From Desulfosporosinus sp. BRH_c37 (GTDB lineage Bacteria; Bacillota; Desulfitobacteriia; Desulfitobacteriales; Desulfitobacteriaceae): a stretch of 64,000 bases of DNA. Under the pieces are notes generated by a model. That model worked only from the letters and a program-made list of their open reading frames with translations, was not told where the DNA came from and made no database searches. Position 1 is the first letter of the stretch. Each line of letters begins with the position of its first letter. A program made the translations under genes and the position numbers. Below are positions 1-64,000 of this stretch, in pieces. Where the stretch lies: assembly GCA_001516045.1 (NCBI GenBank), contig LOEW01000303.1:1-64000 (forward strand), read 5' to 3'.

Positions 1-106
1 AGCGCAAAACTTGCGCCAGGTCCGCAGGACCTATCTTGCATCCTCAGCCCGCCTTCGTAGAGAACTGGGTCAACCGGATTTTATCTTGAATTGGATTGAG
101 ATCCAT
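1..106 (-). CDS. selD: Selenophosphate synthetase SelD, N-terminal part, selenocysteine-containing (runs off the window)
   Basis: Makes selenophosphate, the selenium donor used to form Sec-tRNA. ATG at 106-104 follows a GGAGG at 114-118 with a 7-nt gap. The frame reads MDLNPIQDKIRLTQFSTKAG, then TGA (44-46), then GCKIGPADLAQVLR to the window edge. This matches the SelD N-terminus (RLTQ...GAGCGCKI in E. coli), with the catalytic Cys position occupied by UGA, as in many anaerobes whose SelD is itself a selenoprotein. A normal ORF caller stops at this TGA and misses the gene. selA lies upstream on the same strand, about 1 kb away. Seen: frame, ribosome-binding site, TGA. Inferred: readthrough. 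Confidence 0.88.
20..46 (-). promoter_or_regulatory. Sec UGA codon and candidate bacterial SECIS hairpin in selD
   Basis: Eleven nucleotides after the UGA (44-46) the mRNA reads AGGUCC-UGC-GGACCU, a perfect 6-bp stem. The arm contains GGUC, reminiscent of the E. coli fdhF SECIS apical motif. Distance and size suit a bacterial SECIS bound by SelB. The fold was judged by eye only. Confidence 0.6.
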
Positions 107-179
107 TACCACACCTCCAAATCATTAGTCATTACAATTATCGCAACTAGAAGCATCATTTATTAATTATATCGGATTT

Positions 180-800
180 GTAGATGAATGCAACCGGAAG
201 TGTCTTAACACGGTCGCACGTAGTCAGAGAAAGTTTATTAGCCCGTTCGCACACGTTCCATCGCTATTCGCTTGGAGATGTAGCTAAAACGCAAACCTCT
301 GGGCTTTCTGCATGTGAACCGTTGCGTTTCTTAACGCTTCATCGCCTGCACTCATTGACGCGATTCCTCTCTCCGTGCTCTCTAAGCTAAAAAACTTCCT
401 CTGTCTTGGGTCACGGAGGCTTGGAACGACCGAGAATCCGTGCAACTTTGGAGACTGTCTTGACTTGCGTGCTGGGCTTTCTACAAATAAACATTGCGTT
501 TCTTAACGCTTTAGCTTCTACGCTCATTGACTCGATTCTTCGCTCCGTGTTTCTTTAATCAAATCGCACCGCTCTTCTCCCGTGCTGAGCTGCACCCCGG
601 GCTATGACGTTAGGACATGCTTTCTAAACATCGACACCTCTGTATCGTTGAGCATAAGTCACAGTTCGAAGACAGCATGCTTCGCTGGGTGCCTAGGCAT
701 TGCTATGGCTCGGCTTAACGCGACGCTAGGACATGGACTCCAAGCATTCGGCAACTTTGAATCGGTGCTTGGGTTGCGTCTCGAGGCTGGAACCGCATAC
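180..800. repeat. Dispersed repeat region between selA and selD, copy A
   Basis: Non-coding stretch related to 28751-28945 in the flhB-flhA gap. The best conserved core (GGGCTTTCTGCATGTGAACC... TCATTGACGC... CTCCGTGCTCTCTAAG) is at 301-390, again in degenerate form at 474-556, and at 28831-28920. No open frame has a ribosome-binding site or a recognisable product. It may be a decayed mobile or structured element. Positions 107-180 hold only the selD leader. Confidence 0.75.
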
Positions 801-852
801 TGAGCAGCAAGAACGTTTGATTATGAGATTCGTTCTATTACTTACAGAGCAG

Positions 853-1070
853 AACTTTGCGCTTACATAAGCGAACCTTCTTTGATAGAGCAGTAATCAA
901 ACTTGACTGAAGAGCGCTTTCATACGGCGGGGCAGTGTACAAGGACGTACACTGCCGGCAACCGGACACAGATGTCCGATTTGCCGGGTACCCCGCCCTC
1001 TTACTAGCAAGCTCTTGAGTCTTAGTTTGATCTGCGAGAGCAAGCAAGTGAGCGTTGTAACGCAAAGGTC
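853..1070. repeat. Long imperfect palindrome with a branched apex, next to the selA stop
   Basis: Left arm 853-915 pairs with right arm 1011-1070. Examples are ATCAAACT..ACT.AAGAGC at 896-915 against 1011-1031, and CTTTGCG.TTACA at 855-868 against 1055-1067. At the apex GGCGGGG (926-932) faces CCCCGCC (991-997) and encloses two perfect small hairpins: GGCAGTGTAC/GTACACTGCC (931-956) and GGCAA..GGACA/TGTCC..TTGCC (957-985). It ends about 25 bp before the selA stop and could be a MITE-like element or a large RNA fold. Confidence 0.7.
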
Positions 1071-1094
1071 GCTATTAAGGTGCGTGTGAGAAAG

Positions 1095-2507
1095 CTATGA
1101 CAACTCGCCCAGGCGCCGAACAATGTCCTCCCGATCCCCTTCCAACAAGGTTCTCCCATCAATCAGCACCCTATCCTTGTGAATCCGAGTTAAAATAGCG
1201 ACTGGCCCTAAACGTAAAAACTTTTCTAACTCAACGACACTTCCTTGCTTTGGGCGAATGGCACACACCCAGGTTGGGAGATCTACCGTCGGCCATGCTC
1301 CGCCTCCTACCTGAGAGAAGTCCTCTTTTAATTCAACTGAGATTGCAGGATTCGAGTGAAGTGCCCCTACAAGCTCAGACGCAGCTGATTTCAAGGATTC
1401 TATTGGGAGAGAAAGCATTCTCCAAACGGGGATCTCCTCCAATCCCCCATTTTTATATAAGAGGAGGGTCCCTTCGAGCGCTGCTAAGGTCAATTTATCA
1501 ACCCTCAAAGCTCGGGTCAATTGATTTGCCCTCAAACGTTGGACAAAGGCTTCCTTTCCCACGATGATTCCTGCCTGTGGGCCGCCAAGCAATTTATCTC
1601 CGCTGAAGGAAACGAGGGAAAGACCTGCTTTGACAGTTTGCTGAATGGTCGGTTCGAGAGGAAAACCAAGGTTTGTCCCATCAAAAAAACTTCCACTTCC
1701 TAAGTCCTCCATCACAGGCAAACCTCGCGTTTCCCCTAGCTCCACCAACTCAGTTCCAGATACGGAATGGGTAAACCCTTCAACTCGGTAATTACTTGAA
1801 TGGACTTTTAATAACACGGCCGTTTCCGGGCCGATTGCAGCCTCATAGTCCCTGAGCCAGGTTTTATTGGTGGTACCAACTTCGATAAGTTTGGCCCCCC
1901 CGGCTTTTAAAACTTCTGGAATTCGAAAAGATCCACCAACTTCCACCAGTTCTCCGCGCGACACAATAACTTCTTTCCCTTGGGCAAATGTGTTCATCAT
2001 CAAAAGCACTGCTGCTGCATTATTATTTACTACCAAAGCAGCTTCTGCCCCAGTTAGATGACAAAGGAGCTCTTCAACATGGACATAGCGTGAGCCCCGC
2101 TCCCCAGTCTCAATATTAAGCTCAAGATTACTATACATTTCGGCATGTTCTGCGACGAAACGCGCAACTTCTGGTGCCAGCAAAGCTCTTCCGCAATTAG
2201 TATGTAATACAACTCCAGTCCCGTTGATCACACGCCGCAAACTAGTTTCAGGATGTGTCAGTTCCTGTAGAAGTTGAGTTTTCAACCACGACCAGAGGGA
2301 GGTTTCAAACTCAGCATACGAATCTTTAAAATTTCGATTGACATTTTCCCTCGCTTTTTGTAAAACCTGTCGAACCCCCTGAGTTAAACGAGGCAGCTGC
2401 TTTTCATTCGTCAAAAACGGACTGAATTCTTCTTCATGCTCCAGCCGTGAAATCACTTCGTGAACAGCCGGAAGAGTCCGTAAACGCCTTTGTTTCTCTT
2501 GTTCCAC
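1095..2507 (-). CDS. selA: L-seryl-tRNA(Sec) selenium transferase SelA
   Basis: PLP enzyme that converts Ser-tRNA(Sec) to Sec-tRNA(Sec) using selenophosphate, in the cytoplasm. 470 residues, the usual length for SelA. The N-terminal helical domain (about 1-75) is followed by the large PLP domain with INGTGVVLHTNCGRALL near 94-110 and the Schiff-base lysine at Lys305 in SFSGDKLLGG. Start taken as GTG at 2507, preceded by AAGGAG about 10 nt away. Its partner selD follows downstream on the same strand but is separated by about 1 kb of repeats. The SelA-SelD pair shows that the cell makes selenoproteins; selB and the tRNA(Sec) gene are not in the window. Confidence 0.97.
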   Translation of the reverse strand: MEQEKQRRLRTLPAVHEVISRLEHEEEFSPFLTNEKQLPRLTQGVRQVLQKARENVNRNFKDSYAEFETSLWSWLKTQLLQELTHPETSLRRVINGTGVVLHTNCGRALLAPEVARFVAEHAEMYSNLELNIETGERGSRYVHVEELLCHLTGAEAALVVNNNAAAVLLMMNTFAQGKEVIVSRGELVEVGGSFRIPEVLKAGGAKLIEVGTTNKTWLRDYEAAIGPETAVLLKVHSSNYRVEGFTHSVSGTELVELGETRGLPVMEDLGSGSFFDGTNLGFPLEPTIQQTVKAGLSLVSFSGDKLLGGPQAGIIVGKEAFVQRLRANQLTRALRVDKLTLAALEGTLLLYKNGGLEEIPVWRMLSLPIESLKSAASELVGALHSNPAISVELKEDFSQVGGGAWPTVDLPTWVCAIRPKQGSVVELEKFLRLGPVAILTRIHKDRVLIDGRTLLEGDREDIVRRLGELS

Positions 2508-2705
2508 TCGATCATCACTCCTTATTGCCTACTACTACTATCGACCAATTCTCCTTAAACTAGCCAGCACGCTTTTTAGGATTTCGACAGCCCGATTAGC
2601 ATATGATAAAAGAAATCAAGCAGTAGAGTATTAACTCTATCTGGAGTTTTTATTGAACCTATCCGAGAATAACCAGACTTACTTATTTATTGAAGTTATC
2701 CGTCA
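2508..2705. other. selA leader region
   Basis: Contains the perfect palindrome TAGAGT-ATTA-ACTCTA (about 2626-2641), a possible operator, and the AAGGAG of selA near 2518. Promoter boxes are not clear. Confidence 0.4.
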
Positions 2706-2743
2706 TCTGGCCTCCGGCCTCTGACACCTGACTTCTGACTTCG
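2706..2743. repeat. CTGACTTC/CCGGC word run upstream of the zinc-ribbon gene
   Basis: Low-complexity string of CTCCGGCCTCTGAC and CTGACTTCTGACTTC words. Closely similar runs lie at 17691-17724 and 37084-37121, all in non-coding gaps and in the same orientation. Confidence 0.55.
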
Positions 2744-2756
2744 AGGAGGTATATCC

Positions 2757-2960
2757 ATGTCCAGCATCAGCTCAACTCCCGCACTAAAACAGCCAACTCG
2801 TCTAGCAGTTATTATTCCCATTAAAAGCTTTTCTCCTAAAAAAGCACGCTTCCTGCCCTGTATCTTTTGTGGTGAAACCATACAGATTAAAAAGTTTAAA
2901 GGCAAGACCGTTTGCACACATTGTCTGCTCCAAATTCCAGATATCTTTTCCTATAGCTAA
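2757..2960 (+). CDS. Small zinc-ribbon protein resembling the C-terminal tail of clostridial AbrB-like regulators
   Basis: 67 residues with a strong GAGGAGG ribosome-binding site just upstream, one of the few plus-strand genes. The N-terminal half is basic and hydrophobic (LAVIIPIKSF). The C-terminal half carries CIFCGE...KKFKGKTVCTHCL, a CxxC...CxxC zinc-ribbon pattern like the tail found after the AbrB domain in many clostridial AbrB/SpoVT proteins. No complete AbrB swapped-hairpin domain is visible, so it may be a free-standing tail or a decayed regulator. Target unknown. Existence is well supported by the ribosome-binding site; function is a guess. Confidence 0.65.
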   Translation: MSSISSTPALKQPTRLAVIIPIKSFSPKKARFLPCIFCGETIQIKKFKGKTVCTHCLLQIPDIFSYS

Positions 2961-2980
2961 AACGACGGTCCTGACGATAA

Positions 2981-3041
2981 GCACGATACTCTCCTGTGAC
3001 GAAAGCCTCCAGTGACGATAGTCTCCTGTGGAGAGTATCGC
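2981..3041. repeat. Inverted repeat CGATACTCTCC/GGAGAGTATCG leading the 50-bp repeats
   Basis: CGATACTCTCC near 2982-2992 is the exact reverse complement of GGAGAGTATCG at 3030-3040. The inner piece CGATAGTCTCC-TGT-GGAGAGTATCG recurs inverted at 42139-42166 between fliE and fliF, again beside a 50-bp unit, so it appears to be part of the same element. Confidence 0.6.
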
Positions 3042-3283
3042 CGAAAGCGCACGGCCCTTAACGAATACTATAGCGCTAAGGATGGGTTTCGCCGTAGCCG
3101 CCTATCCCAAAAGTAATACTTCGCGGCGTAGGATTAGTATCGCCGAAAGCGCACGGCCCTTAAGGAACACTTCGCGCTGAGGATTGGTTTCACCGAAGCC
3201 GCAATCCCCAAAGAATACTTACCGGCGTAGGATGAGTATTGCCGAGCCACACACCCAAAATGATACTTCGTGGCGAAGGAACG
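3035..3283. repeat. Five tandem ~50-bp degenerate repeats (100-bp higher-order unit)
   Basis: Units start at 3035, 3087, 3137, 3187 and 3236. Each follows the scheme GTATCGCCGAAGCCGC...CCCAAA..AATACTTCGCGGCGTAGGAT. Alternate units are most alike: 3035 and 3137 share GTATCGCCGAAAGCGCACGG exactly, so the higher-order period is about 100 bp. Each unit can fold through CGCCG/CGGCG. An inverted single unit lies at 42096-42146. No gene is seen in 2961-3526. Confidence 0.8.
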
Positions 3284-3371
3284 AGCTTATCGCCACACTA
3301 CAACTCATTACGCATAATCCTGCAGTGTGGATTAGGCCTAGTGTCCCTGTAGCCCACACACACGAAAACAT

Positions 3372-3503
3372 TGTTTTCGCACGGATTACCTTTCTTTCAG
3401 ACACTGTTTTCGCACGGATTACCTTTCTTGCAGATACTGTTTTCGCACGTATTACCCTTCTTGCAGACACTGTCTTCGCACGTATTAACTTTCTTGGAGG
3501 ATG
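3372..3503. repeat. Four tandem 33-bp repeats
   Basis: TGTTTTCGCACG starts at 3372, 3405 and 3438, and a variant (TGTCTTCGCACG) at 3471, giving an exact 33-bp period with few substitutions. Both strands stay open across it because 33 is a multiple of three. Neither frame has a ribosome-binding site or recognisable product, so I treat it as non-coding. Confidence 0.85.
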
Positions 3504-3526
3504 GCGTGAAGAAACCATCCAATGTA

Positions 3527-3569
3527 AATAAAGAAAAGGGAAGCATCATTAGCTTCCCTTTTCTTTATT
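3527..3569 (-). terminator. Perfect 18-bp hairpin terminator after mecA
   Basis: AATAAAGAAAAGGGAAGC (3527-3544) and its exact reverse complement (3552-3569) flank a 7-nt loop. A/T-rich outer arms make it a bidirectional rho-independent terminator; the mecA stop lies 22 bp away. Confidence 0.9.
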
Positions 3570-3590
3570 CCTACCTTCTCCGTTTTAGCT

Positions 3591-4178
3591 TTATGAAGGA
3601 TCTTTAAAAGAAGCATTAAGTGTTTGCACAGCCTTTACAGAAATGATAGCCTTCCCATGTTCAGACAGAAAAACACCGGTTGTGGCCACAATTTCTCCGT
3701 ATTCATCCAGAATTGCCTCTGCCAATAGCCTCTTTTTGCCACTACCCATACGGTTCAGGACGAGGTAATATTCTTTTTCAAACAGAAATAGTCCTGAGCG
3801 TAACTGATTAAACTCGGGTAAACGTCCGACTGCAGCTAAAACATCTTCGAAGTCGGCAAACACATAAACTAACTCTGTCACACGCCCTTTAGTGGACTTA
3901 CGAGCTACCTTCTCCTTATTAGAACCCTCAAATTGTTCTTCCTGTTTCATTATCGTGATAACAAACTCGTCGTTAGACGCCACGGTTGCCTGAATCCAAA
4001 AGGGCTGATCTAAATTAAACTCTACTTCTTCTCTGGCCTGAGCAATCAGTTCCCAAAACAATTGCTCCGTCTTCGCTGATCGTTGAAATAGATCAGCCAT
4101 CGTAATATCCCTGTCCGTCAGTTCTGTTAAAGAGATAAAAATGCGGATGGTATGCTCGTTAACTTTTTGAACACGCAT
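3591..4178 (-). CDS. mecA: Adaptor protein MecA (ClpC/Clp protease adaptor)
   Basis: 195 residues. The N-terminus MRVQKVNEHTIRIFISLTEL and the following F..LFWELIAQAREEVEF...PFWIQ segment match the N-terminal substrate-binding part of MecA. An acidic/basic linker near 85-100 leads to the C-terminal ClpC-binding domain (about 105-190). In Bacillus MecA delivers ComK and other clients to ClpCP. It starts at ATG 4178 behind AAAGGAG, has its own promoter just upstream and a strong terminator downstream, so it is probably monocistronic. Substrate in this organism unknown. Confidence 0.88.
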   Translation of the reverse strand: MRVQKVNEHTIRIFISLTELTDRDITMADLFQRSAKTEQLFWELIAQAREEVEFNLDQPFWIQATVASNDEFVITIMKQEEQFEGSNKEKVARKSTKGRVTELVYVFADFEDVLAAVGRLPEFNQLRSGLFLFEKEYYLVLNRMGSGKKRLLAEAILDEYGEIVATTGVFLSEHGKAIISVKAVQTLNASFKDPS

Positions 4179-4226
4179 ATCCCCACTCTCCTTTCCGCAT
4201 TCAAGCTCATACTCTATCTTATTCTC

Positions 4227-4235
4227 ATTATAGCA
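4227..4235 (-). promoter_or_regulatory. Extended -10 promoter for mecA
   Basis: On the minus strand TGCTATAAT (TGN plus a perfect TATAAT) lies about 50 nt upstream of the mecA start. No good -35 box is visible, which is acceptable for extended -10 promoters. Confidence 0.6.
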
Positions 4236-4285
4236 TATTACGCCTTCACTTTTTATGTGAAATATTAGTATTTATACCATGTTTC

Positions 4286-5389
4286 TTAGCTGATCCGAAT
4301 CAACTGATACTCCCTGCTTCCTAAACCAATCATTTCACCATACGAAAGTTGGATGGTCCAGTCCACATTCGGGAACAATACACGGAATTTATCGGGTTCC
4401 TCATGGCGTTTGCCAAGCTCAGAAAGCGGGTTTCCGTGCGCTTGGTTAATTAGGTCCACTGCGGCCTGATCAATCGCAATCGGATCTTTGGAAGCAAGGA
4501 TACCAATATCACTAACTATAGGCACATCGTTCCAGCTACAACAGTCACATAAAGGCGAAACGTTCGTCAAAAAGGTAATAAACCCTGCTTTTCCTTCTTT
4601 ACCTTTAAGCACACCAACAGTGTACTCAGCGATCTTTTCCTGAATAACATCGGCTTCAGTTTTCCAGTTAATCGCAATGGCGCGAACTGGGCAGGTAACC
4701 GTACACTCACCGCAACCAATGCATTTGTCTTGTGAAATTTTAGCCTTACCCTCAATGACAATGGCATCGGCCGGACACCATTTAGCACATTTGCCACAGG
4801 CTACGCAAAGCCCCTCATTGACCTGTGGCAACAAATCCGAGTGTTGCTGTTGTTTTCCACCACGGCTCCCCAGTCCCATGCCAAGATTCTTTAAAGTACC
4901 TCCAAACCCTGTCACCTCATGCCCTTTAAAATGAGTAATGGCCAAGAGCACCTCTGCCTGGACTGCGGCACTTCCAATCTTCACTTCTTTAAAGTGTTTA
5001 AGATTTACTGGCACCGAAACATAGTCTTTCCCATTTAGACCGTCGGCAATCACCAAAGGGGCCCCCACAACGGAATAATCAAAACCATTCTCAATTGCCG
5101 TCTCTAAATGATCAACGGCATTTGACCGAGAACCGACATAAAGCGTATTGGAATCGGTTAAGAAAGGGCGTCCACCTTTTTTCTTAACCTGCTCCACGAG
5201 TCGCCGCACATATTGGGGACGGACATAGGCAAGATTTCCGCGTTCCCCAAAATGCAATTTGATCGCAACAAGGTCCTTAGGCGAAATCGTCTCAAGTAAT
5301 CCCGCCCTGACAATCAAATGCTCAAGTTTTGTTAAAAGGCTTTCTCCTTGTTTAGTTTTCATGCTAGTGAAATAGACTTCCGAACTCAA
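4286..5389 (-). CDS. DUF362 domain protein with two 4Fe-4S ferredoxin clusters
   Basis: About 367 residues. The N-terminal region (about 1-190) is DUF362-like, with the characteristic KLHFGERGN, LTDSNTLY and HFKGHEVTGFGGTLKNLGMG stretches. Two CxxCxxCxxxC motifs at about 198-208 and 226-236 (numbered from GTG 5398) bind 4Fe-4S clusters. A C-terminal segment with CDCCSW follows. Such proteins are common in anaerobes; the redox partner is unknown. The longest frame begins at GTG 5398, but AGAGGAG sits 8 nt before TTG 5389, giving MSSEVYFTSMK, so I prefer that start. It lies 50 bp (41 bp from the GTG) downstream of the membrane-protein gene and is likely co-transcribed. Confidence 0.85.
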   Translation of the reverse strand: MSSEVYFTSMKTKQGESLLTKLEHLIVRAGLLETISPKDLVAIKLHFGERGNLAYVRPQYVRRLVEQVKKKGGRPFLTDSNTLYVGSRSNAVDHLETAIENGFDYSVVGAPLVIADGLNGKDYVSVPVNLKHFKEVKIGSAAVQAEVLLAITHFKGHEVTGFGGTLKNLGMGLGSRGGKQQQHSDLLPQVNEGLCVACGKCAKWCPADAIVIEGKAKISQDKCIGCGECTVTCPVRAIAINWKTEADVIQEKIAEYTVGVLKGKEGKAGFITFLTNVSPLCDCCSWNDVPIVSDIGILASKDPIAIDQAAVDLINQAHGNPLSELGKRHEEPDKFRVLFPNVDWTIQLSYGEMIGLGSREYQLIRIS

Positions 5390-5439
5390 TTTAAGCACTC
5401 CTCTTCACAATGAACGATACCCTGGACCGATTTCATAAA

Positions 5440-5895
5440 CTACCCACTTTTAAGCGAACTTCCCACAAGCTCACAGCGCACAACCTCGCGTCGTACAGGA
5501 AGATACATTAGCTTTACTTGGTCCTCTATATTAAGATGCTCATAGACGTTCTGGTCGACATAGAACTGGTTTTGTACTGAGCCAGCACGGACGTCTAATA
5601 CATAGGTCCTCGATCCAGAATCATAAGTTTTTCCTTCCACTAACCCTAGGATATAACCCGGTTGAGACAACCAATCAGGTTGGGAAAAAAATAATAGTTT
5701 AGTATAAACCCCTAAAACTCCCATCCAAATTAATACTTTCCCCGCCAGCAGTAAGAAGCCCCAAGCATCACGCGCATAACGCCACGTGCCCACAAACTTC
5801 CATATTAGTCTGAAAAGGACAAGTCCCCAAATTATACAGAGCAAGCTCAAATATGGCCAAGTCGTACTCCAAAGATAAAGATAGTAGTCTATCAT
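5440..5895 (-). CDS. Hypothetical membrane protein, about 3 TM segments
   Basis: 151 residues, not recognised. Hydrophobic segments near 10-32 and 45-70 suggest two or three membrane passes. They are followed by a soluble C-terminal part (80-151) with beta-rich sequence (TYVLDVRAGSVQNQFYVDQN) that may face outside. The start ATG overlaps the stop of a five-codon upstream ORF (ATGA), so it may be translated by coupling. A near-consensus SigA promoter is 60-90 nt upstream. It leads into the DUF362 gene, probably as one operon. Confidence 0.7.
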   Translation of the reverse strand: MIDYYLYLWSTTWPYLSLLCIIWGLVLFRLIWKFVGTWRYARDAWGFLLLAGKVLIWMGVLGVYTKLLFFSQPDWLSQPGYILGLVEGKTYDSGSRTYVLDVRAGSVQNQFYVDQNVYEHLNIEDQVKLMYLPVRREVVRCELVGSSLKSG

Positions 5896-5909
5896 TTCGA
5901 GACCGCCAT
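5892..5909 (-). CDS. Possible five-codon leader peptide coupled to the membrane protein gene
   Basis: A strong AAGGAGG lies 8 nt before an ATG at 5909 that opens MAVSK-stop. The TGA overlaps the ATG of the 151-residue membrane protein. The strong ribosome-binding site belongs to this mini-ORF rather than to the main gene, suggesting translational coupling. Too short to prove by sequence alone. Confidence 0.35.
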   Translation of the reverse strand: MAVSK

Positions 5910-5953
5910 AAATAATTCCTCCTTAATTCAGTAATAATTCTTAAGTTAAGCAG

Positions 5954-5982
5954 ATTCTATATATTTTTTGCCATAATGTCAA
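5954..5982 (-). promoter_or_regulatory. SigA-type promoter TTGACA-N17-TAGAAT
   Basis: TTGACA (5977-5982) and TAGAAT (5954-5959) on the minus strand are separated by exactly 17 bp, upstream of the membrane protein and DUF362 genes. Confidence 0.8.
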
Positions 5983-6084
5983 CATTTTCGTACTCTTACG
6001 CTGTCGTACTGTCCTGGAGAAAACGACATGCTATTTCCAAATAAACTCATTGCTGAAAACTTCCTGACAGCTTAACTTGATATT

Positions 6085-6130
6085 AAAAGTAACTCCCCCT
6101 TAGGAAAAATCCTCGCGGGAGAGTTACTTC
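6085..6130 (-). terminator. Rho-independent terminator of the secreted-protein operon
   Basis: AGTAACTC (6089-6096) pairs with GAGTTACT (6121-6128), with inner pairs CCC/GGG and AGGA/TCCT, followed on the minus strand by TTTTAAT. It lies about 70 nt after the stop of the 213-residue gene. Confidence 0.8.
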
Positions 6131-6196
6131 TCTACAATCAATAATTGTTAGAATTGTGTCAAATTAATTAGAAGGGATACAACTCTCCAGGAAGTC

Positions 6197-6838
6197 TTAT
6201 TCGCTAGTATAATCCAGGGTTTGAAGTAAATTTCCAGAACTGTCGTAGGCCTTTAAGACTATCTTAGCACCGTTCGCCAGGCTGGCTACTCCCAGCTTGA
6301 ACGTATTTTTTCCCTGGTATAGCATGTTGGTACCGTCTACGCTGACAGAGTGTACCGTCGGATCGGTGGTAACGCTTATATCGGTCAGCAGGGTATTGTA
6401 TACTTTGCCGATAGACTGGATGTGAGCATCCTGAGTAATGATAAAGGGCATCACCAGCGGTTTAGACAGGGGAACGACCGTCTGGGCTCCGGAACCCCGG
6501 TAAACCCCGTTCGTCACATATAGCCAGTACTCATTTCCTAGTGTATATGGACTCACCGGTTTGATGCTCACTGTAGTATTATCACTGGAAATACTTAAGG
6601 TGACGGGCAGCGGACTGTTATTTGCGTCGACAATATAGATATTGTTGCTTCTTACCGTGTCAGTTGCCAGTAGGCCGCTGAATTTAACTGTCCAGGATTT
6701 ATTTAAGTCATTTGTAATCCTGGTATCCCAAACACTAAAACCAGAGGGTATGGGACCCGCCAGACAAACATTAACTATTCCGATAAGCATTGCCAACATC
6801 AAGGTGAGGATAAGCGCGATTCGGTATATTTTGTTCAT
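6197..6838 (-). CDS. Secreted SbsA-Ig-like domain protein
   Basis: 213 residues. A signal peptide (IALILTLMLAMLIGIVNVCLA) is followed by an SbsA-type Ig-like domain (about 28-130: GFSVWDTRITNDLNKSWTVKF... LYVTNGV... PLVMPFIIT). A second beta-rich part (about 135-213) contains the segment DISVTTDPTVHSVSVDGTNM. The first domain is clearly related to the N-terminal domain of the 439-residue protein at 12992-14311. The gene is 17 bp behind the giant repeat protein and probably shares its riboswitch-controlled transcript. Likely an extracellular or surface partner of that protein; function unknown. Confidence 0.75.
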   Translation of the reverse strand: MNKIYRIALILTLMLAMLIGIVNVCLAGPIPSGFSVWDTRITNDLNKSWTVKFSGLLATDTVRSNNIYIVDANNSPLPVTLSISSDNTTVSIKPVSPYTLGNEYWLYVTNGVYRGSGAQTVVPLSKPLVMPFIITQDAHIQSIGKVYNTLLTDISVTTDPTVHSVSVDGTNMLYQGKNTFKLGVASLANGAKIVLKAYDSSGNLLQTLDYTSE

Positions 6839-6855
6839 TGTTAGCCCCCCTTTTG

Positions 6856-9800
6856 TTAGTTTAACGTGGTAACCGTGAGTTCATCAAGAGTGTACTGCAG
6901 CAAAATACTGCTGAACAGCTTGCTGTTAGAGATCAAACTCTGCAGGGTATAAGACCCTGCCAAGCTTTTAGACGACGCTCCCTTAGGTGGATAGGGAACT
7001 GTATTTCCCGCTGCAACCTTAACTGTAACTTCTTTTCCCAAACCAACAGTACATCCGGCATCACTAAAGGCGGCAAAGGTTATATCCGAATCATTCTCCA
7101 ACCCGGAAAAAGCCAGATTGAAAACACGCTTTTCTTTAACCACACTGAAGACACTACACGTGCGCACCACACCTCCAGCGTTAACAAGTATTGTGTTAAC
7201 CTCTGTTTCCGCATTAACATCGAGAGACGTGAATTTAGATGAACCCAACTCACTGTTAGCCATGTCAATTCTGTTGAGATATTTTTTGGGAACAGTCACA
7301 TAAATATTACTGGGTGAATGAATTCCATCCCCCAACAAGGTATCCAAGCCGCCGTCCTGCAGCAAGCTGTCCAGATTACCCTTGACCTCAGCTTTAATAG
7401 TTAAAGTCGGAGTGACTGCCAGGTCCGCCTTGGTTAGATTCAGTAATGCCTTGGGTATCTTGATGGTTATTACCTGATCTGAGGCAATATTATAGCCATT
7501 TACTGCTGGAATTGTAATGTTTATTATACTATCATTTGTTTTACTTAGCGCATTGATGTCGTTCTTAATGGTGGTTTTCACCAACGTCCACTGGTCGGTG
7601 TCCGCAGCGGCAGTAAAACTATCCAATAGTTTCACGAGGTTATTTCTGTTACTGATAATATCGCCTATCCAAGTATCGTTTAGTAAGGTAATAGTAACCA
7701 CGGACTTTGCCGTACCGGTTTTAATGTCCGTAACACTCAAGCTCGGGTCAAATGTAACTGTCGCCGTAGCTGGTGGCAAAGCTTCAGTATATATCTTGAA
7801 CGTAGGCGCCGCCAACAAGTCCTGGGCAGTAGGTAGTTTAAGCAAGTTCTTATTAATTGTAACAGTCACCGTCTGCCCGGTCGAGATAAAATAATCCGTG
7901 ACAGGAGGCAGGGTTATTGTCAGCACTGCGCCGGAAACTTTTATCTTACCTGTACTGTTTTTTAAAGCAGTTCTGATTTTTTGCCACTGTGGATCAGGGG
8001 TGCCAAGAGGATCACCGGTTGCTAAACGTATGCCCTCGATTAACTGATTGAACTTTAAGGCATTTGTAACAACATCGGAAGCCCATGTGCCTTTACTTAA
8101 GGTAATAATGATCGTCTTGCCGCCGGAAACTATATTGCTTTGAACCGTAGCCGCAGAAACAACAGTACCTGAAACTGCCGCCGTTACAGGGTATATGGTA
8201 AATGTAGATGAGATTAAAGGGCTGACTCCACTCCCAACAAGGTTAGCTGGTATAGTCGAAGTTATAGTTTGAGGAGCCGTAATATGGTAAGTTGGTGCTG
8301 CCGGCAAAGTTGCCGTAACTATGGCATCGCTAGTACGAACTATGGTTCCGGCACTCTTCAAAGCAGTCATAACTTCCGTCCACTGCGCATCCTCACCTGT
8401 GGCGCCTGAGGAGACAGTAAGGCTGTTAAGAAGTGAAATGTACTTCCCTAAATTAGAGGCAATATCGTATGCCCAAGTGTCATTAGATAATGTGAAAATA
8501 ATTGTATTGCCACCGGCTACAATGTTTACGTCGGCCGTGGGTAAAGTAGTGGTGCCAACAATGGTTCCAGTTATAGCCGCTGAAGACCCAGCTGGAGTAA
8601 CAGTAAATCCGGCTGGTGATGATGGGGTAAAATTATTATTTGACGTCAGGCAAAGAGCAGGTATATTGCTTAATTGTACAGACTGATTCGCAGTTATGTT
8701 ATAGGTCGTAACCGCAGGCAGGGTTATGGTTACAACGGTACCGCTAGTTCGAACTATGGTCGCCGAAGCTTTTAAAGCATCTATGACATCACCGTTCCAT
8801 TTGGCTGCCTCTCCACCGGCAGCTGCCAATGCGGAAAAGAGTGCCTGTCTCCGGTCTGTTTGCGTGGCGATGCCGCTATGCCAGGTGTCATTGCCCGGTG
8901 GGTTTACCAGAGTAACGATTATCGTTTTCCCGCCTTTGCGAATATCAGCTGCCGTTGCAGAGGTGATTGTTCCTGTAATGTTCACCGCACTGTCCGTCTT
9001 GATAGTAAAAGTTGAAGGAACCAAAGTAACCGTTCCGGATGTCTGAAGCAGAGACGAAGGAACACTAACGTTTATAGTCTGGTCAGCTGTTATGTTGTAA
9101 CTAGCGGTAATCGGCAAGGTAATAGTTAAAACATCGCCCGTGATTTCTAGAGGATTCGCCGCTGTTTTTAAGTTTCCTATTACTTTTGCCCATTCCGACG
9201 CTTCGCTTCCGCCGGCCGTCATATTATCAAACAAAAGGTTCTTCTTTGATGGAGTAGTTGTAAGGTCCGAAGCCCAAGAAAAGTCGGGGCCGGATAGAGT
9301 TAGGTTTATTGTTATGGTCTTAAAGCCTGCCCGGATTTCTGATTCGGTTATAAAATCGGGCGAGAGTTCGGCAGCACTTTTAATCTGATTCGCTACCAGG
9401 GTTATGTCGGCATATGCTTTAATTTTCCCGTCGTCGTCAGTTGCCAGTAGAATCAAATACTGATCGGCAAAAACATTTATATCCGAACCTGCTGTGTAAA
9501 CTGTTGTATCAGCTAAACTGCTGTCTAGCGCCGGCAGAGCAACTAAATCGACTTCCTGTATTTTATATCGCAACTTGGTTGCCCCTGTAATACTGGACAA
9601 GTTAAAGGTGATAATTTTAGTTGTGCCTGCTGCAGTACCGGATACAGGAGTTGAATAATTTGCTGGTGCAGTTAAATCATAGGCCCTAATATGGGCATTT
9701 GTTAACAGTATATACGTAGAAGCTTTTATCTTACCGGTGTCATCTGTTGCCAGGAGCACCAAACGCTGATCCTTTGAAGCGGGAATGTCAGCGTTAGGCG

Positions 9801-12333
9801 GATAATCTCTTGCTCCTGCCAGGTTACTGTCAAGCGTGGGGAGATCAAAATTAGTCGCCTGAAGCGCATACTGCCATTTTGTCGCTTCAGAAATTCCTGC
9901 CAGATTTGTTAAATTTGCTATTTTGGTTGTACCACCGGCTGAACCGGGCTCAGGTTCAGTGTAGTTCGTCGTTAAATTCAGCTGACCCGCCCTTATCTGG
10001 CCTGCGGTCAGGGTGATATCGACAAAGGCTTTAATCCAGTCATCAGCATCAGTAGCCAAAAGCACCAGATGCTGACCAGGTGAAACATTAAGTATATCTG
10101 TTCCAGCTGAATAATTTCCAAATCCGGCTACACCGGTATTGTCGGCATCCAGGGCCGGTGTTGGATAGGGGCTATTCTGCACTGCATAACGCCACTTTGT
10201 TGCCCCGCTGATTCCGGTTGGATCAAGGGGGGGGGTAATTTTGGTACTTCCCGGTGCAGTACCAGCTTCAGGAAGAGAGTAGTTGGCCGGTGTCGCCAAA
10301 ACGGCTGCTGCAGGAGTAGATTCGATATCTCCTGCTCCTACTACTAAATCGACAAAGCCTTTTATCTTGCCCCCGGTATCTGTCGCTAGAAGCATAAGAT
10401 GCTGGCCGGCTATAATTGGTATATCCGCGCCTTCAGTATATTCGTGAGCACCGCTCAATTCACCGCTCAAGGTGGAATCCAAACTCGGAACAATGAATGC
10501 ACCGGTCTTCACTTTATACCACCATTTGCTTGCTCCGATATCGAGTTGATCAGCTAAAGACCCTATTTTAGTATTACCCCCCGCGCCGCCGGCAACGGGA
10601 TTGGAATAATCAGTTCCACCGCCTATTAAATCTGCCGCTTTAATATATGACGCTAAAATACTAATATCGGCATAGGCCTTAATTCTGTCGTCCTCGTCAG
10701 TTGCCACGAGTATTAAGTGTCGATCTGCGGGGACAGTGATATCTGCACCTGTTGTGTAAACAGAATAATCTGGTGCTCCCGCCGTACTGTTGTAAACCGG
10801 TGCAGTAGTAGTTGTTAAGGCATTGACCTGAACTTTATACCGCCATTGTGTAGCCCCTAGAATTCCGCTTGTATTTAGAGCTGCTATTCGGGTATTTCCG
10901 CCTGCACTCCCTGGCACCGGAATTGAGTAATTGGCTGGTGTAGAAAGCTGGATACCGCTGCAGTTAATTTGTCCTGAGCCTATGGTGAGGTCGGCATATG
11001 CCTTGACGGCACCGCCGGCATCAGTTTCTATAAGCATAAGATGCTGGCCTGTCGTTATGGAGATATCCGTATTTACGGTATAATCCGCAAACCCAGTTAA
11101 TGTAGTAATGCCTAAAGGCGGGGGAGGGAAGTCGCTTGCCTGTACTTTATATTGCCATTTGTCCGTCACTGTAACAAGATTAAGTGTATTTATCTTGGTT
11201 GTTCCGGGTGTCAAACCGGGAACCGGTAACGAATAATTTGTTCCTACTTCCAACGATGCTGCCTCTGGTTCTATTTGCTCCCCTGCAATATGTAGATTTG
11301 CATACGCTTTAATTTTACCGTCATCGTCAATAGCTAATAGAAGTAAATGTTGGTTAACCGTGATTGGTATGTCTCCGCCTGGTGCATAATTAGGATTATC
11401 AACGTCAGTTAAAATGCTGTCAGCAGCAGGTACATATGTATCTGTGGCCGCTATCACTTTATACTGCCATTTGGTTGGTACCGTAAGCATGGTCGGTAAC
11501 TGGATTAAGGTCGGTAAGGTCAGTGTCGCGATTTTCGTTGTCCCTATCGCGGAACCGGGTACCGGATTTGAATAATGCGTTCCACCACCGGTTAAGTCTG
11601 CCGCCCGTGAACTGATTAACCCAGTTATATCAATGTATGCGTATGCCTTGACTAAACCTCCATTATCTGTCGCAAGAAGCAACAGGTGATCCTTACCTGC
11701 TGCAACAGGGATATCCGTATTAACCGTATAATTCTGAGCTAAAGCCAAAGCGCTACCTAGAGCTGGTGGTGCCATCGAACCGACCCCTAGAGTATACATC
11801 CATTTGGTTGCCCCAGAAATCCCGGTCGGGTTTAAGTAGGTTATTTTAGTCGTATTTGCCGCCTGGCCCTTGATTGGTGCAGAATAGTTAGTGGTTGATG
11901 TTAATAACCCAGTTATATCAATGTCTGCGTAGGCCTGGATTAGACTTCCGCCATCTATCGCTAGAAGCAACAGATGATCCTGCCCTGCTGCAACAGCGTA
12001 AGCCGTATCTTGCGTAAACACAGCCGTACCTCCTGGTAAAGCGCTGCCTAGAACTGGTACTGCAGACTGACCCGTCACTAGAATATACTGACAGCTGGTT
12101 GCCGCGGTCCCGGTCAGGTCTAAGATTTGTATTTTCACCGTCCCCGGATCCCCAGTTGGTGCAGAATAGTTAGCGGGCGATGTTAACATTGTCGCATCTG
12201 CAGCAAAAGCATTCTTCGGAGCTACTGCCAAAACCATAAATAAAATTCCCAAGCAGCATAAAAAATACAATCTAAGTCTTGATAGTTTAGTAGATAAGCT
12301 GGAACTTTTTTCACTTACATTTATTGACCCCAA
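6856..12333 (-). CDS. Giant secreted protein with nine plus five tandem repeat domains
   Basis: 1825 residues, function not recognised. Start is TTG 12333, 8 nt after GAGGAGG. A signal peptide (YFLCCLGILFMVLAVAPKNAFA) ends near residue 44. Then come nine repeats of about 100-115 residues (about 45-1010), each with the scheme NYS.P..G...TTKI..L...GATKW.YKVQ...LP.LDS......Y....DI....QHLLLLATD..GKIKAYADI. Five repeats of about 130 residues follow (about 1011-1670): I..GGKTIIITL...TW..D.....QW..V...LK... V.TITLPA...Y.ITA.QTI. The C-terminal part (1670-1825) is unique. No LPXTG or SLH motif is visible. Repeats differ enough to be old. A c-di-GMP-I riboswitch precedes it, suggesting a surface or matrix adhesin; that role is inferred. 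Confidence 0.85.
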   Translation of the reverse strand: MGSINVSEKSSSLSTKLSRLRLYFLCCLGILFMVLAVAPKNAFAADATMLTSPANYSAPTGDPGTVKIQILDLTGTAATSCQYILVTGQSAVPVLGSALPGGTAVFTQDTAYAVAAGQDHLLLLAIDGGSLIQAYADIDITGLLTSTTNYSAPIKGQAANTTKITYLNPTGISGATKWMYTLGVGSMAPPALGSALALAQNYTVNTDIPVAAGKDHLLLLATDNGGLVKAYAYIDITGLISSRAADLTGGGTHYSNPVPGSAIGTTKIATLTLPTLIQLPTMLTVPTKWQYKVIAATDTYVPAADSILTDVDNPNYAPGGDIPITVNQHLLLLAIDDDGKIKAYANLHIAGEQIEPEAASLEVGTNYSLPVPGLTPGTTKINTLNLVTVTDKWQYKVQASDFPPPPLGITTLTGFADYTVNTDISITTGQHLMLIETDAGGAVKAYADLTIGSGQINCSGIQLSTPANYSIPVPGSAGGNTRIAALNTSGILGATQWRYKVQVNALTTTTAPVYNSTAGAPDYSVYTTGADITVPADRHLILVATDEDDRIKAYADISILASYIKAADLIGGGTDYSNPVAGGAGGNTKIGSLADQLDIGASKWWYKVKTGAFIVPSLDSTLSGELSGAHEYTEGADIPIIAGQHLMLLATDTGGKIKGFVDLVVGAGDIESTPAAAVLATPANYSLPEAGTAPGSTKITPPLDPTGISGATKWRYAVQNSPYPTPALDADNTGVAGFGNYSAGTDILNVSPGQHLVLLATDADDWIKAFVDITLTAGQIRAGQLNLTTNYTEPEPGSAGGTTKIANLTNLAGISEATKWQYALQATNFDLPTLDSNLAGARDYPPNADIPASKDQRLVLLATDDTGKIKASTYILLTNAHIRAYDLTAPANYSTPVSGTAAGTTKIITFNLSSITGATKLRYKIQEVDLVALPALDSSLADTTVYTAGSDINVFADQYLILLATDDDGKIKAYADITLVANQIKSAAELSPDFITESEIRAGFKTITINLTLSGPDFSWASDLTTTPSKKNLLFDNMTAGGSEASEWAKVIGNLKTAANPLEITGDVLTITLPITASYNITADQTINVSVPSSLLQTSGTVTLVPSTFTIKTDSAVNITGTITSATAADIRKGGKTIIVTLVNPPGNDTWHSGIATQTDRRQALFSALAAAGGEAAKWNGDVIDALKASATIVRTSGTVVTITLPAVTTYNITANQSVQLSNIPALCLTSNNNFTPSSPAGFTVTPAGSSAAITGTIVGTTTLPTADVNIVAGGNTIIFTLSNDTWAYDIASNLGKYISLLNSLTVSSGATGEDAQWTEVMTALKSAGTIVRTSDAIVTATLPAAPTYHITAPQTITSTIPANLVGSGVSPLISSTFTIYPVTAAVSGTVVSAATVQSNIVSGGKTIIITLSKGTWASDVVTNALKFNQLIEGIRLATGDPLGTPDPQWQKIRTALKNSTGKIKVSGAVLTITLPPVTDYFISTGQTVTVTINKNLLKLPTAQDLLAAPTFKIYTEALPPATATVTFDPSLSVTDIKTGTAKSVVTITLLNDTWIGDIISNRNNLVKLLDSFTAAADTDQWTLVKTTIKNDINALSKTNDSIINITIPAVNGYNIASDQVITIKIPKALLNLTKADLAVTPTLTIKAEVKGNLDSLLQDGGLDTLLGDGIHSPSNIYVTVPKKYLNRIDMANSELGSSKFTSLDVNAETEVNTILVNAGGVVRTCSVFSVVKEKRVFNLAFSGLENDSDITFAAFSDAGCTVGLGKEVTVKVAAGNTVPYPPKGASSKSLAGSYTLQSLISNSKLFSSILLQYTLDELTVTTLN

Positions 12334-12603
12334 TCTCCATACCTCCTCTTTCTATATTAAGATTGATATTTCTGCATTCATTCCACTGTAAACAGATAAG
12401 CTCCGGGTTAATTAGTATGAACTGATCTTTTTTTACTTGTCTTAGCCATACGACAGGACAACCACCTCCATACCTTCAGCGACCGTTTTATAATCTGAGC
12501 GCTCTTTTCAAAGAAATATTTCACCACGGATAGCGGAATATCGGAACATTTACAACCGCCATATTTCCCCGATGAATATGCTTAAAAGTATATAACGTAA
12601 GTT

Positions 12604-12660
12604 TATACTTTCTGAATAGTACAAAATGACGGCTAGTTGCTTACTGCCGCCTTAATAATT
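12604..12660 (-). terminator. Possible terminator in the riboswitch expression platform
   Basis: Just downstream of the aptamer the minus strand reads GGCGGC-12 nt-GCCGTC followed by ATTTTGT. This short hairpin with a weak T-tract is in the right place for a transcription-control platform. Switch direction cannot be told by eye. The remaining leader (12334-12600) contains further dyads, such as GAAATAT/ATATTTC, but no gene. Confidence 0.45.
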
Positions 12661-12667
12661 CATAATA

Positions 12668-12752
12668 AGCAGCCTGGCAACCGTAGCTTTGCAAAAGCTT
12701 TAGGCCCATAACTTTGCGTCCCAGTTTTTCAACAGGTTTGCTCTAGCGCTTA
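12668..12752 (-). ncRNA. Cyclic di-GMP-I (GEMM) riboswitch
   Basis: The minus strand carries the GEMM-I hallmarks in order: GCAAACC, a short hairpin, CTGGGACGCAAAG, GGGCCTAA, a second hairpin (AGCTTTTGCAAAGCT), then GGTTGCC, closed by a P1 stem (AAGC...GCTT). A TATAAT lies just upstream at 12764-12769. It heads the leader of the 1825-residue protein and its 213-residue neighbour, so c-di-GMP level should set their expression. Confidence 0.92.
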
Positions 12753-12763
12753 TATTTCTTAAG

Positions 12764-12769
12764 ATTATA
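12764..12769 (-). promoter_or_regulatory. -10 box of the riboswitch-controlled operon
   Basis: Perfect TATAAT on the minus strand. A start site 6-8 nt downstream would fall just before the aptamer, which fits. The -35 region (about 12787-12792) is poor. Confidence 0.55.
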
Positions 12770-12934
12770 GCGATAGACAACTACAATATTGCTCTGTTTT
12801 ATAGGCATAATAAGTCTTATATATGTATCGATAAATCTTAAGTAAAACTTTAGCTTTTCAGATAGGTCAAAAGTCCTAAATCATAAAGTTGGCAATAATT
12901 TTCTTAGTACCAGCACTAATAGTACTTAAGCAGT

Positions 12935-12963
12935 AAAAATCCCTCAACGTTGCAGAAGAGGGA
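12935..12963 (-). terminator. Rho-independent terminator after the 439-residue gene
   Basis: On the minus strand TCCCTC (12963-12958), a 12-nt loop and GAGGGA (12945-12940) are followed by TTTTT. Confidence 0.85.
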
Positions 12964-12991
12964 AATGACAGCAAGCAAGCCTTGCAGTTTA

Positions 12992-14311
12992 CTATGTTAT
13001 GACGGAGATCATACTAAGTATATAAACGTTTTTAGCAGAATCGATAACCTTGAGCTGAAGCTTCTTCCCGCTCAAATTAGAAAGTTTGGCAACGAATTTC
13101 CCTTCTTTATCCGGTTTAGAAGTTACGATCAATTTCGGAGTTGCTGGAGCAATGTCATAAATTTCTACCACAGCATCCGCATTAACACTCCCGCTAATTT
13201 GTTTTGTCGTCGAACTTATACCACCCAAGAGAGCTGATTCAAAATCATAGACTGGCGCATCAAGTTTAAGTCCAAGTGTACCTATAGTTTCTTCAACGTT
13301 AACAATATCCTGCGGGGAAGCCATTTGGCCTGCCGCTACCGTCAACTTATAGCTGTGTTTCTTATATTGAGTATCAATACCATCAATATCTAATTGGTAA
13401 CTTCCCGTAGGCAGATAAACCACAAAATTCCCATTCATATCTGTTCTTGTTGTCCAAGTTGAAGTTTTGTTAGATACTGTGATCGGTACTCCATACTGTT
13501 CTATTGATATTTGCCCCCCGATTGAACCAGATTTACGGGCGACCACACCTTCTTTGGTCGCTAGTGTTAAAGAGGCCGTCTTTGTCGTTACAGTTGGGGT
13601 TATTGTTATTATTCCTTCTTTGATAACTGGTAGTTTAATTGTCGGTAATTTTATGGATTGAGTGTTAATTACGCTATTCTCAACATTTGTACCATTAATA
13701 ACGCAAACACTATTTTCAACGTTGAAATATTTAAGAGAATAATCTCCGTCATCATAGATATAAAATGTATACTTCCCAGCATCTATGTCTTTCGAAATCG
13801 CCGAGAGACGGGTGCCACTCGGATCCTCAAGCGATAGTACTCCAGAAAGATCCCCTACAGTGTCTTTAGAGTCTTTGGTAACTGTAACCACCAGCGTAGC
13901 ACTAGACATACCTCTGGAAGTCACTTGGACAGTAAAGGGAATAATAATGAACTCATCATGTTTTACATCGGTCACAGATGTAACTTCATTCGTGATATAT
14001 AAATTGTAATCTCCCGCCTCATAGGCTTTAGACGGTGTAACTGTTACGGTGAGGCCGTCTGTAGATAGCTTTTTCGTTGTTGAGACCTTCTTTTGTTTAC
14101 TGTCGGTCACAAAAATTGTACTCTCATTGATACTCTTACTCGATAGCGGGTTATTGAAGTCAATCGTCCAGACTTTATTAACTTCAGTCGTCGTCTTCGC
14201 AGGCCATATCTTAAACCCCTTGGTAGGAGTAGCAGCAGACACCGATACTGTCGAGAAAGAAAATAAAATGGTTACTAGAAACCAAGTAAGCCACCAAGTT
14301 TTATTAACCAC
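12992..14311 (-). CDS. Secreted Ig-like/carboxypeptidase-regulatory-like repeat protein
   Basis: 439 residues. Signal peptide (WWLTWFLVTILFSFSTVSVSAA), then an SbsA-type Ig-like domain (about 30-130: GFKIWPAKTTTEVNKVWTIDFNNPL...) like that of the 213-residue secreted protein. A middle part includes beta domains resembling carboxypeptidase regulatory repeats (GNFVVYLPTGSYQLDIDG, about 300). The C-terminal domain is a bacterial Ig-like type (ISGSVNADAVVEIYD... SKPDKEGKFVAKLSNLSG, about 370-439). Probably cell-surface or matrix protein. It has its own terminator. It starts 56 bp downstream of the transglycosylase gene and may be read with it. Confidence 0.75.
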   Translation of the reverse strand: MVNKTWWLTWFLVTILFSFSTVSVSAATPTKGFKIWPAKTTTEVNKVWTIDFNNPLSSKSINESTIFVTDSKQKKVSTTKKLSTDGLTVTVTPSKAYEAGDYNLYITNEVTSVTDVKHDEFIIIPFTVQVTSRGMSSATLVVTVTKDSKDTVGDLSGVLSLEDPSGTRLSAISKDIDAGKYTFYIYDDGDYSLKYFNVENSVCVINGTNVENSVINTQSIKLPTIKLPVIKEGIITITPTVTTKTASLTLATKEGVVARKSGSIGGQISIEQYGVPITVSNKTSTWTTRTDMNGNFVVYLPTGSYQLDIDGIDTQYKKHSYKLTVAAGQMASPQDIVNVEETIGTLGLKLDAPVYDFESALLGGISSTTKQISGSVNADAVVEIYDIAPATPKLIVTSKPDKEGKFVAKLSNLSGKKLQLKVIDSAKNVYILSMISVIT

Positions 14312-14367
14312 TATACCAACCTTCCTAGCTGTTAATTTCTTGCATTATGTACTATGCCAAGTCCACC

Positions 14368-15024
14368 CTAACCCTTCCACTCTCTTTGCTCCAACTCCGC
14401 CATAATCTTCCGAACATAAGCCTGAGTTTCCTGATACGGTGGGATTCCATTGTATTTTTCAACTGCTCCCGGTCCCGCATTATAAGCGGCTAAGCTTAAA
14501 GGAACATTTCCCTGAAAACGATCGAGCAAGTCCTTTAAAAAATGGGTTCCCCCATCCAGATTTTGAGTCGGGTCATAGGCATTCTGTACTCCATAAGCAG
14601 TGGCAGTTCCCGGCATCAACTGCATTAAGCCCATAGCCCCAGCGGGTGAAGTCACCTTCGAATTGAAAGCCGATTCTGCTTTGACTACTTGCTGAATCAA
14701 TTTTGGGTCAACCCCATATTTTTGAGCCATCGAATAAATAACGTTATCCAGAGAACTAACGTTATCATCCTTTGTTGGGGGGGCAGATGCTCTCTGATGG
14801 CTAATAACTTGCTTTGCGGTAGGTAAATCCTTCAATTGACTGGTAGCCCCTTGGGTATCCATCCCTCCCCCCATGGCAGCTTGAAGTAAGGCAGCAAAAA
14901 GTTGCGAACTTGGATTGCCCATACCTCCAGCTTCAGATGACCCAGTCAGATCATTTTGAGCGGTCTGCCAAGACGCATTCATCTGTTGAAATTGTAATAG
15001 CAGAAACATTTGGGCGACATTCAA
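14368..15024 (-). CDS. Lytic transglycosylase (SLT domain), flagellum-associated
   Basis: About 218 residues. The C-terminal two thirds is an SLT/goose-lysozyme-like domain: YSMAQKYGVDPKLIQQVVKAESAFNSK with the catalytic Glu in KAESAF, then SPAGAMGLMQLMPGTA, and SLAAYNAGPGAVEKY. It cleaves peptidoglycan glycan strands, presumably opening the wall for rod assembly. It lies at the end of the hook gene group. I prefer TTG 15024, 9 nt after AAAGGAGG, to the GTG at 15045 that precedes the ribosome-binding site. No obvious signal peptide; export could be by the flagellar apparatus, as in FlgJ-type systems (inference). Confidence 0.85.
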   Translation of the reverse strand: MNVAQMFLLLQFQQMNASWQTAQNDLTGSSEAGGMGNPSSQLFAALLQAAMGGGMDTQGATSQLKDLPTAKQVISHQRASAPPTKDDNVSSLDNVIYSMAQKYGVDPKLIQQVVKAESAFNSKVTSPAGAMGLMQLMPGTATAYGVQNAYDPTQNLDGGTHFLKDLLDRFQGNVPLSLAAYNAGPGAVEKYNGIPPYQETQAYVRKIMAELEQREWKG

Positions 15025-15081
15025 TCTAACAAGCCTCCTTTCCACTGTTCCAAATCAGTGAGAGCGCAAACAATTCTACCG

Positions 15082-15561
15082 TTAAGTTAATCGACTTAGC
15101 CCCTGAACCTCGTTACTCTCTAGAATCTGTTCCGGAATAAGTTGGATAATTATTCGATCCGAGAGATTTACAATTCCACCGATAAATGGGGATTTAACCA
15201 GCGGCGGAGGTGGGACGATATTTTCTAAGATACGAACCTCCCGTACTTGGTCAACCGCAAAACCTACCTGATTTCCATGCACCTCAGTGATTAAAGCAAA
15301 GGTGTTCTGATTCTCAGGTGGGGCAGAATTATCCGTTGTTGTAATCGATAAATCCGATAAAGGGGTTCCTCCAATCCCAAAGCGCACATGCAAATCAATC
15401 AAAGGAATCGCCTTACCCCGAAGATTGATTAAACCTCGCACGTAAGCAGGAGCTTGCGGAATCGTTCGCACATCTTCTAAGCGAGTAATTTCCCGAACTA
15501 CTTCAATGGGTATCGCATACTCTTCTTGACCCAAGGCGAAGATAACGACTTGAACTGCCAT
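15082..15561 (-). CDS. CheW-like chemotaxis coupling protein (second copy)
   Basis: About 159 residues of CheW SH3-like fold: VVIFALGQEEYAIPIEVVREI at the start, AYVRGLINLRGKAIPLIDL in the middle and a C-terminal FIGGIVNLSDRIIIQLIPEQIL. It has an insert around 85-100 (TTTDNSAPPENQ) absent from the other copy (44434-44859). It would link chemoreceptors and CheA at the membrane. The frame opens at GTG 15570, but ATG 15561 (MAVQVV) is better spaced from AGAGGA. It sits among hook genes, away from cheA, so it may be an accessory coupling protein. Confidence 0.88.
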   Translation of the reverse strand: MAVQVVIFALGQEEYAIPIEVVREITRLEDVRTIPQAPAYVRGLINLRGKAIPLIDLHVRFGIGGTPLSDLSITTTDNSAPPENQNTFALITEVHGNQVGFAVDQVREVRILENIVPPPPLVKSPFIGGIVNLSDRIIIQLIPEQILESNEVQGLSRLT

Positions 15562-15578
15562 ACTGACCACATCCTCTT

Positions 15579-16322
15579 CTAAATCTTCCCGACCTCGTTG
15601 ACTGCCTTAGCTAACATCTCGTCTTGAGTCTGGATCACTTTTTGATTGGCTTCGTAGGCTTTCATAACCGTCATCATTTGGATCATTTGACCTGACAGAT
15701 CAACATTTGAAGCTTCTATCGTTCCCTGGAGAACTTGAGCTCCGGCCCCACCTACTTGGACTGGTTGGGTTGACGAATATAGGGATTGTCCTTCACGCTT
15801 TAATGCATCCGACGGAATCTCAACCACGCGTAAGCGATCAACGTTTTGTCCTTGATCTATAATTGTACCATCTGTACCGACACTAAATTCGGAGCTAAGT
15901 GGGCCTATAGGGCCATTTTCACCCAACAGAGTGTAGCCTTCTGGGGATTGAAGCATTCCGTTAGAGTCCAACTCAAAATGTCCATTGCGCGAATAGCGCT
16001 CCCCCTCAGGCGTCTGAACTACAAAGTAGCCCGGTGCCGTTAAGGCCAAGTCAGTTTTAAGATTCGTTGTTTGCAAAACCCCCTGCACATTAGACAGCAG
16101 AGCACGGTCCACTCTAACCCCCGTCCCCAGCCCACCGAGCTGGGCCTCAGAGATTAAATTTCCTCCCCTCCGTTCAATCAAATGGGAAGGGAAAGAAATA
16201 TTACTAGCCAGTTCTTCTTTATAACCAGGCGTTTTTGCATTTGCCACATTGTCCCCGATAAATTCGCTTTGTGTTTGGGTGGCCAACATACCTGTGGCTG
16301 AAGTATATAGTCCTCGAATCAC
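15579..16322 (-). CDS. flgF: Flagellar rod protein, FlgF/FlhO type
   Basis: 247 residues. N-terminal MIRGLYTSATGMLATQTQSE and NVANAKTPGYKEE form the family D0 segment; the C-terminus SNVDLSGQMIQMMTVMKAYEANQKVIQTQDEML is the matching coiled D0 helix. The start resembles Bacillus FlhO, so it is the proximal/distal rod subunit of FlgF/FlgG type rather than hook. Part of the flgE-flgG-flgB-flgF group on one strand. FlgF and FlgG cannot be told apart safely without alignment. Confidence 0.85.
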   Translation of the reverse strand: MIRGLYTSATGMLATQTQSEFIGDNVANAKTPGYKEELASNISFPSHLIERRGGNLISEAQLGGLGTGVRVDRALLSNVQGVLQTTNLKTDLALTAPGYFVVQTPEGERYSRNGHFELDSNGMLQSPEGYTLLGENGPIGPLSSEFSVGTDGTIIDQGQNVDRLRVVEIPSDALKREGQSLYSSTQPVQVGGAGAQVLQGTIEASNVDLSGQMIQMMTVMKAYEANQKVIQTQDEMLAKAVNEVGKI

Positions 16323-16370
16323 CTTGTTCCCACCTTTATAAATTATTCAGAGGGACATTCATGAATTCCC

Positions 16371-16769
16371 TTACTTAATAACCATCCGTAGCAAACCTAA
16401 TTGTGAAGTGATGGCACGGGTAAGGGAATTGTAGTAAAGGCCATTTTCAGCTACATTAGCCATTTCATGATCAACGTCCACGTTGTTGCCATCATTACGC
16501 ATGGATGTCGTTTGATCCGTCACAATCCCCGACCCGCTGCCTTCTGCCAGCCCTGGGATGTGCTTTGGCGACGTTAGTTTCATAGCTAAATTTCCACTCT
16601 TCTCCCCTAAAGCAGCTCCGAGGACTGCTTGGAAATCAACATCTGAGCGCTTAAAGTTCGGAGTATCAATATTGGCTACGTTATTAGACAGGACCTGTTG
16701 CCTCATACTCGAAGCCTCAAGCCCTTTCTGAAAAACATTTAAAACTGGCCCATTTAACCAACCAGGCAT
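16371..16769 (-). CDS. flgB: Flagellar basal-body rod protein FlgB
   Basis: 132 residues, the normal FlgB length. It has LEASSMRQQVLSNNVANIDTPNFKRSDVDF near the N-terminus and a C-terminal VDHEMANVAENGLYYNSLTRAITSQLGLLRMVIK helix. FlgB is the first rod subunit above FliE/MS ring. In most Firmicutes it heads a flgB-flgC-fliE operon; here flgC-fliE are 26 kb upstream and flgB lies 5 bp behind a flgG-like gene. The coding sequence looks intact. Confidence 0.92.
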   Translation of the reverse strand: MPGWLNGPVLNVFQKGLEASSMRQQVLSNNVANIDTPNFKRSDVDFQAVLGAALGEKSGNLAMKLTSPKHIPGLAEGSGSGIVTDQTTSMRNDGNNVDVDHEMANVAENGLYYNSLTRAITSQLGLLRMVIK

Positions 16770-16774
16770 TTACG

Positions 16775-17566
16775 TTACCTCCTCATGGTATTAGCGATGC
16801 CCCACATCTGATCCCCGTCCTGAACCAACCTGGCATTCGTTTGATAAGCTCGTTGGACCTGGATCAGATCGGTTATCGAGGCGGCCAAGTCCACATTTGA
16901 CTGTTCCAGAGACTGTCCGCGAATCGTTCCTAAAACCTGATTTCCTAGTGGAGTACCCGGTTGCCCGACCTGTGGTGCACCTGAATTTGCGGAAGGTACA
17001 AAAAGGTTGTTCCCGATTCTTTCTAGTCCTGATGGGTTTTGAAATCCTGCCAGCGAGATCTGACCTAATACCGACTTCACGCCCCCCACGACACCCGTGA
17101 TTTCTCCATTCGAATCAACTGACAATTCTTCAGCAGCGGAAGGAACCACGACGCTCGGTAGAATAATATTCCCCTGCATATCAGTAAATTGCCCAGAGCC
17201 GTCCACGTGAAAAGCCCCAGCCCGAGTATAGCCTGTCCTTCCATCTAAAGTCTGGACCTGAAAAAAACCAACTCCATTAATCCCCAAATCCAGAGGTCGA
17301 TCCGTTTGGGCAAGATTGCCTTGTTGAAAATTAGTCCCACTGGAGTTATACAATACTCCGGTCCCAACATCAAGCGCGGCAGCTGGCCTTGAATCACCCA
17401 CCGTGATTGCCTTTTCGGAGCGTACCTCTGCCGACAAGGCCTCCGCGAAATTCATCTGATTCATTTTAAATCCAGGTGTATTCGCATTAGCAATATTATT
17501 TCCTATGGTATCTACCGCCACCTGCTGCGCCCGGATTCCCGAGGCAGCAGTTTGTGCTAGTCGCAT
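16775..17566 (-). CDS. flgG: Flagellar distal rod protein, FlgG/FlhP type
   Basis: About 263 residues. N-terminal MRLAQTAASGIRAQQVAVD and GNNIANANTPGFKMNQ; C-terminal RGQSLEQSNVDLAASITDLIQVQRAYQTNARLVQ, typical of FlgG-like rod proteins. Start chosen at ATG 17566 because GGAGG lies 7 nt upstream; an upstream in-frame start at 17599 would only add 11 unrelated residues. The gene is 5 bp from flgB. Builds the rod between MS ring and hook; assignment against flgF rests on the C-terminal motif. Confidence 0.85.
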   Translation of the reverse strand: MRLAQTAASGIRAQQVAVDTIGNNIANANTPGFKMNQMNFAEALSAEVRSEKAITVGDSRPAAALDVGTGVLYNSSGTNFQQGNLAQTDRPLDLGINGVGFFQVQTLDGRTGYTRAGAFHVDGSGQFTDMQGNIILPSVVVPSAAEELSVDSNGEITGVVGGVKSVLGQISLAGFQNPSGLERIGNNLFVPSANSGAPQVGQPGTPLGNQVLGTIRGQSLEQSNVDLAASITDLIQVQRAYQTNARLVQDGDQMWGIANTMRR

Positions 17567-17690
17567 TAGGAGTCCTCCGTCTTCTGAAATATTATGCAAA
17601 GATCAACCCTCGTTCGATGCCACTAAGGCGACACTAAAGAAGTGGTATGAGGGCTAATGGGGCCTGTCAAAGCCTCATTCTGCTAAAGAC

Positions 17691-17724
17691 TCCAACTTCC
17701 GGCTTCTGCCCTCTGACTTCCGGA
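17691..17724. repeat. CTTCCGGCTTCTG word run between flgE and flgG
   Basis: The string ACTTCCGGCTTCTGCCCTCT and repeats of it run up to the flgE stop. Same word family as 2706-2743 and 37084-37121. The rest of the gap (17567-17690) holds a hairpin with TGCCACT/AGTGGTA arms. Confidence 0.55.
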
Positions 17725-18693
17725 CTATGAACGCTTGAGGTTAATCAGTTCTTCTAAGAGAGTGTCCGATACCGTAATAACCCGAGAATTGGCTTGAAAG
17801 CCCCGCTGAGCTACGATCATATCCGTAAACTCTGTAGAAAGGTCGACATTGGACATCTCAACGGTATTGGATACGATTGTACCATGGCCAGTTGAACCAG
17901 CTTCTCCGGACATAGCTGAACCGGAGTTAGGAGTTTCTCTATAAAAATTGTTGCCGATATTCTCTAACCCAGCAGAATTTGCAAAAGTTGCTATGGCAAT
18001 TTGGCCGATTTTTGCAGTCGTGGATACAGCTGCGGTAGTAATTACTCCATCTTCTACTACTGCCGGAGTAACATATACACCCGTAATCACACCTTTTTGG
18101 TCAATAGTATAACTATCTAGAGCTGCTTCCCCTTCTACCGGTTCTGAATTATATAGTCCTGAACCGATCTTGATTTGAATCCCAGTAAGTTCTGGCTGTG
18201 TATATACCGGCGGAGGGCCGACGTCGTCCAATGTTGTTGTTATCTCCGGAACAGCTGCTGCCGCCGATTCATCTGCAAACATAACCCCTTGAACTCTAGC
18301 TCCAGTGGCCGGATCGATCAGATTTCCATCGCTATCCAAGCCAAAAGCCCCTGCACGACTGTACACTGTTCCATTATTATTTAAAACGAAAAATCCTTCT
18401 CCCTGTACCAACATATCCGTAGCTTTTCCCGTAGATTGTGAACTTCCCTGGGTCATAATTTGATCGATAGCACCTAACATCACACCCATACCAATCTGCA
18501 TTGAGTTGGTTCCACCCACAGTCGCGGTAGGCGCTGATGCCCCTTTCATAGTTTGACTCAATGTGGTGGCAAACGAGACCCGACTCCGCTTAAAACCTGT
18601 TGTATTAACATTGGCAATGTTGTTCCCGATAACATCCATTTTAACTTGATGATTTTTCAACCCCGAAATTGCCGAATACAGAGAACGCATCAT
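17725..18693 (-). CDS. flgE: Flagellar hook protein FlgE
   Basis: 322 residues, short like Gram-positive hook proteins. N-terminal MMRSLYSAISGLKNHQVKMD and GNNIANVNTTGFKRSRVSF; C-terminal SNVDLSTEFTDMIVAQRGFQ followed by ANSRVITVSDTLLEELINLKR, the FlgE signature. The middle region (about 140-240) is the variable D1/D2 part, rich in Ala and Thr. It forms the flexible hook outside the cell, exported by the FlhA/FlhB gate and assembled on FlgD. Sits directly after flgD as in Bacillus. Confidence 0.93.
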   Translation of the reverse strand: MMRSLYSAISGLKNHQVKMDVIGNNIANVNTTGFKRSRVSFATTLSQTMKGASAPTATVGGTNSMQIGMGVMLGAIDQIMTQGSSQSTGKATDMLVQGEGFFVLNNNGTVYSRAGAFGLDSDGNLIDPATGARVQGVMFADESAAAAVPEITTTLDDVGPPPVYTQPELTGIQIKIGSGLYNSEPVEGEAALDSYTIDQKGVITGVYVTPAVVEDGVITTAAVSTTAKIGQIAIATFANSAGLENIGNNFYRETPNSGSAMSGEAGSTGHGTIVSNTVEMSNVDLSTEFTDMIVAQRGFQANSRVITVSDTLLEELINLKRS

Positions 18694-18757
18694 AGCGAAT
18701 TTTCCTCCTCTTTATGTACTTGTGACCTAATTACTTAATAAAGACAGGTTATTACAT

Positions 18758-19252
18758 TTATGGAGTCACTGTCGCTACACTAACTGGCTGTTGACTCTTG
18801 ACCAGTGTAATCATACTCATTTCCAAATCCACAAGAGTTCCGTCTTCCTTGCGAATCTGCAGCTTGGGATCACCCTCGAGCCACTTCACGGCTTCAACGG
18901 TGCCTTCAATTGCGGTCTCTCCATCTGTATCCACTCCGCTCACCCATTTGCCAATCATAGCTGCCCCTTGGGTGAGTGACGATTGTTGGGAGAAGTAAGT
19001 CATGCTTTGGCTCAATGAGTTCATAGAGGCAGAGATATTGTTCATCTGCTCCAAAGAACTAAACTGTGCCAATTGCGCGATGGAATCTTTGCTATCCGTT
19101 GGATTCAGAGGATCTTGATTTTGCATCTGCGCAACTAGTAACTGGAGAAAATCGTCTTTTCCCAGCGCATCATTGGTCACGGTCGACTGACTCCCACTCC
19201 CTGCACCAGTAGTATTATTTGCGGATCCGGTCCTATCAATTGTGTTACTCAT
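18758..19252 (-). CDS. flgD: Flagellar hook-capping protein FlgD
   Basis: 164 residues. A Ser/Thr-rich start is followed by the conserved LGKDDFLQLLVAQMQNQDPL and DSIAQLAQFSSLEQMNNI motifs. A short C-terminal beta region (AAMIGKWVSGVDTDGETAIEGTVEAVK) is shorter than in enterobacteria, as in Bacillus. It caps the growing hook and is replaced after completion. It lies 10 bp behind fliK and 64 bp ahead of flgE, as in the Bacillus fla/che operon. Confidence 0.93.
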   Translation of the reverse strand: MSNTIDRTGSANNTTGAGSGSQSTVTNDALGKDDFLQLLVAQMQNQDPLNPTDSKDSIAQLAQFSSLEQMNNISASMNSLSQSMTYFSQQSSLTQGAAMIGKWVSGVDTDGETAIEGTVEAVKWLEGDPKLQIRKEDGTLVDLEMSMITLVKSQQPVSVATVTP

Positions 19253-19261
19253 AACTACCTC

Positions 19262-21382
19262 CTAAGCAATGACATTAATCTGATTGACTCCAGGCTGTCC
19301 AGGTGAAAGGGAGTTGGGGACTGAGATTAGTTCCTCATCCTCGTCGGGGTGTGCGGTTTGATTGAACGCCCTTTGGGACTCATTTCCTTGAGGATTCTGT
19401 TGCCTATCACTCCCTTGTCCCATTTCTAACATACCGCAATTCACTCCCTGATTCGTCAGTGTGTGGCGCAAATCCGAGAGTTGACTCTGAAGGATCTGTC
19501 CAGTCGCGGCTTCAGAAGCGTATACCTGTAGATGAACCTGCCCTTTATCCCAGCGGAGATTGATTTGGATTTTCCCTAAATCTTCAGGGTGTAGTTGAAT
19601 GTCCAGTTGCTTCAAATCCTGGGATCTGTTCTTGACTTGCTCACGAAGTGCAGTGGAGATTTGTTCCCAGACAGGAATCGCGATTGTTTTCCCGTCTGCT
19701 ACGTTTGCTACCACAAGGTTGCTTGAAGCTCCAATACCAGCACTTAAATTCTGATTTCTTGTATCTTTCACGCCAGAGACGTCTGTAGATTGACTACTGA
19801 CACCCTTTTGAGCTTCTTCTCTGGAAGCTCTTGGAGAAATTTTCGAAGTTATATTTTCCTTAGTGCCCAGAATATCTAATTTCTGCTGCACGTGGAGTTT
19901 CGAACTTCCTTTAGTCGCAGGATAGATAATACCGTCCTCTGCTTCCAGCGCTTCATTCACTCCCTGAGACATTTTTACGTCTTTAACCTCTTGGCTAGGT
20001 ATAGGGTTAAGAGCTGCTTGCAGAGTAGAAGCTTTCCCATTTAACACCGGATTAGCATTTCCAAACCCTAATCTTGATAAAAAGTTAAGCAACGGTTGAA
20101 TTCCCTTTTGATTAGTCGAATTAGAACCTTCTTTAGCAACGTCATCCATCAGTGTCATAAAGCTCTGAATGATCTTCGCTAAATCCTGATGAAGGTCCAT
20201 CACTCCAGTTTTTTCTGAACTCATAAGGTTTCCCTTAGGAGCGGGGGCTGCGCTATCTCCCGAAATTATGGCCTCATTAAACGCTGAATTAGCCGTCGTC
20301 GCACCTCCCTCTTGGAGTGCTTTAGGTATCTCCACGCTCTCTAGTGCTTGATGAAGGATCTTCGCAAAAGACTGACGAAGGTCCTTTTCTCCGTTTTTTT
20401 CTGAACTCATAGGACTCCCCTTAGATGCGGGGGTTGCGCTATCTCCCGAAATTATGGCCTCATCAAGCACTGAATTAGGGGTTGCCTTATCAGTCACCGT
20501 CATCCAGCCCTGAATGATTTTCGCTAAATTCTGACGAAAGTCCTTTACTTCAGTTTTTTCTGAACCTATCGGGTTCTCCTTCGAAACAGGGGCTAAGCTA
20601 TCACCTGATAGTGCCTCTAAAAAATCAAAGGCCTTACTAGCCGAAGAGGTAGCTGTGGTTGCACCTCCCTCTTCAAGTGCTTTAGATATCTCCACGCTCT
20701 CTATGGCTTGACCACTCGAAGCTTGCACAAATTTATTAGCTACCTCATCAGTCAACATCATCCAGCCCTGAACGATTTTCGCCATATCCAGACTATGATC
20801 GTTCGTGCTTTTTGAACTTAATGAAGCCCCCTTCAATGAAGAGTTTGTAATTTCTCCTGAGAGTTCAACTAAAAACTCTGCTATAGCCTGTCTATATTTA
20901 TCCAACTCCGCAATTCCAGGGTTATCCCCTTGAGATTTAGACATCGACATCCCTGTCGGCGCAGAAATCCCGCCTGTGCTTAGAGAGACTTCGTTCAACC
21001 CAACTAAACTAGGGTCGTCCGCTGATTTTCCCTGGCTCGCAACATTTCCGGAATTGGCTTCCTTGCCTGCCGGAAGACCACTCTGAAGTATAAGCTGTGA
21101 AGGAAATGAAAGCGCAAAAAGGTTTTGTATGTTTGGTATGTTTTGAGTACTTTGTACAGGTTGATCTACGCTCTGCCCTTCTCCCAAATCTTCGCCTACC
21201 TTAGAGTTCTGCCCTTTCGAATCTGCGTTCAAATTCATCGCGCCACTAAGTAATGCTGCAAAGACTGTCACAGTGTTATTGGAGCTATCTAAACCATCTT
21301 TCTCCTTTGGATTAGATATTTTCTCAAGCTTGCTTCCACCTTTTTGTATATCCGAAAGGACATTAATACCCGCCACCTGCAA
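19262..21382 (-). CDS. fliK: Flagellar hook-length control protein FliK, enlarged by internal repeats
   Basis: 706 residues, longer than usual (about 400-500). The C-terminal Flg_hook domain (about 565-660) has RSQDLKQLDIQLHPEDLGKI, INLRWDKGQVHLQV and LRHTLTNQGVNCGMLEMG. The long N-terminal part is low-complexity and repeated: SGDSA.PA.KG..MSSEK.. D.RQ..AKI.. and LE.GGATTA.S recur three to four times between about 215 and 410. FliK is exported while measuring hook length and switches FlhB specificity. The length of its N-terminal ruler part often correlates with hook length, so a long hook is possible (inference). Confidence 0.9.
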   Translation of the reverse strand: MQVAGINVLSDIQKGGSKLEKISNPKEKDGLDSSNNTVTVFAALLSGAMNLNADSKGQNSKVGEDLGEGQSVDQPVQSTQNIPNIQNLFALSFPSQLILQSGLPAGKEANSGNVASQGKSADDPSLVGLNEVSLSTGGISAPTGMSMSKSQGDNPGIAELDKYRQAIAEFLVELSGEITNSSLKGASLSSKSTNDHSLDMAKIVQGWMMLTDEVANKFVQASSGQAIESVEISKALEEGGATTATSSASKAFDFLEALSGDSLAPVSKENPIGSEKTEVKDFRQNLAKIIQGWMTVTDKATPNSVLDEAIISGDSATPASKGSPMSSEKNGEKDLRQSFAKILHQALESVEIPKALQEGGATTANSAFNEAIISGDSAAPAPKGNLMSSEKTGVMDLHQDLAKIIQSFMTLMDDVAKEGSNSTNQKGIQPLLNFLSRLGFGNANPVLNGKASTLQAALNPIPSQEVKDVKMSQGVNEALEAEDGIIYPATKGSSKLHVQQKLDILGTKENITSKISPRASREEAQKGVSSQSTDVSGVKDTRNQNLSAGIGASSNLVVANVADGKTIAIPVWEQISTALREQVKNRSQDLKQLDIQLHPEDLGKIQINLRWDKGQVHLQVYASEAATGQILQSQLSDLRHTLTNQGVNCGMLEMGQGSDRQQNPQGNESQRAFNQTAHPDEDEELISVPNSLSPGQPGVNQINVIA
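20210..20640 (-). repeat. Near-identical DNA duplications inside fliK
   Basis: Blocks at about 20212-20290 and 20397-20475 share long exact runs, such as GCGCTATCTCCCGAAATTAT. A third, more diverged block is at about 20555-20640. A second shared segment (CACCTCCCTCTT..AGTGCTTTAG) is near 20299 and 20659. The low divergence suggests recent duplication or recombination within the gene. Confidence 0.75.
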
Positions 21383-21447
21383 TCACCTCCATTCAGTTTT
21401 CTATGAGTTTTATCGGCTAAACCTTATTAAAACATTAGCCTTATTAT

Positions 21448-22200
21448 TCAAAACAAATTCTTCTTTTGTCGACTAAGTCTGCCTCTTAAGCGCAAGATCG
21501 CTTGGGAATGCAGTTGAGAAATCCTAGATTCGGAAAGTTTTAGAACTGCCGCGATCTCTTTCAAGGTGAGTTCTTCTTGATAATAGAGCGCAACCACTAA
21601 TTTCTCTTTATCGGGTAATTTTTCCACTGCAAAACCAAGGAGCCGTTTTTGTTCCTCTTTTTCTACCGCCTGAAACGCTTCTTGGGCATCGGTATCAATA
21701 AGCAAATTGAGTGGCGTACCACTACTGTCCCCTTCACCGTCTATTGTGGTTTCATCGAACGAGGTCAGTGTCAACATTTGGGCCTGGGCCAGAACCCCTT
21801 CTATTTCCCGTAGCTCCACTTTAAGTAAATCCGCGACTTCTTGCACCGTGGCTGCCCGTCCAAGTCGGTATTCCAACTCGGCAAAGCCATCTTGAACCCG
21901 CTTCACTTTCTGTCTTGCGGAATGAGGAACCCAATCCATGGTTCGGAGTCCGTCAATCATGGCACCACGAATGCGGATTGTTGCATATGTTTCAAATTTA
22001 AACCCCCGAGCAGCTTCAAAACGATCCAAGGCGTCCAGCAACCCGAAGACCCCATAGCCGATGATATCATCCTCGTCAATATGGGGTGGAAGGGACATCG
22101 CTAAACGACCCGCAATGCGCTTAACCAAAGGGAGGTATTGTTCAATTTGTTCTTGTTTCCACGGTCCGCGCGAAGCGGCTTCATATGCGTTTGACATCAA
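21448..22200 (-). CDS. sigD: RNA polymerase sigma factor SigD/FliA (sigma-28)
   Basis: 250 residues. Region 2 (LPLVKRIAGRLAMSLPPHID and DIIGYGVFGLLDALDRFE, ...FETYATIRIRGAMIDGLRTMDWVP) and region 4 (LPDKEKLVVALYYQEELTLKEIAAVLKLSESRISQLHSQAI) are complete and of FliA/WhiG type. It directs transcription of late flagellar and chemotaxis genes; two matching promoters are visible at 51248-51274 and 52147-52173. It sits downstream of cheC-cheD, as in Bacillus. Confidence 0.95.
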   Translation of the reverse strand: MMSNAYEAASRGPWKQEQIEQYLPLVKRIAGRLAMSLPPHIDEDDIIGYGVFGLLDALDRFEAARGFKFETYATIRIRGAMIDGLRTMDWVPHSARQKVKRVQDGFAELEYRLGRAATVQEVADLLKVELREIEGVLAQAQMLTLTSFDETTIDGEGDSSGTPLNLLIDTDAQEAFQAVEKEEQKRLLGFAVEKLPDKEKLVVALYYQEELTLKEIAAVLKLSESRISQLHSQAILRLRGRLSRQKKNLF

Positions 22201-22220
22201 GACTAACCCACCCCCTTAGC

Positions 22221-22347
22221 GATGTTCGAAGTTCGTGGTTCGTGGTTCGAATCTCATTACTGTGGTCGTGTTTTTTGAATAGTAAACATCGAATATGTAG
22301 TCCGTAGTCCTTGGTTCGAACAACGAATATCGAACATCGAACCACGA
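22221..22347. repeat. Inverted TTCGTGGTTCG word array between sigD and the 130-residue gene
   Basis: Left arm GATGTTCGAAGTTCGTGG... (22221-22251) and right arm ...CGAACATCGAACCACGA (22315-22347) are complementary, separated by about 60 nt. The array fills the gap from the upstream gene's stop codon to the sigD leader. Confidence 0.8.
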
Positions 22348-22740
22348 TCACTCCCAGCCCATGCGGCGAACGATGTCAGCTTGTTGTTCGGCACCTGGTA
22401 ATCCTGTGCTTAGACTAGGATCAACCTGTCCGGGAAAATTAGTGTCTTGTCCCTCTGGCGTTTGGAGCTCATCATCTCCAACTGAAATATCAATAAGCTT
22501 TCCTTGCCCAGAATCCGAGCTAAGTTGCTCATCCTCAGGTTCTGGAGGTGCAGCCCATTCAAACAAGCGAAAGCTTCCGACTATTAAGAGATACATGACC
22601 CCAAAGGAAACCCCAGCACGGACAATTAAGTCCGGTATCTTTACTGAATTTATCCAACTTAGGACGACAACTATAAAGGTAGTGGTCAGTGTAATGCGCT
22701 TGGCCCAGGTCTGATACACTAGACAGTTTTGGTCAACCAT
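22348..22740 (-). CDS. Hypothetical membrane protein in the che/sigD operon
   Basis: 130 residues, not recognised. Two hydrophobic segments (about 16-31 and 40-60: LTTTFIVVVLSWI and ASFGVMYLLIV-like) are followed by an acidic, disordered cytosolic tail. The tail ends in a distinct motif, GQVDPSLSTGLPGAEQQADI, then VRRMGWE. It overlaps cheD by one base and precedes sigD, so it is an operon member. The conserved-looking tail could be a docking peptide for a motility protein; this is only a guess. Confidence 0.65.
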   Translation of the reverse strand: MVDQNCLVYQTWAKRITLTTTFIVVVLSWINSVKIPDLIVRAGVSFGVMYLLIVGSFRLFEWAAPPEPEDEQLSSDSGQGKLIDISVGDDELQTPEGQDTNFPGQVDPSLSTGLPGAEQQADIVRRMGWE

Positions 22741-23222
22741 TAAACCACCTTTTCTCCATGATTTATTGTTCTAATGCGCAATTCCCCTGTCCCTACATCA
22801 AAATGAATTGTGCGACCAAAACTTCCTCCTACATCCATAACTAAGAGCGGAATTCCTCTTTTTTTCAGTTCCTGTTCCACCGCTTCTGCATTACGATCCC
22901 CAATTTTAAGTATCGGAGGTTTCCCCGGAAAAGAGAACATCTGAGCGCCGCCAGCAATCTTTGCCTTGAGACGGGATTTATTAGCACCCATTCCTGATAT
23001 CTCCTTAAGTAATAATTCCAGCGCAGTGTCCGCATATTTCGCTGGATTCCCCCCTAAGCTTCCATTTGCGGATGGAAGCATAATATGGGCCATTCCGCCG
23101 ACCTTTAATACTGGGTCGTGAATGCATATCCCTATACAAGACCCCAATCCAGCAGTGAGCAAAATTTCTGGTGCTTTTGCTGTTTTATAATCTGCCATGC
23201 CAACAGTAATAACTCCATTCAT
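22740..23222 (-). CDS. cheD: Chemoreceptor glutamine deamidase CheD
   Basis: 160 residues. The papain-like active-site pair is present: Cys29 in GLGSCIGICIHD and His46 in GGMAHIMLP, plus the later AKIAGGAQMF. It deamidates receptor glutamines and acts with CheC in adaptation. It overlaps cheC by 4 bp (ATGA), as usual for this pair. Confidence 0.95.
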   Translation of the reverse strand: MNGVITVGMADYKTAKAPEILLTAGLGSCIGICIHDPVLKVGGMAHIMLPSANGSLGGNPAKYADTALELLLKEISGMGANKSRLKAKIAGGAQMFSFPGKPPILKIGDRNAEAVEQELKKRGIPLLVMDVGGSFGRTIHFDVGTGELRIRTINHGEKVV

Positions 23223-23815
23223 AATCCCATGGCTCCCAACAATTTTTTCAGTGAACCCTTATCCGGCAAAAAGATAAATTGCCCTTCGATTTTAGGAATT
23301 CCGGAAAGTTGTGTATCGATAAACAGCACTGTATCGTCGAGCATACCTTCTTCAAGGAAAATCGCTTCTAAACTAGCGCCAATCATATCTATCGCTAAAG
23401 CCGGAACAGAAGGTTGAAGGGGAATACCCGAAAATTGTGTTAAAGCAATAAGGAAAGAGCTCACTAAAATATTCCCAACCTCTTGCAAAGCCGATTGCGC
23501 CATCTCATCATTAAAGAGATCCAGGGGTACATCCGTCCCAAGTAGAGCTTGAACCACTATTTCTGCGCTTTCAACTGAAAAGAAAAAAACAGCTTTTCCC
23601 GGGGCCTCTCCCTCGACTTTTACATACATGACCGCCTGAGGTAAATCAAGTTGTCCAACAATGACCGACACCTCTTCGAACGGAACTGCCCAAACTTCCG
23701 GTACAGACATATCGATACGACGTTGTAAAAGGATAGATAAGGCTGTTGCGGCATGTCCCGACCCGATATTTCCTATTTCACGCAAGGCGTCAAGTTGGAG
23801 CTGAGTAATCTCCAT
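23219..23815 (-). CDS. cheC: CheY-P phosphatase CheC
   Basis: 198 residues. Two helices with the phosphatase signature are visible: ALREIGNIGSGHAATALS near 9-26 and AQSALQEVGNILVSSFLIAL near 105-124. CheC dephosphorylates CheY-P and is stimulated by CheD. Starts right after the PilZ gene stop and is translationally coupled to cheD. Confidence 0.95.
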   Translation of the reverse strand: MEITQLQLDALREIGNIGSGHAATALSILLQRRIDMSVPEVWAVPFEEVSVIVGQLDLPQAVMYVKVEGEAPGKAVFFFSVESAEIVVQALLGTDVPLDLFNDEMAQSALQEVGNILVSSFLIALTQFSGIPLQPSVPALAIDMIGASLEAIFLEEGMLDDTVLFIDTQLSGIPKIEGQFIFLPDKGSLKKLLGAMGL

Positions 23816-24460
23816 CTAGACCAATCCCTTCTTACGCATTTCCCTCTGTATCTCAAAGACGCTACGAATAACTCGATCTCGTACTCGCTCAGCGAGGTCA
23901 TGGAATTCGGTTGAAACAACATACCGTTTACCATCGTCCTGTTTATCAGCTCGGCAGACGCGAAGTGGGGTCTGCAGTTCTCCGCCGGGCAGGGCTAATG
24001 AAGCATAAAGTAAAGACTTATTTTCCACAGGCACCACCGTCCAAAATCGAATTCCCCCACCACTTAAATCAAGCATAGTTCCTTGGTGACTATCGCTAAG
24101 TCCTTCCTTAGTCACCGATTGAAAGGTTAGAGGATAAGTAGCTGAAACTCTTACAAAGTTGCGGCGTTGAATTTTAGTTACTGTATCCGGCAAAGCAAAC
24201 ATGAACATTGGAATAGGAACCGCAATTCTCTGCATAATTTTTGCTTGAAAAGAATAAGCTGACACTTCGTCCCAAAAGGTCAGTTTAACCTTCGTCCCTT
24301 CCCGTAAAGGAATAAGCTCTCCATTTTGATACGGTGCACCAACTACGAGAATTTTCTCTCCAACTTCTTCGATTCGCGACCGATATACTCCTTCATACAC
24401 ACCTTCCAGTACATCAAGTTCCACAGGGAGCCCGAGTACAAGCTTCTTTTTATATGACAT
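23816..24460 (-). CDS. PilZ-domain c-di-GMP receptor, YcgR/FlgZ type
   Basis: 214 residues. N-terminal YcgR-N (PilZN) domain about 1-95 and PilZ domain about 97-205. The c-di-GMP contacts are present: RRNFVR (99-104) and DLSGGG (131-136). YcgR-family proteins act as a brake on the flagellar motor when c-di-GMP rises (YpfA/DgrA in Bacillus). Its place between flhG and cheC matches that role. Together with the c-di-GMP riboswitch at 12668 it points to a motile/sessile switch. Confidence 0.92.
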   Translation of the reverse strand: MSYKKKLVLGLPVELDVLEGVYEGVYRSRIEEVGEKILVVGAPYQNGELIPLREGTKVKLTFWDEVSAYSFQAKIMQRIAVPIPMFMFALPDTVTKIQRRNFVRVSATYPLTFQSVTKEGLSDSHQGTMLDLSGGGIRFWTVVPVENKSLLYASLALPGGELQTPLRVCRADKQDDGKRYVVSTEFHDLAERVRDRVIRSVFEIQREMRKKGLV

Positions 24461-24479
24461 TTCGTCGTCCCCCTTTTCT

Positions 24480-24509
24480 TAGTTCGAGGTTCGATATTCG
24501 TGGTTTGAA
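24480..24509. repeat. Single-arm TTCG word repeat in the PilZ-flhG gap
   Basis: AGTTCGAGGTTCGATATTCG and a few more bases match one arm of the arrays at 22221, 31272, 35659 and 44876. No second arm is seen. The rest of the gap to 24586 is AT-rich and featureless. Confidence 0.6.
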
Positions 24510-24586
24510 TATCTTTAAGCTCCTAGATAAGTTCATTATACTTCAGATACATCAGTAATAAGTTTCTAGAGGTAATATTTATACGT

Positions 24587-25447
24587 TTATAATGAACGCA
24601 GCAGCTTACTCAAAAAGCCTCGGACTCCACCTGCTTGGCGAGGCGGATTGTGATAAATCCCAGCTACCGTACCTGCAATCCACTGAATGCATTTATAGGC
24701 CGGACTTTCCGGGAAACTAATTCCCAAAGGCTCTTGCTGCATAACAGAACGTCCAACGAGCGGATCATCGTAAACCCATCCCATATAATTAAGCGAACCA
24801 TCCAGAAACCTTTGGACGGCCGTTTCCAACCTTTTAAACGTAGCCTGAGCGTCAGTTTCATTCCGCACTCGGTTAACCACCACATGAATCGGCACTTCCT
24901 CTGCTTCTTTCCTCAACGTTTTAAGCAAACCATACGCATCAGTTAACGCTGTAGGTTCGGGCGTTGTGACCATAATAATATCGTCTGCGGCCTTTAAAAA
25001 ATTAATCACTGTATACCCGAGGCCTGCTCCGGTATCAATAATCAGCAAATCGGTCATCTTTTCTAACCGCCCGAGATTGGCTATGACATTGGACAGCTTA
25101 TTCCGCTCCAAGTTGGCTAGTCCCTGAACACCCGACCCACCTGGTATTATTCCAATTCCCTGTGGACCAGTAAGCAGAATCTGTTCAATAGTTTTTTCTC
25201 CGGATAATAAATGCTCAATGGTATACCGAGCGGTAAGCCCAAAGGCAATATCCACATTCGCCAGCCCCAAATCTCCATCGAGAATTATAACGCGTTGTCC
25301 GTATTCGGACAAAGCAAGGGCTAGATTAACCGTGAAATTAGTTTTACCTACTCCCCCTTTACCACTGGTCACTGCAATAACTCTCATTTTGTTATTATTT
25401 TTTCTTCTGTAAGCCAATTCTCGCAATACGCTCGCCTGATCATGCAT
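24587..25447 (-). CDS. flhG: Flagellar number/placement ATPase FlhG (MinD-like)
   Basis: 286 residues. The deviant Walker A TSGKGGVGKTNFTVNLAL (about 27-44) and IILDGDLGLANVDIAFGL show a MinD/ParA ATPase; MTDLLIIDTGAG is the switch II region. An N-terminal DQASVLREL motif resembles the FlhF-activating helix of FlhG. It regulates FlhF and so the number and site of flagella. It overlaps flhF by 8 bp. Confidence 0.95.
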   Translation of the reverse strand: MHDQASVLRELAYRRKNNNKMRVIAVTSGKGGVGKTNFTVNLALALSEYGQRVIILDGDLGLANVDIAFGLTARYTIEHLLSGEKTIEQILLTGPQGIGIIPGGSGVQGLANLERNKLSNVIANLGRLEKMTDLLIIDTGAGLGYTVINFLKAADDIIMVTTPEPTALTDAYGLLKTLRKEAEEVPIHVVVNRVRNETDAQATFKRLETAVQRFLDGSLNYMGWVYDDPLVGRSVMQQEPLGISFPESPAYKCIQWIAGTVAGIYHNPPRQAGGVRGFLSKLLRSL

Positions 25448-26600
25448 GGGGCATCTCCTCCCCTAAAACATAACGCGCAATTCGGTTAGGCGTTGCTGCC
25501 TCAATGTCATCAGGGACACTTTGACCGTTCGTTAGATAGGCTGTGGGGAGAGTTGTTTGTCCCAAAAGATTTAGTATGGAGCCTACACTCCCAGCCTCGT
25601 CCAACTTTGTGAAGATGAGATGCGTTGTTAAGCCTTCGAAACGTTGATAGATCCTAAGTTGATCCGAAAACTGGGTTGTCGCGCTCAGGACCAGCATTGT
25701 AAAATCTGGTTGCGCCTTATCCAAAAATGCGCGGAGTTCAGACATATGCAACTCATGATGCGGACTACGGCCAGCCGTATCGATAAAAATTAGTTCTTTA
25801 TCCGCATGAAGATTAAGTGCCTCAAGCAGTCCGTTGGGTGTCATCGCTACTTCAACAGGCACCCCGATGATCTCGCCAAACGTTTTAAGTTGCTCTACAG
25901 CGGCAACCCGATACGTGTCAGCCGTAATCAAGGCGACTTTGCGTTTATCAACAATACTAAACCCTGCTGCAAGTTTACCAATCGTCGTCGTTTTTCCAAC
26001 TCCCGTCGCTCCGATCAAAGCGACAATCCTTGGCTTGTCAATCCCTGGCTGAATAAGCCCTATCTGACCGCAGATTTGGCGGATATTAGCTTCAAGCCGA
26101 GCGTATACCTGGGAATTATTAACCCATTCTTCTGGCCGCAAAGTTTGTTGCACGTGGCTTATTAAGAGCTTAACTAAGTTTTCCTTTATCCCTCTGTCCT
26201 GTAAGTGATCCGCCCACCTTTGAAGCATCGCGGGCCAAACGCTTTTTTCCGTTCCCAGCCCTTCTATATGTTTATTCATTTTTTCAAGCATCCGACGCAT
26301 AGCTATAATTTCTTCTTGAAAATCTCCTGTCTGTTTATTGAAATCAGGCGCAGGAATAATCTTCGGTGATTTAGCTTCCTCGACCTTATACCCATAATTG
26401 GAAACCGGAGTTGTCTGGGCAGTCACTGGTTTTTCTTCAATGGCCGCAGTAATTTCCACCTTCGTCTTGCCAAATAAGCCCAGGAAACCTCCCTCGTGAA
26501 ACTCACGAGTCTGTAGGATGACCGCCTCCGATCCAAGTTCCCTCTTCACTTTTCCCATGGTTTCTGTCACACTATCTCCTACAAATCGCCTAACTCGCAC
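25440..26600 (-). CDS. flhF: Flagellar biosynthesis SRP-like GTPase FlhF
   Basis: 386 residues. A basic N-terminal B domain (1-120, MRVRRFVGDSVTETMGKVK) is followed by N and G domains. The P-loop GATGVGKT is at 197-204, with ADTYRVAAVEQLKTF, IDTAGRSPHHE and TKLDEAGSVGSIL downstream, all of SRP-GTPase type. It recruits early flagellar parts to the pole or assembly site. GTG start overlapping flhA by 11 bp. Confidence 0.96.
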   Translation of the reverse strand: MRVRRFVGDSVTETMGKVKRELGSEAVILQTREFHEGGFLGLFGKTKVEITAAIEEKPVTAQTTPVSNYGYKVEEAKSPKIIPAPDFNKQTGDFQEEIIAMRRMLEKMNKHIEGLGTEKSVWPAMLQRWADHLQDRGIKENLVKLLISHVQQTLRPEEWVNNSQVYARLEANIRQICGQIGLIQPGIDKPRIVALIGATGVGKTTTIGKLAAGFSIVDKRKVALITADTYRVAAVEQLKTFGEIIGVPVEVAMTPNGLLEALNLHADKELIFIDTAGRSPHHELHMSELRAFLDKAQPDFTMLVLSATTQFSDQLRIYQRFEGLTTHLIFTKLDEAGSVGSILNLLGQTTLPTAYLTNGQSVPDDIEAATPNRIARYVLGEEMPHA

Positions 26601-28659
26601 TTTCCATCCCCACCATTCCTACAGCTTGCACTTGTATGCCTTGAACCAATTCATTATATGAGAGCACCATAAGTTGTGGAAGTTGACGTTCAGTTACACG
26701 TTTTAAATTAATTCTTACCAACGGTGCGCAGACAATCACTGGTGTCAACCCTTTAAGCATGACCTTCTCTACCTCTTTCGTGAGGTTTTGTACGAGTACT
26801 TGTAACATCTTCGGATCGAGCGCCAAATAAGTGCCATAATCGGACGGGTGAATACTGTCGAGAATCTGTTGTTCAATCTGAGGATCCAGAGTGATCACGT
26901 TTAAGGTTTTATCTTTGCCGACGAGTGGCTGTAATATCTGTCGAGCTAAAGTCTGCCGGATATGTTCCGTTAACCGGTCGAGATCTTTTGTGACCTGCGC
27001 TTGGTCAGCAAGAGTTTCAAGAATCGAAACCATATCTCGAATTGAGACCCTTTCGCGCAGTAAGTTCGATAGAACCTTCTGCACTTGCCCAAGATTAAGA
27101 AGATCAGGAATTAACTCCTCCACCACTGCTGGGGACTGTTCCTTTACATGATCAATGAGGGTTTTGACATCTTGACGATTGAGAATTTCCCAAGCTTGCG
27201 TCTTAATTACTTCCGTAATATGGGTCGCCAGAACGGTCGGAGCATCCACCACCATCCAACCACTAAGCTCCGCTTGTTCCCTGTATATCGCATTAATCCA
27301 TTTGGCGTCCAGCCCAAAGGCGGGTTCTTTGGTCGGGGTCCCCGGAATGGAATCATCGTCAAATCCACTGCTCATAGCCATATAATGGTCTGCTAATATT
27401 TCACCCGAGGCGATTTCCGCTCCTCGGATTTTGATTACATATTGGTTAGGCTGTAAATTCATATTGTCGCGAACCCGTATCACTGGAACAATAAATCCCA
27501 TTTCACTGGCAATTTGGCGGCGAATCAGGACAATTCGATCGAGCAAATCTCCCCCTTGCTGAATGTCGACCAAGGCGATTAGAGCATAACCCAGTTCAAG
27601 TTCCATATGGTCAATTTGCAAAAGGTTGAGAACATTTTCCGGTTTCTTGCTCTCTTCGATTTCAGACTCCCTGGCAGCTGCCGTTTCCTCGACGACCGAT
27701 ACCTTGGAGTTCTTTTGAAGCATAATTCCTGCACCTATTAAAGCAATGGCAACAATCATTAACGGGAGTGGCGGTAAACCGAGAAAGGCTAATATGATCA
27801 ACACACCCGCCGTTATGAACAAGGCCTTTGGATTTCTAAACAGTTGTTTGGCCAAATCATTACCTAAATTTTGTTCCGAAGCTGCCCGCGTGACAACCAG
27901 GCCCGTTGCGGTTGAGATCATGAGCGCCGGGATCTGGGAAACGAGCCCCTCCCCGATGGTCAGCAAAGTATATTTATGCAGGGCCTCAAGCAAAGGCATC
28001 CCTTCCATCGCGACCCCCATAATAAAACCACCAACAATATTTATAAACAAGATAATAATTGCGGCGATTGCATCCCCCTTAACAAACTTAGTAGAACCGT
28101 CCATTGCACCATAGAAATCTGCTTCCTGTTGAATTGCTGTACGACGATCGCGAGCCTGTTGTTCGGTAATCATCCCAGCATTGAGGTCAGCATCAATGGA
28201 CATTTGTTTCCCCGGCATGGCATCCAAGGTAAACCGCGCAGCTACTTCCGAAACACGCTCAGCGCCTTTGGTGATTACAATAAATTGAACAAGAACTAAG
28301 ATAATAAATATAATAAAACCTACGACCGGATTTCCTCGAATGACGAATGCTCCAAACTGTTGAATGACCTGTCCTGCACTGCCGTCAAGGAGAATAAGAC
28401 GAGTAGCCGAAATGTTCAATGACAAACGAAACAACGTCAGAGTTAGCAAGAGTGAAGGAAGAGCAGAAAATTCTAAAGGGTCTTTGGCGAAAACTGCCAG
28501 CATTATAGTTAGCACTGAAGCTGTAATATTCAAGGTGATTAATATATCCAGAAATCCCTCGGGCAACGGAACAACCATCATGACCACGATGCCCACCATT
28601 CCGATTGCTGCCAAAATGTCTGTATTATCCAGTAATCGACGTTTCATCGATACGGCCAT
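26590..28659 (-). CDS. flhA: Flagellar export gate protein FlhA
   Basis: 689 residues. Eight membrane segments occupy the first ~310 residues with the FHIPEP core (RFTLDAMPGKQMSIDADLNAG and ADFYGAMDGSTKFVKGDAIA). A large cytosolic domain binds chaperone-substrate complexes. Start is ATG 28659, 7 nt after AAAGGAGG. The frame stays open another 38 codons upstream, but that part is translated dispersed repeat. The gap to flhB upstream holds a 765-bp repeat/palindrome insert. Confidence 0.96.
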   Translation of the reverse strand: MAVSMKRRLLDNTDILAAIGMVGIVVMMVVPLPEGFLDILITLNITASVLTIMLAVFAKDPLEFSALPSLLLTLTLFRLSLNISATRLILLDGSAGQVIQQFGAFVIRGNPVVGFIIFIILVLVQFIVITKGAERVSEVAARFTLDAMPGKQMSIDADLNAGMITEQQARDRRTAIQQEADFYGAMDGSTKFVKGDAIAAIIILFINIVGGFIMGVAMEGMPLLEALHKYTLLTIGEGLVSQIPALMISTATGLVVTRAASEQNLGNDLAKQLFRNPKALFITAGVLIILAFLGLPPLPLMIVAIALIGAGIMLQKNSKVSVVEETAAARESEIEESKKPENVLNLLQIDHMELELGYALIALVDIQQGGDLLDRIVLIRRQIASEMGFIVPVIRVRDNMNLQPNQYVIKIRGAEIASGEILADHYMAMSSGFDDDSIPGTPTKEPAFGLDAKWINAIYREQAELSGWMVVDAPTVLATHITEVIKTQAWEILNRQDVKTLIDHVKEQSPAVVEELIPDLLNLGQVQKVLSNLLRERVSIRDMVSILETLADQAQVTKDLDRLTEHIRQTLARQILQPLVGKDKTLNVITLDPQIEQQILDSIHPSDYGTYLALDPKMLQVLVQNLTKEVEKVMLKGLTPVIVCAPLVRINLKRVTERQLPQLMVLSYNELVQGIQVQAVGMVGMESAS

Positions 28660-28679
28660 CAGGGTTCCTCCTTTCAAAA

Positions 28680-29244
28680 TTGCTTGGATTAAGCCTCTCG
28701 CGGGAGGAAGTTTCTTGGGTGCAAGTGGGGACGGTTCTTGCTTTCGTGTCCGCTGGAGGAAGTGTCTTAGCACGTTCGCACACGTTTCATTGCTATTCGT
28801 TTGACGCTAAAACTAAAACGCAAAACCTCTGGGCTTTCTGCATGTGAACCGTTGCGTTTCTTAACGCTTTAGCGTCTGCGCTCATTGACGCAATTCCGCT
28901 CTCCGTGCTCTCTAAGCTAAGAAACTTCCTCTGCTTGGGTCACCAGGATGGAACGGTGGTGGGAGCTCTTTGCAAGTGAAGGCGTAGGGAGGGTACTGCT
29001 TGCACTTGCTTGCATAAAGCCAAGGAACTTCCTCTTGCTTGGGTCTATAGGGTTAGGCAATTCTTGATTCGTCGTCTAGGCCAAGTTACGTGCAAATGCG
29101 CTTGCAAGTGGGGACTATTCTTGCTTGCATGTGGCGCTGTTTGCGTACGTTGATGCAAATCCCCTTTGAGTGCTCTTTAAGCAAGAAACGTATATTCCTT
29201 CCTCGTCATTTTCCTCGTCATAAGCCTCGTCGCTGCTTAGCCAA
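28680..29244. repeat. Dispersed repeat region between flhB and flhA, copy B
   Basis: 28751-28945 matches the selA-selD gap (191-415). Both contain the AACCGTTGCGTTTCTTAACG core and CTCCGTGCTCTCTAAG. The rest (28946-29244) carries shorter internal repeats such as GCAAGTGGGGAC.TTCTTGC (near 28718 and 29114) and ACTTCCTCTTGCTTGGGT. No coding potential. Confidence 0.75.
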
Positions 29245-29424
29245 GGAATGAAATTAAATTGCAAAGAGAACCATCAAGCGGGAGGAGCGTGTCGAGTGCA
29301 GTTGGCGAAGCGTGAAGACGCACATTGGTCGCACATTCAGATAATCCCAGAGGTTATGTGCGTTAGCTTCGTAAACAAACGAGCCGCTCCGGAGCTTTGG
29401 TGAACGTGTAATTAATTTCATTCC
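29245..29424. repeat. Long imperfect palindrome abutting the flhB stop
   Basis: Perfect 13-bp ends GGAATGAAATTAA (29245-29257) and TTAATTTCATTCC (29412-29424) close a 180-bp inverted repeat. Inner arms match: ACCA, AGC, GGAGCG and CGAAGC..CGCACAT against their complements. It touches the flhB stop codon and may act as a terminator-like fold or be a MITE-like element. Confidence 0.75.
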
Positions 29425-30480
29425 TCACCCCGTCAAAGACTTCCTTTTCTTAAGACGATACACAAAGGCCAAAACCTCGGCAACCGTTTTATAAAGCTCC
29501 GCCGGAATTCCTTGCCCGATTTCAACTTGAGCATAGAGGGCTCTTGCCAGCGGCTTATTTTCCATAATCACTAGGTCATATTCTTTCGCCAATTCCCGCA
29601 TGCGCAGGGCAATTTGATCCTGTCCTTTGGCGACAACGTAGGGTGCTTTCTGGACTTTTAAATTATAGCGAAGGGCAACTGCAAAGTGGGTTGGGTTTGT
29701 GATGACAACATCCGCTTTTTTCATATCCTGCATCATCCGACTCATGGCCAGAGCCCGTTGTCTTTTCTTAATTTCACTTTTAAGTTCAGGATTTCCTTCT
29801 GTTTGCTTATATTCCTGCTTTAATTCCTCTTCAGACATCCGCAAGTTTTTTTCATATTCCCAGCGCTGATAGAGGTAATCCAAAGCAGCTATGCCTAGAA
29901 AAGAAAGCGAGATATTCCAGGCAAGCTCCATTATGGCTTGACCTAACAAAACGGCTCCTTGACCCAAATCCAGTTGCTGCAAAGCGGGATAGATTGCAAT
30001 ACGATCTCGGAAACTCGCGTACAAAAAATACCCAATCAGGATTACTTTGGTCAGGGATTTTGCTAATTCCACCCAGGCCTTAACACCAAACATCCGTTTA
30101 GCACCACTGACCAGACTTAAGCGGGAAAGTTGAGGTTTCATGGACTCCCCCGTGAAGAGGAACCCGACTTGAATGTAATTTGCTGTTAAAGCAATTATTA
30201 AACCTACAGCGAAAATCGGCGCAATGATTTGAATTCCGAGCCAAAGAGTGTTCAGCATTAAGCTGGCCACCGAACGTTCTGTCCACTCCGAAGAAACTCC
30301 CAGGACATAAGGAAACAGTTGTTTCATGCGCAGTATCATACTTGGAATCCAGTATTTGAGAACGGCAACAAGGCCTATAAACATCAACGCTGAAATTACT
30401 TCCTGGCTTTTAAAAACCTGTCCTTTTTTACGTGCATCCTCTTTGCGCCTGGACGTGGCGGGGTGTTTTTTTTCACTCAT
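29425..30480 (-). CDS. flhB: Flagellar export switch protein FlhB
   Basis: About 351 residues. Four membrane segments in the first ~210 residues and a cytosolic domain with the autocleavage motif NPTH at 262-265 (in VVITNPTHFAVALRY). It switches export from hook to filament substrates after FliK contact. Start ATG 30480 overlaps the fliR stop (ATGA); the frame opens 33 bp earlier, within fliR. Confidence 0.96.
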   Translation of the reverse strand: MSEKKHPATSRRKEDARKKGQVFKSQEVISALMFIGLVAVLKYWIPSMILRMKQLFPYVLGVSSEWTERSVASLMLNTLWLGIQIIAPIFAVGLIIALTANYIQVGFLFTGESMKPQLSRLSLVSGAKRMFGVKAWVELAKSLTKVILIGYFLYASFRDRIAIYPALQQLDLGQGAVLLGQAIMELAWNISLSFLGIAALDYLYQRWEYEKNLRMSEEELKQEYKQTEGNPELKSEIKKRQRALAMSRMMQDMKKADVVITNPTHFAVALRYNLKVQKAPYVVAKGQDQIALRMRELAKEYDLVIMENKPLARALYAQVEIGQGIPAELYKTVAEVLAFVYRLKKRKSLTG

Positions 30481-31256
30481 TGCTTCCACCCCTGATAAAG
30501 TTCTAAGATCCAAGCCATGTTCGTATTAAAGAGGTGCATTATAGACTCTCCAAAGAAGGGAATCGCGAGGAACAAAATGATAAATCCAAAAATTATTTTA
30601 ACGGGGAAAACAATCGAGAAAATATTGAGTTGAGGTACTGTCCTAGACAACAGGCCTACCCCAACATCTGAAACTAGAAGTGCCCCAAAAACTGGCATTG
30701 CCAATTGAATCGCTAAAGCAAACACGTTAGCCATGAGCTGGGCGTAAAAGGAGAAATTACCGGGCGGATTAGAAGGGTTAATTGGAATATACGCATAGCT
30801 CTTGAGCATAGCAGCGATAAGATAGTGATGTGAATTGGTTGCCAATAAAAGCATCGTAGCTAAAACCATCTGGAAGTTACCCATCATGGGGCTTTGTATT
30901 CCATAAACAGGGTCAATTGCTGCCCCCATGGTAAACCCCATTTGAAAATCGATCAGTTGCCCTGCCCCTTGTAAAATGGACGTCATCGTATATATTACAA
31001 ATCCAATGACCAACCCCACCAAAACCTCTTTGATCACCACCGCGATATATGGCAATAGCTCAATAGGAATCGATGGCTTGGCCGCAGAGATCATGGGATA
31101 GACAATCACGGTAATGCTCGCGGCCAAGCCAAGCCTTACAAATCCCGGAACTCCCCTAGCACCAAAGACTGGGGCTAACATAATCATACCAGCCCAGCGG
31201 GATAAAATTAATAGAAACAACGAGAGATTCCACTGGAGCAGGTCTGTCAGGCCCAA
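30477..31256 (-). CDS. fliR: Flagellar export gate protein FliR
   Basis: About 259 residues, six hydrophobic segments, with LSRWAGMIMLAPVFGARGVP and MGFTMGAAIDPVYGIQSP, both typical of FliR. Part of the FliPQR gate. TTG 31256 has AGGGGG 8 nt upstream and is preferred; GTG 31265 (MRFLGLTDLL) is possible but lies against the ribosome-binding site. Its leader is a TTCG word array. Confidence 0.93.
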   Translation of the reverse strand: MGLTDLLQWNLSLFLLILSRWAGMIMLAPVFGARGVPGFVRLGLAASITVIVYPMISAAKPSIPIELLPYIAVVIKEVLVGLVIGFVIYTMTSILQGAGQLIDFQMGFTMGAAIDPVYGIQSPMMGNFQMVLATMLLLATNSHHYLIAAMLKSYAYIPINPSNPPGNFSFYAQLMANVFALAIQLAMPVFGALLVSDVGVGLLSRTVPQLNIFSIVFPVKIIFGFIILFLAIPFFGESIMHLFNTNMAWILELYQGWKQ

Positions 31257-31271
31257 AAATCTCACCCCCTA

Positions 31272-31459
31272 CTCGTGGTTCGATATTAGTGGTTCGTGGT
31301 TCGAAGTCCCATCTTCGACATTCGATATTTGTAGTTCGTGGTTCGAACCCTAAGGTCCGATCGTAGTTCGTAGTTCGTTTCGTTGTCCATAGTTCAAAAC
31401 TCGAATCTATGGTTCGATCCGTAGTTTTCGAACTACGAATATCGAACTACGAACTACGA
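31272..31459. repeat. TTCG word array between fliQ and fliR
   Basis: Left part repeats TCGTGGTTCGATATTAGTGG and GTAGTTCGTGGTTCGAA; the right end TTTTCGAACTACGAATATCG... is complementary and abuts the fliQ stop. It occupies the whole gap from the fliQ stop to the fliR ribosome-binding site. Confidence 0.85.
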
Positions 31460-31732
31460 TTACAGTCCTCCGAACGACGCCAATTGTTTCAAAAGATTCG
31501 AAGTGTATGCCGTCAGAACAGACAGCATCCACGGCCCCAGCACCAAAAGGACGGCAGCCACTGCTACAACTTTTGGAATAAAGGTAAGCGTCTGCTCTTG
31601 GATTTGCGTCATTGCCTGGAAGATGCTGACCAGCAGACCAACCAACAAACTCGTTCCGAGAATCGGCCCGCCTACAAGAAGCACAGCGCCTACAGCCTCT
31701 TTTGCCATATAAAGTACCATGCTCTGGTCCAC
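31460..31732 (-). CDS. fliQ: Flagellar export gate protein FliQ
   Basis: 90 residues, two hydrophobic hairpin segments, with GGPILGTSLLVGLLVSIFQAMTQIQEQTLTFIPK matching FliQ throughout. Forms the FliPQR gate with its neighbours. Follows fliP by 24 bp; the downstream gap to fliR is a word array. Confidence 0.95.
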   Translation of the reverse strand: MDQSMVLYMAKEAVGAVLLVGGPILGTSLLVGLLVSIFQAMTQIQEQTLTFIPKVVAVAAVLLVLGPWMLSVLTAYTSNLLKQLASFGGL

Positions 31733-31756
31733 CGCGATTCCTCCTTCACCATTCTC

Positions 31757-32524
31757 TTACTTAAAACTCGTCACCAGTGACTCAACCACCAGATGCCAAC
31801 CGTCTACCAGTACAAACAAAAGCAATTTAAACGGCAGTGAAATCATCATGGGGGGGAGCATCATCATCCCGATCGACATTAGGGTGCTAGAGACAATCAT
31901 ATCAATGACAATAAAGGGAATAAAAATCGCGAATCCCATTTGAAACGCCGTTTTTAATTCACTAATTACAAAGGCCGGAATAAGCACATGCGTCGGAACG
32001 TCCCGATAAGTTTTGGGTCTCTCCATTTTAGATAACCCCACAAAAAGCTCCAAATCCTTTTCCCTAGTTTGTCTGAACATGAAATTTCTGAGCGGTTCCT
32101 CTGCTTTACTGAGAGCCTCCGTCTGGGTGATTTGATTCTTCAGATAGGGTTGGAGTGCATTTGTATTAATCTGGGTCCAAGTCGGAACCATAACAAAATA
32201 AGTAAGAAATAAGGCCAATCCCACTATAACCTGGTTAGGGGGAAGTTGCTGAGTTCCTAGTGCATTTCGCACAAAGGACAATACAATAATAATCCGAGTA
32301 AAGGATGTCATCAGCATAAGAATAGCCGGAGCCAAAGACAACACTGTCATAAGCATTAAGAGCTGTAGAGACGTTCCTGTTTGTTGCGCCGAAGTGGTAC
32401 CCAGATCCAAAGTTAGTCCAGCAGCTAAGGTCATCCTAGGATATGCAAACATCCCTAATCCCAGAGAAATTCCAAAAGGCATCCCAATTGTGAGTATTTT
32501 GTTTAAATGGCTTGAAGAGGACAT
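31757..32524 (-). CDS. fliP: Flagellar export gate protein FliP
   Basis: 255 residues. An N-terminal signal-like segment, then LSLAPAILMLMTSFTRIIIVLSFVRNALGTQQ and the later VPTHVLIPAFVISELKTAFQ plus FIPFIVIDMIVSSTLMSIGMMMLPP, all FliP hallmarks. Central pore component of the export gate in the inner membrane. The start overlaps the fliO stop by one base (TAATG). Confidence 0.96.
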   Translation of the reverse strand: MSSSSHLNKILTIGMPFGISLGLGMFAYPRMTLAAGLTLDLGTTSAQQTGTSLQLLMLMTVLSLAPAILMLMTSFTRIIIVLSFVRNALGTQQLPPNQVIVGLALFLTYFVMVPTWTQINTNALQPYLKNQITQTEALSKAEEPLRNFMFRQTREKDLELFVGLSKMERPKTYRDVPTHVLIPAFVISELKTAFQMGFAIFIPFIVIDMIVSSTLMSIGMMMLPPMMISLPFKLLLFVLVDGWHLVVESLVTSFK

Positions 32525-32994
32525 TATTTTTTCACCTCATCAAGCAATCGCTCCAGTTCCACAGAAAAAGTATCCATCTTTCGAGACCGTCCCGGCCAAA
32601 GTTTCTGAAAGCTTTTAGCCCAACCATCAACCCTTTCAATAGGGCGGGTTGCTATTTCCTCCAAGATTTCGGCGGCAATCTCAGGATCATTTATCTCACT
32701 GATTTTTAGCAATTGATGATCTGACCCCCCTAAAACCTGAAGCTGTCCTGCAATTTCTACCAGATAGAGGCTCTGCTGACCACCTAACATTTGTCGGTCG
32801 AGAACCCTTGCCCATGGAGCATTCAGATTCCGAACACTAGCCCGATTGAGACGGCGGATAACCCAGAGAGACACGATCAAAATAAGGAGGAAAACCAGCA
32901 CCGTTCCCATAAGCCCCCACCAAGGGAATACAGAATTTGTAACCGCCGAAGCGGCCCCACTAGGAGGAAATGCCTGGTCCTCTATGTTCGGCAT
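32524..32994 (-). CDS. fliO: Flagellar export assembly factor FliO (FliZ-like)
   Basis: 156 residues. One membrane segment (about 25-48: WGLMGTVLVFLLILIVSLWV), then the FliO domain (VRVLDRQMLGGQQSLYLVEI-like, with LQVLGGSDHQLLKI). It helps FliP assemble. The C-terminal third is basic and coiled. Located between cheY and fliP, as in Bacillus (fliZ). Confidence 0.9.
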   Translation of the reverse strand: MPNIEDQAFPPSGAASAVTNSVFPWWGLMGTVLVFLLILIVSLWVIRRLNRASVRNLNAPWARVLDRQMLGGQQSLYLVEIAGQLQVLGGSDHQLLKISEINDPEIAAEILEEIATRPIERVDGWAKSFQKLWPGRSRKMDTFSVELERLLDEVKK

Positions 32995-32995
32995 A

Positions 32996-33358
32996 CTACT
33001 TCAACGCCTTCGTGACAGCCTCAACCACTCGATCCGCTTGGAAGGGTTTAACGACAAAGTCCTTGGCCCCAGACTGTATCGCTTCAATAACCATAGATTG
33101 TTGGCCCATAGCACTGCACATAATAACTCGGGCTTTCGAATCCCGTTTGCGAATTTCTTTGACCGCTTGAAGGCCATCCATTTCCGGCATGGTAATGTCC
33201 ATGATTGTCAAGTTCGGCTGCAACTCCATGTATTTAGTCACGGCTACAGCCCCATTTTCTGCTTCACCAACGACCGTAAACCCATTCTTGGTCAAGATGT
33301 CTTTCAGCATCATACGCATAAACGCGGCATCATCAACAATCATAATCGTAGCACTCAC
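32996..33358 (-). CDS. cheY: Chemotaxis response regulator CheY
   Basis: 120 residues, a bare receiver domain. Acid pocket DD (9-10), phosphoacceptor Asp54 in TIMDITMPEMDG, Ser/Thr and Lys104 region in DFVVKPF. CheY-P binds FliM and FliY at the switch and changes rotation. Sits between fliY and fliO as in the Bacillus operon. Confidence 0.96.
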   Translation of the reverse strand: MSATIMIVDDAAFMRMMLKDILTKNGFTVVGEAENGAVAVTKYMELQPNLTIMDITMPEMDGLQAVKEIRKRDSKARVIMCSAMGQQSMVIEAIQSGAKDFVVKPFQADRVVEAVTKALK

Positions 33359-33372
33359 TCGGTTCTCCTCCT

Positions 33373-34653
33373 TTATTTAAGCGAATTCATCCGTTCCATG
33401 GGATGAACAATATCAGTAATTCGAATTCCAAACGTCTCATTTATGACAACGACTTCACATTTGGCAATCAACTTACCATTGACAATCATATCCACTGATT
33501 CCCCAGCCAAACGATCCAGTTCGATGACTGAACCTGGGCCCATCTCCAAAATTTCCTTGATCGTTTTTTTAGCTCGACCCAACTCCACACTAATTTGTAA
33601 CGGCACATCCATAATCAAACTTAGGTTATCTGGTTGTACCATCGGTTGTCCGGGAAGAAGTGGGGCAAACTGGGCCGGTTGAACGGGTGTCGTAGGCCCA
33701 GGAGCATAATTTGACGGTGGCGGATAATATCCCCCTTGTGTTCCGGCTTGAGCATAAGGCTGAGGAGCCCCATATGGAGGGTAGTCAGCTGACGCCTGAT
33801 AAGGCGGTGCCTCATAAGTTGGTTGTGGGGATGGCGGTGGAGTCTGATAGGATACTGCTGTAGGAGTAGGCTGGGAAGGGGCAACGGTCTGAGCCGCCGG
33901 AGCCGCAGAGGCTCCTCCCATCATTCCGCCCATCAACTTATTGACCATCCCTTTGGCCACGCTTAGTGGGATCACTTGGATTAATTTACTGTCTATGACA
34001 TCTTCAACAACCATCCGGAAGGAGATGCGTACCAGCGATTCATCCGCATGTAGGAAATCTTGAATAATATCTTTCTCATTTGACGAATCAGTGAGCAATA
34101 AATCTGGAGGAGTAATATCCACCATGGAATTAAACATGGTGGACATGGAAGTGGCCGCTGACCCCATCATTTGGTTCATAGCCTCGGAAATTCCACTAAT
34201 TTGAAGTTCTGAGAGTTCAGGAGTAGGATTTTTTCCGTCTCCTCCCATCATCAGATCCACGATGACCGAACCATCTTGTTGGGAAAGAATCAAGACGTTG
34301 GAGCCCTCAATCCCAGCTTTATATTTGACATTACAAATCACGGAAGGGGTAGGATAATCTTTTCGAATCTTTTCAGAGGTCGTCAAATCAACTCTAGGTG
34401 TAGTGATGTCTACCTTTTTACCTAAGAGCTGAGATAAAGTCGTGGCTGCAGTTCCCATCGAAATATTGGCAATTTCTCCGAGGGTATCTTTTTCCATATC
34501 ATCTAAAAGGTCTTCTGTAAGTGATGTCTTCGGCTCTGGCTCTGGCTCTGGCTCTTGCTCTGCCACTTGCTCTTGCTCTTGCTCTGAGTCTGCTTCCATT
34601 GTGCCCCGAAGCAATGCGTCAATCTCTTCCTGAGAGAGCATACCGTTACCCAT
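33373..34653 (-). CDS. fliY: Flagellar switch and CheY-P phosphatase FliY
   Basis: 426 residues. It begins with MLSQEEIDALL (FliM-like N peptide that binds CheY-P). An acidic Glu/Gln/Pro run (about 25-42) follows, then a CheC-like domain with LGEIANISMGTAATTLS and GISEAMNQMMGSAATSMS. A long Pro/Gln/Tyr linker (about 250-335) leads to the C-terminal FliN domain (LSLIMDVPLQISVELGRAKK through RITDIVHP). It forms the C-ring and removes CheY-P. It overlaps fliM by 8 bp. Confidence 0.96.
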   Translation of the reverse strand: MGNGMLSQEEIDALLRGTMEADSEQEQEQVAEQEPEPEPEPKTSLTEDLLDDMEKDTLGEIANISMGTAATTLSQLLGKKVDITTPRVDLTTSEKIRKDYPTPSVICNVKYKAGIEGSNVLILSQQDGSVIVDLMMGGDGKNPTPELSELQISGISEAMNQMMGSAATSMSTMFNSMVDITPPDLLLTDSSNEKDIIQDFLHADESLVRISFRMVVEDVIDSKLIQVIPLSVAKGMVNKLMGGMMGGASAAPAAQTVAPSQPTPTAVSYQTPPPSPQPTYEAPPYQASADYPPYGAPQPYAQAGTQGGYYPPPSNYAPGPTTPVQPAQFAPLLPGQPMVQPDNLSLIMDVPLQISVELGRAKKTIKEILEMGPGSVIELDRLAGESVDMIVNGKLIAKCEVVVINETFGIRITDIVHPMERMNSLK

Positions 34654-35641
34654 CTTCTTCCCCTCCTTCCTTTATAATTTCCGTTACCTGAACGGCGAGA
34701 TGCTCTCCGTGTAATCCAGGGACAGATTTAAATTTCATGAATTCTCCCACAAAAATTGGCAGCGGATCATTAACGGATTGATGGAGCGGGATTACATCTC
34801 CTTTAGTAAGGTCGAGGAGATCCCGAACGAGGATCTCTGAATGACCTAAAAAAGCTACCATATCTACCTTCGCCCATTCAATCTTTCGCCGAATTGCATC
34901 TACCTGCTCTGGAGAAGTAACCTTCGCTTGTGTAGAAAAGAGGAAAAACGTACTTAACTTATCCAAGATGGGTTCGAGCACAAGATAGGGCATACATATA
35001 TTAATCATCCCCACCTCTTGACCAACCCTAACTTCAATAGTGATGAGCACAACCATTTCATTCGGAGCCACAATTTGCGTAAACTGAGGATTTGTTTCCA
35101 TCGACACTAACGTAGGTTTAAGCTCGTAAACCTCTGCCCAAGCCTCTTCCGTGATATAAGTCATGGAGGACAATCGGTTTTCGATGATCGTTTTTTCAAT
35201 CTCCGTCAAATCTCGGTTCTTTTCAATACCTTCCCCTTGCCCTCCTAAAAGTCGATCTACTACTGTGAAAGTAAGTGAAGGGCTCACCTCAATTAAAATC
35301 GTCCCCTCCAAAGGATTCATAGAGTAGAGGCCGAGCACTGTGGGGTTAGGTAGCGAACGAATGAATTCATCATAGGTAATTTGTTCTATTGAAAGGACGG
35401 AGCATTCAGAAATCGTGTGTAAGTTTCCTGAGAAATAAGTGGTAAGTCCTCGACAAAAATTTTCGTGAATATTTTGAAGAGAGCGAATCTGATCCGTGGA
35501 GAACTTATTGGGACGTTTAAAATCGTATACTCGAATCCGCGTTTGACTCTTGGTCGTCATCATTTCTTCCACGTCGACTTGCCCATCGGACAGCGCACTC
35601 AACAGAGCATCAATTTCATTTTGGGACAAGACGTCTCCCAT
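34646..35641 (-). CDS. fliM: Flagellar motor switch protein FliM
   Basis: 331 residues. Begins MGDVLSQNEIDALLSALSDG (CheY-P binding peptide). The middle domain has NPTVLGLYSMNPLEGTILIE and DRLLGGQGEGIEKNRDLTEIE; a C-terminal SpoA domain ends the protein. Start ATG 35641 follows GAGGGGGGG. The frame stays open to 35722, but that part translates the TTCG repeat (TTNHEPRTTNIE) and is rejected. Confidence 0.96.
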   Translation of the reverse strand: MGDVLSQNEIDALLSALSDGQVDVEEMMTTKSQTRIRVYDFKRPNKFSTDQIRSLQNIHENFCRGLTTYFSGNLHTISECSVLSIEQITYDEFIRSLPNPTVLGLYSMNPLEGTILIEVSPSLTFTVVDRLLGGQGEGIEKNRDLTEIEKTIIENRLSSMTYITEEAWAEVYELKPTLVSMETNPQFTQIVAPNEMVVLITIEVRVGQEVGMINICMPYLVLEPILDKLSTFFLFSTQAKVTSPEQVDAIRRKIEWAKVDMVAFLGHSEILVRDLLDLTKGDVIPLHQSVNDPLPIFVGEFMKFKSVPGLHGEHLAVQVTEIIKEGGEEDG

Positions 35642-35658
35642 CAAATCCCCCCCCTCTA

Positions 35659-35840
35659 ATTCGATATTCGTGGTTCGTGGTTCGTGGTTCGTGGTTCGAT
35701 TTAAGAACCGTAACTTCAACATTTGTTATTTGAACCACAGGTCGTCATTCGTTATTCGGCCACCTGATGCGTAGCGCGATATTCAAGCTCGTTTTATAGT
35801 CTACAATGTTCGAACCACGATCTTCGAACATCGAACCACG
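35659..35840. repeat. Inverted TTCG word array between fliL and fliM
   Basis: TTCGTGG is repeated four times in direct tandem at 35667-35698; the complementary arm with CGAACCACGATC...CGAACCACG (35810-35840) ends at the fliL stop. About 100 nt of unique sequence lies between. It spans from the fliL stop to the fliM ribosome-binding site. Confidence 0.85.
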
Positions 35841-36272
35841 CTATTGGTATACCAAAGACGGGAACAATACTTCAATGATTTTGTTTTCCGCGACTTCATT
35901 TAGTTTTTTTAGTAACTCTTCTCTCAATTTTTCACGCGCAGCAAGTGTTTGTACATCGGTAAGGGATTTGTTCATCAACACTGAGTTGACCCGATCTTTT
36001 AAAAATGCGTCCTTCTCCTTCAATAGAACTTCCGCCTTCGCATCTATGACTTCAACTGTAATTGACGTTTTAAGAAAAGCCCCCCCCTGTAAATTCACGG
36101 TGAATTCGCCGATGGGTAGTAATACTCCCGCCATTTTCGGTACACTCGCGGTCGCAGTACTACGTGCCGGAGTTTTAAAAATGAACTTTTGTGCTGCAAT
36201 CAACCCTCCTACGCCCAATCCTACGCCTATCAACACAGCGAGGATCATAAAAATTAAAGATTTTCGGTTCAT
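35841..36272 (-). CDS. fliL: Flagellar basal-body-associated protein FliL
   Basis: 143 residues. One N-terminal membrane segment (LIFMILAVLIGVGLGVGGLIAA) and a periplasm-side SPFH/stomatin-like FliL domain (GEFTVNLQGGAFLKTSITVEV, KEDAFLKDRVNSVLMNKSLTD-like). It supports stator function. Start ATG 36272 overlaps the flbD stop (ATGA); the GGAGG is 11-12 nt upstream, rather far. Confidence 0.92.
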   Translation of the reverse strand: MNRKSLIFMILAVLIGVGLGVGGLIAAQKFIFKTPARSTATASVPKMAGVLLPIGEFTVNLQGGAFLKTSITVEVIDAKAEVLLKEKDAFLKDRVNSVLMNKSLTDVQTLAAREKLREELLKKLNEVAENKIIEVLFPSLVYQ

Positions 36273-36481
36273 ATAGTTGATCGCTCCTCCACTTTGCAAA
36301 TCGGGTGACAGCGCCGTCGAAACTCAACGATCCTTTCAATGAGAACCTCGATGGGCTCCGATACCACGAATTTATTTCCACCCGTTAAGGTAATGACCGT
36401 ATCAGGGGTTTCTTCCATCATTTCAATCAGGTCGGAATTAATGGTAAATACTTTGTCATTTAAGCGAGTGACTTTAATCAT
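36269..36481 (-). CDS. flbD: Flagellar protein FlbD (YlzI/SwrD type)
   Basis: 70 residues. MIKVTRLNDKVFTINSDLIE followed by MMEETPDTVITLTGGNKFVV is the complete FlbD signature. In Bacillus the orthologue SwrD raises flagellar power. It normally sits between flgE and fliL; here fliL follows as usual but flgE has moved 18 kb away, and fliJ is upstream instead. Confidence 0.93.
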   Translation of the reverse strand: MIKVTRLNDKVFTINSDLIEMMEETPDTVITLTGGNKFVVSEPIEVLIERIVEFRRRCHPICKVEERSTI

Positions 36482-36495
36482 ATTTCACCCTTCCG

Positions 36496-36948
36496 TTACG
36501 TGCTATTGAATATTTGCCGACGCCAGTGAAGAACTTGACCAGTTTCGTCCAATATCTTTTGTTCTTTGAGGGACTCAGCCAACTGAAAGGCCTTGATTTG
36601 CTTTTCCTTTAAACGCTCTAGCTTCTCCACTTCGCGGTGGGCTTCCAATAAAATGTGACGTGCATTTTCCACGATGCGTTCTTGCTTCCTCTCCTCTTCA
36701 TTACATTGAAGCAATCGGCGCAGTTGCTCTGAAGCAAAGAGTTGCCAAATCCCTAACTCCATGGGCCGATGTCGACCCGCGTCCCGTTGCCCTTCTTGCG
36801 CATCGTTAAAATGCTCTTGTTGAAGCTTGCAGGCTTCGACTAAAGTCTTCCAGATCTGCTCTTCTTGAGTGAGCTCTCGTTGTGCCATTTCCAAAGCCTG
36901 TTCCGCTAGGCGGAGGCTTGCCTCCAAGCGAAAGCGAAATCTTGCCAT
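36496..36948 (-). CDS. fliJ: Flagellar export chaperone FliJ
   Basis: 150 residues, almost entirely coiled coil (heptads from about 10 to 140), starting MARFRFRLEASLRLAEQALE, typical of FliJ. It couples the FliI ATPase to FlhA. Start ATG 36948 has GGAGGGAG upstream; the longer frame starting at 36984 is not used. Separated from fliI by a 217-bp gap with a palindrome. Confidence 0.88.
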   Translation of the reverse strand: MARFRFRLEASLRLAEQALEMAQRELTQEEQIWKTLVEACKLQQEHFNDAQEGQRDAGRHRPMELGIWQLFASEQLRRLLQCNEEERKQERIVENARHILLEAHREVEKLERLKEKQIKAFQLAESLKEQKILDETGQVLHWRRQIFNST

Positions 36949-36973
36949 AGTTTCCACTCCCTCCGCAGGATGT

Positions 36974-37144
36974 CCAGTACTCAACTCTATCTACCACCAA
37001 GGCTCCATGAATATGAATGCTGCTTCGGCGAGGATAGACTCTCTGCTACTAAGGAGCCTTGTAACACCAGGATTTAAGCCATTAACTCCGACTTCCGGCT
37101 TCTGATCTCTGACCTCTGATTTGATAAACAAAGTTGAGTGCTGG
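36974..37144. repeat. Palindromic insert between fliI and fliJ, with a CTTCCGGCTTCTG word run
   Basis: End arms CCAGTACTCAACT (36974-36986) and AGTTGAGTGCTGG (37132-37144) match 12 of 13. An inner inverted repeat CAAGGCTCC (36998-37006) pairs with GGAGCCTTG (37053-37061). The interior 37084-37121 holds the GACTTCCGGCTTCTG words also seen at 2706 and 17691. No coding potential. Confidence 0.7.
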
Positions 37145-37165
37145 AGCATGATTCCCTCATGCGTC

Positions 37166-38473
37166 TTACACTGGCTTGATAATCTCTTTCAGTTGTTTAA
37201 GCATCTCTTCAAAGCCTACATGGTCATCCACCCCTTGCCGAGTGAACGCAAAAATATTGTCCATATGCGCGAGGGCGGCATCGATACTTGGATTACTTCC
37301 CGGCGTATACGCCCCTATGTCAATTAAATCCTTGGCATCTCGATACACTGAGATATGTCCACGCATAATACCGGCTAATTCTTGATGTTCCCTACTGATG
37401 ACGTCGTTCATCACCCGACTGACGGATTGTAAAATATCAATGGCTGGAAAATTATTTTGCATGGCAAGTTCCCGCGTTAAGACGATATGCCCATCGAGGA
37501 TCCCGCGAACCGAATCCGCAATTGGCTCATTGTGATCATCCCCATCCACTAACACCGTATAGATTCCGGTAATACTTCCGGTCTCTGCCATTCCCGAGCG
37601 TTCCAATAGCTTCGGTAATAAGGCAAAGACTGAGGGGGGATATCCCCTAGTTGCTGGGGGTTCACCTACGGTTAGCCCCACTTCCCTCTGGGCCATAGCA
37701 AAGCGTGTTACAGAGTCCATCATCAGGAGCACATTCTCCCCACGGTCCCGAAAAAACTCGGCGATAGCTGTCGCCGTAAAAGCAGCCTTCAAACGCACTA
37801 AAGCCGGTTGATCGGACGTCGCTACAATGATCACAGAGCGTGCTAACCCCTCCGGGCCTAAATCCTTCTCAATAAAGTCACGCAGTTCCCGCCCACGTTC
37901 CCCGACCAAGGCGATAACGTTGACATCCGCTACAGTGTTTCTGGCCATCATACCCAGCAAGGTGCTCTTGCCCACACCGGAACCCGCAAAGATTCCCATT
38001 CGTTGCCCTCGACCAATCGTTAGTATCCCATCGATAGCTCTAACTCCGACACTAAGCGCATCTCGGATTCGAGGTCGCAATAAGGCATTAGGTGGTTTGT
38101 TTTGCAGAGGGTACGTTGTTTCTGTCAGAAGTGGGCGCCCGTCCATGGGATGTCCCAGTCCATCGAGAATCCGCCCAAGCAATCCGAGACCCACAGGTAC
38201 GGTTAGCTTCTGACGTTGCGGAAGTACACGATCTCCTGGAGCAATCCCTTCAAGCTCACCTAAAGGCATGAGTAAAGTCGTTGCATCCCGAAAACCAACC
38301 ACTTCAGCCGGAAGCTCTCGTCCGTTACGCGTAATAATATGGCAATACTCCCCCACACTCGCGCGCGGGCCGGCTGCTTCAACCATCAAGCCGATGATCT
38401 TAGAAACTCGACCCTGGGCCGAAATCGGCTCAGTCTGGTCCACCGTCTGCATCAATTGGTTCCACGCTCCCAT
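37166..38473 (-). CDS. fliI: Flagellum-specific ATPase FliI
   Basis: 435 residues. Walker A GSGVGKS (164-170), LVGERGRELRDFIEKDLGPEG and LLMMDSVTRFAMAQREVGL are the F1/FliI family motifs. It energises export with FliH and FliJ below the gate. Start ATG 38473 lies 44 bp inside the end of fliH; a later start (MQTV, 38452) is possible. Confidence 0.96.
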   Translation of the reverse strand: MGAWNQLMQTVDQTEPISAQGRVSKIIGLMVEAAGPRASVGEYCHIITRNGRELPAEVVGFRDATTLLMPLGELEGIAPGDRVLPQRQKLTVPVGLGLLGRILDGLGHPMDGRPLLTETTYPLQNKPPNALLRPRIRDALSVGVRAIDGILTIGRGQRMGIFAGSGVGKSTLLGMMARNTVADVNVIALVGERGRELRDFIEKDLGPEGLARSVIIVATSDQPALVRLKAAFTATAIAEFFRDRGENVLLMMDSVTRFAMAQREVGLTVGEPPATRGYPPSVFALLPKLLERSGMAETGSITGIYTVLVDGDDHNEPIADSVRGILDGHIVLTRELAMQNNFPAIDILQSVSRVMNDVISREHQELAGIMRGHISVYRDAKDLIDIGAYTPGSNPSIDAALAHMDNIFAFTRQGVDDHVGFEEMLKQLKEIIKPV

Positions 38474-39314
38474 GTTCGAGCTCCTCCCGTAAAGTATGTT
38501 CTAATTTATCTAATTGGGCTTCAAGCCGAGCATCAAAAACTCCCTCCTGACATTCTAGAAAACAATCTCCTGGATTGAGAGACTCATCTCTAACCCACGG
38601 ACACGGACAAGGGGGCTGATTTTCCTCCAGCCAACGGGCATCGTCTGGAGCCACATGTAGCCTCCATCCGAGGCGTTCCTGAGGTAACAAGGTTAAGGCT
38701 TGTATGATGGCGACCAAGCGCTGGGGTTCAACGGTCAGGAACGCGCGTACTAAGCGTTCAGCAATTTTTATCGCCAGAAGGAGCAAATCCTTGTCTACTT
38801 TAGCATATTCCTCTTGAACTGCACGCTGAGCCAACTGGAAAAGTTGTTCAGCATCTTGAAACGCACGTTTTCCCTCTGCTTCTCCTGCTTGCCTGCCCGC
38901 TTGATACCCTTCGGCATGCGCTATTGGGTAAACCTCAGCCCGTGTAGTCTCCATAACCTCTTTGCTTAAACGGTCAGATTCCACTTGAGCCTTGGTACGT
39001 AGCTCCTGAGCACAGCTTTCAGCCTCAGCCTGGATCATGGCTACCTTTTCCTTAGCCTCTGCAAGGATCATTGCTGCTTTTTCTTTAGCCTCTTCAAGGA
39101 TTATTGCTGCTTTTTCTTTAGCCTCTGCCTCGAACGTAGTGTCTACCCAACTCGAGAGTTCTGGGCTTAGCACGTTTGGCTCCTCCACTCCGACACTAAG
39201 AACAGCCAAACACGTGCCCAACTCTTGAAACTCTTCATTATGTTCCACCATCCGTGGTGCGGCCACCTCGACATCGTAACTCTTTACAACTCGCCCTCTA
39301 ATAAACGATCTCAT
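38430..39314 (-). CDS. fliH: Flagellar export regulator FliH
   Basis: 294 residues. Starts MRSFIRGRVVKSYDVEVAAP after GAGGAGG. The middle is a long coiled coil with three near-identical repeats EAKEKAAMIL (about 75-105), visible also as DNA repeats at 39050-39120. The C-terminal V-ATPase-E-like domain (LLLLAIKIAERLVRAFL...) binds and restrains FliI. Overlaps fliG by 17 bp and fliI by 44 bp. Confidence 0.92.
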   Translation of the reverse strand: MRSFIRGRVVKSYDVEVAAPRMVEHNEEFQELGTCLAVLSVGVEEPNVLSPELSSWVDTTFEAEAKEKAAIILEEAKEKAAMILAEAKEKVAMIQAEAESCAQELRTKAQVESDRLSKEVMETTRAEVYPIAHAEGYQAGRQAGEAEGKRAFQDAEQLFQLAQRAVQEEYAKVDKDLLLLAIKIAERLVRAFLTVEPQRLVAIIQALTLLPQERLGWRLHVAPDDARWLEENQPPCPCPWVRDESLNPGDCFLECQEGVFDARLEAQLDKLEHTLREELEHGSVEPIDADGGPD

Positions 39315-40302
39315 CGCTACCTCCTCTGGAAATGACAATTACACCGCTTTCTTCAAGCTTGCGAATCACCTTCACAACGCGTTGCTGAGCATCTTCGACA
39401 TCTCGCAACCGTACAGGGCCCATGAATTCCATGTCGTCTTTAAGCATCTGACCGGCCCGCGCTGACATATTGGACAGGATTTTCTGCGCAACTTCAGGAT
39501 TGGAGCCTTTCAGAGCAAGACCTAAGTCCTTGGTCTCTACTTCACGCAAGACCAATTGAATCCCGCGGTCGTCAAGCATGACGAGGTCTTCGAAGACAAA
39601 CATTTGCCGCTTGATCTGTTCCGCTAATTCTGGATCTTCCATCTCCAAGGCATCCATGACCACTTTAACCGTTCCTTGATCCGAACGGTTAAGGACATCT
39701 ACAATGCTTTGAATCCCGCCTGAAGCGGAATAATCCGTCGGTGCCAAACTAGTAATCTTGCGCTCTAAGACCTTTTCAATCTCGTTGAGCACTTCTGGAC
39801 TCGTTCTTCCCATCATCGCTACGCGTTTTGCTACATCAGCCTGTCGATCTGGGGGGAGACTGGAAAGTAAGGTTGCTGCTTTATCGACTGGTAGGTGCGT
39901 CATGATGAGCGCGATTGTCTGAGGGTGTTCTCCTTGAATAAAGGAAAAAAGCTGCTTGGCATCAGTCCGACGCACGAGGTCAAAGGGCCTCATCTTTAAG
40001 GACGAGGATAAGCGGCTAATAATATCAAACGCCCGTGATTCCCCAAGTGCCCTTTCCAACACTTCACGTGCGTACTCGATCCCTCCCTGGGTTATATAAT
40101 CACTGGCCATACACATTTGATGAAATTCTTCCACGACATAATCTCGTTGCTCTGGGGTGACTTTACGCAGATTGGCCATCTCCAGTGTCAACTGATCTAT
40201 TTCTGCATCCGCGAGGTGCTTAATCACCTGAGCAGAACTCTCTGGACCCAAGGAAATCATGAGAATCGCTGCTTTTTGAACTCCTGTTAACCCTTGAGTC
40301 AT
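39298..40302 (-). CDS. fliG: Flagellar motor switch protein FliG
   Basis: 334 residues. N-terminal domain GVQKAAILMISLGPESSAQV; middle domain with the EHPQTIALIMTHLP motif (QGEHPQTIA); C-terminal domain MFVFEDLVMLDDRGIQLVLREV with the charged torque helix. Binds FliF and faces the stators. Start directly follows the fliF stop (TAGATG). Confidence 0.97.
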   Translation of the reverse strand: MTQGLTGVQKAAILMISLGPESSAQVIKHLADAEIDQLTLEMANLRKVTPEQRDYVVEEFHQMCMASDYITQGGIEYAREVLERALGESRAFDIISRLSSSLKMRPFDLVRRTDAKQLFSFIQGEHPQTIALIMTHLPVDKAATLLSSLPPDRQADVAKRVAMMGRTSPEVLNEIEKVLERKITSLAPTDYSASGGIQSIVDVLNRSDQGTVKVVMDALEMEDPELAEQIKRQMFVFEDLVMLDDRGIQLVLREVETKDLGLALKGSNPEVAQKILSNMSARAGQMLKDDMEFMGPVRLRDVEDAQQRVVKVIRKLEESGVIVISRGGSDEIVY

Positions 40303-41901
40303 CTAACTCTCCTCCGATAGCCAAGTTTTCATCAGACGGGCAGCTTCGTCCGGATTATCGCGCGAAAAAAGTTCGACCGCTTCTCTGGTCTTTTGCTTCT
40401 GGAGTTCTTCGGCAGTTTTCGTTTTTGTTTGAGCTACCGCAAGCTCTGCCTGTTCCTCAGCCAACTGTTGGGCCATCAGAAGCTCGGCCTCAGCGCGCGA
40501 TACCGATTCTGAATCTTTAAGTGCCTGCAGCTTGGCAGCGCGGCCTTTCTTCGTCCGATGCCTCAGAAGCATAATCATACAGAACATACCCAATAATACA
40601 GCGACGGCTCCAATTTCGATGTAAGTGACTAGTTGTTGCCGTTTTTGAGCATTCTCTATGGCAAGTTTTTCTTGTTGCAAATCTGTTTTATTGAATGGAA
40701 TTGCTGCCACTTGAATTTGATCTCCGCGAGTTGCGTCAACTCCGGCAGCAGAAGCCACAATCGCTTTAATTTGATCAAGCTGGGGCTGGGAAATGGTGTC
40801 GGCATCCGCCATTACGGAGACGGACAGACGTTTCACTGTACCAGGGTTCACTACTTGTTCTTCTTGCGAGGTGTCCACTTGATAGTTTTTAGTGGCCGTG
40901 GCCTTAGTAGAGGTTGAATTCACCCCCGCGGTTGCGGTTGGGTAGGTTGGAATTCCATTAGCATCCAAGCCTGGCGTCCCTCCAGCTGTAGCAGGAGCAT
41001 TCGTCGTAGTCTCAGTAGAACTTTGCTCACTCAGAACGGCACCAGGACCATTCGTCTGGGTTACTCGTTTTATTTGATCAAAATCCAAGGTCGCACTGAT
41101 TCGTACAACGGCTTTACCTGAACCTAAGACTCGATCCAGCATACTCTGGATCGATTTTCGTGTGTCCTCTTCGATCGTTTGTTTTTGCTGATACTGAGTT
41201 CCTGTGAGACGTTTGGCATCAGCGCTTTTTCCTAAGACATCCGATAAGACATTTCCACTAGTATCAACTATCGTCACATTTTCTACTTGCAGACCTTCGA
41301 CTGATTTCGCCATAAGGTTAGCAACTGCACGCACCTGGTCATCGCTAAGTTTTGTCTCTGGAGCAAGTTTCAAAGTCACCGCCGCAGTTGCAGATTTTTG
41401 ACTGTCGACAAAAAGTGACGATTCAGGCATTACGATATGAACACGGGCATCTTGCACACCATTCAATGTCTTGAGCGTATTTTCTAGTTCGTTCTGTAAT
41501 CCGAGCACAAAACGTAATTTTCGATCGGAATCTGTCTCCCCCAGATGCATCGTATTCAGGTTGTCAAAGCTGAATTTGCTTTGTTGGGGAAGCCCAGCAC
41601 TGGCAAGCTGTAAACGAATATCTGCAGCTGACTGTTGGGGAACCATGATGGTTGACCCGTTGTCCGCCAACTTATAATCTGCCTTTAAGTCTTTCAGTTT
41701 CGTGGTGATCGCTCCAGCTTCGGTGTCACTAAGCTTCGTAAACATTGCTACATATTGTGGGCGTCCGGCCCAAGTAATCAAGCTTATCAGAGCGGCTGCC
41801 ACCACAAGAGGAGCAAGCACCGTAATAATTTTCTGTGGGCGAGAAAGCCTGTCCCAAAAGGTCTTTACCGATTGCTTAATTCCTGCCCAAGAAAAATCCA
41901 T
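40303..41901 (-). CDS. fliF: Flagellar MS-ring protein FliF
   Basis: 532 residues. TM1 near 30 (IITVLAPLVVAAALISLITW), the YscJ-type ring domains (TKLSDTEAGAITTKLKDLKADY, NTMHLGETDSDRKLRF, ...) and TM2 near 440 (TYIEIGAVAVLLGMFCMIML), then a FliG-binding tail. Start ATG 41901 follows AAAGGAG; the frame continues upstream to 41982, but this extension (SRIEPRASR) is a translated repeat and is rejected. Confidence 0.96.
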   Translation of the reverse strand: MDFSWAGIKQSVKTFWDRLSRPQKIITVLAPLVVAAALISLITWAGRPQYVAMFTKLSDTEAGAITTKLKDLKADYKLADNGSTIMVPQQSAADIRLQLASAGLPQQSKFSFDNLNTMHLGETDSDRKLRFVLGLQNELENTLKTLNGVQDARVHIVMPESSLFVDSQKSATAAVTLKLAPETKLSDDQVRAVANLMAKSVEGLQVENVTIVDTSGNVLSDVLGKSADAKRLTGTQYQQKQTIEEDTRKSIQSMLDRVLGSGKAVVRISATLDFDQIKRVTQTNGPGAVLSEQSSTETTTNAPATAGGTPGLDANGIPTYPTATAGVNSTSTKATATKNYQVDTSQEEQVVNPGTVKRLSVSVMADADTISQPQLDQIKAIVASAAGVDATRGDQIQVAAIPFNKTDLQQEKLAIENAQKRQQLVTYIEIGAVAVLLGMFCMIMLLRHRTKKGRAAKLQALKDSESVSRAEAELLMAQQLAEEQAELAVAQTKTKTAEELQKQKTREAVELFSRDNPDEAARLMKTWLSEES

Positions 41902-41915
41902 CCTTCGCTCCTTTC

Positions 41916-42027
41916 TCGATGCTCGAGGTTCGATGCGTGATGCACGAATGATGATGTTTGTTTCGAACGCCGAAGGTTTCAAACTTCAAACTTCAAACTT
42001 CGAACCTCGCGCCTCGCGCCTCGCATT
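41916..42027. repeat. CTCGAGGTTCGATG / CGCCTCGC word array next to fliF
   Basis: TCGATGCTCGAGGTTCGATG at the left and CAAACTTCAAACTTC.. CGAACCTCGCGCCTCGCGCC at the right form inverted arms. It is a variant of the TTCGTGGTTCG arrays with CTCG words. Confidence 0.75.
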
Positions 42028-42095
42028 TAATTAAACCTTACATCGTAGTGAACTCGTTCAACTAAAGTTGAACATAGAGTCTTCGGTGGGGGACT

Positions 42096-42166
42096 CTACC
42101 TCCTTCGCCGCCAAGTGTTTCTATTGGGAAGGCGGCTCGGCGATACTCTCCACTGGAGACTATCGT
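42096..42166. repeat. Inverted single copy of the ~50-bp repeat between fliE and fliF
   Basis: Read on the minus strand, 42146-42096 gives GTATCGCCGAGCCGCC.TCCCAA..AACACTTGGCGGCGAAGG, matching the tandem units at 3035-3283. The linked CGATACTCTCC-ACT-GGAGACTATCG (42141-42165) matches 3016-3040 in reverse. It proves that the element is dispersed in the genome. Confidence 0.75.
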
Positions 42167-42190
42167 CACCGAAGCAGAATTAGGTGTACC

Positions 42191-42214
42191 ACTCCCACTT
42201 GTAGAAGTGGGAGT
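42191..42214. repeat. Perfect hairpin, possible IS200/IS605-type element end
   Basis: ACTCCCACTT-GTAG-AAGTGGGAGT is a perfect 10-bp stem with a 4-nt loop, followed by CTTACGATTTG. IS200/IS605 and TnpB-type elements often end in such hairpins. No transposase is near, so at most this is a remnant. Confidence 0.4.
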
Positions 42215-42308
42215 CTTACGATTTGGATAAATATAATATTTTCTATCAATTACTAAAATGGATACCCCTTAAAAAGTAGAACACCAAACGTATTTCAGTA
42301 TAACAAGG

Positions 42309-42437
42309 TGCGAGGTTTGATGCTCGAATTGAAGGTTCGTTTATTTACGATGCTCGATGCGGAAATTGGGGAAGTTCGTTTTCGAACGTTCCAAACGCTG
42401 AAGTATAGCGCCTCGTGCTTCGTACCTCGCGCCTCGC
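42309..42437. repeat. CTCG/TTCG word array abutting the fliE stop
   Basis: GTGCGAGGTTTGATGCTCGA, TTTACGATGCTCGATGCGG and, in reverse sense, AGCGCCTCGTGCTTCGTACC and TCGCGCCTCGC up to the fliE stop at 42438. Second array in the 536-bp fliE-fliF gap, which holds no gene. Confidence 0.7.
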
Positions 42438-42773
42438 TTAAATCTGCATACGCATGATCTGATTGTAGGCATCTAACACTTTATCGCGCGTTGCCACCGT
42501 TAAGGACAAAGATAAGTTCGCTTTTTCGAGCGCGACCATCACCGACGATAGATCATCCACTTGACCCGTTGCTAACTGCAGACTGGCCGCATCCGCATTC
42601 TTTTGCAAAGCATCCACTTGGCTTAGTGCATCGGTTAAAAACTCAGAAAAATCCGGTCCGGTCTTTTGAGCTCCATCCCCGGAGCTTATATTCGGCAAAG
42701 TCTCGATACTTAGCGGAGTAATCGGGTTTAGTTGTCCAAGAGGCATTATCGGTGTAAACGCAGAAATACTCAA
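42438..42773 (-). CDS. fliE: Flagellar hook-basal body protein FliE
   Basis: 111 residues. The conserved half is C-terminal: FSEFLTDALSQVDALQKNAD, LATGQVDDLSSVMVALEKAN and LSLTVATRDKVLDAYNQIMRMQI. FliE links the MS ring to the rod. Seven bp behind flgC. Confidence 0.94.
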   Translation of the reverse strand: MSISAFTPIMPLGQLNPITPLSIETLPNISSGDGAQKTGPDFSEFLTDALSQVDALQKNADAASLQLATGQVDDLSSVMVALEKANLSLSLTVATRDKVLDAYNQIMRMQI

Positions 42774-42780
42774 TTAATCC

Positions 42781-43275
42781 TTACCCCCTTCCGATTTCAA
42801 GTGCCTTAGAGGCCATCGACTTACTGACATTAAGGGCAGTCACATTCGCCTCATAAGCCCTAGATGCGGAAATCATATTGACCATTTCCGTCACGATATT
42901 CACATTGGGCTGCCGTACATAGCCCACGGGTAAGCCTGGTTCCGCCACAGTTGCAGCATCCGGAGATGAGGGATTATATTCTAAGTGAAAGGGGTCTTCT
43001 GCGTCGGAAATGCGCTTAATACGGGCCACTTGTACCCCATTACCCAGGTTTTTTTCCCCTATTGTTTTCCCTAAGACGCTAGCAAAGGGAGTTTCCTGAG
43101 CACGCGGAACGAATACAGCCACTTGTCGACTATAAGGAATGGGGTTTCCCGACGGGGTTAGTTCTCCCGTATGTGTTGTATTAATATTGGCAATGTTGTT
43201 AGCAATGAGATCCATTCGTAGACGTTGCGCGGTTAGACCGGAAGCACTAATATCTAATACTCCAAAAAGGCTCAT
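42781..43275 (-). CDS. flgC: Flagellar basal-body rod protein FlgC
   Basis: 164 residues. N-terminal MSLFGVLDISASGLTAQRLR and LIANNIANINTTHTGE; C-terminal YVRQPNVNIVTEMVNMISAS then RAYEANVTALNVSKSMASKALEIG. Rod subunit. Its usual upstream partner flgB is not here; cheB precedes it instead. Confidence 0.94.
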   Translation of the reverse strand: MSLFGVLDISASGLTAQRLRMDLIANNIANINTTHTGELTPSGNPIPYSRQVAVFVPRAQETPFASVLGKTIGEKNLGNGVQVARIKRISDAEDPFHLEYNPSSPDAATVAEPGLPVGYVRQPNVNIVTEMVNMISASRAYEANVTALNVSKSMASKALEIGRG

Positions 43276-43278
43276 GCC

Positions 43279-44430
43279 TTATCCCCTCCTCATGACGCAT
43301 TCCACAATCGTTCGCCCGATCTCCCTGAGCGGTACTACTCGATCAGCTAGACCGGCATCCACTATGGATCTAGGCATCCCGTAAACCACGCAGGTCTCCT
43401 CTGACTCTGCAATCGCAAACCCCTCTAACGCTTTAAGTTCCTTCATGCCCTTCGTACCATCACTTCCCATCCCTGTCATGACCACTCCAAGGGTTCCTCT
43501 CCCAACAGCCTTCGCCAAGGATAGAAACATGACATCCACAGACGGGTGATAAAGCGTGGGTATAGGGGCTTCTTCTCCAATGTGTAAAGTCAGCTGCCCA
43601 GACTTACGCTGAACCTGCATCTGTTTACCCGCAGGCGCTACGTATACGGTTCCTGCTTTCAGGACTTCCCCATGGATTCCTTCCCTAACATTGAGTGGAC
43701 AAAGCCCGTTTAAACGCTGGGCAAGTGGCCCGGTAAAACCGGGAGGCATGTGTTGAGCCACCAGTACAGGAACTGTGAAATCAGCAGGGAGGTTTGGGAG
43801 GACAGCTTGTAACGCCGAAGGTCCTCCTGTCGATGTACCGATGGCGACAATTTCTACCGCATGCTTGGGAGCAAAACCCGTCTTTCCCGAGCTTGTAAGG
43901 GGCAGAGCAGGGCGAACCGGAACACTTCCTACTCCAGTAAGTGGCACTACCCTTGGTGGCGTTGCTTGAAGGTTAGCACTCAAAGATAGGTCTTTGCGAC
44001 CAAGACGAGCAGGATTAACACCCGCCGCTGCTTTTACTTTCTCCACTAAATCCCGAGAAAGTGCTTGCAGATCAGCTCCCGGACTGCCCGAAGGTTTTGC
44101 CACCACATCGCAGGCTCCTAGGTCAAGGGCCTTCAACGTGGCTTCAGTTCCTTCTGTCGTCACTGCGCTCAAGATGATTACAGGCGTTGGTTGCCAACGC
44201 ATAATCTCTTCCAACGCCTGTAGACCATTCATAACAGGCATCTCTACATCCATCGTCACAACCTGAGGGCGAAGAGCTTGCAGTTTCAGAATCCCCTCCC
44301 GCCCATCCCGCGCGGTATCTAATACCTTAATACCGGGGTCTTGATTGAGTATTTTTTGGAGGGTCAAACGCATAAAGGGCGAATCATCAACTATTAGAAC
44401 CCCGATTGGCGTTTTAGGCGTCAAACTCAT
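43279..44430 (-). CDS. cheB: Chemotaxis methylesterase/response regulator CheB
   Basis: 383 residues. Receiver domain 1-125 with Asp61 (VVTMDVEMPVMNG) and C-terminal methylesterase domain with the catalytic triad Ser200 (IGTSTGGPS), His227 (VAQHMPPGF) and Asp324 (GMGSDGTKG). Removes methyl groups from receptors after phosphorylation by CheA. A Pro-rich linker (about 150-185) joins the domains. No cheR is seen in the window. Confidence 0.97.
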   Translation of the reverse strand: MSLTPKTPIGVLIVDDSPFMRLTLQKILNQDPGIKVLDTARDGREGILKLQALRPQVVTMDVEMPVMNGLQALEEIMRWQPTPVIILSAVTTEGTEATLKALDLGACDVVAKPSGSPGADLQALSRDLVEKVKAAAGVNPARLGRKDLSLSANLQATPPRVVPLTGVGSVPVRPALPLTSSGKTGFAPKHAVEIVAIGTSTGGPSALQAVLPNLPADFTVPVLVAQHMPPGFTGPLAQRLNGLCPLNVREGIHGEVLKAGTVYVAPAGKQMQVQRKSGQLTLHIGEEAPIPTLYHPSVDVMFLSLAKAVGRGTLGVVMTGMGSDGTKGMKELKALEGFAIAESEETCVVYGMPRSIVDAGLADRVVPLREIGRTIVECVMRRG

Positions 44431-44433
44431 GGC

Positions 44434-44859
44434 TTACTCTTCGCCCATGATTTGATTGAGTTCCAATAAAATAAGTAAGCGTTCCCCAATTTTCCCTACT
44501 CCGCGTATAAACTGTGAATCCATGCCTAAGGCGATCGGTGGCGGTGGCTCAATAGCTTCACTGTCTAAACGCAGCACCTCTGTCACCGCATCCACGCGAA
44601 TCCCGAAAACCTTCGTTTGAACTTGCAAGACGATGATCCGACTCAGGTCAGTTTCTTCCACACGGTCCATGCGGAAACGGGTTCGCAAACTGATCACCGG
44701 TATTACATTCCCCCGCAAATTAATGACACCCTCAACATATTCCGGTGCTTTAGGCACACGAGTAATAGGGGGAATACGGATAATTTCCTGGACACGCATA
44801 ATATCAACGCCAAATTCTTCTGACCCTAAGCTAAAAGTGACTAATTGTTCTTCCGCCAT
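44434..44859 (-). CDS. cheW: Chemotaxis coupling protein CheW
   Basis: 141 residues, single CheW domain: VTFSLGSEEFGVDIMRVQEI, YVEGVINLRGNVIPVISLRTRF, and FIRGVGKIGERLLILLELNQI. It couples receptors to CheA. Four bp ahead of cheB; its own upstream gap to cheA is a word array. Confidence 0.96.
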   Translation of the reverse strand: MAEEQLVTFSLGSEEFGVDIMRVQEIIRIPPITRVPKAPEYVEGVINLRGNVIPVISLRTRFRMDRVEETDLSRIIVLQVQTKVFGIRVDAVTEVLRLDSEAIEPPPPIALGMDSQFIRGVGKIGERLLILLELNQIMGEE

Positions 44860-44875
44860 TGATTTATACCCCCTT

Positions 44876-45071
44876 ATCGATGTTCGTAGTTCGATATTAG
44901 TGGTTCGAACTGGAATAAAAACTTTAAAGTTTTTAGGAACTTAATTAAGGTTCTCTCTTTATCGATGTTCGTGGTTCGAGGTGATTGATCGAGATAAGAT
45001 TAAATCGTTTTTAAAAATTTAAAAATTTTTATTCTTACTCGAACCACGAACCACGAATATCGAATATCGAT
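44876..45071. repeat. Inverted TTCG word array between cheA and cheW
   Basis: TATCGATGTTCGTAGTTCGA (from 44876) and TATCGATGTTCGTGGTTCGA (from 44959) on the left; CTCGAACCACGAACCACGAA...TCGAATATCGA (45029-45070) on the right. The right arm abuts the cheA stop. The middle is AT-rich with small hairpins (AAAACTTTAAAGTTTT). Confidence 0.85.
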
Positions 45072-47273
45072 TTAGCGTTTAACTAAGACGTCTTGGATTA
45101 GGGAGCCGATGTCGAGAATCAAGGTGACTTTGCCATCACCGAGAATTGTTGCTCCGGCAATTCCGGGTAAATTATTGAGAAAATCACCCAGCGATTTAAT
45201 TACAACTTCTTGTTGTCCACGCAGTTCATCCACAATAAGGCCGAGCGCTTTTTCTCCAAAGCCTACAACGACGACAAAGACCTCCTCACTTGCGGTTTCT
45301 GGAGTCGGAAGATCAAACTTTTCTTGTAACGAGATTAGTGGTAACGTGTTTCCGCGCAGTTGAACCATTGGCAATCCGCCCACTGTTTTGATCTCCGTAC
45401 GATTGACCAGCAAAGTCTCTAAAACAGAAGAGAGTGGAACCGCGTAAATCTCTCCCCCTACTTCGACAAGAAGTGCCTGAATAATAGCCAACGTCAGCGG
45501 CAATCGAATGGTGAAGGTGGTTCCCTGCCCTTTACGGGTCGTGATATCCACCATTCCTCCCAGATTATTCAGAGCCTTCTTCACCACATCCATCCCTACA
45601 CCCCGACCGGAAATATCGGTCACTTTATCTGCCGTGCTAAAGCCCGGCAAAAAGATTAAATTAGAGATATCACGTTCAGAGAGTTCTTCTCTCTCTCCGA
45701 CCAGTCCTTTAGAAACCGCAATGCTCCGAATCTTTTCGAGGTCTAATCCCGCTCCATCATCCGAGATGACAATCGCAATATGGTTTCCTTCATGATAAGC
45801 ATCCAGTTTAATCGTACCCAGTTCCGGTTTTCCTGCGGCTCGACGCTCTTCAGGAGATTCGATCCCATGATCCACTGAGTTCCGAATGAGATGCATTAAG
45901 GGATCACCAATAACTTCGACAACTGTTTTATCAAGTTCTGTATCCTCGCCATTTAAGACCAGTTCCATTTCTTTACCTGTTTTCTTAGCAAGATCACGGA
46001 CCAAACGAGGAAAACGGCTAAAGACAGTTCCGATCGCCACCATGCGCAGACGCATAACGCTCTCTTGAAGGTCATACATTAAACGCCCCAAGTAAACGTT
46101 GGCCTCGTTCAAATTACTCACCATATTGTCCATACTATACTGGGCCTTCAAATCTAACCCAATTTGGACCAATCTAGTCCTAGTAATGACCATTTCTCCC
46201 ACTAAGTTAATAAGATTATCCATGCGAACCGTATCTACTCGAATCGTATGTACTTGCGTATTACCTTCGCCACCGGAAACTTCAATAGTCGGAGGAGCAG
46301 AATTAGGCTTCTTAGGATCAACTGCGATTTTTGGTATGGGAACGGGCTTTAACGCTATATCCTCTGACATGCCTTTAACGTCTCCATTTGGACCAATATC
46401 CGGTTTAGAAACTGGAATTTCGGCGACTGCAGTCACACTTGTTGTTATTCCTGCCTTTACCCTTTCAACATCCGGATAAGGATTAACAACGACGTCCACC
46501 AATTCCGAAATCTCCAATATTTCCCTCTGAATCTCTTCAATAGGCTCATCACATACCAATAAAAGGAAAAACTCCTCGGCGTTTTTGACTTCTAAATCTT
46601 CGACACTTGGGAAAAGCTTAATCACAGTTCCTATTCCTTCAAGCCGCTGGGTCGCCATCACAGCACGAACCGCCTTCATAAGAGTACCAGGCGCAAGTTT
46701 CACTTCCACTTGATAGACACCGTGCCCCAATAAATGTGCCTCGTTTAGTTTTTCCTCTTCGGTCTGAGTTAAAGAGAAGTCCAGTGGGATAAATTTCACC
46801 ATCGCCTCTTCTTCCTCATCTTCTCCTTGGACTTGTTGAGAATTCTCCGCTGCCACAGCTATTTCTCCGTTCAATAACGCCCTCATGGAAGAGACCAGGT
46901 CTTCGGACCCAATAGTGATCTCCTGACGTTGTTCAACTTGAGCCAGCATCGCTTTAACACGGTCCGTTACAGCTAACAGGATGTCAATCATTTCGAGAGA
47001 AACTTCGATTTTCCCCTGACGCAAACGATCTAGCAAGTCTTCAGCCGCATGGGTCATCGCAACTATCGGTGTGAAGCCCATTGTCCCCGAAGCACCCTTC
47101 AAGCTGTGAGCTGAGCGGAAAAGATCGTTGATCAGTCCGATATTTCCTCCCTCTTTTTCCAGTTGTAAAAGTCCTGCTCCGAGCCTTTCAATCTGTTCAG
47201 AGGAATCCAATAGGTAAAACTCTAAGAATTCTCCCAGATCTACTCCCATATTTTTGTCGTCATCCTGGCTCAT
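45072..47273 (-). CDS. cheA: Chemotaxis histidine kinase CheA
   Basis: 733 residues. HPt domain with phospho-His56 (LFRSAHSLKGASGTMGF); P2 CheY-binding part (about 155-270); dimerisation (P3, about 345-410); HATPase domain (MHLIRNSVDHGIESPEERRA, ISDDGAGLD, GRGVGMDVVK); C-terminal CheW-like P5 domain. Phosphorylates CheY and CheB. First gene of the large operon; the upstream region 47274-47550 must hold its promoter, but I could not identify convincing boxes. Confidence 0.97.
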   Translation of the reverse strand: MSQDDDKNMGVDLGEFLEFYLLDSSEQIERLGAGLLQLEKEGGNIGLINDLFRSAHSLKGASGTMGFTPIVAMTHAAEDLLDRLRQGKIEVSLEMIDILLAVTDRVKAMLAQVEQRQEITIGSEDLVSSMRALLNGEIAVAAENSQQVQGEDEEEEAMVKFIPLDFSLTQTEEEKLNEAHLLGHGVYQVEVKLAPGTLMKAVRAVMATQRLEGIGTVIKLFPSVEDLEVKNAEEFFLLLVCDEPIEEIQREILEISELVDVVVNPYPDVERVKAGITTSVTAVAEIPVSKPDIGPNGDVKGMSEDIALKPVPIPKIAVDPKKPNSAPPTIEVSGGEGNTQVHTIRVDTVRMDNLINLVGEMVITRTRLVQIGLDLKAQYSMDNMVSNLNEANVYLGRLMYDLQESVMRLRMVAIGTVFSRFPRLVRDLAKKTGKEMELVLNGEDTELDKTVVEVIGDPLMHLIRNSVDHGIESPEERRAAGKPELGTIKLDAYHEGNHIAIVISDDGAGLDLEKIRSIAVSKGLVGEREELSERDISNLIFLPGFSTADKVTDISGRGVGMDVVKKALNNLGGMVDITTRKGQGTTFTIRLPLTLAIIQALLVEVGGEIYAVPLSSVLETLLVNRTEIKTVGGLPMVQLRGNTLPLISLQEKFDLPTPETASEEVFVVVVGFGEKALGLIVDELRGQQEVVIKSLGDFLNNLPGIAGATILGDGKVTLILDIGSLIQDVLVKR

Positions 47274-47550
47274 GCTTTGCCACCCCTATCTTTTTCATAA
47301 GACACTATATGAAATAATTCCGTAAGGTACCCCTAAACGATAAATATTTTGCAATTCGTACAAGTTCCTTATGTAGGATTATTATTCATGAAATAGACAT
47401 ATTGTCCCGTGTTACCTTAATTCGCCATCTTTTTTAGAATTCCTCCAAAGAAAAATACATAAATAGCTATAAACTCTTATTTTCTTATAGTAGCATTAAG
47501 TTGTAAAACCGTATACAGTTTTTTCTGTCAATTCGATAGGACCTTTGGGC
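47274..47550. other. Upstream region of cheA, no clear promoter
   Basis: AT-rich, no gene. A TTGACA (minus strand, near 47528-47533) and a TATAAG (near 47486-47491) are present but badly spaced. cheA is preceded by GATAGGGGTGG, a weak ribosome-binding site. Confidence 0.4.
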
Positions 47551-47587
47551 AAAAAATAAACAGGCTGCCTTACTTGCACCCTGTTTG
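47551..47587 (-). terminator. Terminator of the fliD-fliS-flaG operon
   Basis: On the minus strand AAACAGG, a 15-nt loop and CCTGTTT are followed by ATTTTTTG. It separates the late flagellar operon from cheA. Confidence 0.85.
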
Positions 47588-47663
47588 TGTATTGATATGA
47601 GTTTATTTTGTTGGATTTCCTTGTGTTCTCTTGCTGTTACACGTTTTCTTATTCAGAACCATT

Positions 47664-48035
47664 TTAGACCCGTTTATCAAACATCAAACCAATCATATCG
47701 CTAAAAGAATTCAGAATATCCAAAGCCCGTTGAGATGGAATTTCATCCAGTACTTCGTCGTTTTGTTTATCGATAATCTTAACCACAACTCGCTTAGATT
47801 TTTCATCCACCCTAAGCTCTACGCGCTTATCAATAATTCCCATCAGCCGGTTGAGCTTTTCTACGGCCTTTTCTACTTCCTCGCGCGGAATCTCTTCTCG
47901 GGCAGAGGGGATTTCTTGTTTACGGTCGACTACCTTGCGTGGAGTCTCTTGAGAGCGTTCCAGTTTCTGCCCAGGAAAAGCATCCACAGGGATTATGGTG
48001 GACTGAGTATTCGGTTGTATAGGATTGATCATCAT
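47664..48035 (-). CDS. flaG: Flagellar protein FlaG (copy 1)
   Basis: 123 residues. The FlaG domain covers the last ~65 residues: EEVEKAVEKLNRLMGIIDKR, RVDEKSKRVVVKIIDKQNDE, and EIPSQRALDILNSFSDMIGL. The N-terminal 55 residues are polar. FlaG is thought to influence filament length. Last gene of the fliD-fliS-fliT operon; a paralogue is at 51719. Confidence 0.88.
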   Translation of the reverse strand: MMINPIQPNTQSTIIPVDAFPGQKLERSQETPRKVVDRKQEIPSAREEIPREEVEKAVEKLNRLMGIIDKRVELRVDEKSKRVVVKIIDKQNDEVLDEIPSQRALDILNSFSDMIGLMFDKRV

Positions 48036-48057
48036 AAATTCCTCCTATATTTAACAA

Positions 48058-48390
48058 CTATCGTTTCCAATTCATCTGGCTAACAGCTGTAGTGCTGCTA
48101 GCGCCATAGGCTTCCGAAACCTGATGTTGCCGCTTGCTCCGGCTGAGTATAAGCCGCAGATTATCAGTAATATCCTGGTTAACTTGCTGGATTTCGCTCA
48201 GCAAGCTCCGTCCTTGTAGCGAAACCTTGAAGTCATCATCCTCCGTCTGTTCGATGATGGTCTGCAAGCGTTCCCGTTGATTCATTAGGTCGTAAAAAAG
48301 TCCCATATCCTGCTTGGACAAGAACTTGATCATCTCTTTCGTCAAGAACTGATAATCCTGCCACAAAGCTTGTGCCGTCTTGCCGTCCAT
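48058..48390 (-). CDS. FliT-like small flagellar protein
   Basis: 110 residues, all helical: MDGKTAQALWQDYQFLTKEM, LSKQDMGLFYDLMNQRERLQ and later VNQDITDNLRLILSRSK. Position right behind fliS (one-base TAATG overlap) and helical shape fit FliT, the FliD chaperone, whose sequence is poorly conserved. Start ATG 48390 chosen over an upstream one (48441) that lies within fliS. Confidence 0.65.
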   Translation of the reverse strand: MDGKTAQALWQDYQFLTKEMIKFLSKQDMGLFYDLMNQRERLQTIIEQTEDDDFKVSLQGRSLLSEIQQVNQDITDNLRLILSRSKRQHQVSEAYGASSTTAVSQMNWKR

Positions 48391-48782
48391 TATTTGCCTG
48401 CCGCCCGAGCCACATGAGTTTGTTTCATGGCCTCCACCCAAGCATCCCGCATTTCTTCTAACATACTCTTTGCCTGTTGCAATTGTGTAACATCCTTTTT
48501 GATGTTGCCTTGAATTAGGCAGTATTCCGTGTATTCGTAAAGTTGGGCCCAGTTTTTAGATAGTTCGTATTTCATATCTAAGGTGCGTATGAATTCACGT
48601 ACAATGTCCTGGACTCGCATATTGGCATTATGTGATTTCGAGATATCCCCCTGCTCCATCGCTAAAATACTTTCAGTTAAGAATCGCAGAGCACCGTTAT
48701 AGAGTAGTAAGGTTAATTGTTCCGGCGAGGACGTCATAGCCTGTTGGTTTTTATAGGCGTTCGCCATCTGTGGATTCACCAT
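48390..48782 (-). CDS. fliS: Flagellin export chaperone FliS
   Basis: 130 residues, four-helix protein: MVNPQMANAYKNQQAMTSSP, EQLTLLLYNGALRFLTESIL and the later RTLDMKYELSKNWAQLYEYT fit FliS. It binds the flagellin C-terminus and prevents premature assembly. Follows fliD by 25 bp. Confidence 0.94.
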   Translation of the reverse strand: MVNPQMANAYKNQQAMTSSPEQLTLLLYNGALRFLTESILAMEQGDISKSHNANMRVQDIVREFIRTLDMKYELSKNWAQLYEYTEYCLIQGNIKKDVTQLQQAKSMLEEMRDAWVEAMKQTHVARAAGK

Positions 48783-48807
48783 AATTTTCCCTCCAATTGC
48801 TTAATTA

Positions 48808-51105
48808 TTATGAACTACTACTGCTATCCAGCATCGATGACAACCAACTGCTCTGGGAATTCAATTGCTGTAAAGCAACTTCCATAGCATTATACTGCTT
48901 ATAATAGGCCGCTTGCATCGTGTCAAATCGGTCTGCCTCTTTGTCTATTTGCGTAGTGTAGGAGGTGATTCTCTTGGCATAATCGCTACTGGAATCATAT
49001 TGAGCATTTATTGTTGTCCCAGCTTTTTGTACCAGTTGATCCATTGTATTCTTGATACCATCATACAGACGCCCTGCGATTCCCTGAGTATTAAAATTGA
49101 CAGTACCGTCTGAATTCGTTGTCCCACTGGAACCAAAAAGTTGACTAAGCACATTGGGATTGGCATTCATTGCTTTGCGCAACTTGTCAGTATCCAAGTA
49201 TAGCTTACCACCCTCAGTATAGTTTCCTGAGGTAATACCAATCGCAGAGGCACTATTATAAATACCACTCACGCCAGAAATAGGGCTGGAGAAAGCATTC
49301 CGCATTGTATTAACAAGACTGTTCAAAGTAGAATCACCATGAAGCATACCACTCTTAGCCTTGGCCTCCCAGGCCGTAATATCCGAATCTTTCATTTCAG
49401 CCTTCTGGGCGTCGGTCAGAGGCGCATAATCCTTATAGCGGGTTTCAGTCACCATACCATTGAGATCAGCTAGAATCTTGTTGTACGAGTCAACTAAGGA
49501 CTGGATACCAGCCACTGCCTTGTCGACATCGTTCGTTACGCTAACACTAGTCGCTTGTCCAACAGTCGTATCCATAACACCAGAGGACGATATCTTTGCG
49601 TCAGTTGAGACACCTGTCAAATTGTACGTGACCCCAGAAATACTAAATGAATTGCTCGCTTGGGCTAACGGTACTCCATCTAAGCTAAAGACGGCATCTT
49701 TGCCCGCTTGATGTAGTTTTAAAGTATTAGCTAAAAAACTGGTTCCCACTGCATCACTGCCACTAAAATTAAGGCTCTGACCATTAGCGGACGTCAGTGT
49801 TACCTTCCCCGTAGTCGAATCATAGGCGGCATTCACGTTTGGTACTGCACTATGAATACTAGCCAGCATACCTTGCAACGATTCGCTAACCGGAGTTATA
49901 ACCACTGGTGTAAACGTATTCGTACCAGTACCATCGTCAATTTGCAAAGTGAACGTATCTGTTGCACCAAATCCTGAAAATTCGGCAAATTGACTTTGTA
50001 ATGTAGCATTAGTATCGATGGGAATATTGACACTACTCGTACTGGTTGTAACTTTTCCAGCATTAAAAGCAGCAGGAATATGCAGCTGACTAAACAAGTC
50101 CTTGGCGCTTTGATCACTATCATCTATGGAAAGTGTCCCGCTCTGCAACGGAGTAATGGAAAATAGCCCAGTAGTGGTTTCAAAACTTGCAGTGGCATTG
50201 CCGCTGCCATCATTAATTGCTGTATTAATAGCTGTCATTAAGTCAACTAAACTTTTAGTAGTATCTATATTAATGGTCATTGTAGTGCCAGTAGCAGAAT
50301 TGCTCAATTTCAGCGTAGAGTTCGTGAGACCCGTAAATTGACTGGCAAGGGAAGCAGTAGGATCAATATGTTTAGATTGAATATTACCGCTGCTAGACAC
50401 GTTCGAACCAGTGGCTATTACAGAAACAGGTAATTTTAACTTATCCGTGAGAAAACTCATTCCAGCAACATTGCTCCCAGCGAAACTGATATCAGCAGTT
50501 GCGCCAGAATTGTTCGTAGTCAGAAAGAAACGATCCAACGTACTATCATAATTAGCAGTTACGTTGACACCAGCGTTATTAATTTGACTGACCAAATCAT
50601 TAATACTACCAGTTGGACTAACCTTAATTGTAGCGCTTGCTGAACCGTTTGCTATTGTAATAGACATTGTTGGGATATCATCTACAGCAGTCCCTGAGTA
50701 GAACTGTGAAGCAATTGTCGACTTATCTACAGTAGTTCCTGCCGCAGAAAGGCTCGCAGAACTGGTCAGCTTTACACCATCAGCGAGCTGAGCAACCACC
50801 AATGAATGATTCACATCTGCTGCTTCAGCATTAGCTGTCGCGGTAGCAACCGATGTATTACTAGATGAAACCTTATTTGGACTTAAAGTCCCTTGAAGTT
50901 TGTAATTAAAAACCGAAGAGCGAAAGCTATTGATATCATCATAAACTTTATTGTAAGATGTTTTTTGCCATTGTAAAACTGTTTTCTTTTGGATCAAAGA
51001 ATCCTCTCTTGCTTGCTGCCCAGCCATTAAATTCTTGACGATTGTGTCAATATCCATTCCTGACCCAGACAGTCCATAAGTTCCGCCTACCGAACTTACT
51101 GACAT
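48808..51105 (-). CDS. fliD: Flagellar filament cap protein FliD, enlarged
   Basis: 765 residues, well above the usual 450-550. The N-terminal GGTYGLSGSGMDIDTIVKNL and C-terminal domains (about 510-765, including VDKAVAGIQSLVDSYNKILA and LNSLVNTMRNAFSSP) are standard. Between them (about 110-480) lie at least three related beta repeats, each with an SQF..., a ..V..TGSINDLVSQIN..-like helix and an N..YD..TG.F.LT... strand. These probably add outer domains to the cap. Preceded by a SigD promoter, ATG after AAGGAGG. Confidence 0.92.
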   Translation of the reverse strand: MSVSSVGGTYGLSGSGMDIDTIVKNLMAGQQAREDSLIQKKTVLQWQKTSYNKVYDDINSFRSSVFNYKLQGTLSPNKVSSSNTSVATATANAEAADVNHSLVVAQLADGVKLTSSASLSAAGTTVDKSTIASQFYSGTAVDDIPTMSITIANGSASATIKVSPTGSINDLVSQINNAGVNVTANYDSTLDRFFLTTNNSGATADISFAGSNVAGMSFLTDKLKLPVSVIATGSNVSSSGNIQSKHIDPTASLASQFTGLTNSTLKLSNSATGTTMTINIDTTKSLVDLMTAINTAINDGSGNATASFETTTGLFSITPLQSGTLSIDDSDQSAKDLFSQLHIPAAFNAGKVTTSTSSVNIPIDTNATLQSQFAEFSGFGATDTFTLQIDDGTGTNTFTPVVITPVSESLQGMLASIHSAVPNVNAAYDSTTGKVTLTSANGQSLNFSGSDAVGTSFLANTLKLHQAGKDAVFSLDGVPLAQASNSFSISGVTYNLTGVSTDAKISSSGVMDTTVGQATSVSVTNDVDKAVAGIQSLVDSYNKILADLNGMVTETRYKDYAPLTDAQKAEMKDSDITAWEAKAKSGMLHGDSTLNSLVNTMRNAFSSPISGVSGIYNSASAIGITSGNYTEGGKLYLDTDKLRKAMNANPNVLSQLFGSSGTTNSDGTVNFNTQGIAGRLYDGIKNTMDQLVQKAGTTINAQYDSSSDYAKRITSYTTQIDKEADRFDTMQAAYYKQYNAMEVALQQLNSQSSWLSSMLDSSSSS

Positions 51106-51247
51106 ATGTGTAGCCTCCTTATCGAAAATTCATGGTCATATTCCTTTTCAATAATATCCTCAATTAACTGCTTATGTCACGATTGAGTTACAATATGCCA
51201 ATCTCCTAATTAAACACCTATTAAGTTGATTAATTTATCTACTATGT

Positions 51248-51274
51248 ATATCGTAAAAAGTGCCGCAAACTTTA
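51248..51274 (-). promoter_or_regulatory. SigD promoter of fliD-fliS-fliT-flaG
   Basis: TAAA (51271-51274), 15 bp, TACGATAT (51248-51255) on the minus strand. The consensus is TAAA-N15-GCCGATAT. It sits about 140 bp upstream of fliD. The rest of the gap (51106-51469) is AT-rich. Confidence 0.85.
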
Positions 51275-51352
51275 GGGGTAAACGTAAAAAACTCATTTAA
51301 TTAATGTAACTTCGAATGGTTAAACAATCGCATCAGTATGCAAGATTAATAA

Positions 51353-51386
51353 AGCCACTAGTAAGGTATTTCCCTGACTAATGGCT
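51353..51386 (-). terminator. Terminator after the 77-residue gene
   Basis: AGCCACTAGTAAGG (51353-51366) folds back on CC.TGACTAATGGCT (51373-51386); the minus strand continues with TTTATTAAT. Closely related in sequence to the hairpin at 52217-52252. Confidence 0.7.
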
Positions 51387-51469
51387 GTTTCTTGGCTCGC
51401 TCAATATAGATCACTCCTTGAAATTAATTCTTCATTTGTAAGTCCAATTTTTGAATATCATTATCCGAC

Positions 51470-51703
51470 TCACTGGTTTTCTAGCCAAAATGTTTTGCTT
51501 CGTTCATCCAATTCGATAACTTCTTGATGGAGTTTGTGTAGCTTAACATTGATCCCCTCGCTTTGTTTGCCGCTTAACTTGTAATCTCTGGCGTATTCAG
51601 CCAAGTGTCTCATTTCAACCAGCTTGCCCTCAATCTGGTCTAACTTTTTGATTCGGTATGTAATCCATTCTAGTTTCTGGTTCAAGTAGTCTTCATCTAT
51701 CAC
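51470..51703 (-). CDS. Small coiled-coil protein behind flaG
   Basis: 77 residues, not recognised. Highly charged and helical (LNQKLEWITYRIKKLDQIEG, KLHKLHQEVIELDERSKTFW). It lies 15 bp behind the second flaG and before a terminator, so it shares the SigD promoter at 52147. Shape suggests a small flagellar chaperone or regulator; no family assigned. Confidence 0.7.
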   Translation of the reverse strand: MIDEDYLNQKLEWITYRIKKLDQIEGKLVEMRHLAEYARDYKLSGKQSEGINVKLHKLHQEVIELDERSKTFWLENQ

Positions 51704-51718
51704 GGTAAACTCCTTTGT

Positions 51719-52111
51719 CTATACTCTCTTATCCAACAATATTCCTACATAATCACTGATGGCAGCTAGGGTGTCCAATAATTCATGAGCTGGAAATTCC
51801 TTAATAACCCGATGGTCTTTCGTGTCCACTACTTGGACCATCAATCTTTGGGTCTCCTCATGAATTTCAAAATTAAGATCAGCGTTAATTGTTTTCATAA
51901 ACTTATTTAAGCCATCAGTAATTTGACCGATATCATCATGTGTTAGCTTATCTTCCGCATCCGGCAGTTTCTGTTGATCCTTAACCGCTTCCGGTTTGAC
52001 AACATTAATAGGGTTAGGTTTACTAGTTGTCGCATCCGCTGGCGATACAACTGAAGGGATTGATAAGTAATTATTCATAATAAGCGGGAGTTTTCCAGCA
52101 TTAATTTCCAT
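51719..52111 (-). CDS. flaG: Flagellar protein FlaG (copy 2)
   Basis: 130 residues. C-terminal FlaG domain: DIGQITDGLNKFMKTINADL, NFEIHEETQRLMVQVVDTKD and IKEFPAHELLDTLAAISDYVGILLDKRV-type ending that matches copy 1 (…IGLMFDKRV). Preceded by its own SigD promoter. Whether both copies are used is unknown. Confidence 0.88.
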   Translation of the reverse strand: MEINAGKLPLIMNNYLSIPSVVSPADATTSKPNPINVVKPEAVKDQQKLPDAEDKLTHDDIGQITDGLNKFMKTINADLNFEIHEETQRLMVQVVDTKDHRVIKEFPAHELLDTLAAISDYVGILLDKRV

Positions 52112-52146
52112 TCGACTACACCTCGTTCATTTACTCTATTAATTCT

Positions 52147-52173
52147 TTATCGTAAGAAATCGGTGAGATCTTA
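52147..52173 (-). promoter_or_regulatory. SigD promoter of flaG copy 2
   Basis: TAAG (52170-52173), 15 bp, TACGATAA (52147-52154) on the minus strand. Same geometry as the fliD promoter; about 35 bp upstream of the start codon. Confidence 0.75.
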
Positions 52174-52216
52174 AATAGAAATTGAAATATATTTCAATAC
52201 ATTTAGACAATTAATA

Positions 52217-52252
52217 CGGCCACTAACTAGGTATGTCCTAAGCTAGTGGCCG
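52217..52252 (-). terminator. Terminator after the YjfB-like gene
   Basis: Stem CGGCCACTA..TAGG / CCTA..TAGTGGCCG on the minus strand, followed by TATTAATT. Lies directly after the 65-residue gene and before the flaG promoter. Confidence 0.8.
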
Positions 52253-52256
52253 TTTC

Positions 52257-52454
52257 TTATGCTTGAATATCAAGAATAGCTCCTAAATTTGGTTGTACAG
52301 ACGATTCCATGGACTTGGTTGTCTCACTAACTAAAGACGCCATTGCATCCCCTTGATTCATGGCAAAGCCCATAGCCATTTTCAGGACGGAAAGACCCGC
52401 CTGTTCCTGAACTTTGCTTTGATTAAATACGATTGACAGGGCTGCTATGTCCAT
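52257..52454 (-). CDS. Putative motility protein, YjfB-like
   Basis: 65 residues: MDIAALSIVFNQSKVQEQAG followed by LSVLKMAMGFAMNQGDAMAS fits the YjfB family of small proteins found near motility genes in Firmicutes. AAGGGGGG precedes the ATG. Role unknown; in Bacillus the yjfB gene belongs to the SigD regulon (established knowledge, not checked). No clear SigD box is visible upstream. Confidence 0.75.
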   Translation of the reverse strand: MDIAALSIVFNQSKVQEQAGLSVLKMAMGFAMNQGDAMASLVSETTKSMESSVQPNLGAILDIQA

Positions 52455-52562
52455 AAAAAATCCCCCCCTTAACTATTCTCATGTTATTTTATAATATTAT
52501 GATAAGATCGCTTTAATTAAAACCTCGGTACCCTCTATATAGCCTGTGTAACGATTGAAACA

Positions 52563-53282
52563 TCAACCATCAGTGGTTTGTACTCCCAATAACTGTGCCT
52601 CACAGAGCTTCATATCCCACTCCGTATCTATATCTATAGATCTTTCTGTAGGCATGATATACGCAAAGATGTTATCTTTAATGAAAAATGTCTTTTCTTG
52701 TTGCAACCTTTTAGTATCACAAATATAAATGGCCCCATTTAACCGGTAATATTTATCTAGATCCTGACTCCGTTTTCCTTTGACTCCTTCCGCTAGAAAG
52801 TTTGCCATCGATAAATCATTAGGTAATGTATTTGCCCAGAGAGGAGAATGCTCCATTTCACATACCGATATTATCGCATTCGCGTTTTCTTTTTCAAGTA
52901 ATTTAAACGCCCCATCAATATCTGAATAATTCCTTAAAGGAGAAGTTGGTTGTAAAAGTAATACATAATCAAATGTCTTATTATAATTATCACGATAAAA
53001 ATTTAATGTATGCTCCACTACCGCAAAACCACTGGCCTGGTCGGAGGCCAATTCAGCGGGCCTGATAAACGGCAGTTTTACACCGTATTGCTGGGAAATA
53101 TTATAGATCTCCGGGTCATCAGTGCTAACTATCAATTCATCAATGTATTTTGAATTTAGACCTGCTTGAATTGTCCAAGCAATCAATGGTTTCCCGGCTA
53201 AATCCCTAATATTTTTTCTAGGCAGCCTTTTACTACCACCTCGGGCTGGAATGATTCCTAAGACACTTTTTCCTTCGATCAT
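52563..53282 (-). CDS. legF: CMP-nonulosonate (legionaminic-type) cytidylyltransferase, LegF/NeuA family
   Basis: 239 residues. GIIPARGGSKRLPRKNIRDL at the N-terminus is the CTP-binding loop; then VSTDDPEI, LLLQPTSPLRNYSDIDGAF and a C-terminal ERSIDIDTEWDM. It activates a nonulosonic acid with CMP for transfer. Four-bp overlap with the upstream PtmE-like gene. LegF is preferred over NeuA or PseF because the PtmE/LegC/LegG homologues belong to the legionaminic route. Confidence 0.88.
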   Translation of the reverse strand: MIEGKSVLGIIPARGGSKRLPRKNIRDLAGKPLIAWTIQAGLNSKYIDELIVSTDDPEIYNISQQYGVKLPFIRPAELASDQASGFAVVEHTLNFYRDNYNKTFDYVLLLQPTSPLRNYSDIDGAFKLLEKENANAIISVCEMEHSPLWANTLPNDLSMANFLAEGVKGKRSQDLDKYYRLNGAIYICDTKRLQQEKTFFIKDNIFAYIMPTERSIDIDTEWDMKLCEAQLLGVQTTDG

Positions 53283-54352
53283 CCGAATACCCCCTGAAAT
53301 TCGCCGTTGGCTTTAAGATAATCATCCATCTGCCCAATATCCATCCAATACTCTCTAATCGGAAAGATAACACTTTTTTCTTTTCTCTTCAGTACTTTAT
53401 CAAACAAACTTGGCATATCAAAGTAGCTATTCTTGGGAACAAGGTCTAATGTCTCCGGGTCAAGTACATAAATTCCGGCATTAATAAAATGCGTTTGTAT
53501 AGGTTTTTCTACAATTTCCTCAAGCCGACTCCCACTGAATTTAACAACACCATATGGGACCTGGGAAACATATTCTCGTACACACATTGTAGTCTTTGCC
53601 CTTTGTTGAACATGGAAATCTAACAACTGACAAAAGTTTACTTTGGTTAACAGATCCCCGTTCATAACCAGTATCGGATGCTCAGGTTTTTCCGGAAGCA
53701 AGCTGAGTGCTCCTGCTGTACCGAGACGCTCTTTTTCATAAAGATAACGGATTTTTACACCCCAGTGAGACCCATCTCCGAAATAATTCGAAATCATGTC
53801 CCCTTTATAATTAAGGGAGAAATAAAACTTATGGAAGCCGCTTGCAATAAAACTGTCAAGAATAGTTTCTAACACAGGCTTACTACCAACTTGAAGAAGC
53901 GGTTTAGGACAATCATCCGTGAGTGGACGTAGACGAGTACCCAACCCACCCACCATTAAAACAACCCAATTATCTTTTAAGCCCGGTTCTAATAATTGAT
54001 CTAATAATTCCAAACTCACCAATACTCCGTCATTATCGAGAATCGGGATTTGGCGATGACCTTTGAACTTCATGATACCCAGAATATGTTCAATGTCGTC
54101 GCCTATTGTTACAACTGTCGGCTTGGAATTCATTATCATTTGCACCGGTTTATCCATCGGAATTCCCTTAAGGATACCACGACGCACATCTCCATCCGTC
54201 ACTGTTCCTAACAGACGGCCTTCGCTGTCTACAACAAGCGCAATCTGCATTCCTCCTCTATCTATTATCTGAATAGCTTCGATTATTGGAGTTGAAGGAG
54301 AAATCATGATCTTGCTTACGTTTCGGTTTTTAATATTGTTACTGCTACTCAA
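53279..54352 (-). CDS. CBS-domain nucleotidyltransferase, PtmE-like (glucosamine-1-phosphate guanylyltransferase type)
   Basis: 357 residues. Two N-terminal CBS motifs (about 10-125: TPIIEAIQIIDRGGMQIALV, VDSEGRLLGTVTDGDVRRGI, MKFKGHRQIPILDNDGVL) precede a nucleotidyltransferase domain with VVLMVGGLGTRLRPLTDDCP, KPLLQVGSKPVLETIL and VMNGDLLTKVNF. C. jejuni PtmE has the same layout and makes GDP-GlcN for legionaminic acid; by analogy this gene starts the pathway. It overlaps legF by 4 bp. Confidence 0.8.
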   Translation of the reverse strand: MSSSNNIKNRNVSKIMISPSTPIIEAIQIIDRGGMQIALVVDSEGRLLGTVTDGDVRRGILKGIPMDKPVQMIMNSKPTVVTIGDDIEHILGIMKFKGHRQIPILDNDGVLVSLELLDQLLEPGLKDNWVVLMVGGLGTRLRPLTDDCPKPLLQVGSKPVLETILDSFIASGFHKFYFSLNYKGDMISNYFGDGSHWGVKIRYLYEKERLGTAGALSLLPEKPEHPILVMNGDLLTKVNFCQLLDFHVQQRAKTTMCVREYVSQVPYGVVKFSGSRLEEIVEKPIQTHFINAGIYVLDPETLDLVPKNSYFDMPSLFDKVLKRKEKSVIFPIREYWMDIGQMDDYLKANGEFQGVFG

Positions 54353-54499
54353 CTTGACTCACCGCCTTTAAACTAAAAACTACCACTGCGTCTTAGATGC
54401 TCAGTCGTCCATTTTTCACAATACGAAAGATGAGCTATATGTTAAAAACATTAGCCACGGACGAAAAGCATAATTCTTAATAAAGCTTCCTTTATTTTT

Positions 54500-54526
54500 A
54501 TATCGAACTCAGTCAATAAAAACTTG
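54500..54526 (-). promoter_or_regulatory. Weak candidate SigD promoter before the ptmE-like gene
   Basis: TTCGATAT (54500-54507) on the minus strand is a good -10; 15 bp upstream the -35 is CAAG, poor. It is about 150 bp before the ptmE-like start. The gap 54353-54652 contains no gene. Confidence 0.35.
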
Positions 54527-54572
54527 AGTTATATTTGTTCTGACATAACTTTTATGGGATTGTTTTAAATAG

Positions 54573-54608
54573 TTCCTAGAACGCTGATGTTATCGGCCTC
54601 TAGGAATT
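54573..54608 (-). terminator. Hairpin after the first Gfo/Idh gene
   Basis: TTCCTAGA and TCTAGGAA arms enclose a loop of about 20 nt; on the minus strand CTATTTAAAAC follows. Modest T-tract, 45 bp after the stop. Confidence 0.5.
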
Positions 54609-54652
54609 CTTTCCGATGAGTAGCCCAGTTAATATCGCAATATCTAGTTAAT

Positions 54653-55612
54653 TTATTTATCTATTAAATCATAAAACTTGACAAATGATACATGATTCTG
54701 GATGTCTAACAGATTTTCATCGTTCTTTCCGAGCAAGAAAGCTTCTAATTGACGGTACAAACCAGGCTTAAACTTATGATCAAGTTCATCCTCCAAATCA
54801 ATCTTTCTTATAATGATAGAGCGCATATCCTGACAATGCAATTCTTCAAGAGGTCTAAAAATCAAACGGTGTTTCCTTGTTAAAATCTCAACTCCCCACC
54901 GTCCTGGAGCCTCCCAGTTTGCCTGATAGGAAAACAGTGCACCATTTTGTACGCGTCCTGCTCCTGCATAAATCGTTGCATTAGGATGCCAATCTAATCC
55001 CCCAGTCGTATAGCAACTTATTTCTATCGGCTCGCCACCAAGGAAAAATGCGAGGTCAATAACATGACTTGAATTTCCCAACAACAATGCTTTTTTTACC
55101 TCAATTGGTTTATCTAATTCAGCGATCGCATGAATCCATTCAGTAAATTCGAAGTTAAAAGACGTCAGTCCACCATCAGCTTTGATGATCTCTAAGGCTT
55201 GTAGTGTTGAACTATAAAAACGACGATTATAAGCCACGTAAACATGAGCTTCATTTTGTTGAGCACATATTGCTACGTTTCTAATTTCCAAACTGTTTAG
55301 ACCCGCAGGCTTTTCGACTAATATTTTCCTGATCCCTATCTTTAAAAGTGATATTGTTACAGGAGCGAGTTGCTCCATGCTTACAGCTACTATAGCCACT
55401 TTTGGAAGAAACTTCTGGTTTTCAACCCAATGTTCTAAACCTTCGAGGAAAACAGGGTGGTCAGTTTGTTCCGTAAATGTGGCTGCGGATTGTAGTCCTC
55501 GCCCAATTACATGAAACTTTAACCCTAATGCTTTGAGTACCTTGGCGTATTCGACTGCCATCGGTCCTGCACCCAAGAGCAAGACTCCTTCATTACTTAA
55601 GTAATTGGACAT
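54653..55612 (-). CDS. Gfo/Idh/MocA-family oxidoreductase (last gene of the sugar operon)
   Basis: 319 residues. N-terminal Rossmann fold LLLGAGPMAVEYAKVLKALG; KILVEKPAGLNSLEIRNVAI is the conserved EKP motif; the C-terminal domain follows (YVAYNRRFYSSTLQAL, SHVIDLAFFLGGEPIEISCY). NAD(P)-dependent sugar oxidoreductase of unknown substrate. Overlaps the next upstream Gfo/Idh gene by 16 bp, so the two probably act together. Confidence 0.82.
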   Translation of the reverse strand: MSNYLSNEGVLLLGAGPMAVEYAKVLKALGLKFHVIGRGLQSAATFTEQTDHPVFLEGLEHWVENQKFLPKVAIVAVSMEQLAPVTISLLKIGIRKILVEKPAGLNSLEIRNVAICAQQNEAHVYVAYNRRFYSSTLQALEIIKADGGLTSFNFEFTEWIHAIAELDKPIEVKKALLLGNSSHVIDLAFFLGGEPIEISCYTTGGLDWHPNATIYAGAGRVQNGALFSYQANWEAPGRWGVEILTRKHRLIFRPLEELHCQDMRSIIIRKIDLEDELDHKFKPGLYRQLEAFLLGKNDENLLDIQNHVSFVKFYDLIDK

Positions 55613-56580
55613 ATTGTCGTCTCCTCCTCTTTTACATATTTATAATGTTCTAGGAGTGTGCTTAAAATTGGAAGGTGTAATTGTGCAGATTCTTTATATC
55701 CTGGCAAACCGCACTCACCTTCGTCTAAAATTTGCTGAATAACCAAATGAGTTGATCTGCTTTGCATGGGTATATCAAAAATTAATTCTTCCCATTGCCA
55801 GTTATTACTTCTCTCAGAAATCCAAGTCCTCCCAATGCCTTCCTTCACGATGCAGCAGAGTTCGCTTGAGTTAATCGTAACTACTACTGGAGCATTTCCT
55901 TCCGAGTACGAGGTAATAGAAAGCGTACTACCCTTTTTCGACACACCGTATAACGTTCCAGTAAACTCCACAAATCCCGGTCGTTTACAGGTAACCAATT
56001 CTGAATCTAGCTGGTCGAATTTAAGCTTAAATTCTGATTCTCTAGATAAATATGCAAGGGTATCAAGAAAGTGTATACTGTTACAACCTAAACCTATCTT
56101 TGATCCGCTAATTGAGTAATTAATCTTAGGATTATTATTAAGTTTGTTTTTAAGTGTTTTATAAATTGGCCACATGCGACGGCCACAATTTACCCATGCC
56201 CTTACACCTTTAAGTTCCATCAACTCTCCAATAGCGTGGTAATCTTCGATTCTTTGGAACAGCACCTTTTCTAATAAAAGATACTTGACTTTTTTGTTAT
56301 CTAATAACTTCTCTAGTACAGCCCTACGGACATCAGCATTTGTCGCTACTACCACAACATCCAACATATTAGAAAGATTATCTAACTCAGTTAAAAACCT
56401 AATACTCTTGACATAACTAGTTCTAGAAACTTCAGCGAAACGTTCCTTTGTAATATCCAACGAGTGTTGCGATGGATCAACTACTTCCAACGCTATTTCT
56501 CTATTTATTAAAGCAAGAGCTTGCAGGTGTCGGCTGCCTATTTGACCAGCACCTATTAATGCAATTTTGGGCAAACCCAT
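55597..56580 (-). CDS. Gfo/Idh/MocA-family oxidoreductase (second)
   Basis: 327 residues. Nucleotide-binding KIALIGAGQIGSRHLQALAL at the start; LLLEKVLFQRIEDYHAIGEL in place of the usual EKP, i.e. the Pro is replaced; CNSIHFLDTLAYLSRE further on. Substrate unknown. The altered EKP motif may mean a changed or lost catalytic role. Starts ATG 56580 behind GGAGTG; 104-bp gap to the acetyltransferase upstream. Confidence 0.75.
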   Translation of the reverse strand: MGLPKIALIGAGQIGSRHLQALALINREIALEVVDPSQHSLDITKERFAEVSRTSYVKSIRFLTELDNLSNMLDVVVVATNADVRRAVLEKLLDNKKVKYLLLEKVLFQRIEDYHAIGELMELKGVRAWVNCGRRMWPIYKTLKNKLNNNPKINYSISGSKIGLGCNSIHFLDTLAYLSRESEFKLKFDQLDSELVTCKRPGFVEFTGTLYGVSKKGSTLSITSYSEGNAPVVVTINSSELCCIVKEGIGRTWISERSNNWQWEELIFDIPMQSRSTHLVIQQILDEGECGLPGYKESAQLHLPILSTLLEHYKYVKEEETTICPIT

Positions 56581-56684
56581 TTAATACACTCCTATCGCAA
56601 TCTCAAATTTTATATGTTGATTCCTCATAATTTCCCCCATGCAGTGTAATCATGGTTCCAGAAACAATGTAAAAACTGTAATTA

Positions 56685-57311
56685 TTATATTGCGGGAACT
56701 CCTTTTACCGTTACGCCTTTCGCAACATCTTTTATCACGACTGATCCGGCCGCCACTAGGCTCTCCCTGCCTATCTGAATCCCTTGTATAACGACAGCCC
56801 CTGTCCCGATATGTGCTCCCTCGCCAACAGTCACCTCACCAGAAAGTGTAACTCCTGGCGCTATATGAACGTGTGGATCGATTTGGCAATCGTGGTCAAT
56901 AGAAACCTTAGTATTCACAATTGAATTATCTCCTATAAAACTCCCTGTCTGAATAATCGCTCCAGCCATCACTTGTACCCCTTCTCCTAATCTTACATAA
57001 GATGAAATAATTGAGGAGGGGTGAATAACATTAGCGAAGCAATAACCACTCTTTTTGAATTTCAAGAACAACTGCTTTCGCAATGACGTTCTTCTTGTAG
57101 TGCCTAATCCGTTCACAAGTAAAACTTGATCCGGCGTATATTTGCAAATGATATCATCGTCACCAATAAACGGTACTCCCAGTATACTTTCTTCCGCCTT
57201 TCCAAGATCGGGATCGGTAAATCCAAGTACCTTTACAGATTGTATATGCAATGTATCAATTAGGACTTTGGCATGTCCACCGCCCCCAAGGACAATAACC
57301 GGTCGGTTCAT
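56685..57311 (-). CDS. Sugar O/N-acetyltransferase, NeuD/PglD-like (LegH candidate)
   Basis: 208 residues. An N-terminal Rossmann-like part (VIVLGGGGHAKVLIDTLHIQ) leads to a left-handed beta-helix of hexapeptide repeats (VQVMAGAIIQTGSFIGDNSI, VNTKVSIDHDCQIDPHVHIA, AGSVVIKDV). This is the NeuD/PglD family, which acetylates amino-sugars or sialic acids. In a legionaminic pathway it would be LegH. The start overlaps the LegI-like stop by 4 bp. Confidence 0.82.
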   Translation of the reverse strand: MNRPVIVLGGGGHAKVLIDTLHIQSVKVLGFTDPDLGKAEESILGVPFIGDDDIICKYTPDQVLLVNGLGTTRRTSLRKQLFLKFKKSGYCFANVIHPSSIISSYVRLGEGVQVMAGAIIQTGSFIGDNSIVNTKVSIDHDCQIDPHVHIAPGVTLSGEVTVGEGAHIGTGAVVIQGIQIGRESLVAAGSVVIKDVAKGVTVKGVPAI

Positions 57312-58399
57312 ATGCCCACCATTTCATCTTGTTTATAGTCTCTATCGGCCAGCCTACCCAACCACTCCCAAAAATACAGAGGTGAAATTCCTTCTCCCGG
57401 CCGCTTTGCGGTAAGATTCTTTAAAGTAAAGGGTTCTCCCTTTTTAATTTTTTGAGTTGTAACAAGGCTTTTCCTTGCAATCGGTTTGTTTTTATATTCT
57501 GATAATGTTGGAACCTTTCTCGATGACCCTAGGGCCTCCTCAACCTGCCGAATAGATTGAACCATTAATTTCAACTCATCCGGTTCTAATGATGCCTTAT
57601 GATCGGGCCCTGAGAGGGAGCGATCCAACGTAAAATGTTTCTCGATAACTACAGCACCCAATGCTATTGCCGCGATAGGAATAGTAATACCTAAAGTATG
57701 ATCGGAGTAACCGACTGGCAGATTAAAGGCATTTCGCATCGTCTCTAACACTCTAAGATTCACCTCGTTAATAGTGACTGGATACTCAGTTGTACAATGA
57801 AGCAATACGACTTTTTCCGCCAATGCTGCCTGCCCCTCTTCAGAACAAAAGGCTTGTTCAAAAGCCTTAATGGAAGGAATTATATTATTGTCGGAATGGG
57901 TATAGCCAAATGCTAGTACACCTAGAGCTGTCTCTATCTCACCCAAGGTACTCATCCCTGTTGACAATATAATTGGTTTGCTAGATTGTGCAGCCTTGAG
58001 TAACAATGGAGCGTTGGTAATTTCACCTGAAGGCAATTTAAGTCGTGAAAGGTTGCACTTATCTACAAGAAAATCCAAGCTTTCTAAGTCAAAAGGCGTT
58101 GATAAAAATTGGATATTTTTCTGGTAGCAATGCTCAATCAAAGTTCTATGTTTCTCATCGTCTAATTCCAGTTTCCTGAGCATTTCAAGTTGAGATTCAC
58201 TTGATTCAGTTAATTTTTTCTGATAATCAGCCTTCTGTGCAGCCATACTTACTAATTTTTCCGCCTTGAAGGTTTGAAACTTCACTGCATTCGCACCTGC
58301 ATCAGCCGCAACATTCACCAGTTGCATCGCCATGTCCAAATTGCCATTATGGTTAACGCCAGCTTCTGCAATAATGTACGCATGGGGATTAGTATGCAT
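57308..58399 (-). CDS. legI: Nonulosonic acid synthase, LegI/NeuB family
   Basis: 363 residues. TIM-barrel part with AEAGVNHNGNLDMAMQLVNV and AVKFQTFKAEKLVS; KLPSGEITNAPLL; LLHCTTEYP; GYSDHTLGITIPIAAIALGA and VIEKHFTLDR...GPDHKASLEP; C-terminal antifreeze-like SAF domain (about 300-363). It condenses PEP with a 6-deoxy-di-amino-hexose or ManNAc to a nine-carbon acid. Strong NeuB match; the exact sugar is inferred from neighbours. Confidence 0.92.
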   Translation of the reverse strand: MHTNPHAYIIAEAGVNHNGNLDMAMQLVNVAADAGANAVKFQTFKAEKLVSMAAQKADYQKKLTESSESQLEMLRKLELDDEKHRTLIEHCYQKNIQFLSTPFDLESLDFLVDKCNLSRLKLPSGEITNAPLLLKAAQSSKPIILSTGMSTLGEIETALGVLAFGYTHSDNNIIPSIKAFEQAFCSEEGQAALAEKVVLLHCTTEYPVTINEVNLRVLETMRNAFNLPVGYSDHTLGITIPIAAIALGAVVIEKHFTLDRSLSGPDHKASLEPDELKLMVQSIRQVEEALGSSRKVPTLSEYKNKPIARKSLVTTQKIKKGEPFTLKNLTAKRPGEGISPLYFWEWLGRLADRDYKQDEMVGI

Positions 58400-58400
58400 G

Positions 58401-59072
58401 TTATAAAATCTCCTTTAGTAACATAAATGCCTCCGCCGCTCGACAACCTGCGGTCGATCCCCTTAATGAGGCTAAAGCTCGGATAGTATGTTCGCTTCTT
58501 GGAAACGGAAATTCACCCATTTCACTACTATAGATCTTCATCGCTTCAATTTTTTTCTCAATATGGTTTTCGATATTAATAAAAACATTTGGCCGAAAGC
58601 TATTGGAACTTGGATTAAGGCCAAATTCAGTTTCTGACAGAGTTTCATATGCCAGTACACGTTCGATAGAACTATAACGAAACCACTTTGTACACGCACT
58701 CACAGCATCAAAAACAATCCGATGGTCAGTATGAATATCCCCCCCAAAAGGAACATAGACAACTTGAGGATTAATATCCTTAAAAGCGTCCCCAATGCTT
58801 CGCACAAGCCTATCCATAGGAATACAGTCAAGTTTTGCAGTTTGAAAGTCCAAACTTATTGTGGACTCAAAACCGTATATTTGTTTGATATTTTGGATTT
58901 CAATCATCCGCCGATTAACTTCGTCTAAGGTGAATCCGTCTTTCAAATGGATTCCAGTTACAATTAGCCAATAGATGCTATCTCCTAAATATTTGTGTCG
59001 CAACAAGGTCCCGCCGCAACCTAAAGTTTCGTCATCTGGATGTGGGGTAATTACAACAACATTTTTGCTCAT
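58401..59072 (-). CDS. PIG-L/LmbE-family deacetylase
   Basis: 223 residues. HPDDETLGCGG (11-21) and HTDHR near 120 are the zinc-binding motifs of PIG-L amide hydrolases. It would remove an acyl group from an N-acyl amino-sugar. Not part of the standard legionaminic pathway, so it probably tailors the sugar. One bp overlap with legG. Confidence 0.85.
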   Translation of the reverse strand: MSKNVVVITPHPDDETLGCGGTLLRHKYLGDSIYWLIVTGIHLKDGFTLDEVNRRMIEIQNIKQIYGFESTISLDFQTAKLDCIPMDRLVRSIGDAFKDINPQVVYVPFGGDIHTDHRIVFDAVSACTKWFRYSSIERVLAYETLSETEFGLNPSSNSFRPNVFINIENHIEKKIEAMKIYSSEMGEFPFPRSEHTIRALASLRGSTAGCRAAEAFMLLKEIL

Positions 59073-60232
59073 TAGTATGTAATATCCTTTATTAAGAGTT
59101 TATTATCTATGGGGATAGATGAAAGAATCTCGGCAATTCTATCGGATGAATCTCCATCTCCATATGGGTTAGAACAGTTCAAAACTTGATCTCTATAGTT
59201 CAAATCAAATAATGCCTTCTTTATCGCTGAACAGATCTTATCACTATCATGTGCTACGAATTGAACATTCTCCGCATGAAGACGACCTTGTTGGCGGTTA
59301 CCTATATTCACTACTGGCAAATTTAATGATGGTGCTTCAAGTATTCCAGCACTAGAATTACCTATTAAACAACCAGCACGTCTCATAATGTTGACAAATT
59401 CAAGGCGAGGAATGTTTTTCGCGGTATATAAAAATGGCAAATCTTTGTATTCCCGAATTGCTCGAATAATATCCTGAGCTCCCGCATCTGAATTAGGATA
59501 AACAATAATCGTTTTAATGCCCATTTTTCCAATCGCTTCCATTGTTTGTTTCATCTGGAAATAAGCAAATTCAACTTCTGTAGAAATAACGTGTTGAATT
59601 AATAAGATAAACGGCTCATCATCTTTAATCTCAAACCCTAATCGTTCAGATAATTCTAATGACGTTAATTCAGGTAGTGCTATCAAACGATCAAGTCCTG
59701 GATTCCCTACATTAAAAACCCGAAAAGGTTGTTCACCCAATCTTAATATGCGCCTTTTACTCTCTTCGTTAGTAGTAAAATGTAAATGTGCTAATTTAGT
59801 TACTGCATGTCTAATCTGATCATCAACATTTCCTACTACCCGATCACCACCTGCTATGTGAGCTACAGGAATATTCATGTATGCCCCAATCAACGAAGTT
59901 GTTAAGGATTCCTCTCTATCACCAAGAACAAGCAAGAAATCAGGATCAACACGTGTCACTGTTTGAACCATTCCTTGTAACTGAATCGCCAGTCCTTTAA
60001 CCCGTGATGAATTATTATTGCCATTCAATAAACTTTCAACCTCTTCAGCAATTACAAACCCATCCATCTTAATATCTTGGATAGTATAACCATAGGCATG
60101 AGAGAGGTGTGCGCCAGTTACAATTAACTCCAATCCCAGATTGGGTTGTTTTTCAATTGCTCGAAAAACAGAAGACATAATTTCATAATCAGAACGAATT
60201 CCAGTCACGCCTAGTATTTTCCTTTTGTTCAT
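59072..60232 (-). CDS. legG: UDP/GDP-sugar hydrolysing 2-epimerase, LegG/NeuC family
   Basis: About 386 residues. GVTGIRSDYEIMSSVFRAIE, GAHLSHAYGYTIQDIKMDGF and LVLGDREESLTTSLIGAYMN match NeuC/LegG; then HIAGGDRVVGNVDDQIRHAV, GNPGLDRL, GNSSAGILEAP and VNIGNRQQGR. It epimerises C2 and releases the nucleotide. Start ATG 60232 follows GGGGTGGGG; a frame start at 60253 lies inside the HAD gene. ATGA overlap with the HAD gene. Confidence 0.88.
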   Translation of the reverse strand: MNKRKILGVTGIRSDYEIMSSVFRAIEKQPNLGLELIVTGAHLSHAYGYTIQDIKMDGFVIAEEVESLLNGNNNSSRVKGLAIQLQGMVQTVTRVDPDFLLVLGDREESLTTSLIGAYMNIPVAHIAGGDRVVGNVDDQIRHAVTKLAHLHFTTNEESKRRILRLGEQPFRVFNVGNPGLDRLIALPELTSLELSERLGFEIKDDEPFILLIQHVISTEVEFAYFQMKQTMEAIGKMGIKTIIVYPNSDAGAQDIIRAIREYKDLPFLYTAKNIPRLEFVNIMRRAGCLIGNSSAGILEAPSLNLPVVNIGNRQQGRLHAENVQFVAHDSDKICSAIKKALFDLNYRDQVLNCSNPYGDGDSSDRIAEILSSIPIDNKLLIKDITY

Positions 60233-60882
60233 GTCCCCACCCCTACCAAACAATGTACCTTCTCAAACTGAAAACCTAATTTAGCTGAAAATTCTCTATC
60301 AATTTCTCTATCGCCCAAATAAGCAACTCGCTCTACACTATGGTGCCGTAAAACGTTGATTTCTTTCGCCATTAATGTTGCAGGTTTTTGATAGTTAATG
60401 CCGAATTTCCCTGACACAATGACATTTTCCAGATCAAACCATCTTGCTAACCCTAGTGCTTTAAACTTTGCCATTTGTAATCTGAAATTACCATCAGTAA
60501 CAATAAATAATTGAAATTGACCGTGAAAGTAATCTAACAAAGTACGAACCCTTGCATCTAGATAAATAACAGGGCGAAATTCTCGGTACAGGATAAGACA
60601 TTTTTCTATTATTTCTTGTCTAATTATCTCTTCAGATACGCCGTGGGAAGTCAGAAACTCATCAAAAATGCAAGGATACGAACTACCCTTTTCTAACCAT
60701 CTATATATAATCCAATTATAGGCTTCATTCTCATATCTTTTACTGTTTAGTGCTAATAATTTAGAGATAGGCCTGTACACTTGAATGATAAAATCCAATT
60801 CGTCGTAAAGTGTTCCGTCTAAATCAAATCCAATTACCTCAATTTGTTCCCATTGGATATTAGGAAATAAAGATTTCAGCAT
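60229..60882 (-). CDS. HAD-superfamily hydrolase
   Basis: 217 residues. Motif I IGFDLDGTLYDELDF, motif II FIVTDGNFRLQMAKFKALGL and a later VAYLGDREIDREFSAKLGFQ identify a HAD phosphatase. Substrate unknown; perhaps a sugar phosphate or an intermediate of the cluster. Its end overlaps legG (ATGA) and its start overlaps the ATP-grasp gene by 23 bp, showing tight coupling. Confidence 0.85.
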   Translation of the reverse strand: MLKSLFPNIQWEQIEVIGFDLDGTLYDELDFIIQVYRPISKLLALNSKRYENEAYNWIIYRWLEKGSSYPCIFDEFLTSHGVSEEIIRQEIIEKCLILYREFRPVIYLDARVRTLLDYFHGQFQLFIVTDGNFRLQMAKFKALGLARWFDLENVIVSGKFGINYQKPATLMAKEINVLRHHSVERVAYLGDREIDREFSAKLGFQFEKVHCLVGVGT

Positions 60883-61756
60883 AATACCTCTTCATTCTTA
60901 ACCCATACTTTATTGATTTTGGCTGAATAGACTTGTTATTTATAAAATTATCAATAATAAGCTTAATCCAATTCTCCGTGGCTGCTATCCCTAAAGCCAT
61001 TCCCCCGGCTATTCTGGGATTTATTTCGATAAACTTAACTTTGCCATCTTTGCAGACAAAACATTGTACATTAATTGGTCCTTGAAATGATATCTTTTCA
61101 CAGATTCGCACAACCCACTTGATAATTTCAGGATGATAAATAACAACTCCCCCTGTCGATTTACCATCTTTAACACCGAGTCTTTTTCTGGGAACAATAT
61201 AGATTGGCTTTGAATCCTTATCACATAGAACATCTACAGTGTATTCTTCACCCTCAATAAACTCCTGTGAAACCATTCCATCCATGCATATTGGGTCCAT
61301 AGTTAACTTAATTCCAGCAGAACCTCGTCCATGCCGCGGTTTAACCAGTGAGAAAACTTGTTCAAGGCTAGTTTTTGGAGTTGGAATGCCCGCCTCAACA
61401 AAGAATTGGTAAGTTAACCATTTATCTTGGAAAATTTGAACAGTATGAAATTCAGATAAAATAACATAAATTCCCATCTTCATTAATACTGACTTTCTTT
61501 CTGCCCATCCTAACAAAGTTTCATCAAGCGAAGGGATAACAATATCTATTCCATGGCATATAAGGCTTTTACTAGTAGTATCCCATAATCCGGGATCATC
61601 TTTGTCTGGCATTTGTATGAATTCATCTGCCAAATAGCGACCAACGCATTCCGAATCGATATCGGAAGCAACACAAACATGTTCAGCTTCCTTTATCGAA
61701 TTAATAAAGTATCCAGAAGTTAAACTTCCAGATGCCTCAACGAAAATTTTCAACAT
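60860..61756 (-). CDS. ATP-grasp family ligase (carbamoyl-phosphate-synthase-like)
   Basis: 298 residues. Preceding N-terminal fold MLKIFVEASGSLTSGYFINS; ATP-grasp core: VKPRHGRGSAGIKL, QEFIEGEEYTVDVL and FIEINPRIAGGMALGIAA (Mg/ATP ligands). Such enzymes ligate carboxylates to amines. With a PIG-L deacetylase alongside, it may attach an amino acid or other acyl group to a freed sugar amine; this is inference. Start ATG 61756 chosen by family shape; 61786 and 61768 are alternatives. Confidence 0.82.
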   Translation of the reverse strand: MLKIFVEASGSLTSGYFINSIKEAEHVCVASDIDSECVGRYLADEFIQMPDKDDPGLWDTTSKSLICHGIDIVIPSLDETLLGWAERKSVLMKMGIYVILSEFHTVQIFQDKWLTYQFFVEAGIPTPKTSLEQVFSLVKPRHGRGSAGIKLTMDPICMDGMVSQEFIEGEEYTVDVLCDKDSKPIYIVPRKRLGVKDGKSTGGVVIYHPEIIKWVVRICEKISFQGPINVQCFVCKDGKVKFIEINPRIAGGMALGIAATENWIKLIIDNFINNKSIQPKSIKYGLRMKRYYAEIFIS

Positions 61757-61837
61757 AATTATAACCATGCCTTTCATTTCACTCAAAACACGAAACGGAA
61801 TTAAAAAGGGTGTGCCTTACAGATTTAAACTCGTAAA

Positions 61838-62533
61838 CTATAAAATAATATATGAAATACTAGGATCAAAACTAAAACGATTAATTTGGTAATCTTTTAA
61901 GTTTAATTCTTCCAACAAAGCCTGAGTTTCTCCCGGCCACCAGGGATTATTAATTTCGTCAAAAGCAAGAATACTTCCTTTGCTCATTCTTGGCAGAAAA
62001 TATTTCAAGGCGACTTTAGTAGGTTTATATAAATCAAAGTCCAAGAAAAGTAAGCTAACCAGCAAATATGAATTGTCTTTTATAAACTGCGGTATTGTTT
62101 GTACAGCATCACCCTTTACCAAAAATATCTTCTCAAATTGATTCAAAAACCTGTTTTGATTATATTCTTCAATCAATTCAAGAAGTTCTCCATAGACATC
62201 ATAACCTGTATCTAAACCGCCTTCTTTCATCTGTGGGTTACCTGCTTCAGAAATATCTTTTTCATCTACCGAAGGAAATCCTTCAAAAGTATCAAAGCCG
62301 ATAATTCTTCTGTCGAGTGCGTATGGTTCCAGTGCCGAGGATAGCTTAGCCCAGGAGAAAAGTCCTCCGCCATGATGTACTCCGCACTCTATTATACAAC
62401 CTTTAATATTTATCTGCATTTTGAAAAGTTCATACCTAGCCATAAACCTCGATAAACTTTGACGTCGGACGTATTTTTCAAAATTATCCATCTTTATTTC
62501 TAATGGGGAATTATATTTCATTAATGTACTCAT
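61838..62533 (-). CDS. TylF/MycF-type O-methyltransferase
   Basis: 231 residues. KGCIIECGVHHGGGLFSWAK, RRIIGFDTFEGFPSVDEKDI and LVSLLFLDFDLYKPTKVALK (Mg/SAM and catalytic Asp region), then GSILAFDEINNPWWPGETQA, match the macrocin-O-methyltransferase family. Probably methylates a cluster sugar or the nonulosonate. 2 bp from the next methyltransferase. Confidence 0.85.
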   Translation of the reverse strand: MSTLMKYNSPLEIKMDNFEKYVRRQSLSRFMARYELFKMQINIKGCIIECGVHHGGGLFSWAKLSSALEPYALDRRIIGFDTFEGFPSVDEKDISEAGNPQMKEGGLDTGYDVYGELLELIEEYNQNRFLNQFEKIFLVKGDAVQTIPQFIKDNSYLLVSLLFLDFDLYKPTKVALKYFLPRMSKGSILAFDEINNPWWPGETQALLEELNLKDYQINRFSFDPSISYIIL

Positions 62534-62535
62534 AT

Positions 62536-63231
62536 CTATCTCCTCATTAATACTAGATGATACCTTGAACTGTAATTACCTGATACAACATTTTCTTTAC
62601 GGATTAGGTTACACTCAACAATCTCAAAATAGTCTTTTACTAACCCATTTATCTTAGCGTAATTAAAATATAATTGAATAGTCCCTTCTTCGTGCTTTGA
62701 ACTTACAATTTCCTCTCCCTCATACTCACGGGAGTGAGTAGAGTTATCTCCTGAAATTAAATCGCAGTAAAATAATCCCTCTGGTCTCAATACCCTATAT
62801 ACTTCGGCGATAGTTTCTTTCGCTATAGCAAAATGCATACTATCTAAGACTCCATTACTTATAACATAATCAAAATAGCTGTCCGCCCAAGGCAGTCTTC
62901 GTATATCCCCACGTTTTACTCGTTCAGAAAGCCCCAAAATATTTTCCTCTGCCCCCCAATGCAAGGCCAACTCAATAGCAACGGCTGATAAATCAATTCC
63001 ATAGGTTTCCAAACCCATTTGGGAAGCATAAATCACATGCCTTCCTATGCCACATCCTAGGTCTAGTATCTTTGGGTTCGTATCAAATGGACGAATATCC
63101 AGATAATTATTCAATCCAACTCTTTTACGAATATATTTTGAAACAAACCGTATTACTTCTTCATGTGGATAAAACACGAAATTATCTTTGTTATTGTATG
63201 ATTGATCCCACTCTGTCTTTTGATTATTCAT
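62536..63231 (-). CDS. Class I SAM-dependent methyltransferase
   Basis: 231 residues. Methyltransf motif I KILDLGCGIGRHVIYASQMG, GIDLSAVAIELALHWGA and LPWADSYFDYVISNGVLDSM. A generic small-molecule methyltransferase; target unknown, probably an amino or hydroxyl group of the sugar. The gap of 186 bp upstream (63232-63417) carries an inverted repeat TGCCGTAT/ATACGGCA (63259-63311) and no gene. Confidence 0.85.
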   Translation of the reverse strand: MNNQKTEWDQSYNNKDNFVFYPHEEVIRFVSKYIRKRVGLNNYLDIRPFDTNPKILDLGCGIGRHVIYASQMGLETYGIDLSAVAIELALHWGAEENILGLSERVKRGDIRRLPWADSYFDYVISNGVLDSMHFAIAKETIAEVYRVLRPEGLFYCDLISGDNSTHSREYEGEEIVSSKHEEGTIQLYFNYAKINGLVKDYFEIVECNLIRKENVVSGNYSSRYHLVLMRR

Positions 63232-63417
63232 TCAGTTCTCCTTTACTAATAACTCATTTGCCGTATGCAGAAAGAGTACTATTTGCATAGTAATATAGTC
63301 CTGATACGGCACATTTGAAATATGCCCAATCATAGTCCGTTACAAAAAGCTAATAAGTACCGCATAAATACGACCCTCATTTACTCGACAGTCTTTGCAT
63401 ATTCGTTGAACATAATA

Positions 63418-64000
63418 TTAATATCCCAAGAAAGCGCTACTTGGTATATTAATTGCCCTTGCCTCTATGCTTTCAGCGGTATTCACCTCCATGCACGGGT
63501 AAGTTTTAAACATCGGCAGTTTATGCATTAAAGACCAAACAGGACGTGTCATTATCCCATTTTGGGCAGTAAGTTCCAAAAGCCTATCTCTTTCTTTTTC
63601 ATTGCCCTCATTGAGTAACAAAACATTTAACCAGTAGTTGCTCTTGGCAAACTCTGGTTCACAAAAAAAGCGGATCCCTTCAATAAGTTCAAAGGCCGTA
63701 CGGTAACATTCTGCTAATTGACGTTTCCTCCTCAGGAAATCCGGTAGCTGTTCCAGCTGGGCGCATCCGAGGGCTGCGTTTATGTTCGGCAGACGATAAT
63801 TATACCCTACCTGATCATGATCATACTTCCAAGGGTGAGGAACTTTCGCGGTCGTAGTTATATGTTTTGCCCTGGCAGCCAACTCCTCATCATTGGTCAA
63901 AATCGCGCCGCCTCCGCCCGTAGTAACAATTTTATTGCCATTAAAACTAAGTATGGCAAGTCTTCCCCGATTTCCTGTATGGCTTCCCTTGTAATAGGAA
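63418..64000 (-). CDS. legC: LegC-type sugar aminotransferase (DegT/DnrJ/EryC1/StrS), 5' part beyond the window
   Basis: The visible C-terminal part is about 193 residues. The frame reads through from the window edge. SYYKGSHTGNRGRLAILSFN at the edge is followed by GNKIVTTGGGGAIL, where the Lys is the PLP Schiff base. The C-terminus is VNTAESIEARAINIPSSAFL-like. Apparent ORFs starting at 63900 (TTG) miss this upstream part. It would aminate the 4-keto sugar in the legionaminic pathway; LegB, its usual partner, should lie just outside. Confidence 0.85.
   Translation of the reverse strand, partial: SYYKGSHTGNRGRLAILSFNGNKIVTTGGGGAILTNDEELAARAKHITTTAKVPHPWKYDHDQVGYNYRLPNINAALGCAQLEQLPDFLRRKRQLAECYRTAFELIEGIRFFCEPEFAKSNYWLNVLLLNEGNEKERDRLLELTAQNGIMTRPVWSLMHKLPMFKTYPCMEVNTAESIEARAINIPSSAFLGY

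Follow-up and report, generated by a model that had tools for sequence, protein, structure and literature searches.

A c-di-GMP-I riboswitch with a variant pocket, predicted to act as an OFF switch, in the leader of a secreted SbsC-repeat protein gene of Desulfosporosinus

Class I c-di-GMP riboswitches (c-di-GMP-I, GEMM-I; RF01051) have been described ahead of genes of different function. In C. difficile, the switch Cd1 precedes flgB, and the functional class I switches are uniformly 'off' (PMC6366702). In B. thuringiensis, the class I switch Bc2, located before the collagen adhesin gene cap, is turned ON by c-di-GMP (PMC4933901). The GEMM-Ib riboswitches known from Geobacter bind 3',3'-cGAMP through a pocket defined by an A at the G20 equivalent (PMC8835794, PMC6274999, PMC7288161). 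The equivalence of positions used here follows work on Cd1, in which the Vc2 G20 equivalent is G11; its change to A had no large effect and did not abolish c-di-GMP binding, the nucleotide being a selectivity factor and not a hard filter (PMC9262584).

The locus described in this article lies in a stretch of 64 kb from Desulfosporosinus sp. BRH_c37, referred to as the window, and combines features of these systems. Orthologs of the flagellar gene next to it agree with the assignment to Desulfosporosinus. Its aptamer resembles Cd1 in the fold, the GAAA-type P2 loop, and the C92 equivalent, as well as in a terminator/antiterminator design read as OFF, but the G20 equivalent is an A, the T-tract is short, and the switch precedes a gene for a secreted SbsC-repeat protein rather than a flagellar operon. 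A20 and C92 are shared with the Geobacter GEMM-Ib switches, although the clade and the target genes differ. Like Bc2, it is a class I riboswitch expected to control the transcription of a surface protein, with Bc2 being ON and the window switch predicted to be OFF. A putative promoter shares the TAAAGTTT...CGATA motif with SigD/FliA late flagellar promoters, here represented by fliD (51274), from which it differs in a spacing one base longer, in CGATAC instead of CGATAT, and in the riboswitch-gated surface-protein gene that it would drive. The riboswitch is real and ordinary in kind; sequence analysis adds that its pocket has A20, that it is predicted to switch OFF, that a SigD-type motif is common to it and to switch-less homologs, and that a repeat lengthens the leader.

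Aptamer, target gene and gene neighbourhood

A cmscan search of the whole window against Rfam returned a full-length RF01051 match (model positions 1-87) at 12752-12665 on the minus strand, with 68.3 bits and E 3e-11 at a gathering score of 35 bits, which is the only match above gathering in the 64 kb. The preliminary description had read a GEMM-I core on this strand and had proposed this very search, and its reading is confirmed, as is the position of the switch ahead of a gene for a giant secreted protein. The GACGCAAAG element (A47) and C92 are kept in the alignment. The aptamer belongs to the 5' leader of a protein-coding gene read from that strand, and its end (12664) lies 331 nt before the TTG start (12333). 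Seven RF01051 matches were found in the source genome, two of which are weak (L006 and L007 on G000:C260 and C25, 49 and 43 bits); these have an altered core (GUAAAC, GACGCUAAA), lie ahead of ion-transporter-like membrane proteins, and possibly represent another variant pocket or contaminating contigs.

The predicted target (6856-12333, minus strand) encodes 1825 aa with a visible signal peptide and nine S-l_SbsC_C stretches, which are repeats of the SbsC S-layer C-terminal type (PF18316, E 1.5e-120), and the protein is presumably located at the cell surface. Directly behind it, a small secreted Big_5 protein is encoded at 6197-6838 (minus strand), which is also kept beside the giant homologs of two relatives, G026 and G008. 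A riboswitch was sought at both of these homologs, and no RF01051 match was found around either.

The gene order in relatives runs flgG - cheW - SLT - (big5) - membrane protein - (DUF362) - mecA - selA, and in the window the riboswitch, the giant gene, and the second Big_5 gene stand between big5 and the membrane protein gene. Another Desulfosporosinus, G028, has the same arrangement, in which big5 is followed by an A20 GEMM-I aptamer, a gene for a secreted SbsC_C-repeat protein, the membrane protein gene, DUF362, mecA, and selA. Its surface protein has 430 aa and four SbsC_C stretches (PF18316, E 3.3e-80) and is only ~26-30% identical to that of the window. Since these two loci have both riboswitch and target, whereas eight other loci with big5 and the membrane protein gene have neither, the two elements were gained or kept together. 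Two further loci encode unrelated secreted surface proteins in this slot, which follows the late flagellar operon and extends from SLT/big5 to the membrane protein gene (L041, 10034-11920; L043, 10334-12109); the one in L043 is preceded by a SigD-type motif.

Promoter candidates and predicted direction of switching

The TATAAT hexamer that had been noticed just upstream of the aptamer is present literally (12769-12764, minus strand), but it has no fitting -35, and the consensus promoter scan lists no sigma-70 site there. A better supported candidate is the SigD/FliA-type motif TAAAGTTT-N14-CGATA at 12852-12826 (minus strand). In its tight form, TAAAG[TC]3-N12-15-CGATA, a pattern formulated after the sites had been seen, the motif occurs at six distinct sites in 827 kb of locus sequence, and the reversed motif at none. 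Three of these sites belong to riboswitches, namely those of the window, of G028, and of G021, the last before a secreted transglutaminase/Big_2 protein, while the other three lie at fliD of the window, at the riboswitch-less giant homolog of G026, and at the gene for the secreted protein that fills this slot in L043. The giant homolog of G008 has a one-base variant, TAAAGTTT...CCGATG. fliD is a typical SigD target, and a gene for a SigD/FliA-type sigma factor is located at 21448-22200. A SigD/FliA promoter is expected to show a TAAA-N15-GCCGATAT-like motif upstream of the transcript; such a motif recurs at the orthologous and homologous loci and at fliD, but the looser pattern TAAA-N15-18-CGATA is not enriched genome-wide, with 339 occurrences against 384 for the reversed control. 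The case for placing the surface protein in the SigD regulon is therefore good but not conclusive, given this lack of enrichment and the post hoc formulation of the tight motif. Upstream, the flagellar operon is closed off behind its big5 gene by a terminator (12935-12963, minus strand; -10.4 kcal/mol, z -3.1, followed by UUUUU), which separates the riboswitch from it.

Behind the aptamer, the GGCGGC/GCCGTC hairpin pointed out in the preliminary description is borne out at 12651-12628 (-12.2 kcal/mol). With its arms GGCGGCAGU and ACUAGCCGUC and the following AUUUU, it forms an intrinsic-terminator-like element at 12623-12651 (minus strand), although the T-tract (ATTTT) is short and weak, and the hairpin is absent from the results of the strict terminator scan. 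An antiterminator is predicted at 12635-12682 (minus strand) that would exclude both P1/P3 of the aptamer and the terminator, pairing GGUUGC (12682-12677) with GCAACU (12640-12635) and GCUGCUU (12673-12667) with AGGCGGC (12652-12646). Of the duplexes that the 3' segment of the aptamer can form with the linker, it is the most stable (-17.6 kcal/mol), with nominal support only, as 40 of 1000 dinucleotide shuffles are as good; the G028 ortholog gives no significant result in this test (613/1000). In folding computed without ligand, the minimum free energy fold at a transcript length of 130 abandons the aptamer for an antiterminator related to the predicted duplex, while at 135 the now complete terminator prevails. 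The two structures are predicted to be mutually exclusive. At equilibrium, the fold with aptamer and terminator is preferred with or without ligand, and switching must therefore be kinetic.

The antiterminator is built from the terminator 5' arm together with the P3 and P1 3' strands, and for this reason a ligand that stabilises P1/P3 should favour termination, which makes the expression platform read as a predicted OFF switch. The opposite direction, in which the ligand raises adhesin output while a PilZ/YcgR protein lowers motility, was the implication of the preliminary description, which had suggested that one signal opposes motility and surface protein production. A YcgR-type protein (PilZNR + PilZ) is indeed encoded in the adjacent motility operon at 23816-24460, and Bc2 is a precedent for a class I ON switch before an adhesin gene (PMC4933901); an ON switch is nevertheless unlikely here, considering that the aptamer 3' strands are used within the antiterminator and that the SigD-type motif points to co-expression with flagella. 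The combination of an OFF platform with a SigD-type motif shared with fliD suggests instead that high c-di-GMP would lower both motility and the surface protein, which makes a model with opposite effects on the two less likely.

Pocket nucleotide and likely ligand

In the cmscan alignment, UAGAGCAAACC stands against the consensus AAaGGCAAAcc, and the conserved G right before the GC of P2 is replaced by A at 12742 (minus strand). This is RF01051 consensus position 11, which is taken, from the Vc2 sequence and the work on Cd1 (PMC9262584), to correspond to G20 of Vc2, and the nucleotide is treated here as determining ligand selectivity and not as a criterion of RF01051 membership. The preliminary description had missed this A; of the two grounds on which it had let the identification rest, the Rfam score stands, while the conserved G/A contacts are altered at G20. 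The G20 contact is common rather than universal. Among the seven RF01051 matches of the source genome, G is found in five and A in the window copy and the weak 43-bit match (L007), and in 46 family genomes, 21 of 150 strict-motif aptamers (14%) have A20 and 129 have G20, one of the latter matches appearing spurious. A20 pockets are thus not rare in the family. Additionally, tandem arrays of aptamers in the order A/G/A occur in two genomes.

These arrays consist of three c-di-GMP-I aptamers with A20, G20, and A20 pockets before secreted proteins (L127/L133, G069:C33; L132/L135, G021:C213). A different pair is found on the minus strand of G028 (L125, C4), where an A20 c-di-GMP-I aptamer at 1541-1452 and, after ~300 nt, a c-di-GMP-II aptamer at 1145-1062 lie upstream of a secreted protein, possibly forming a two-class tandem. 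The genes downstream of A20 aptamers in the family encode HD-domain proteins (PF13487, HD-GYP-like), methyl-accepting chemotaxis proteins, and secreted or surface proteins. The association with HD-GYP is not decisive for the ligand by itself, because cGAMP, too, can be a substrate of these enzymes.

With regard to synthesis, 33 GGDEF matches were found in the source genome (~94% complete), and all 27 readable motifs (six were unreadable) have the canonical Asp, with none showing the Ser in its place by which Hypr enzymes are recognised (PMC6456294, PMC7288161). One CD-NTase (SMODS) was found in the source genome. Its gene (L114, 505-3145; G000:C72) lies beside a gene with an HNH-like motif, read by eye, and the two likely form a CBASS-type defence pair.

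A GEMM-Ib-like switch responding to 3',3'-cGAMP, or to both cyclic dinucleotides, would agree with the combination of A20 and kept C92 (PMC6274999, PMC8835794), with the A20 of the orthologous G028 locus, and with the presence of a CD-NTase. This is quite unlikely, however, in view of the canonical Asp in all readable GGDEF motifs, the frequency of A20 in the family and its mixture with G20 in the tandem arrays, the adjoining HNH-type gene, as in defence loci, and the c-di-GMP binding that remained in Cd1 after the equivalent change (PMC9262584). The GGDEF survey and the mixed tandems, in particular, lower the probability of cGAMP as the main ligand; with A20 in 14% of family aptamers and in mixed arrays, this nucleotide alone is no signature of cGAMP. 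The switch is predicted to sense a cyclic dinucleotide, most likely c-di-GMP, as A20 is widespread in the family, A and G pockets are mixed in tandems, and no Hypr GGDEF is detectable. A very improbable extension is that the aptamer, through its A20, selects 3',3'-cGAMP and, together with the SigD promoter, forms a two-input gate on the surface protein; if true, it would mean a cGAMP-sensing GEMM-I switch in a sulfate reducer of Gram-positive lineage without a recognisable Hypr synthase.

Leader composition and proposed model

The length of the leader (~330 nt) had been given correctly in the preliminary description, but the leader does not behave as a conserved regulatory feature, having no counterpart in relatives and consisting partly of a dispersed repeat. 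A copy of this ~50-nt palindromic repeat, GTACTATCAGAAAGTATAAACTTRCGTTATATACTTTCTAAGCATAAG, occupies 12577-12626 (minus strand; core from 12622), and the repeat has ten or more matches in many Desulfosporosinus genomes; within three mismatches of its core, the window copy is the only one in the source genome. Of 40 copies that were read, 36 came after a tract rich in T (5 T or more in 9 nt), and 26 were also preceded by a hairpin of -8 kcal/mol or lower. The window copy likewise follows GCCGTCATTTT, and this position directly behind the tract, as at terminators, gives indirect support to the hairpin as a terminator. The repeat resembles a mobile element that is non-autonomous and inserts next to terminators. 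The copies read are L179-L218, among which the tandem units of L204 and L205 suggest a unit of ~112 nt ending in TTTTCTTT.

The remaining 243 nt (12334-12576, minus strand) are unique and contain the Shine-Dalgarno sequence AGGAGGT at 12347-12341. For 12334-12580, no match was found in 45 other family genomes, and a search of the leader against plasmid sequences gave none. A second structured RNA in the leader is rejected, as the leader folds no better than shuffled sequences (z -0.47) and the one further Rfam signal, Clostridiales-2 (E 0.44), is far below gathering. It is decidedly improbable that riboswitch and terminator lead nowhere and that a second promoter within the unique 240 nt of the leader serves the giant gene, for although a repeat usually found behind terminators sits between riboswitch and gene and the leader is long and unconserved, the sole same-strand sigma-70-like site is a chance-level 9/12 match inside the repeat hairpin, and in G028 the leader past the terminator is short and the same type of gene comes next.

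The favoured reading, which is reasonably probable, is a SigD-driven, transcriptional OFF-type c-di-GMP-I riboswitch in the 5' leader of the gene for the secreted SbsC-repeat protein. The transcript would begin at a SigD (FliA) promoter located ~70 nt ahead of the aptamer. As long as ligand is scarce, the linker and the terminator 5' arm would be paired with the P3 and P1 3' strands in the antiterminator, and the gene would be read. With ligand bound, most likely c-di-GMP, P1 and P3 would hold these strands, GGCGGC would pair with GCCGUC, and transcription would stop at AUUUU. The protein would consequently be made by flagella-building cells with low c-di-GMP.

The arrangement suggests a surface-protein gene that is switched on together with flagella and off by the signal. 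A large secreted protein of the S-layer type would thus be tied to the flagellar programme of Desulfosporosinus by two inputs, the flagellar sigma factor and a cyclic-dinucleotide riboswitch, and the predicted direction is the reverse of the common pattern of 'adhesin on, flagella off'.
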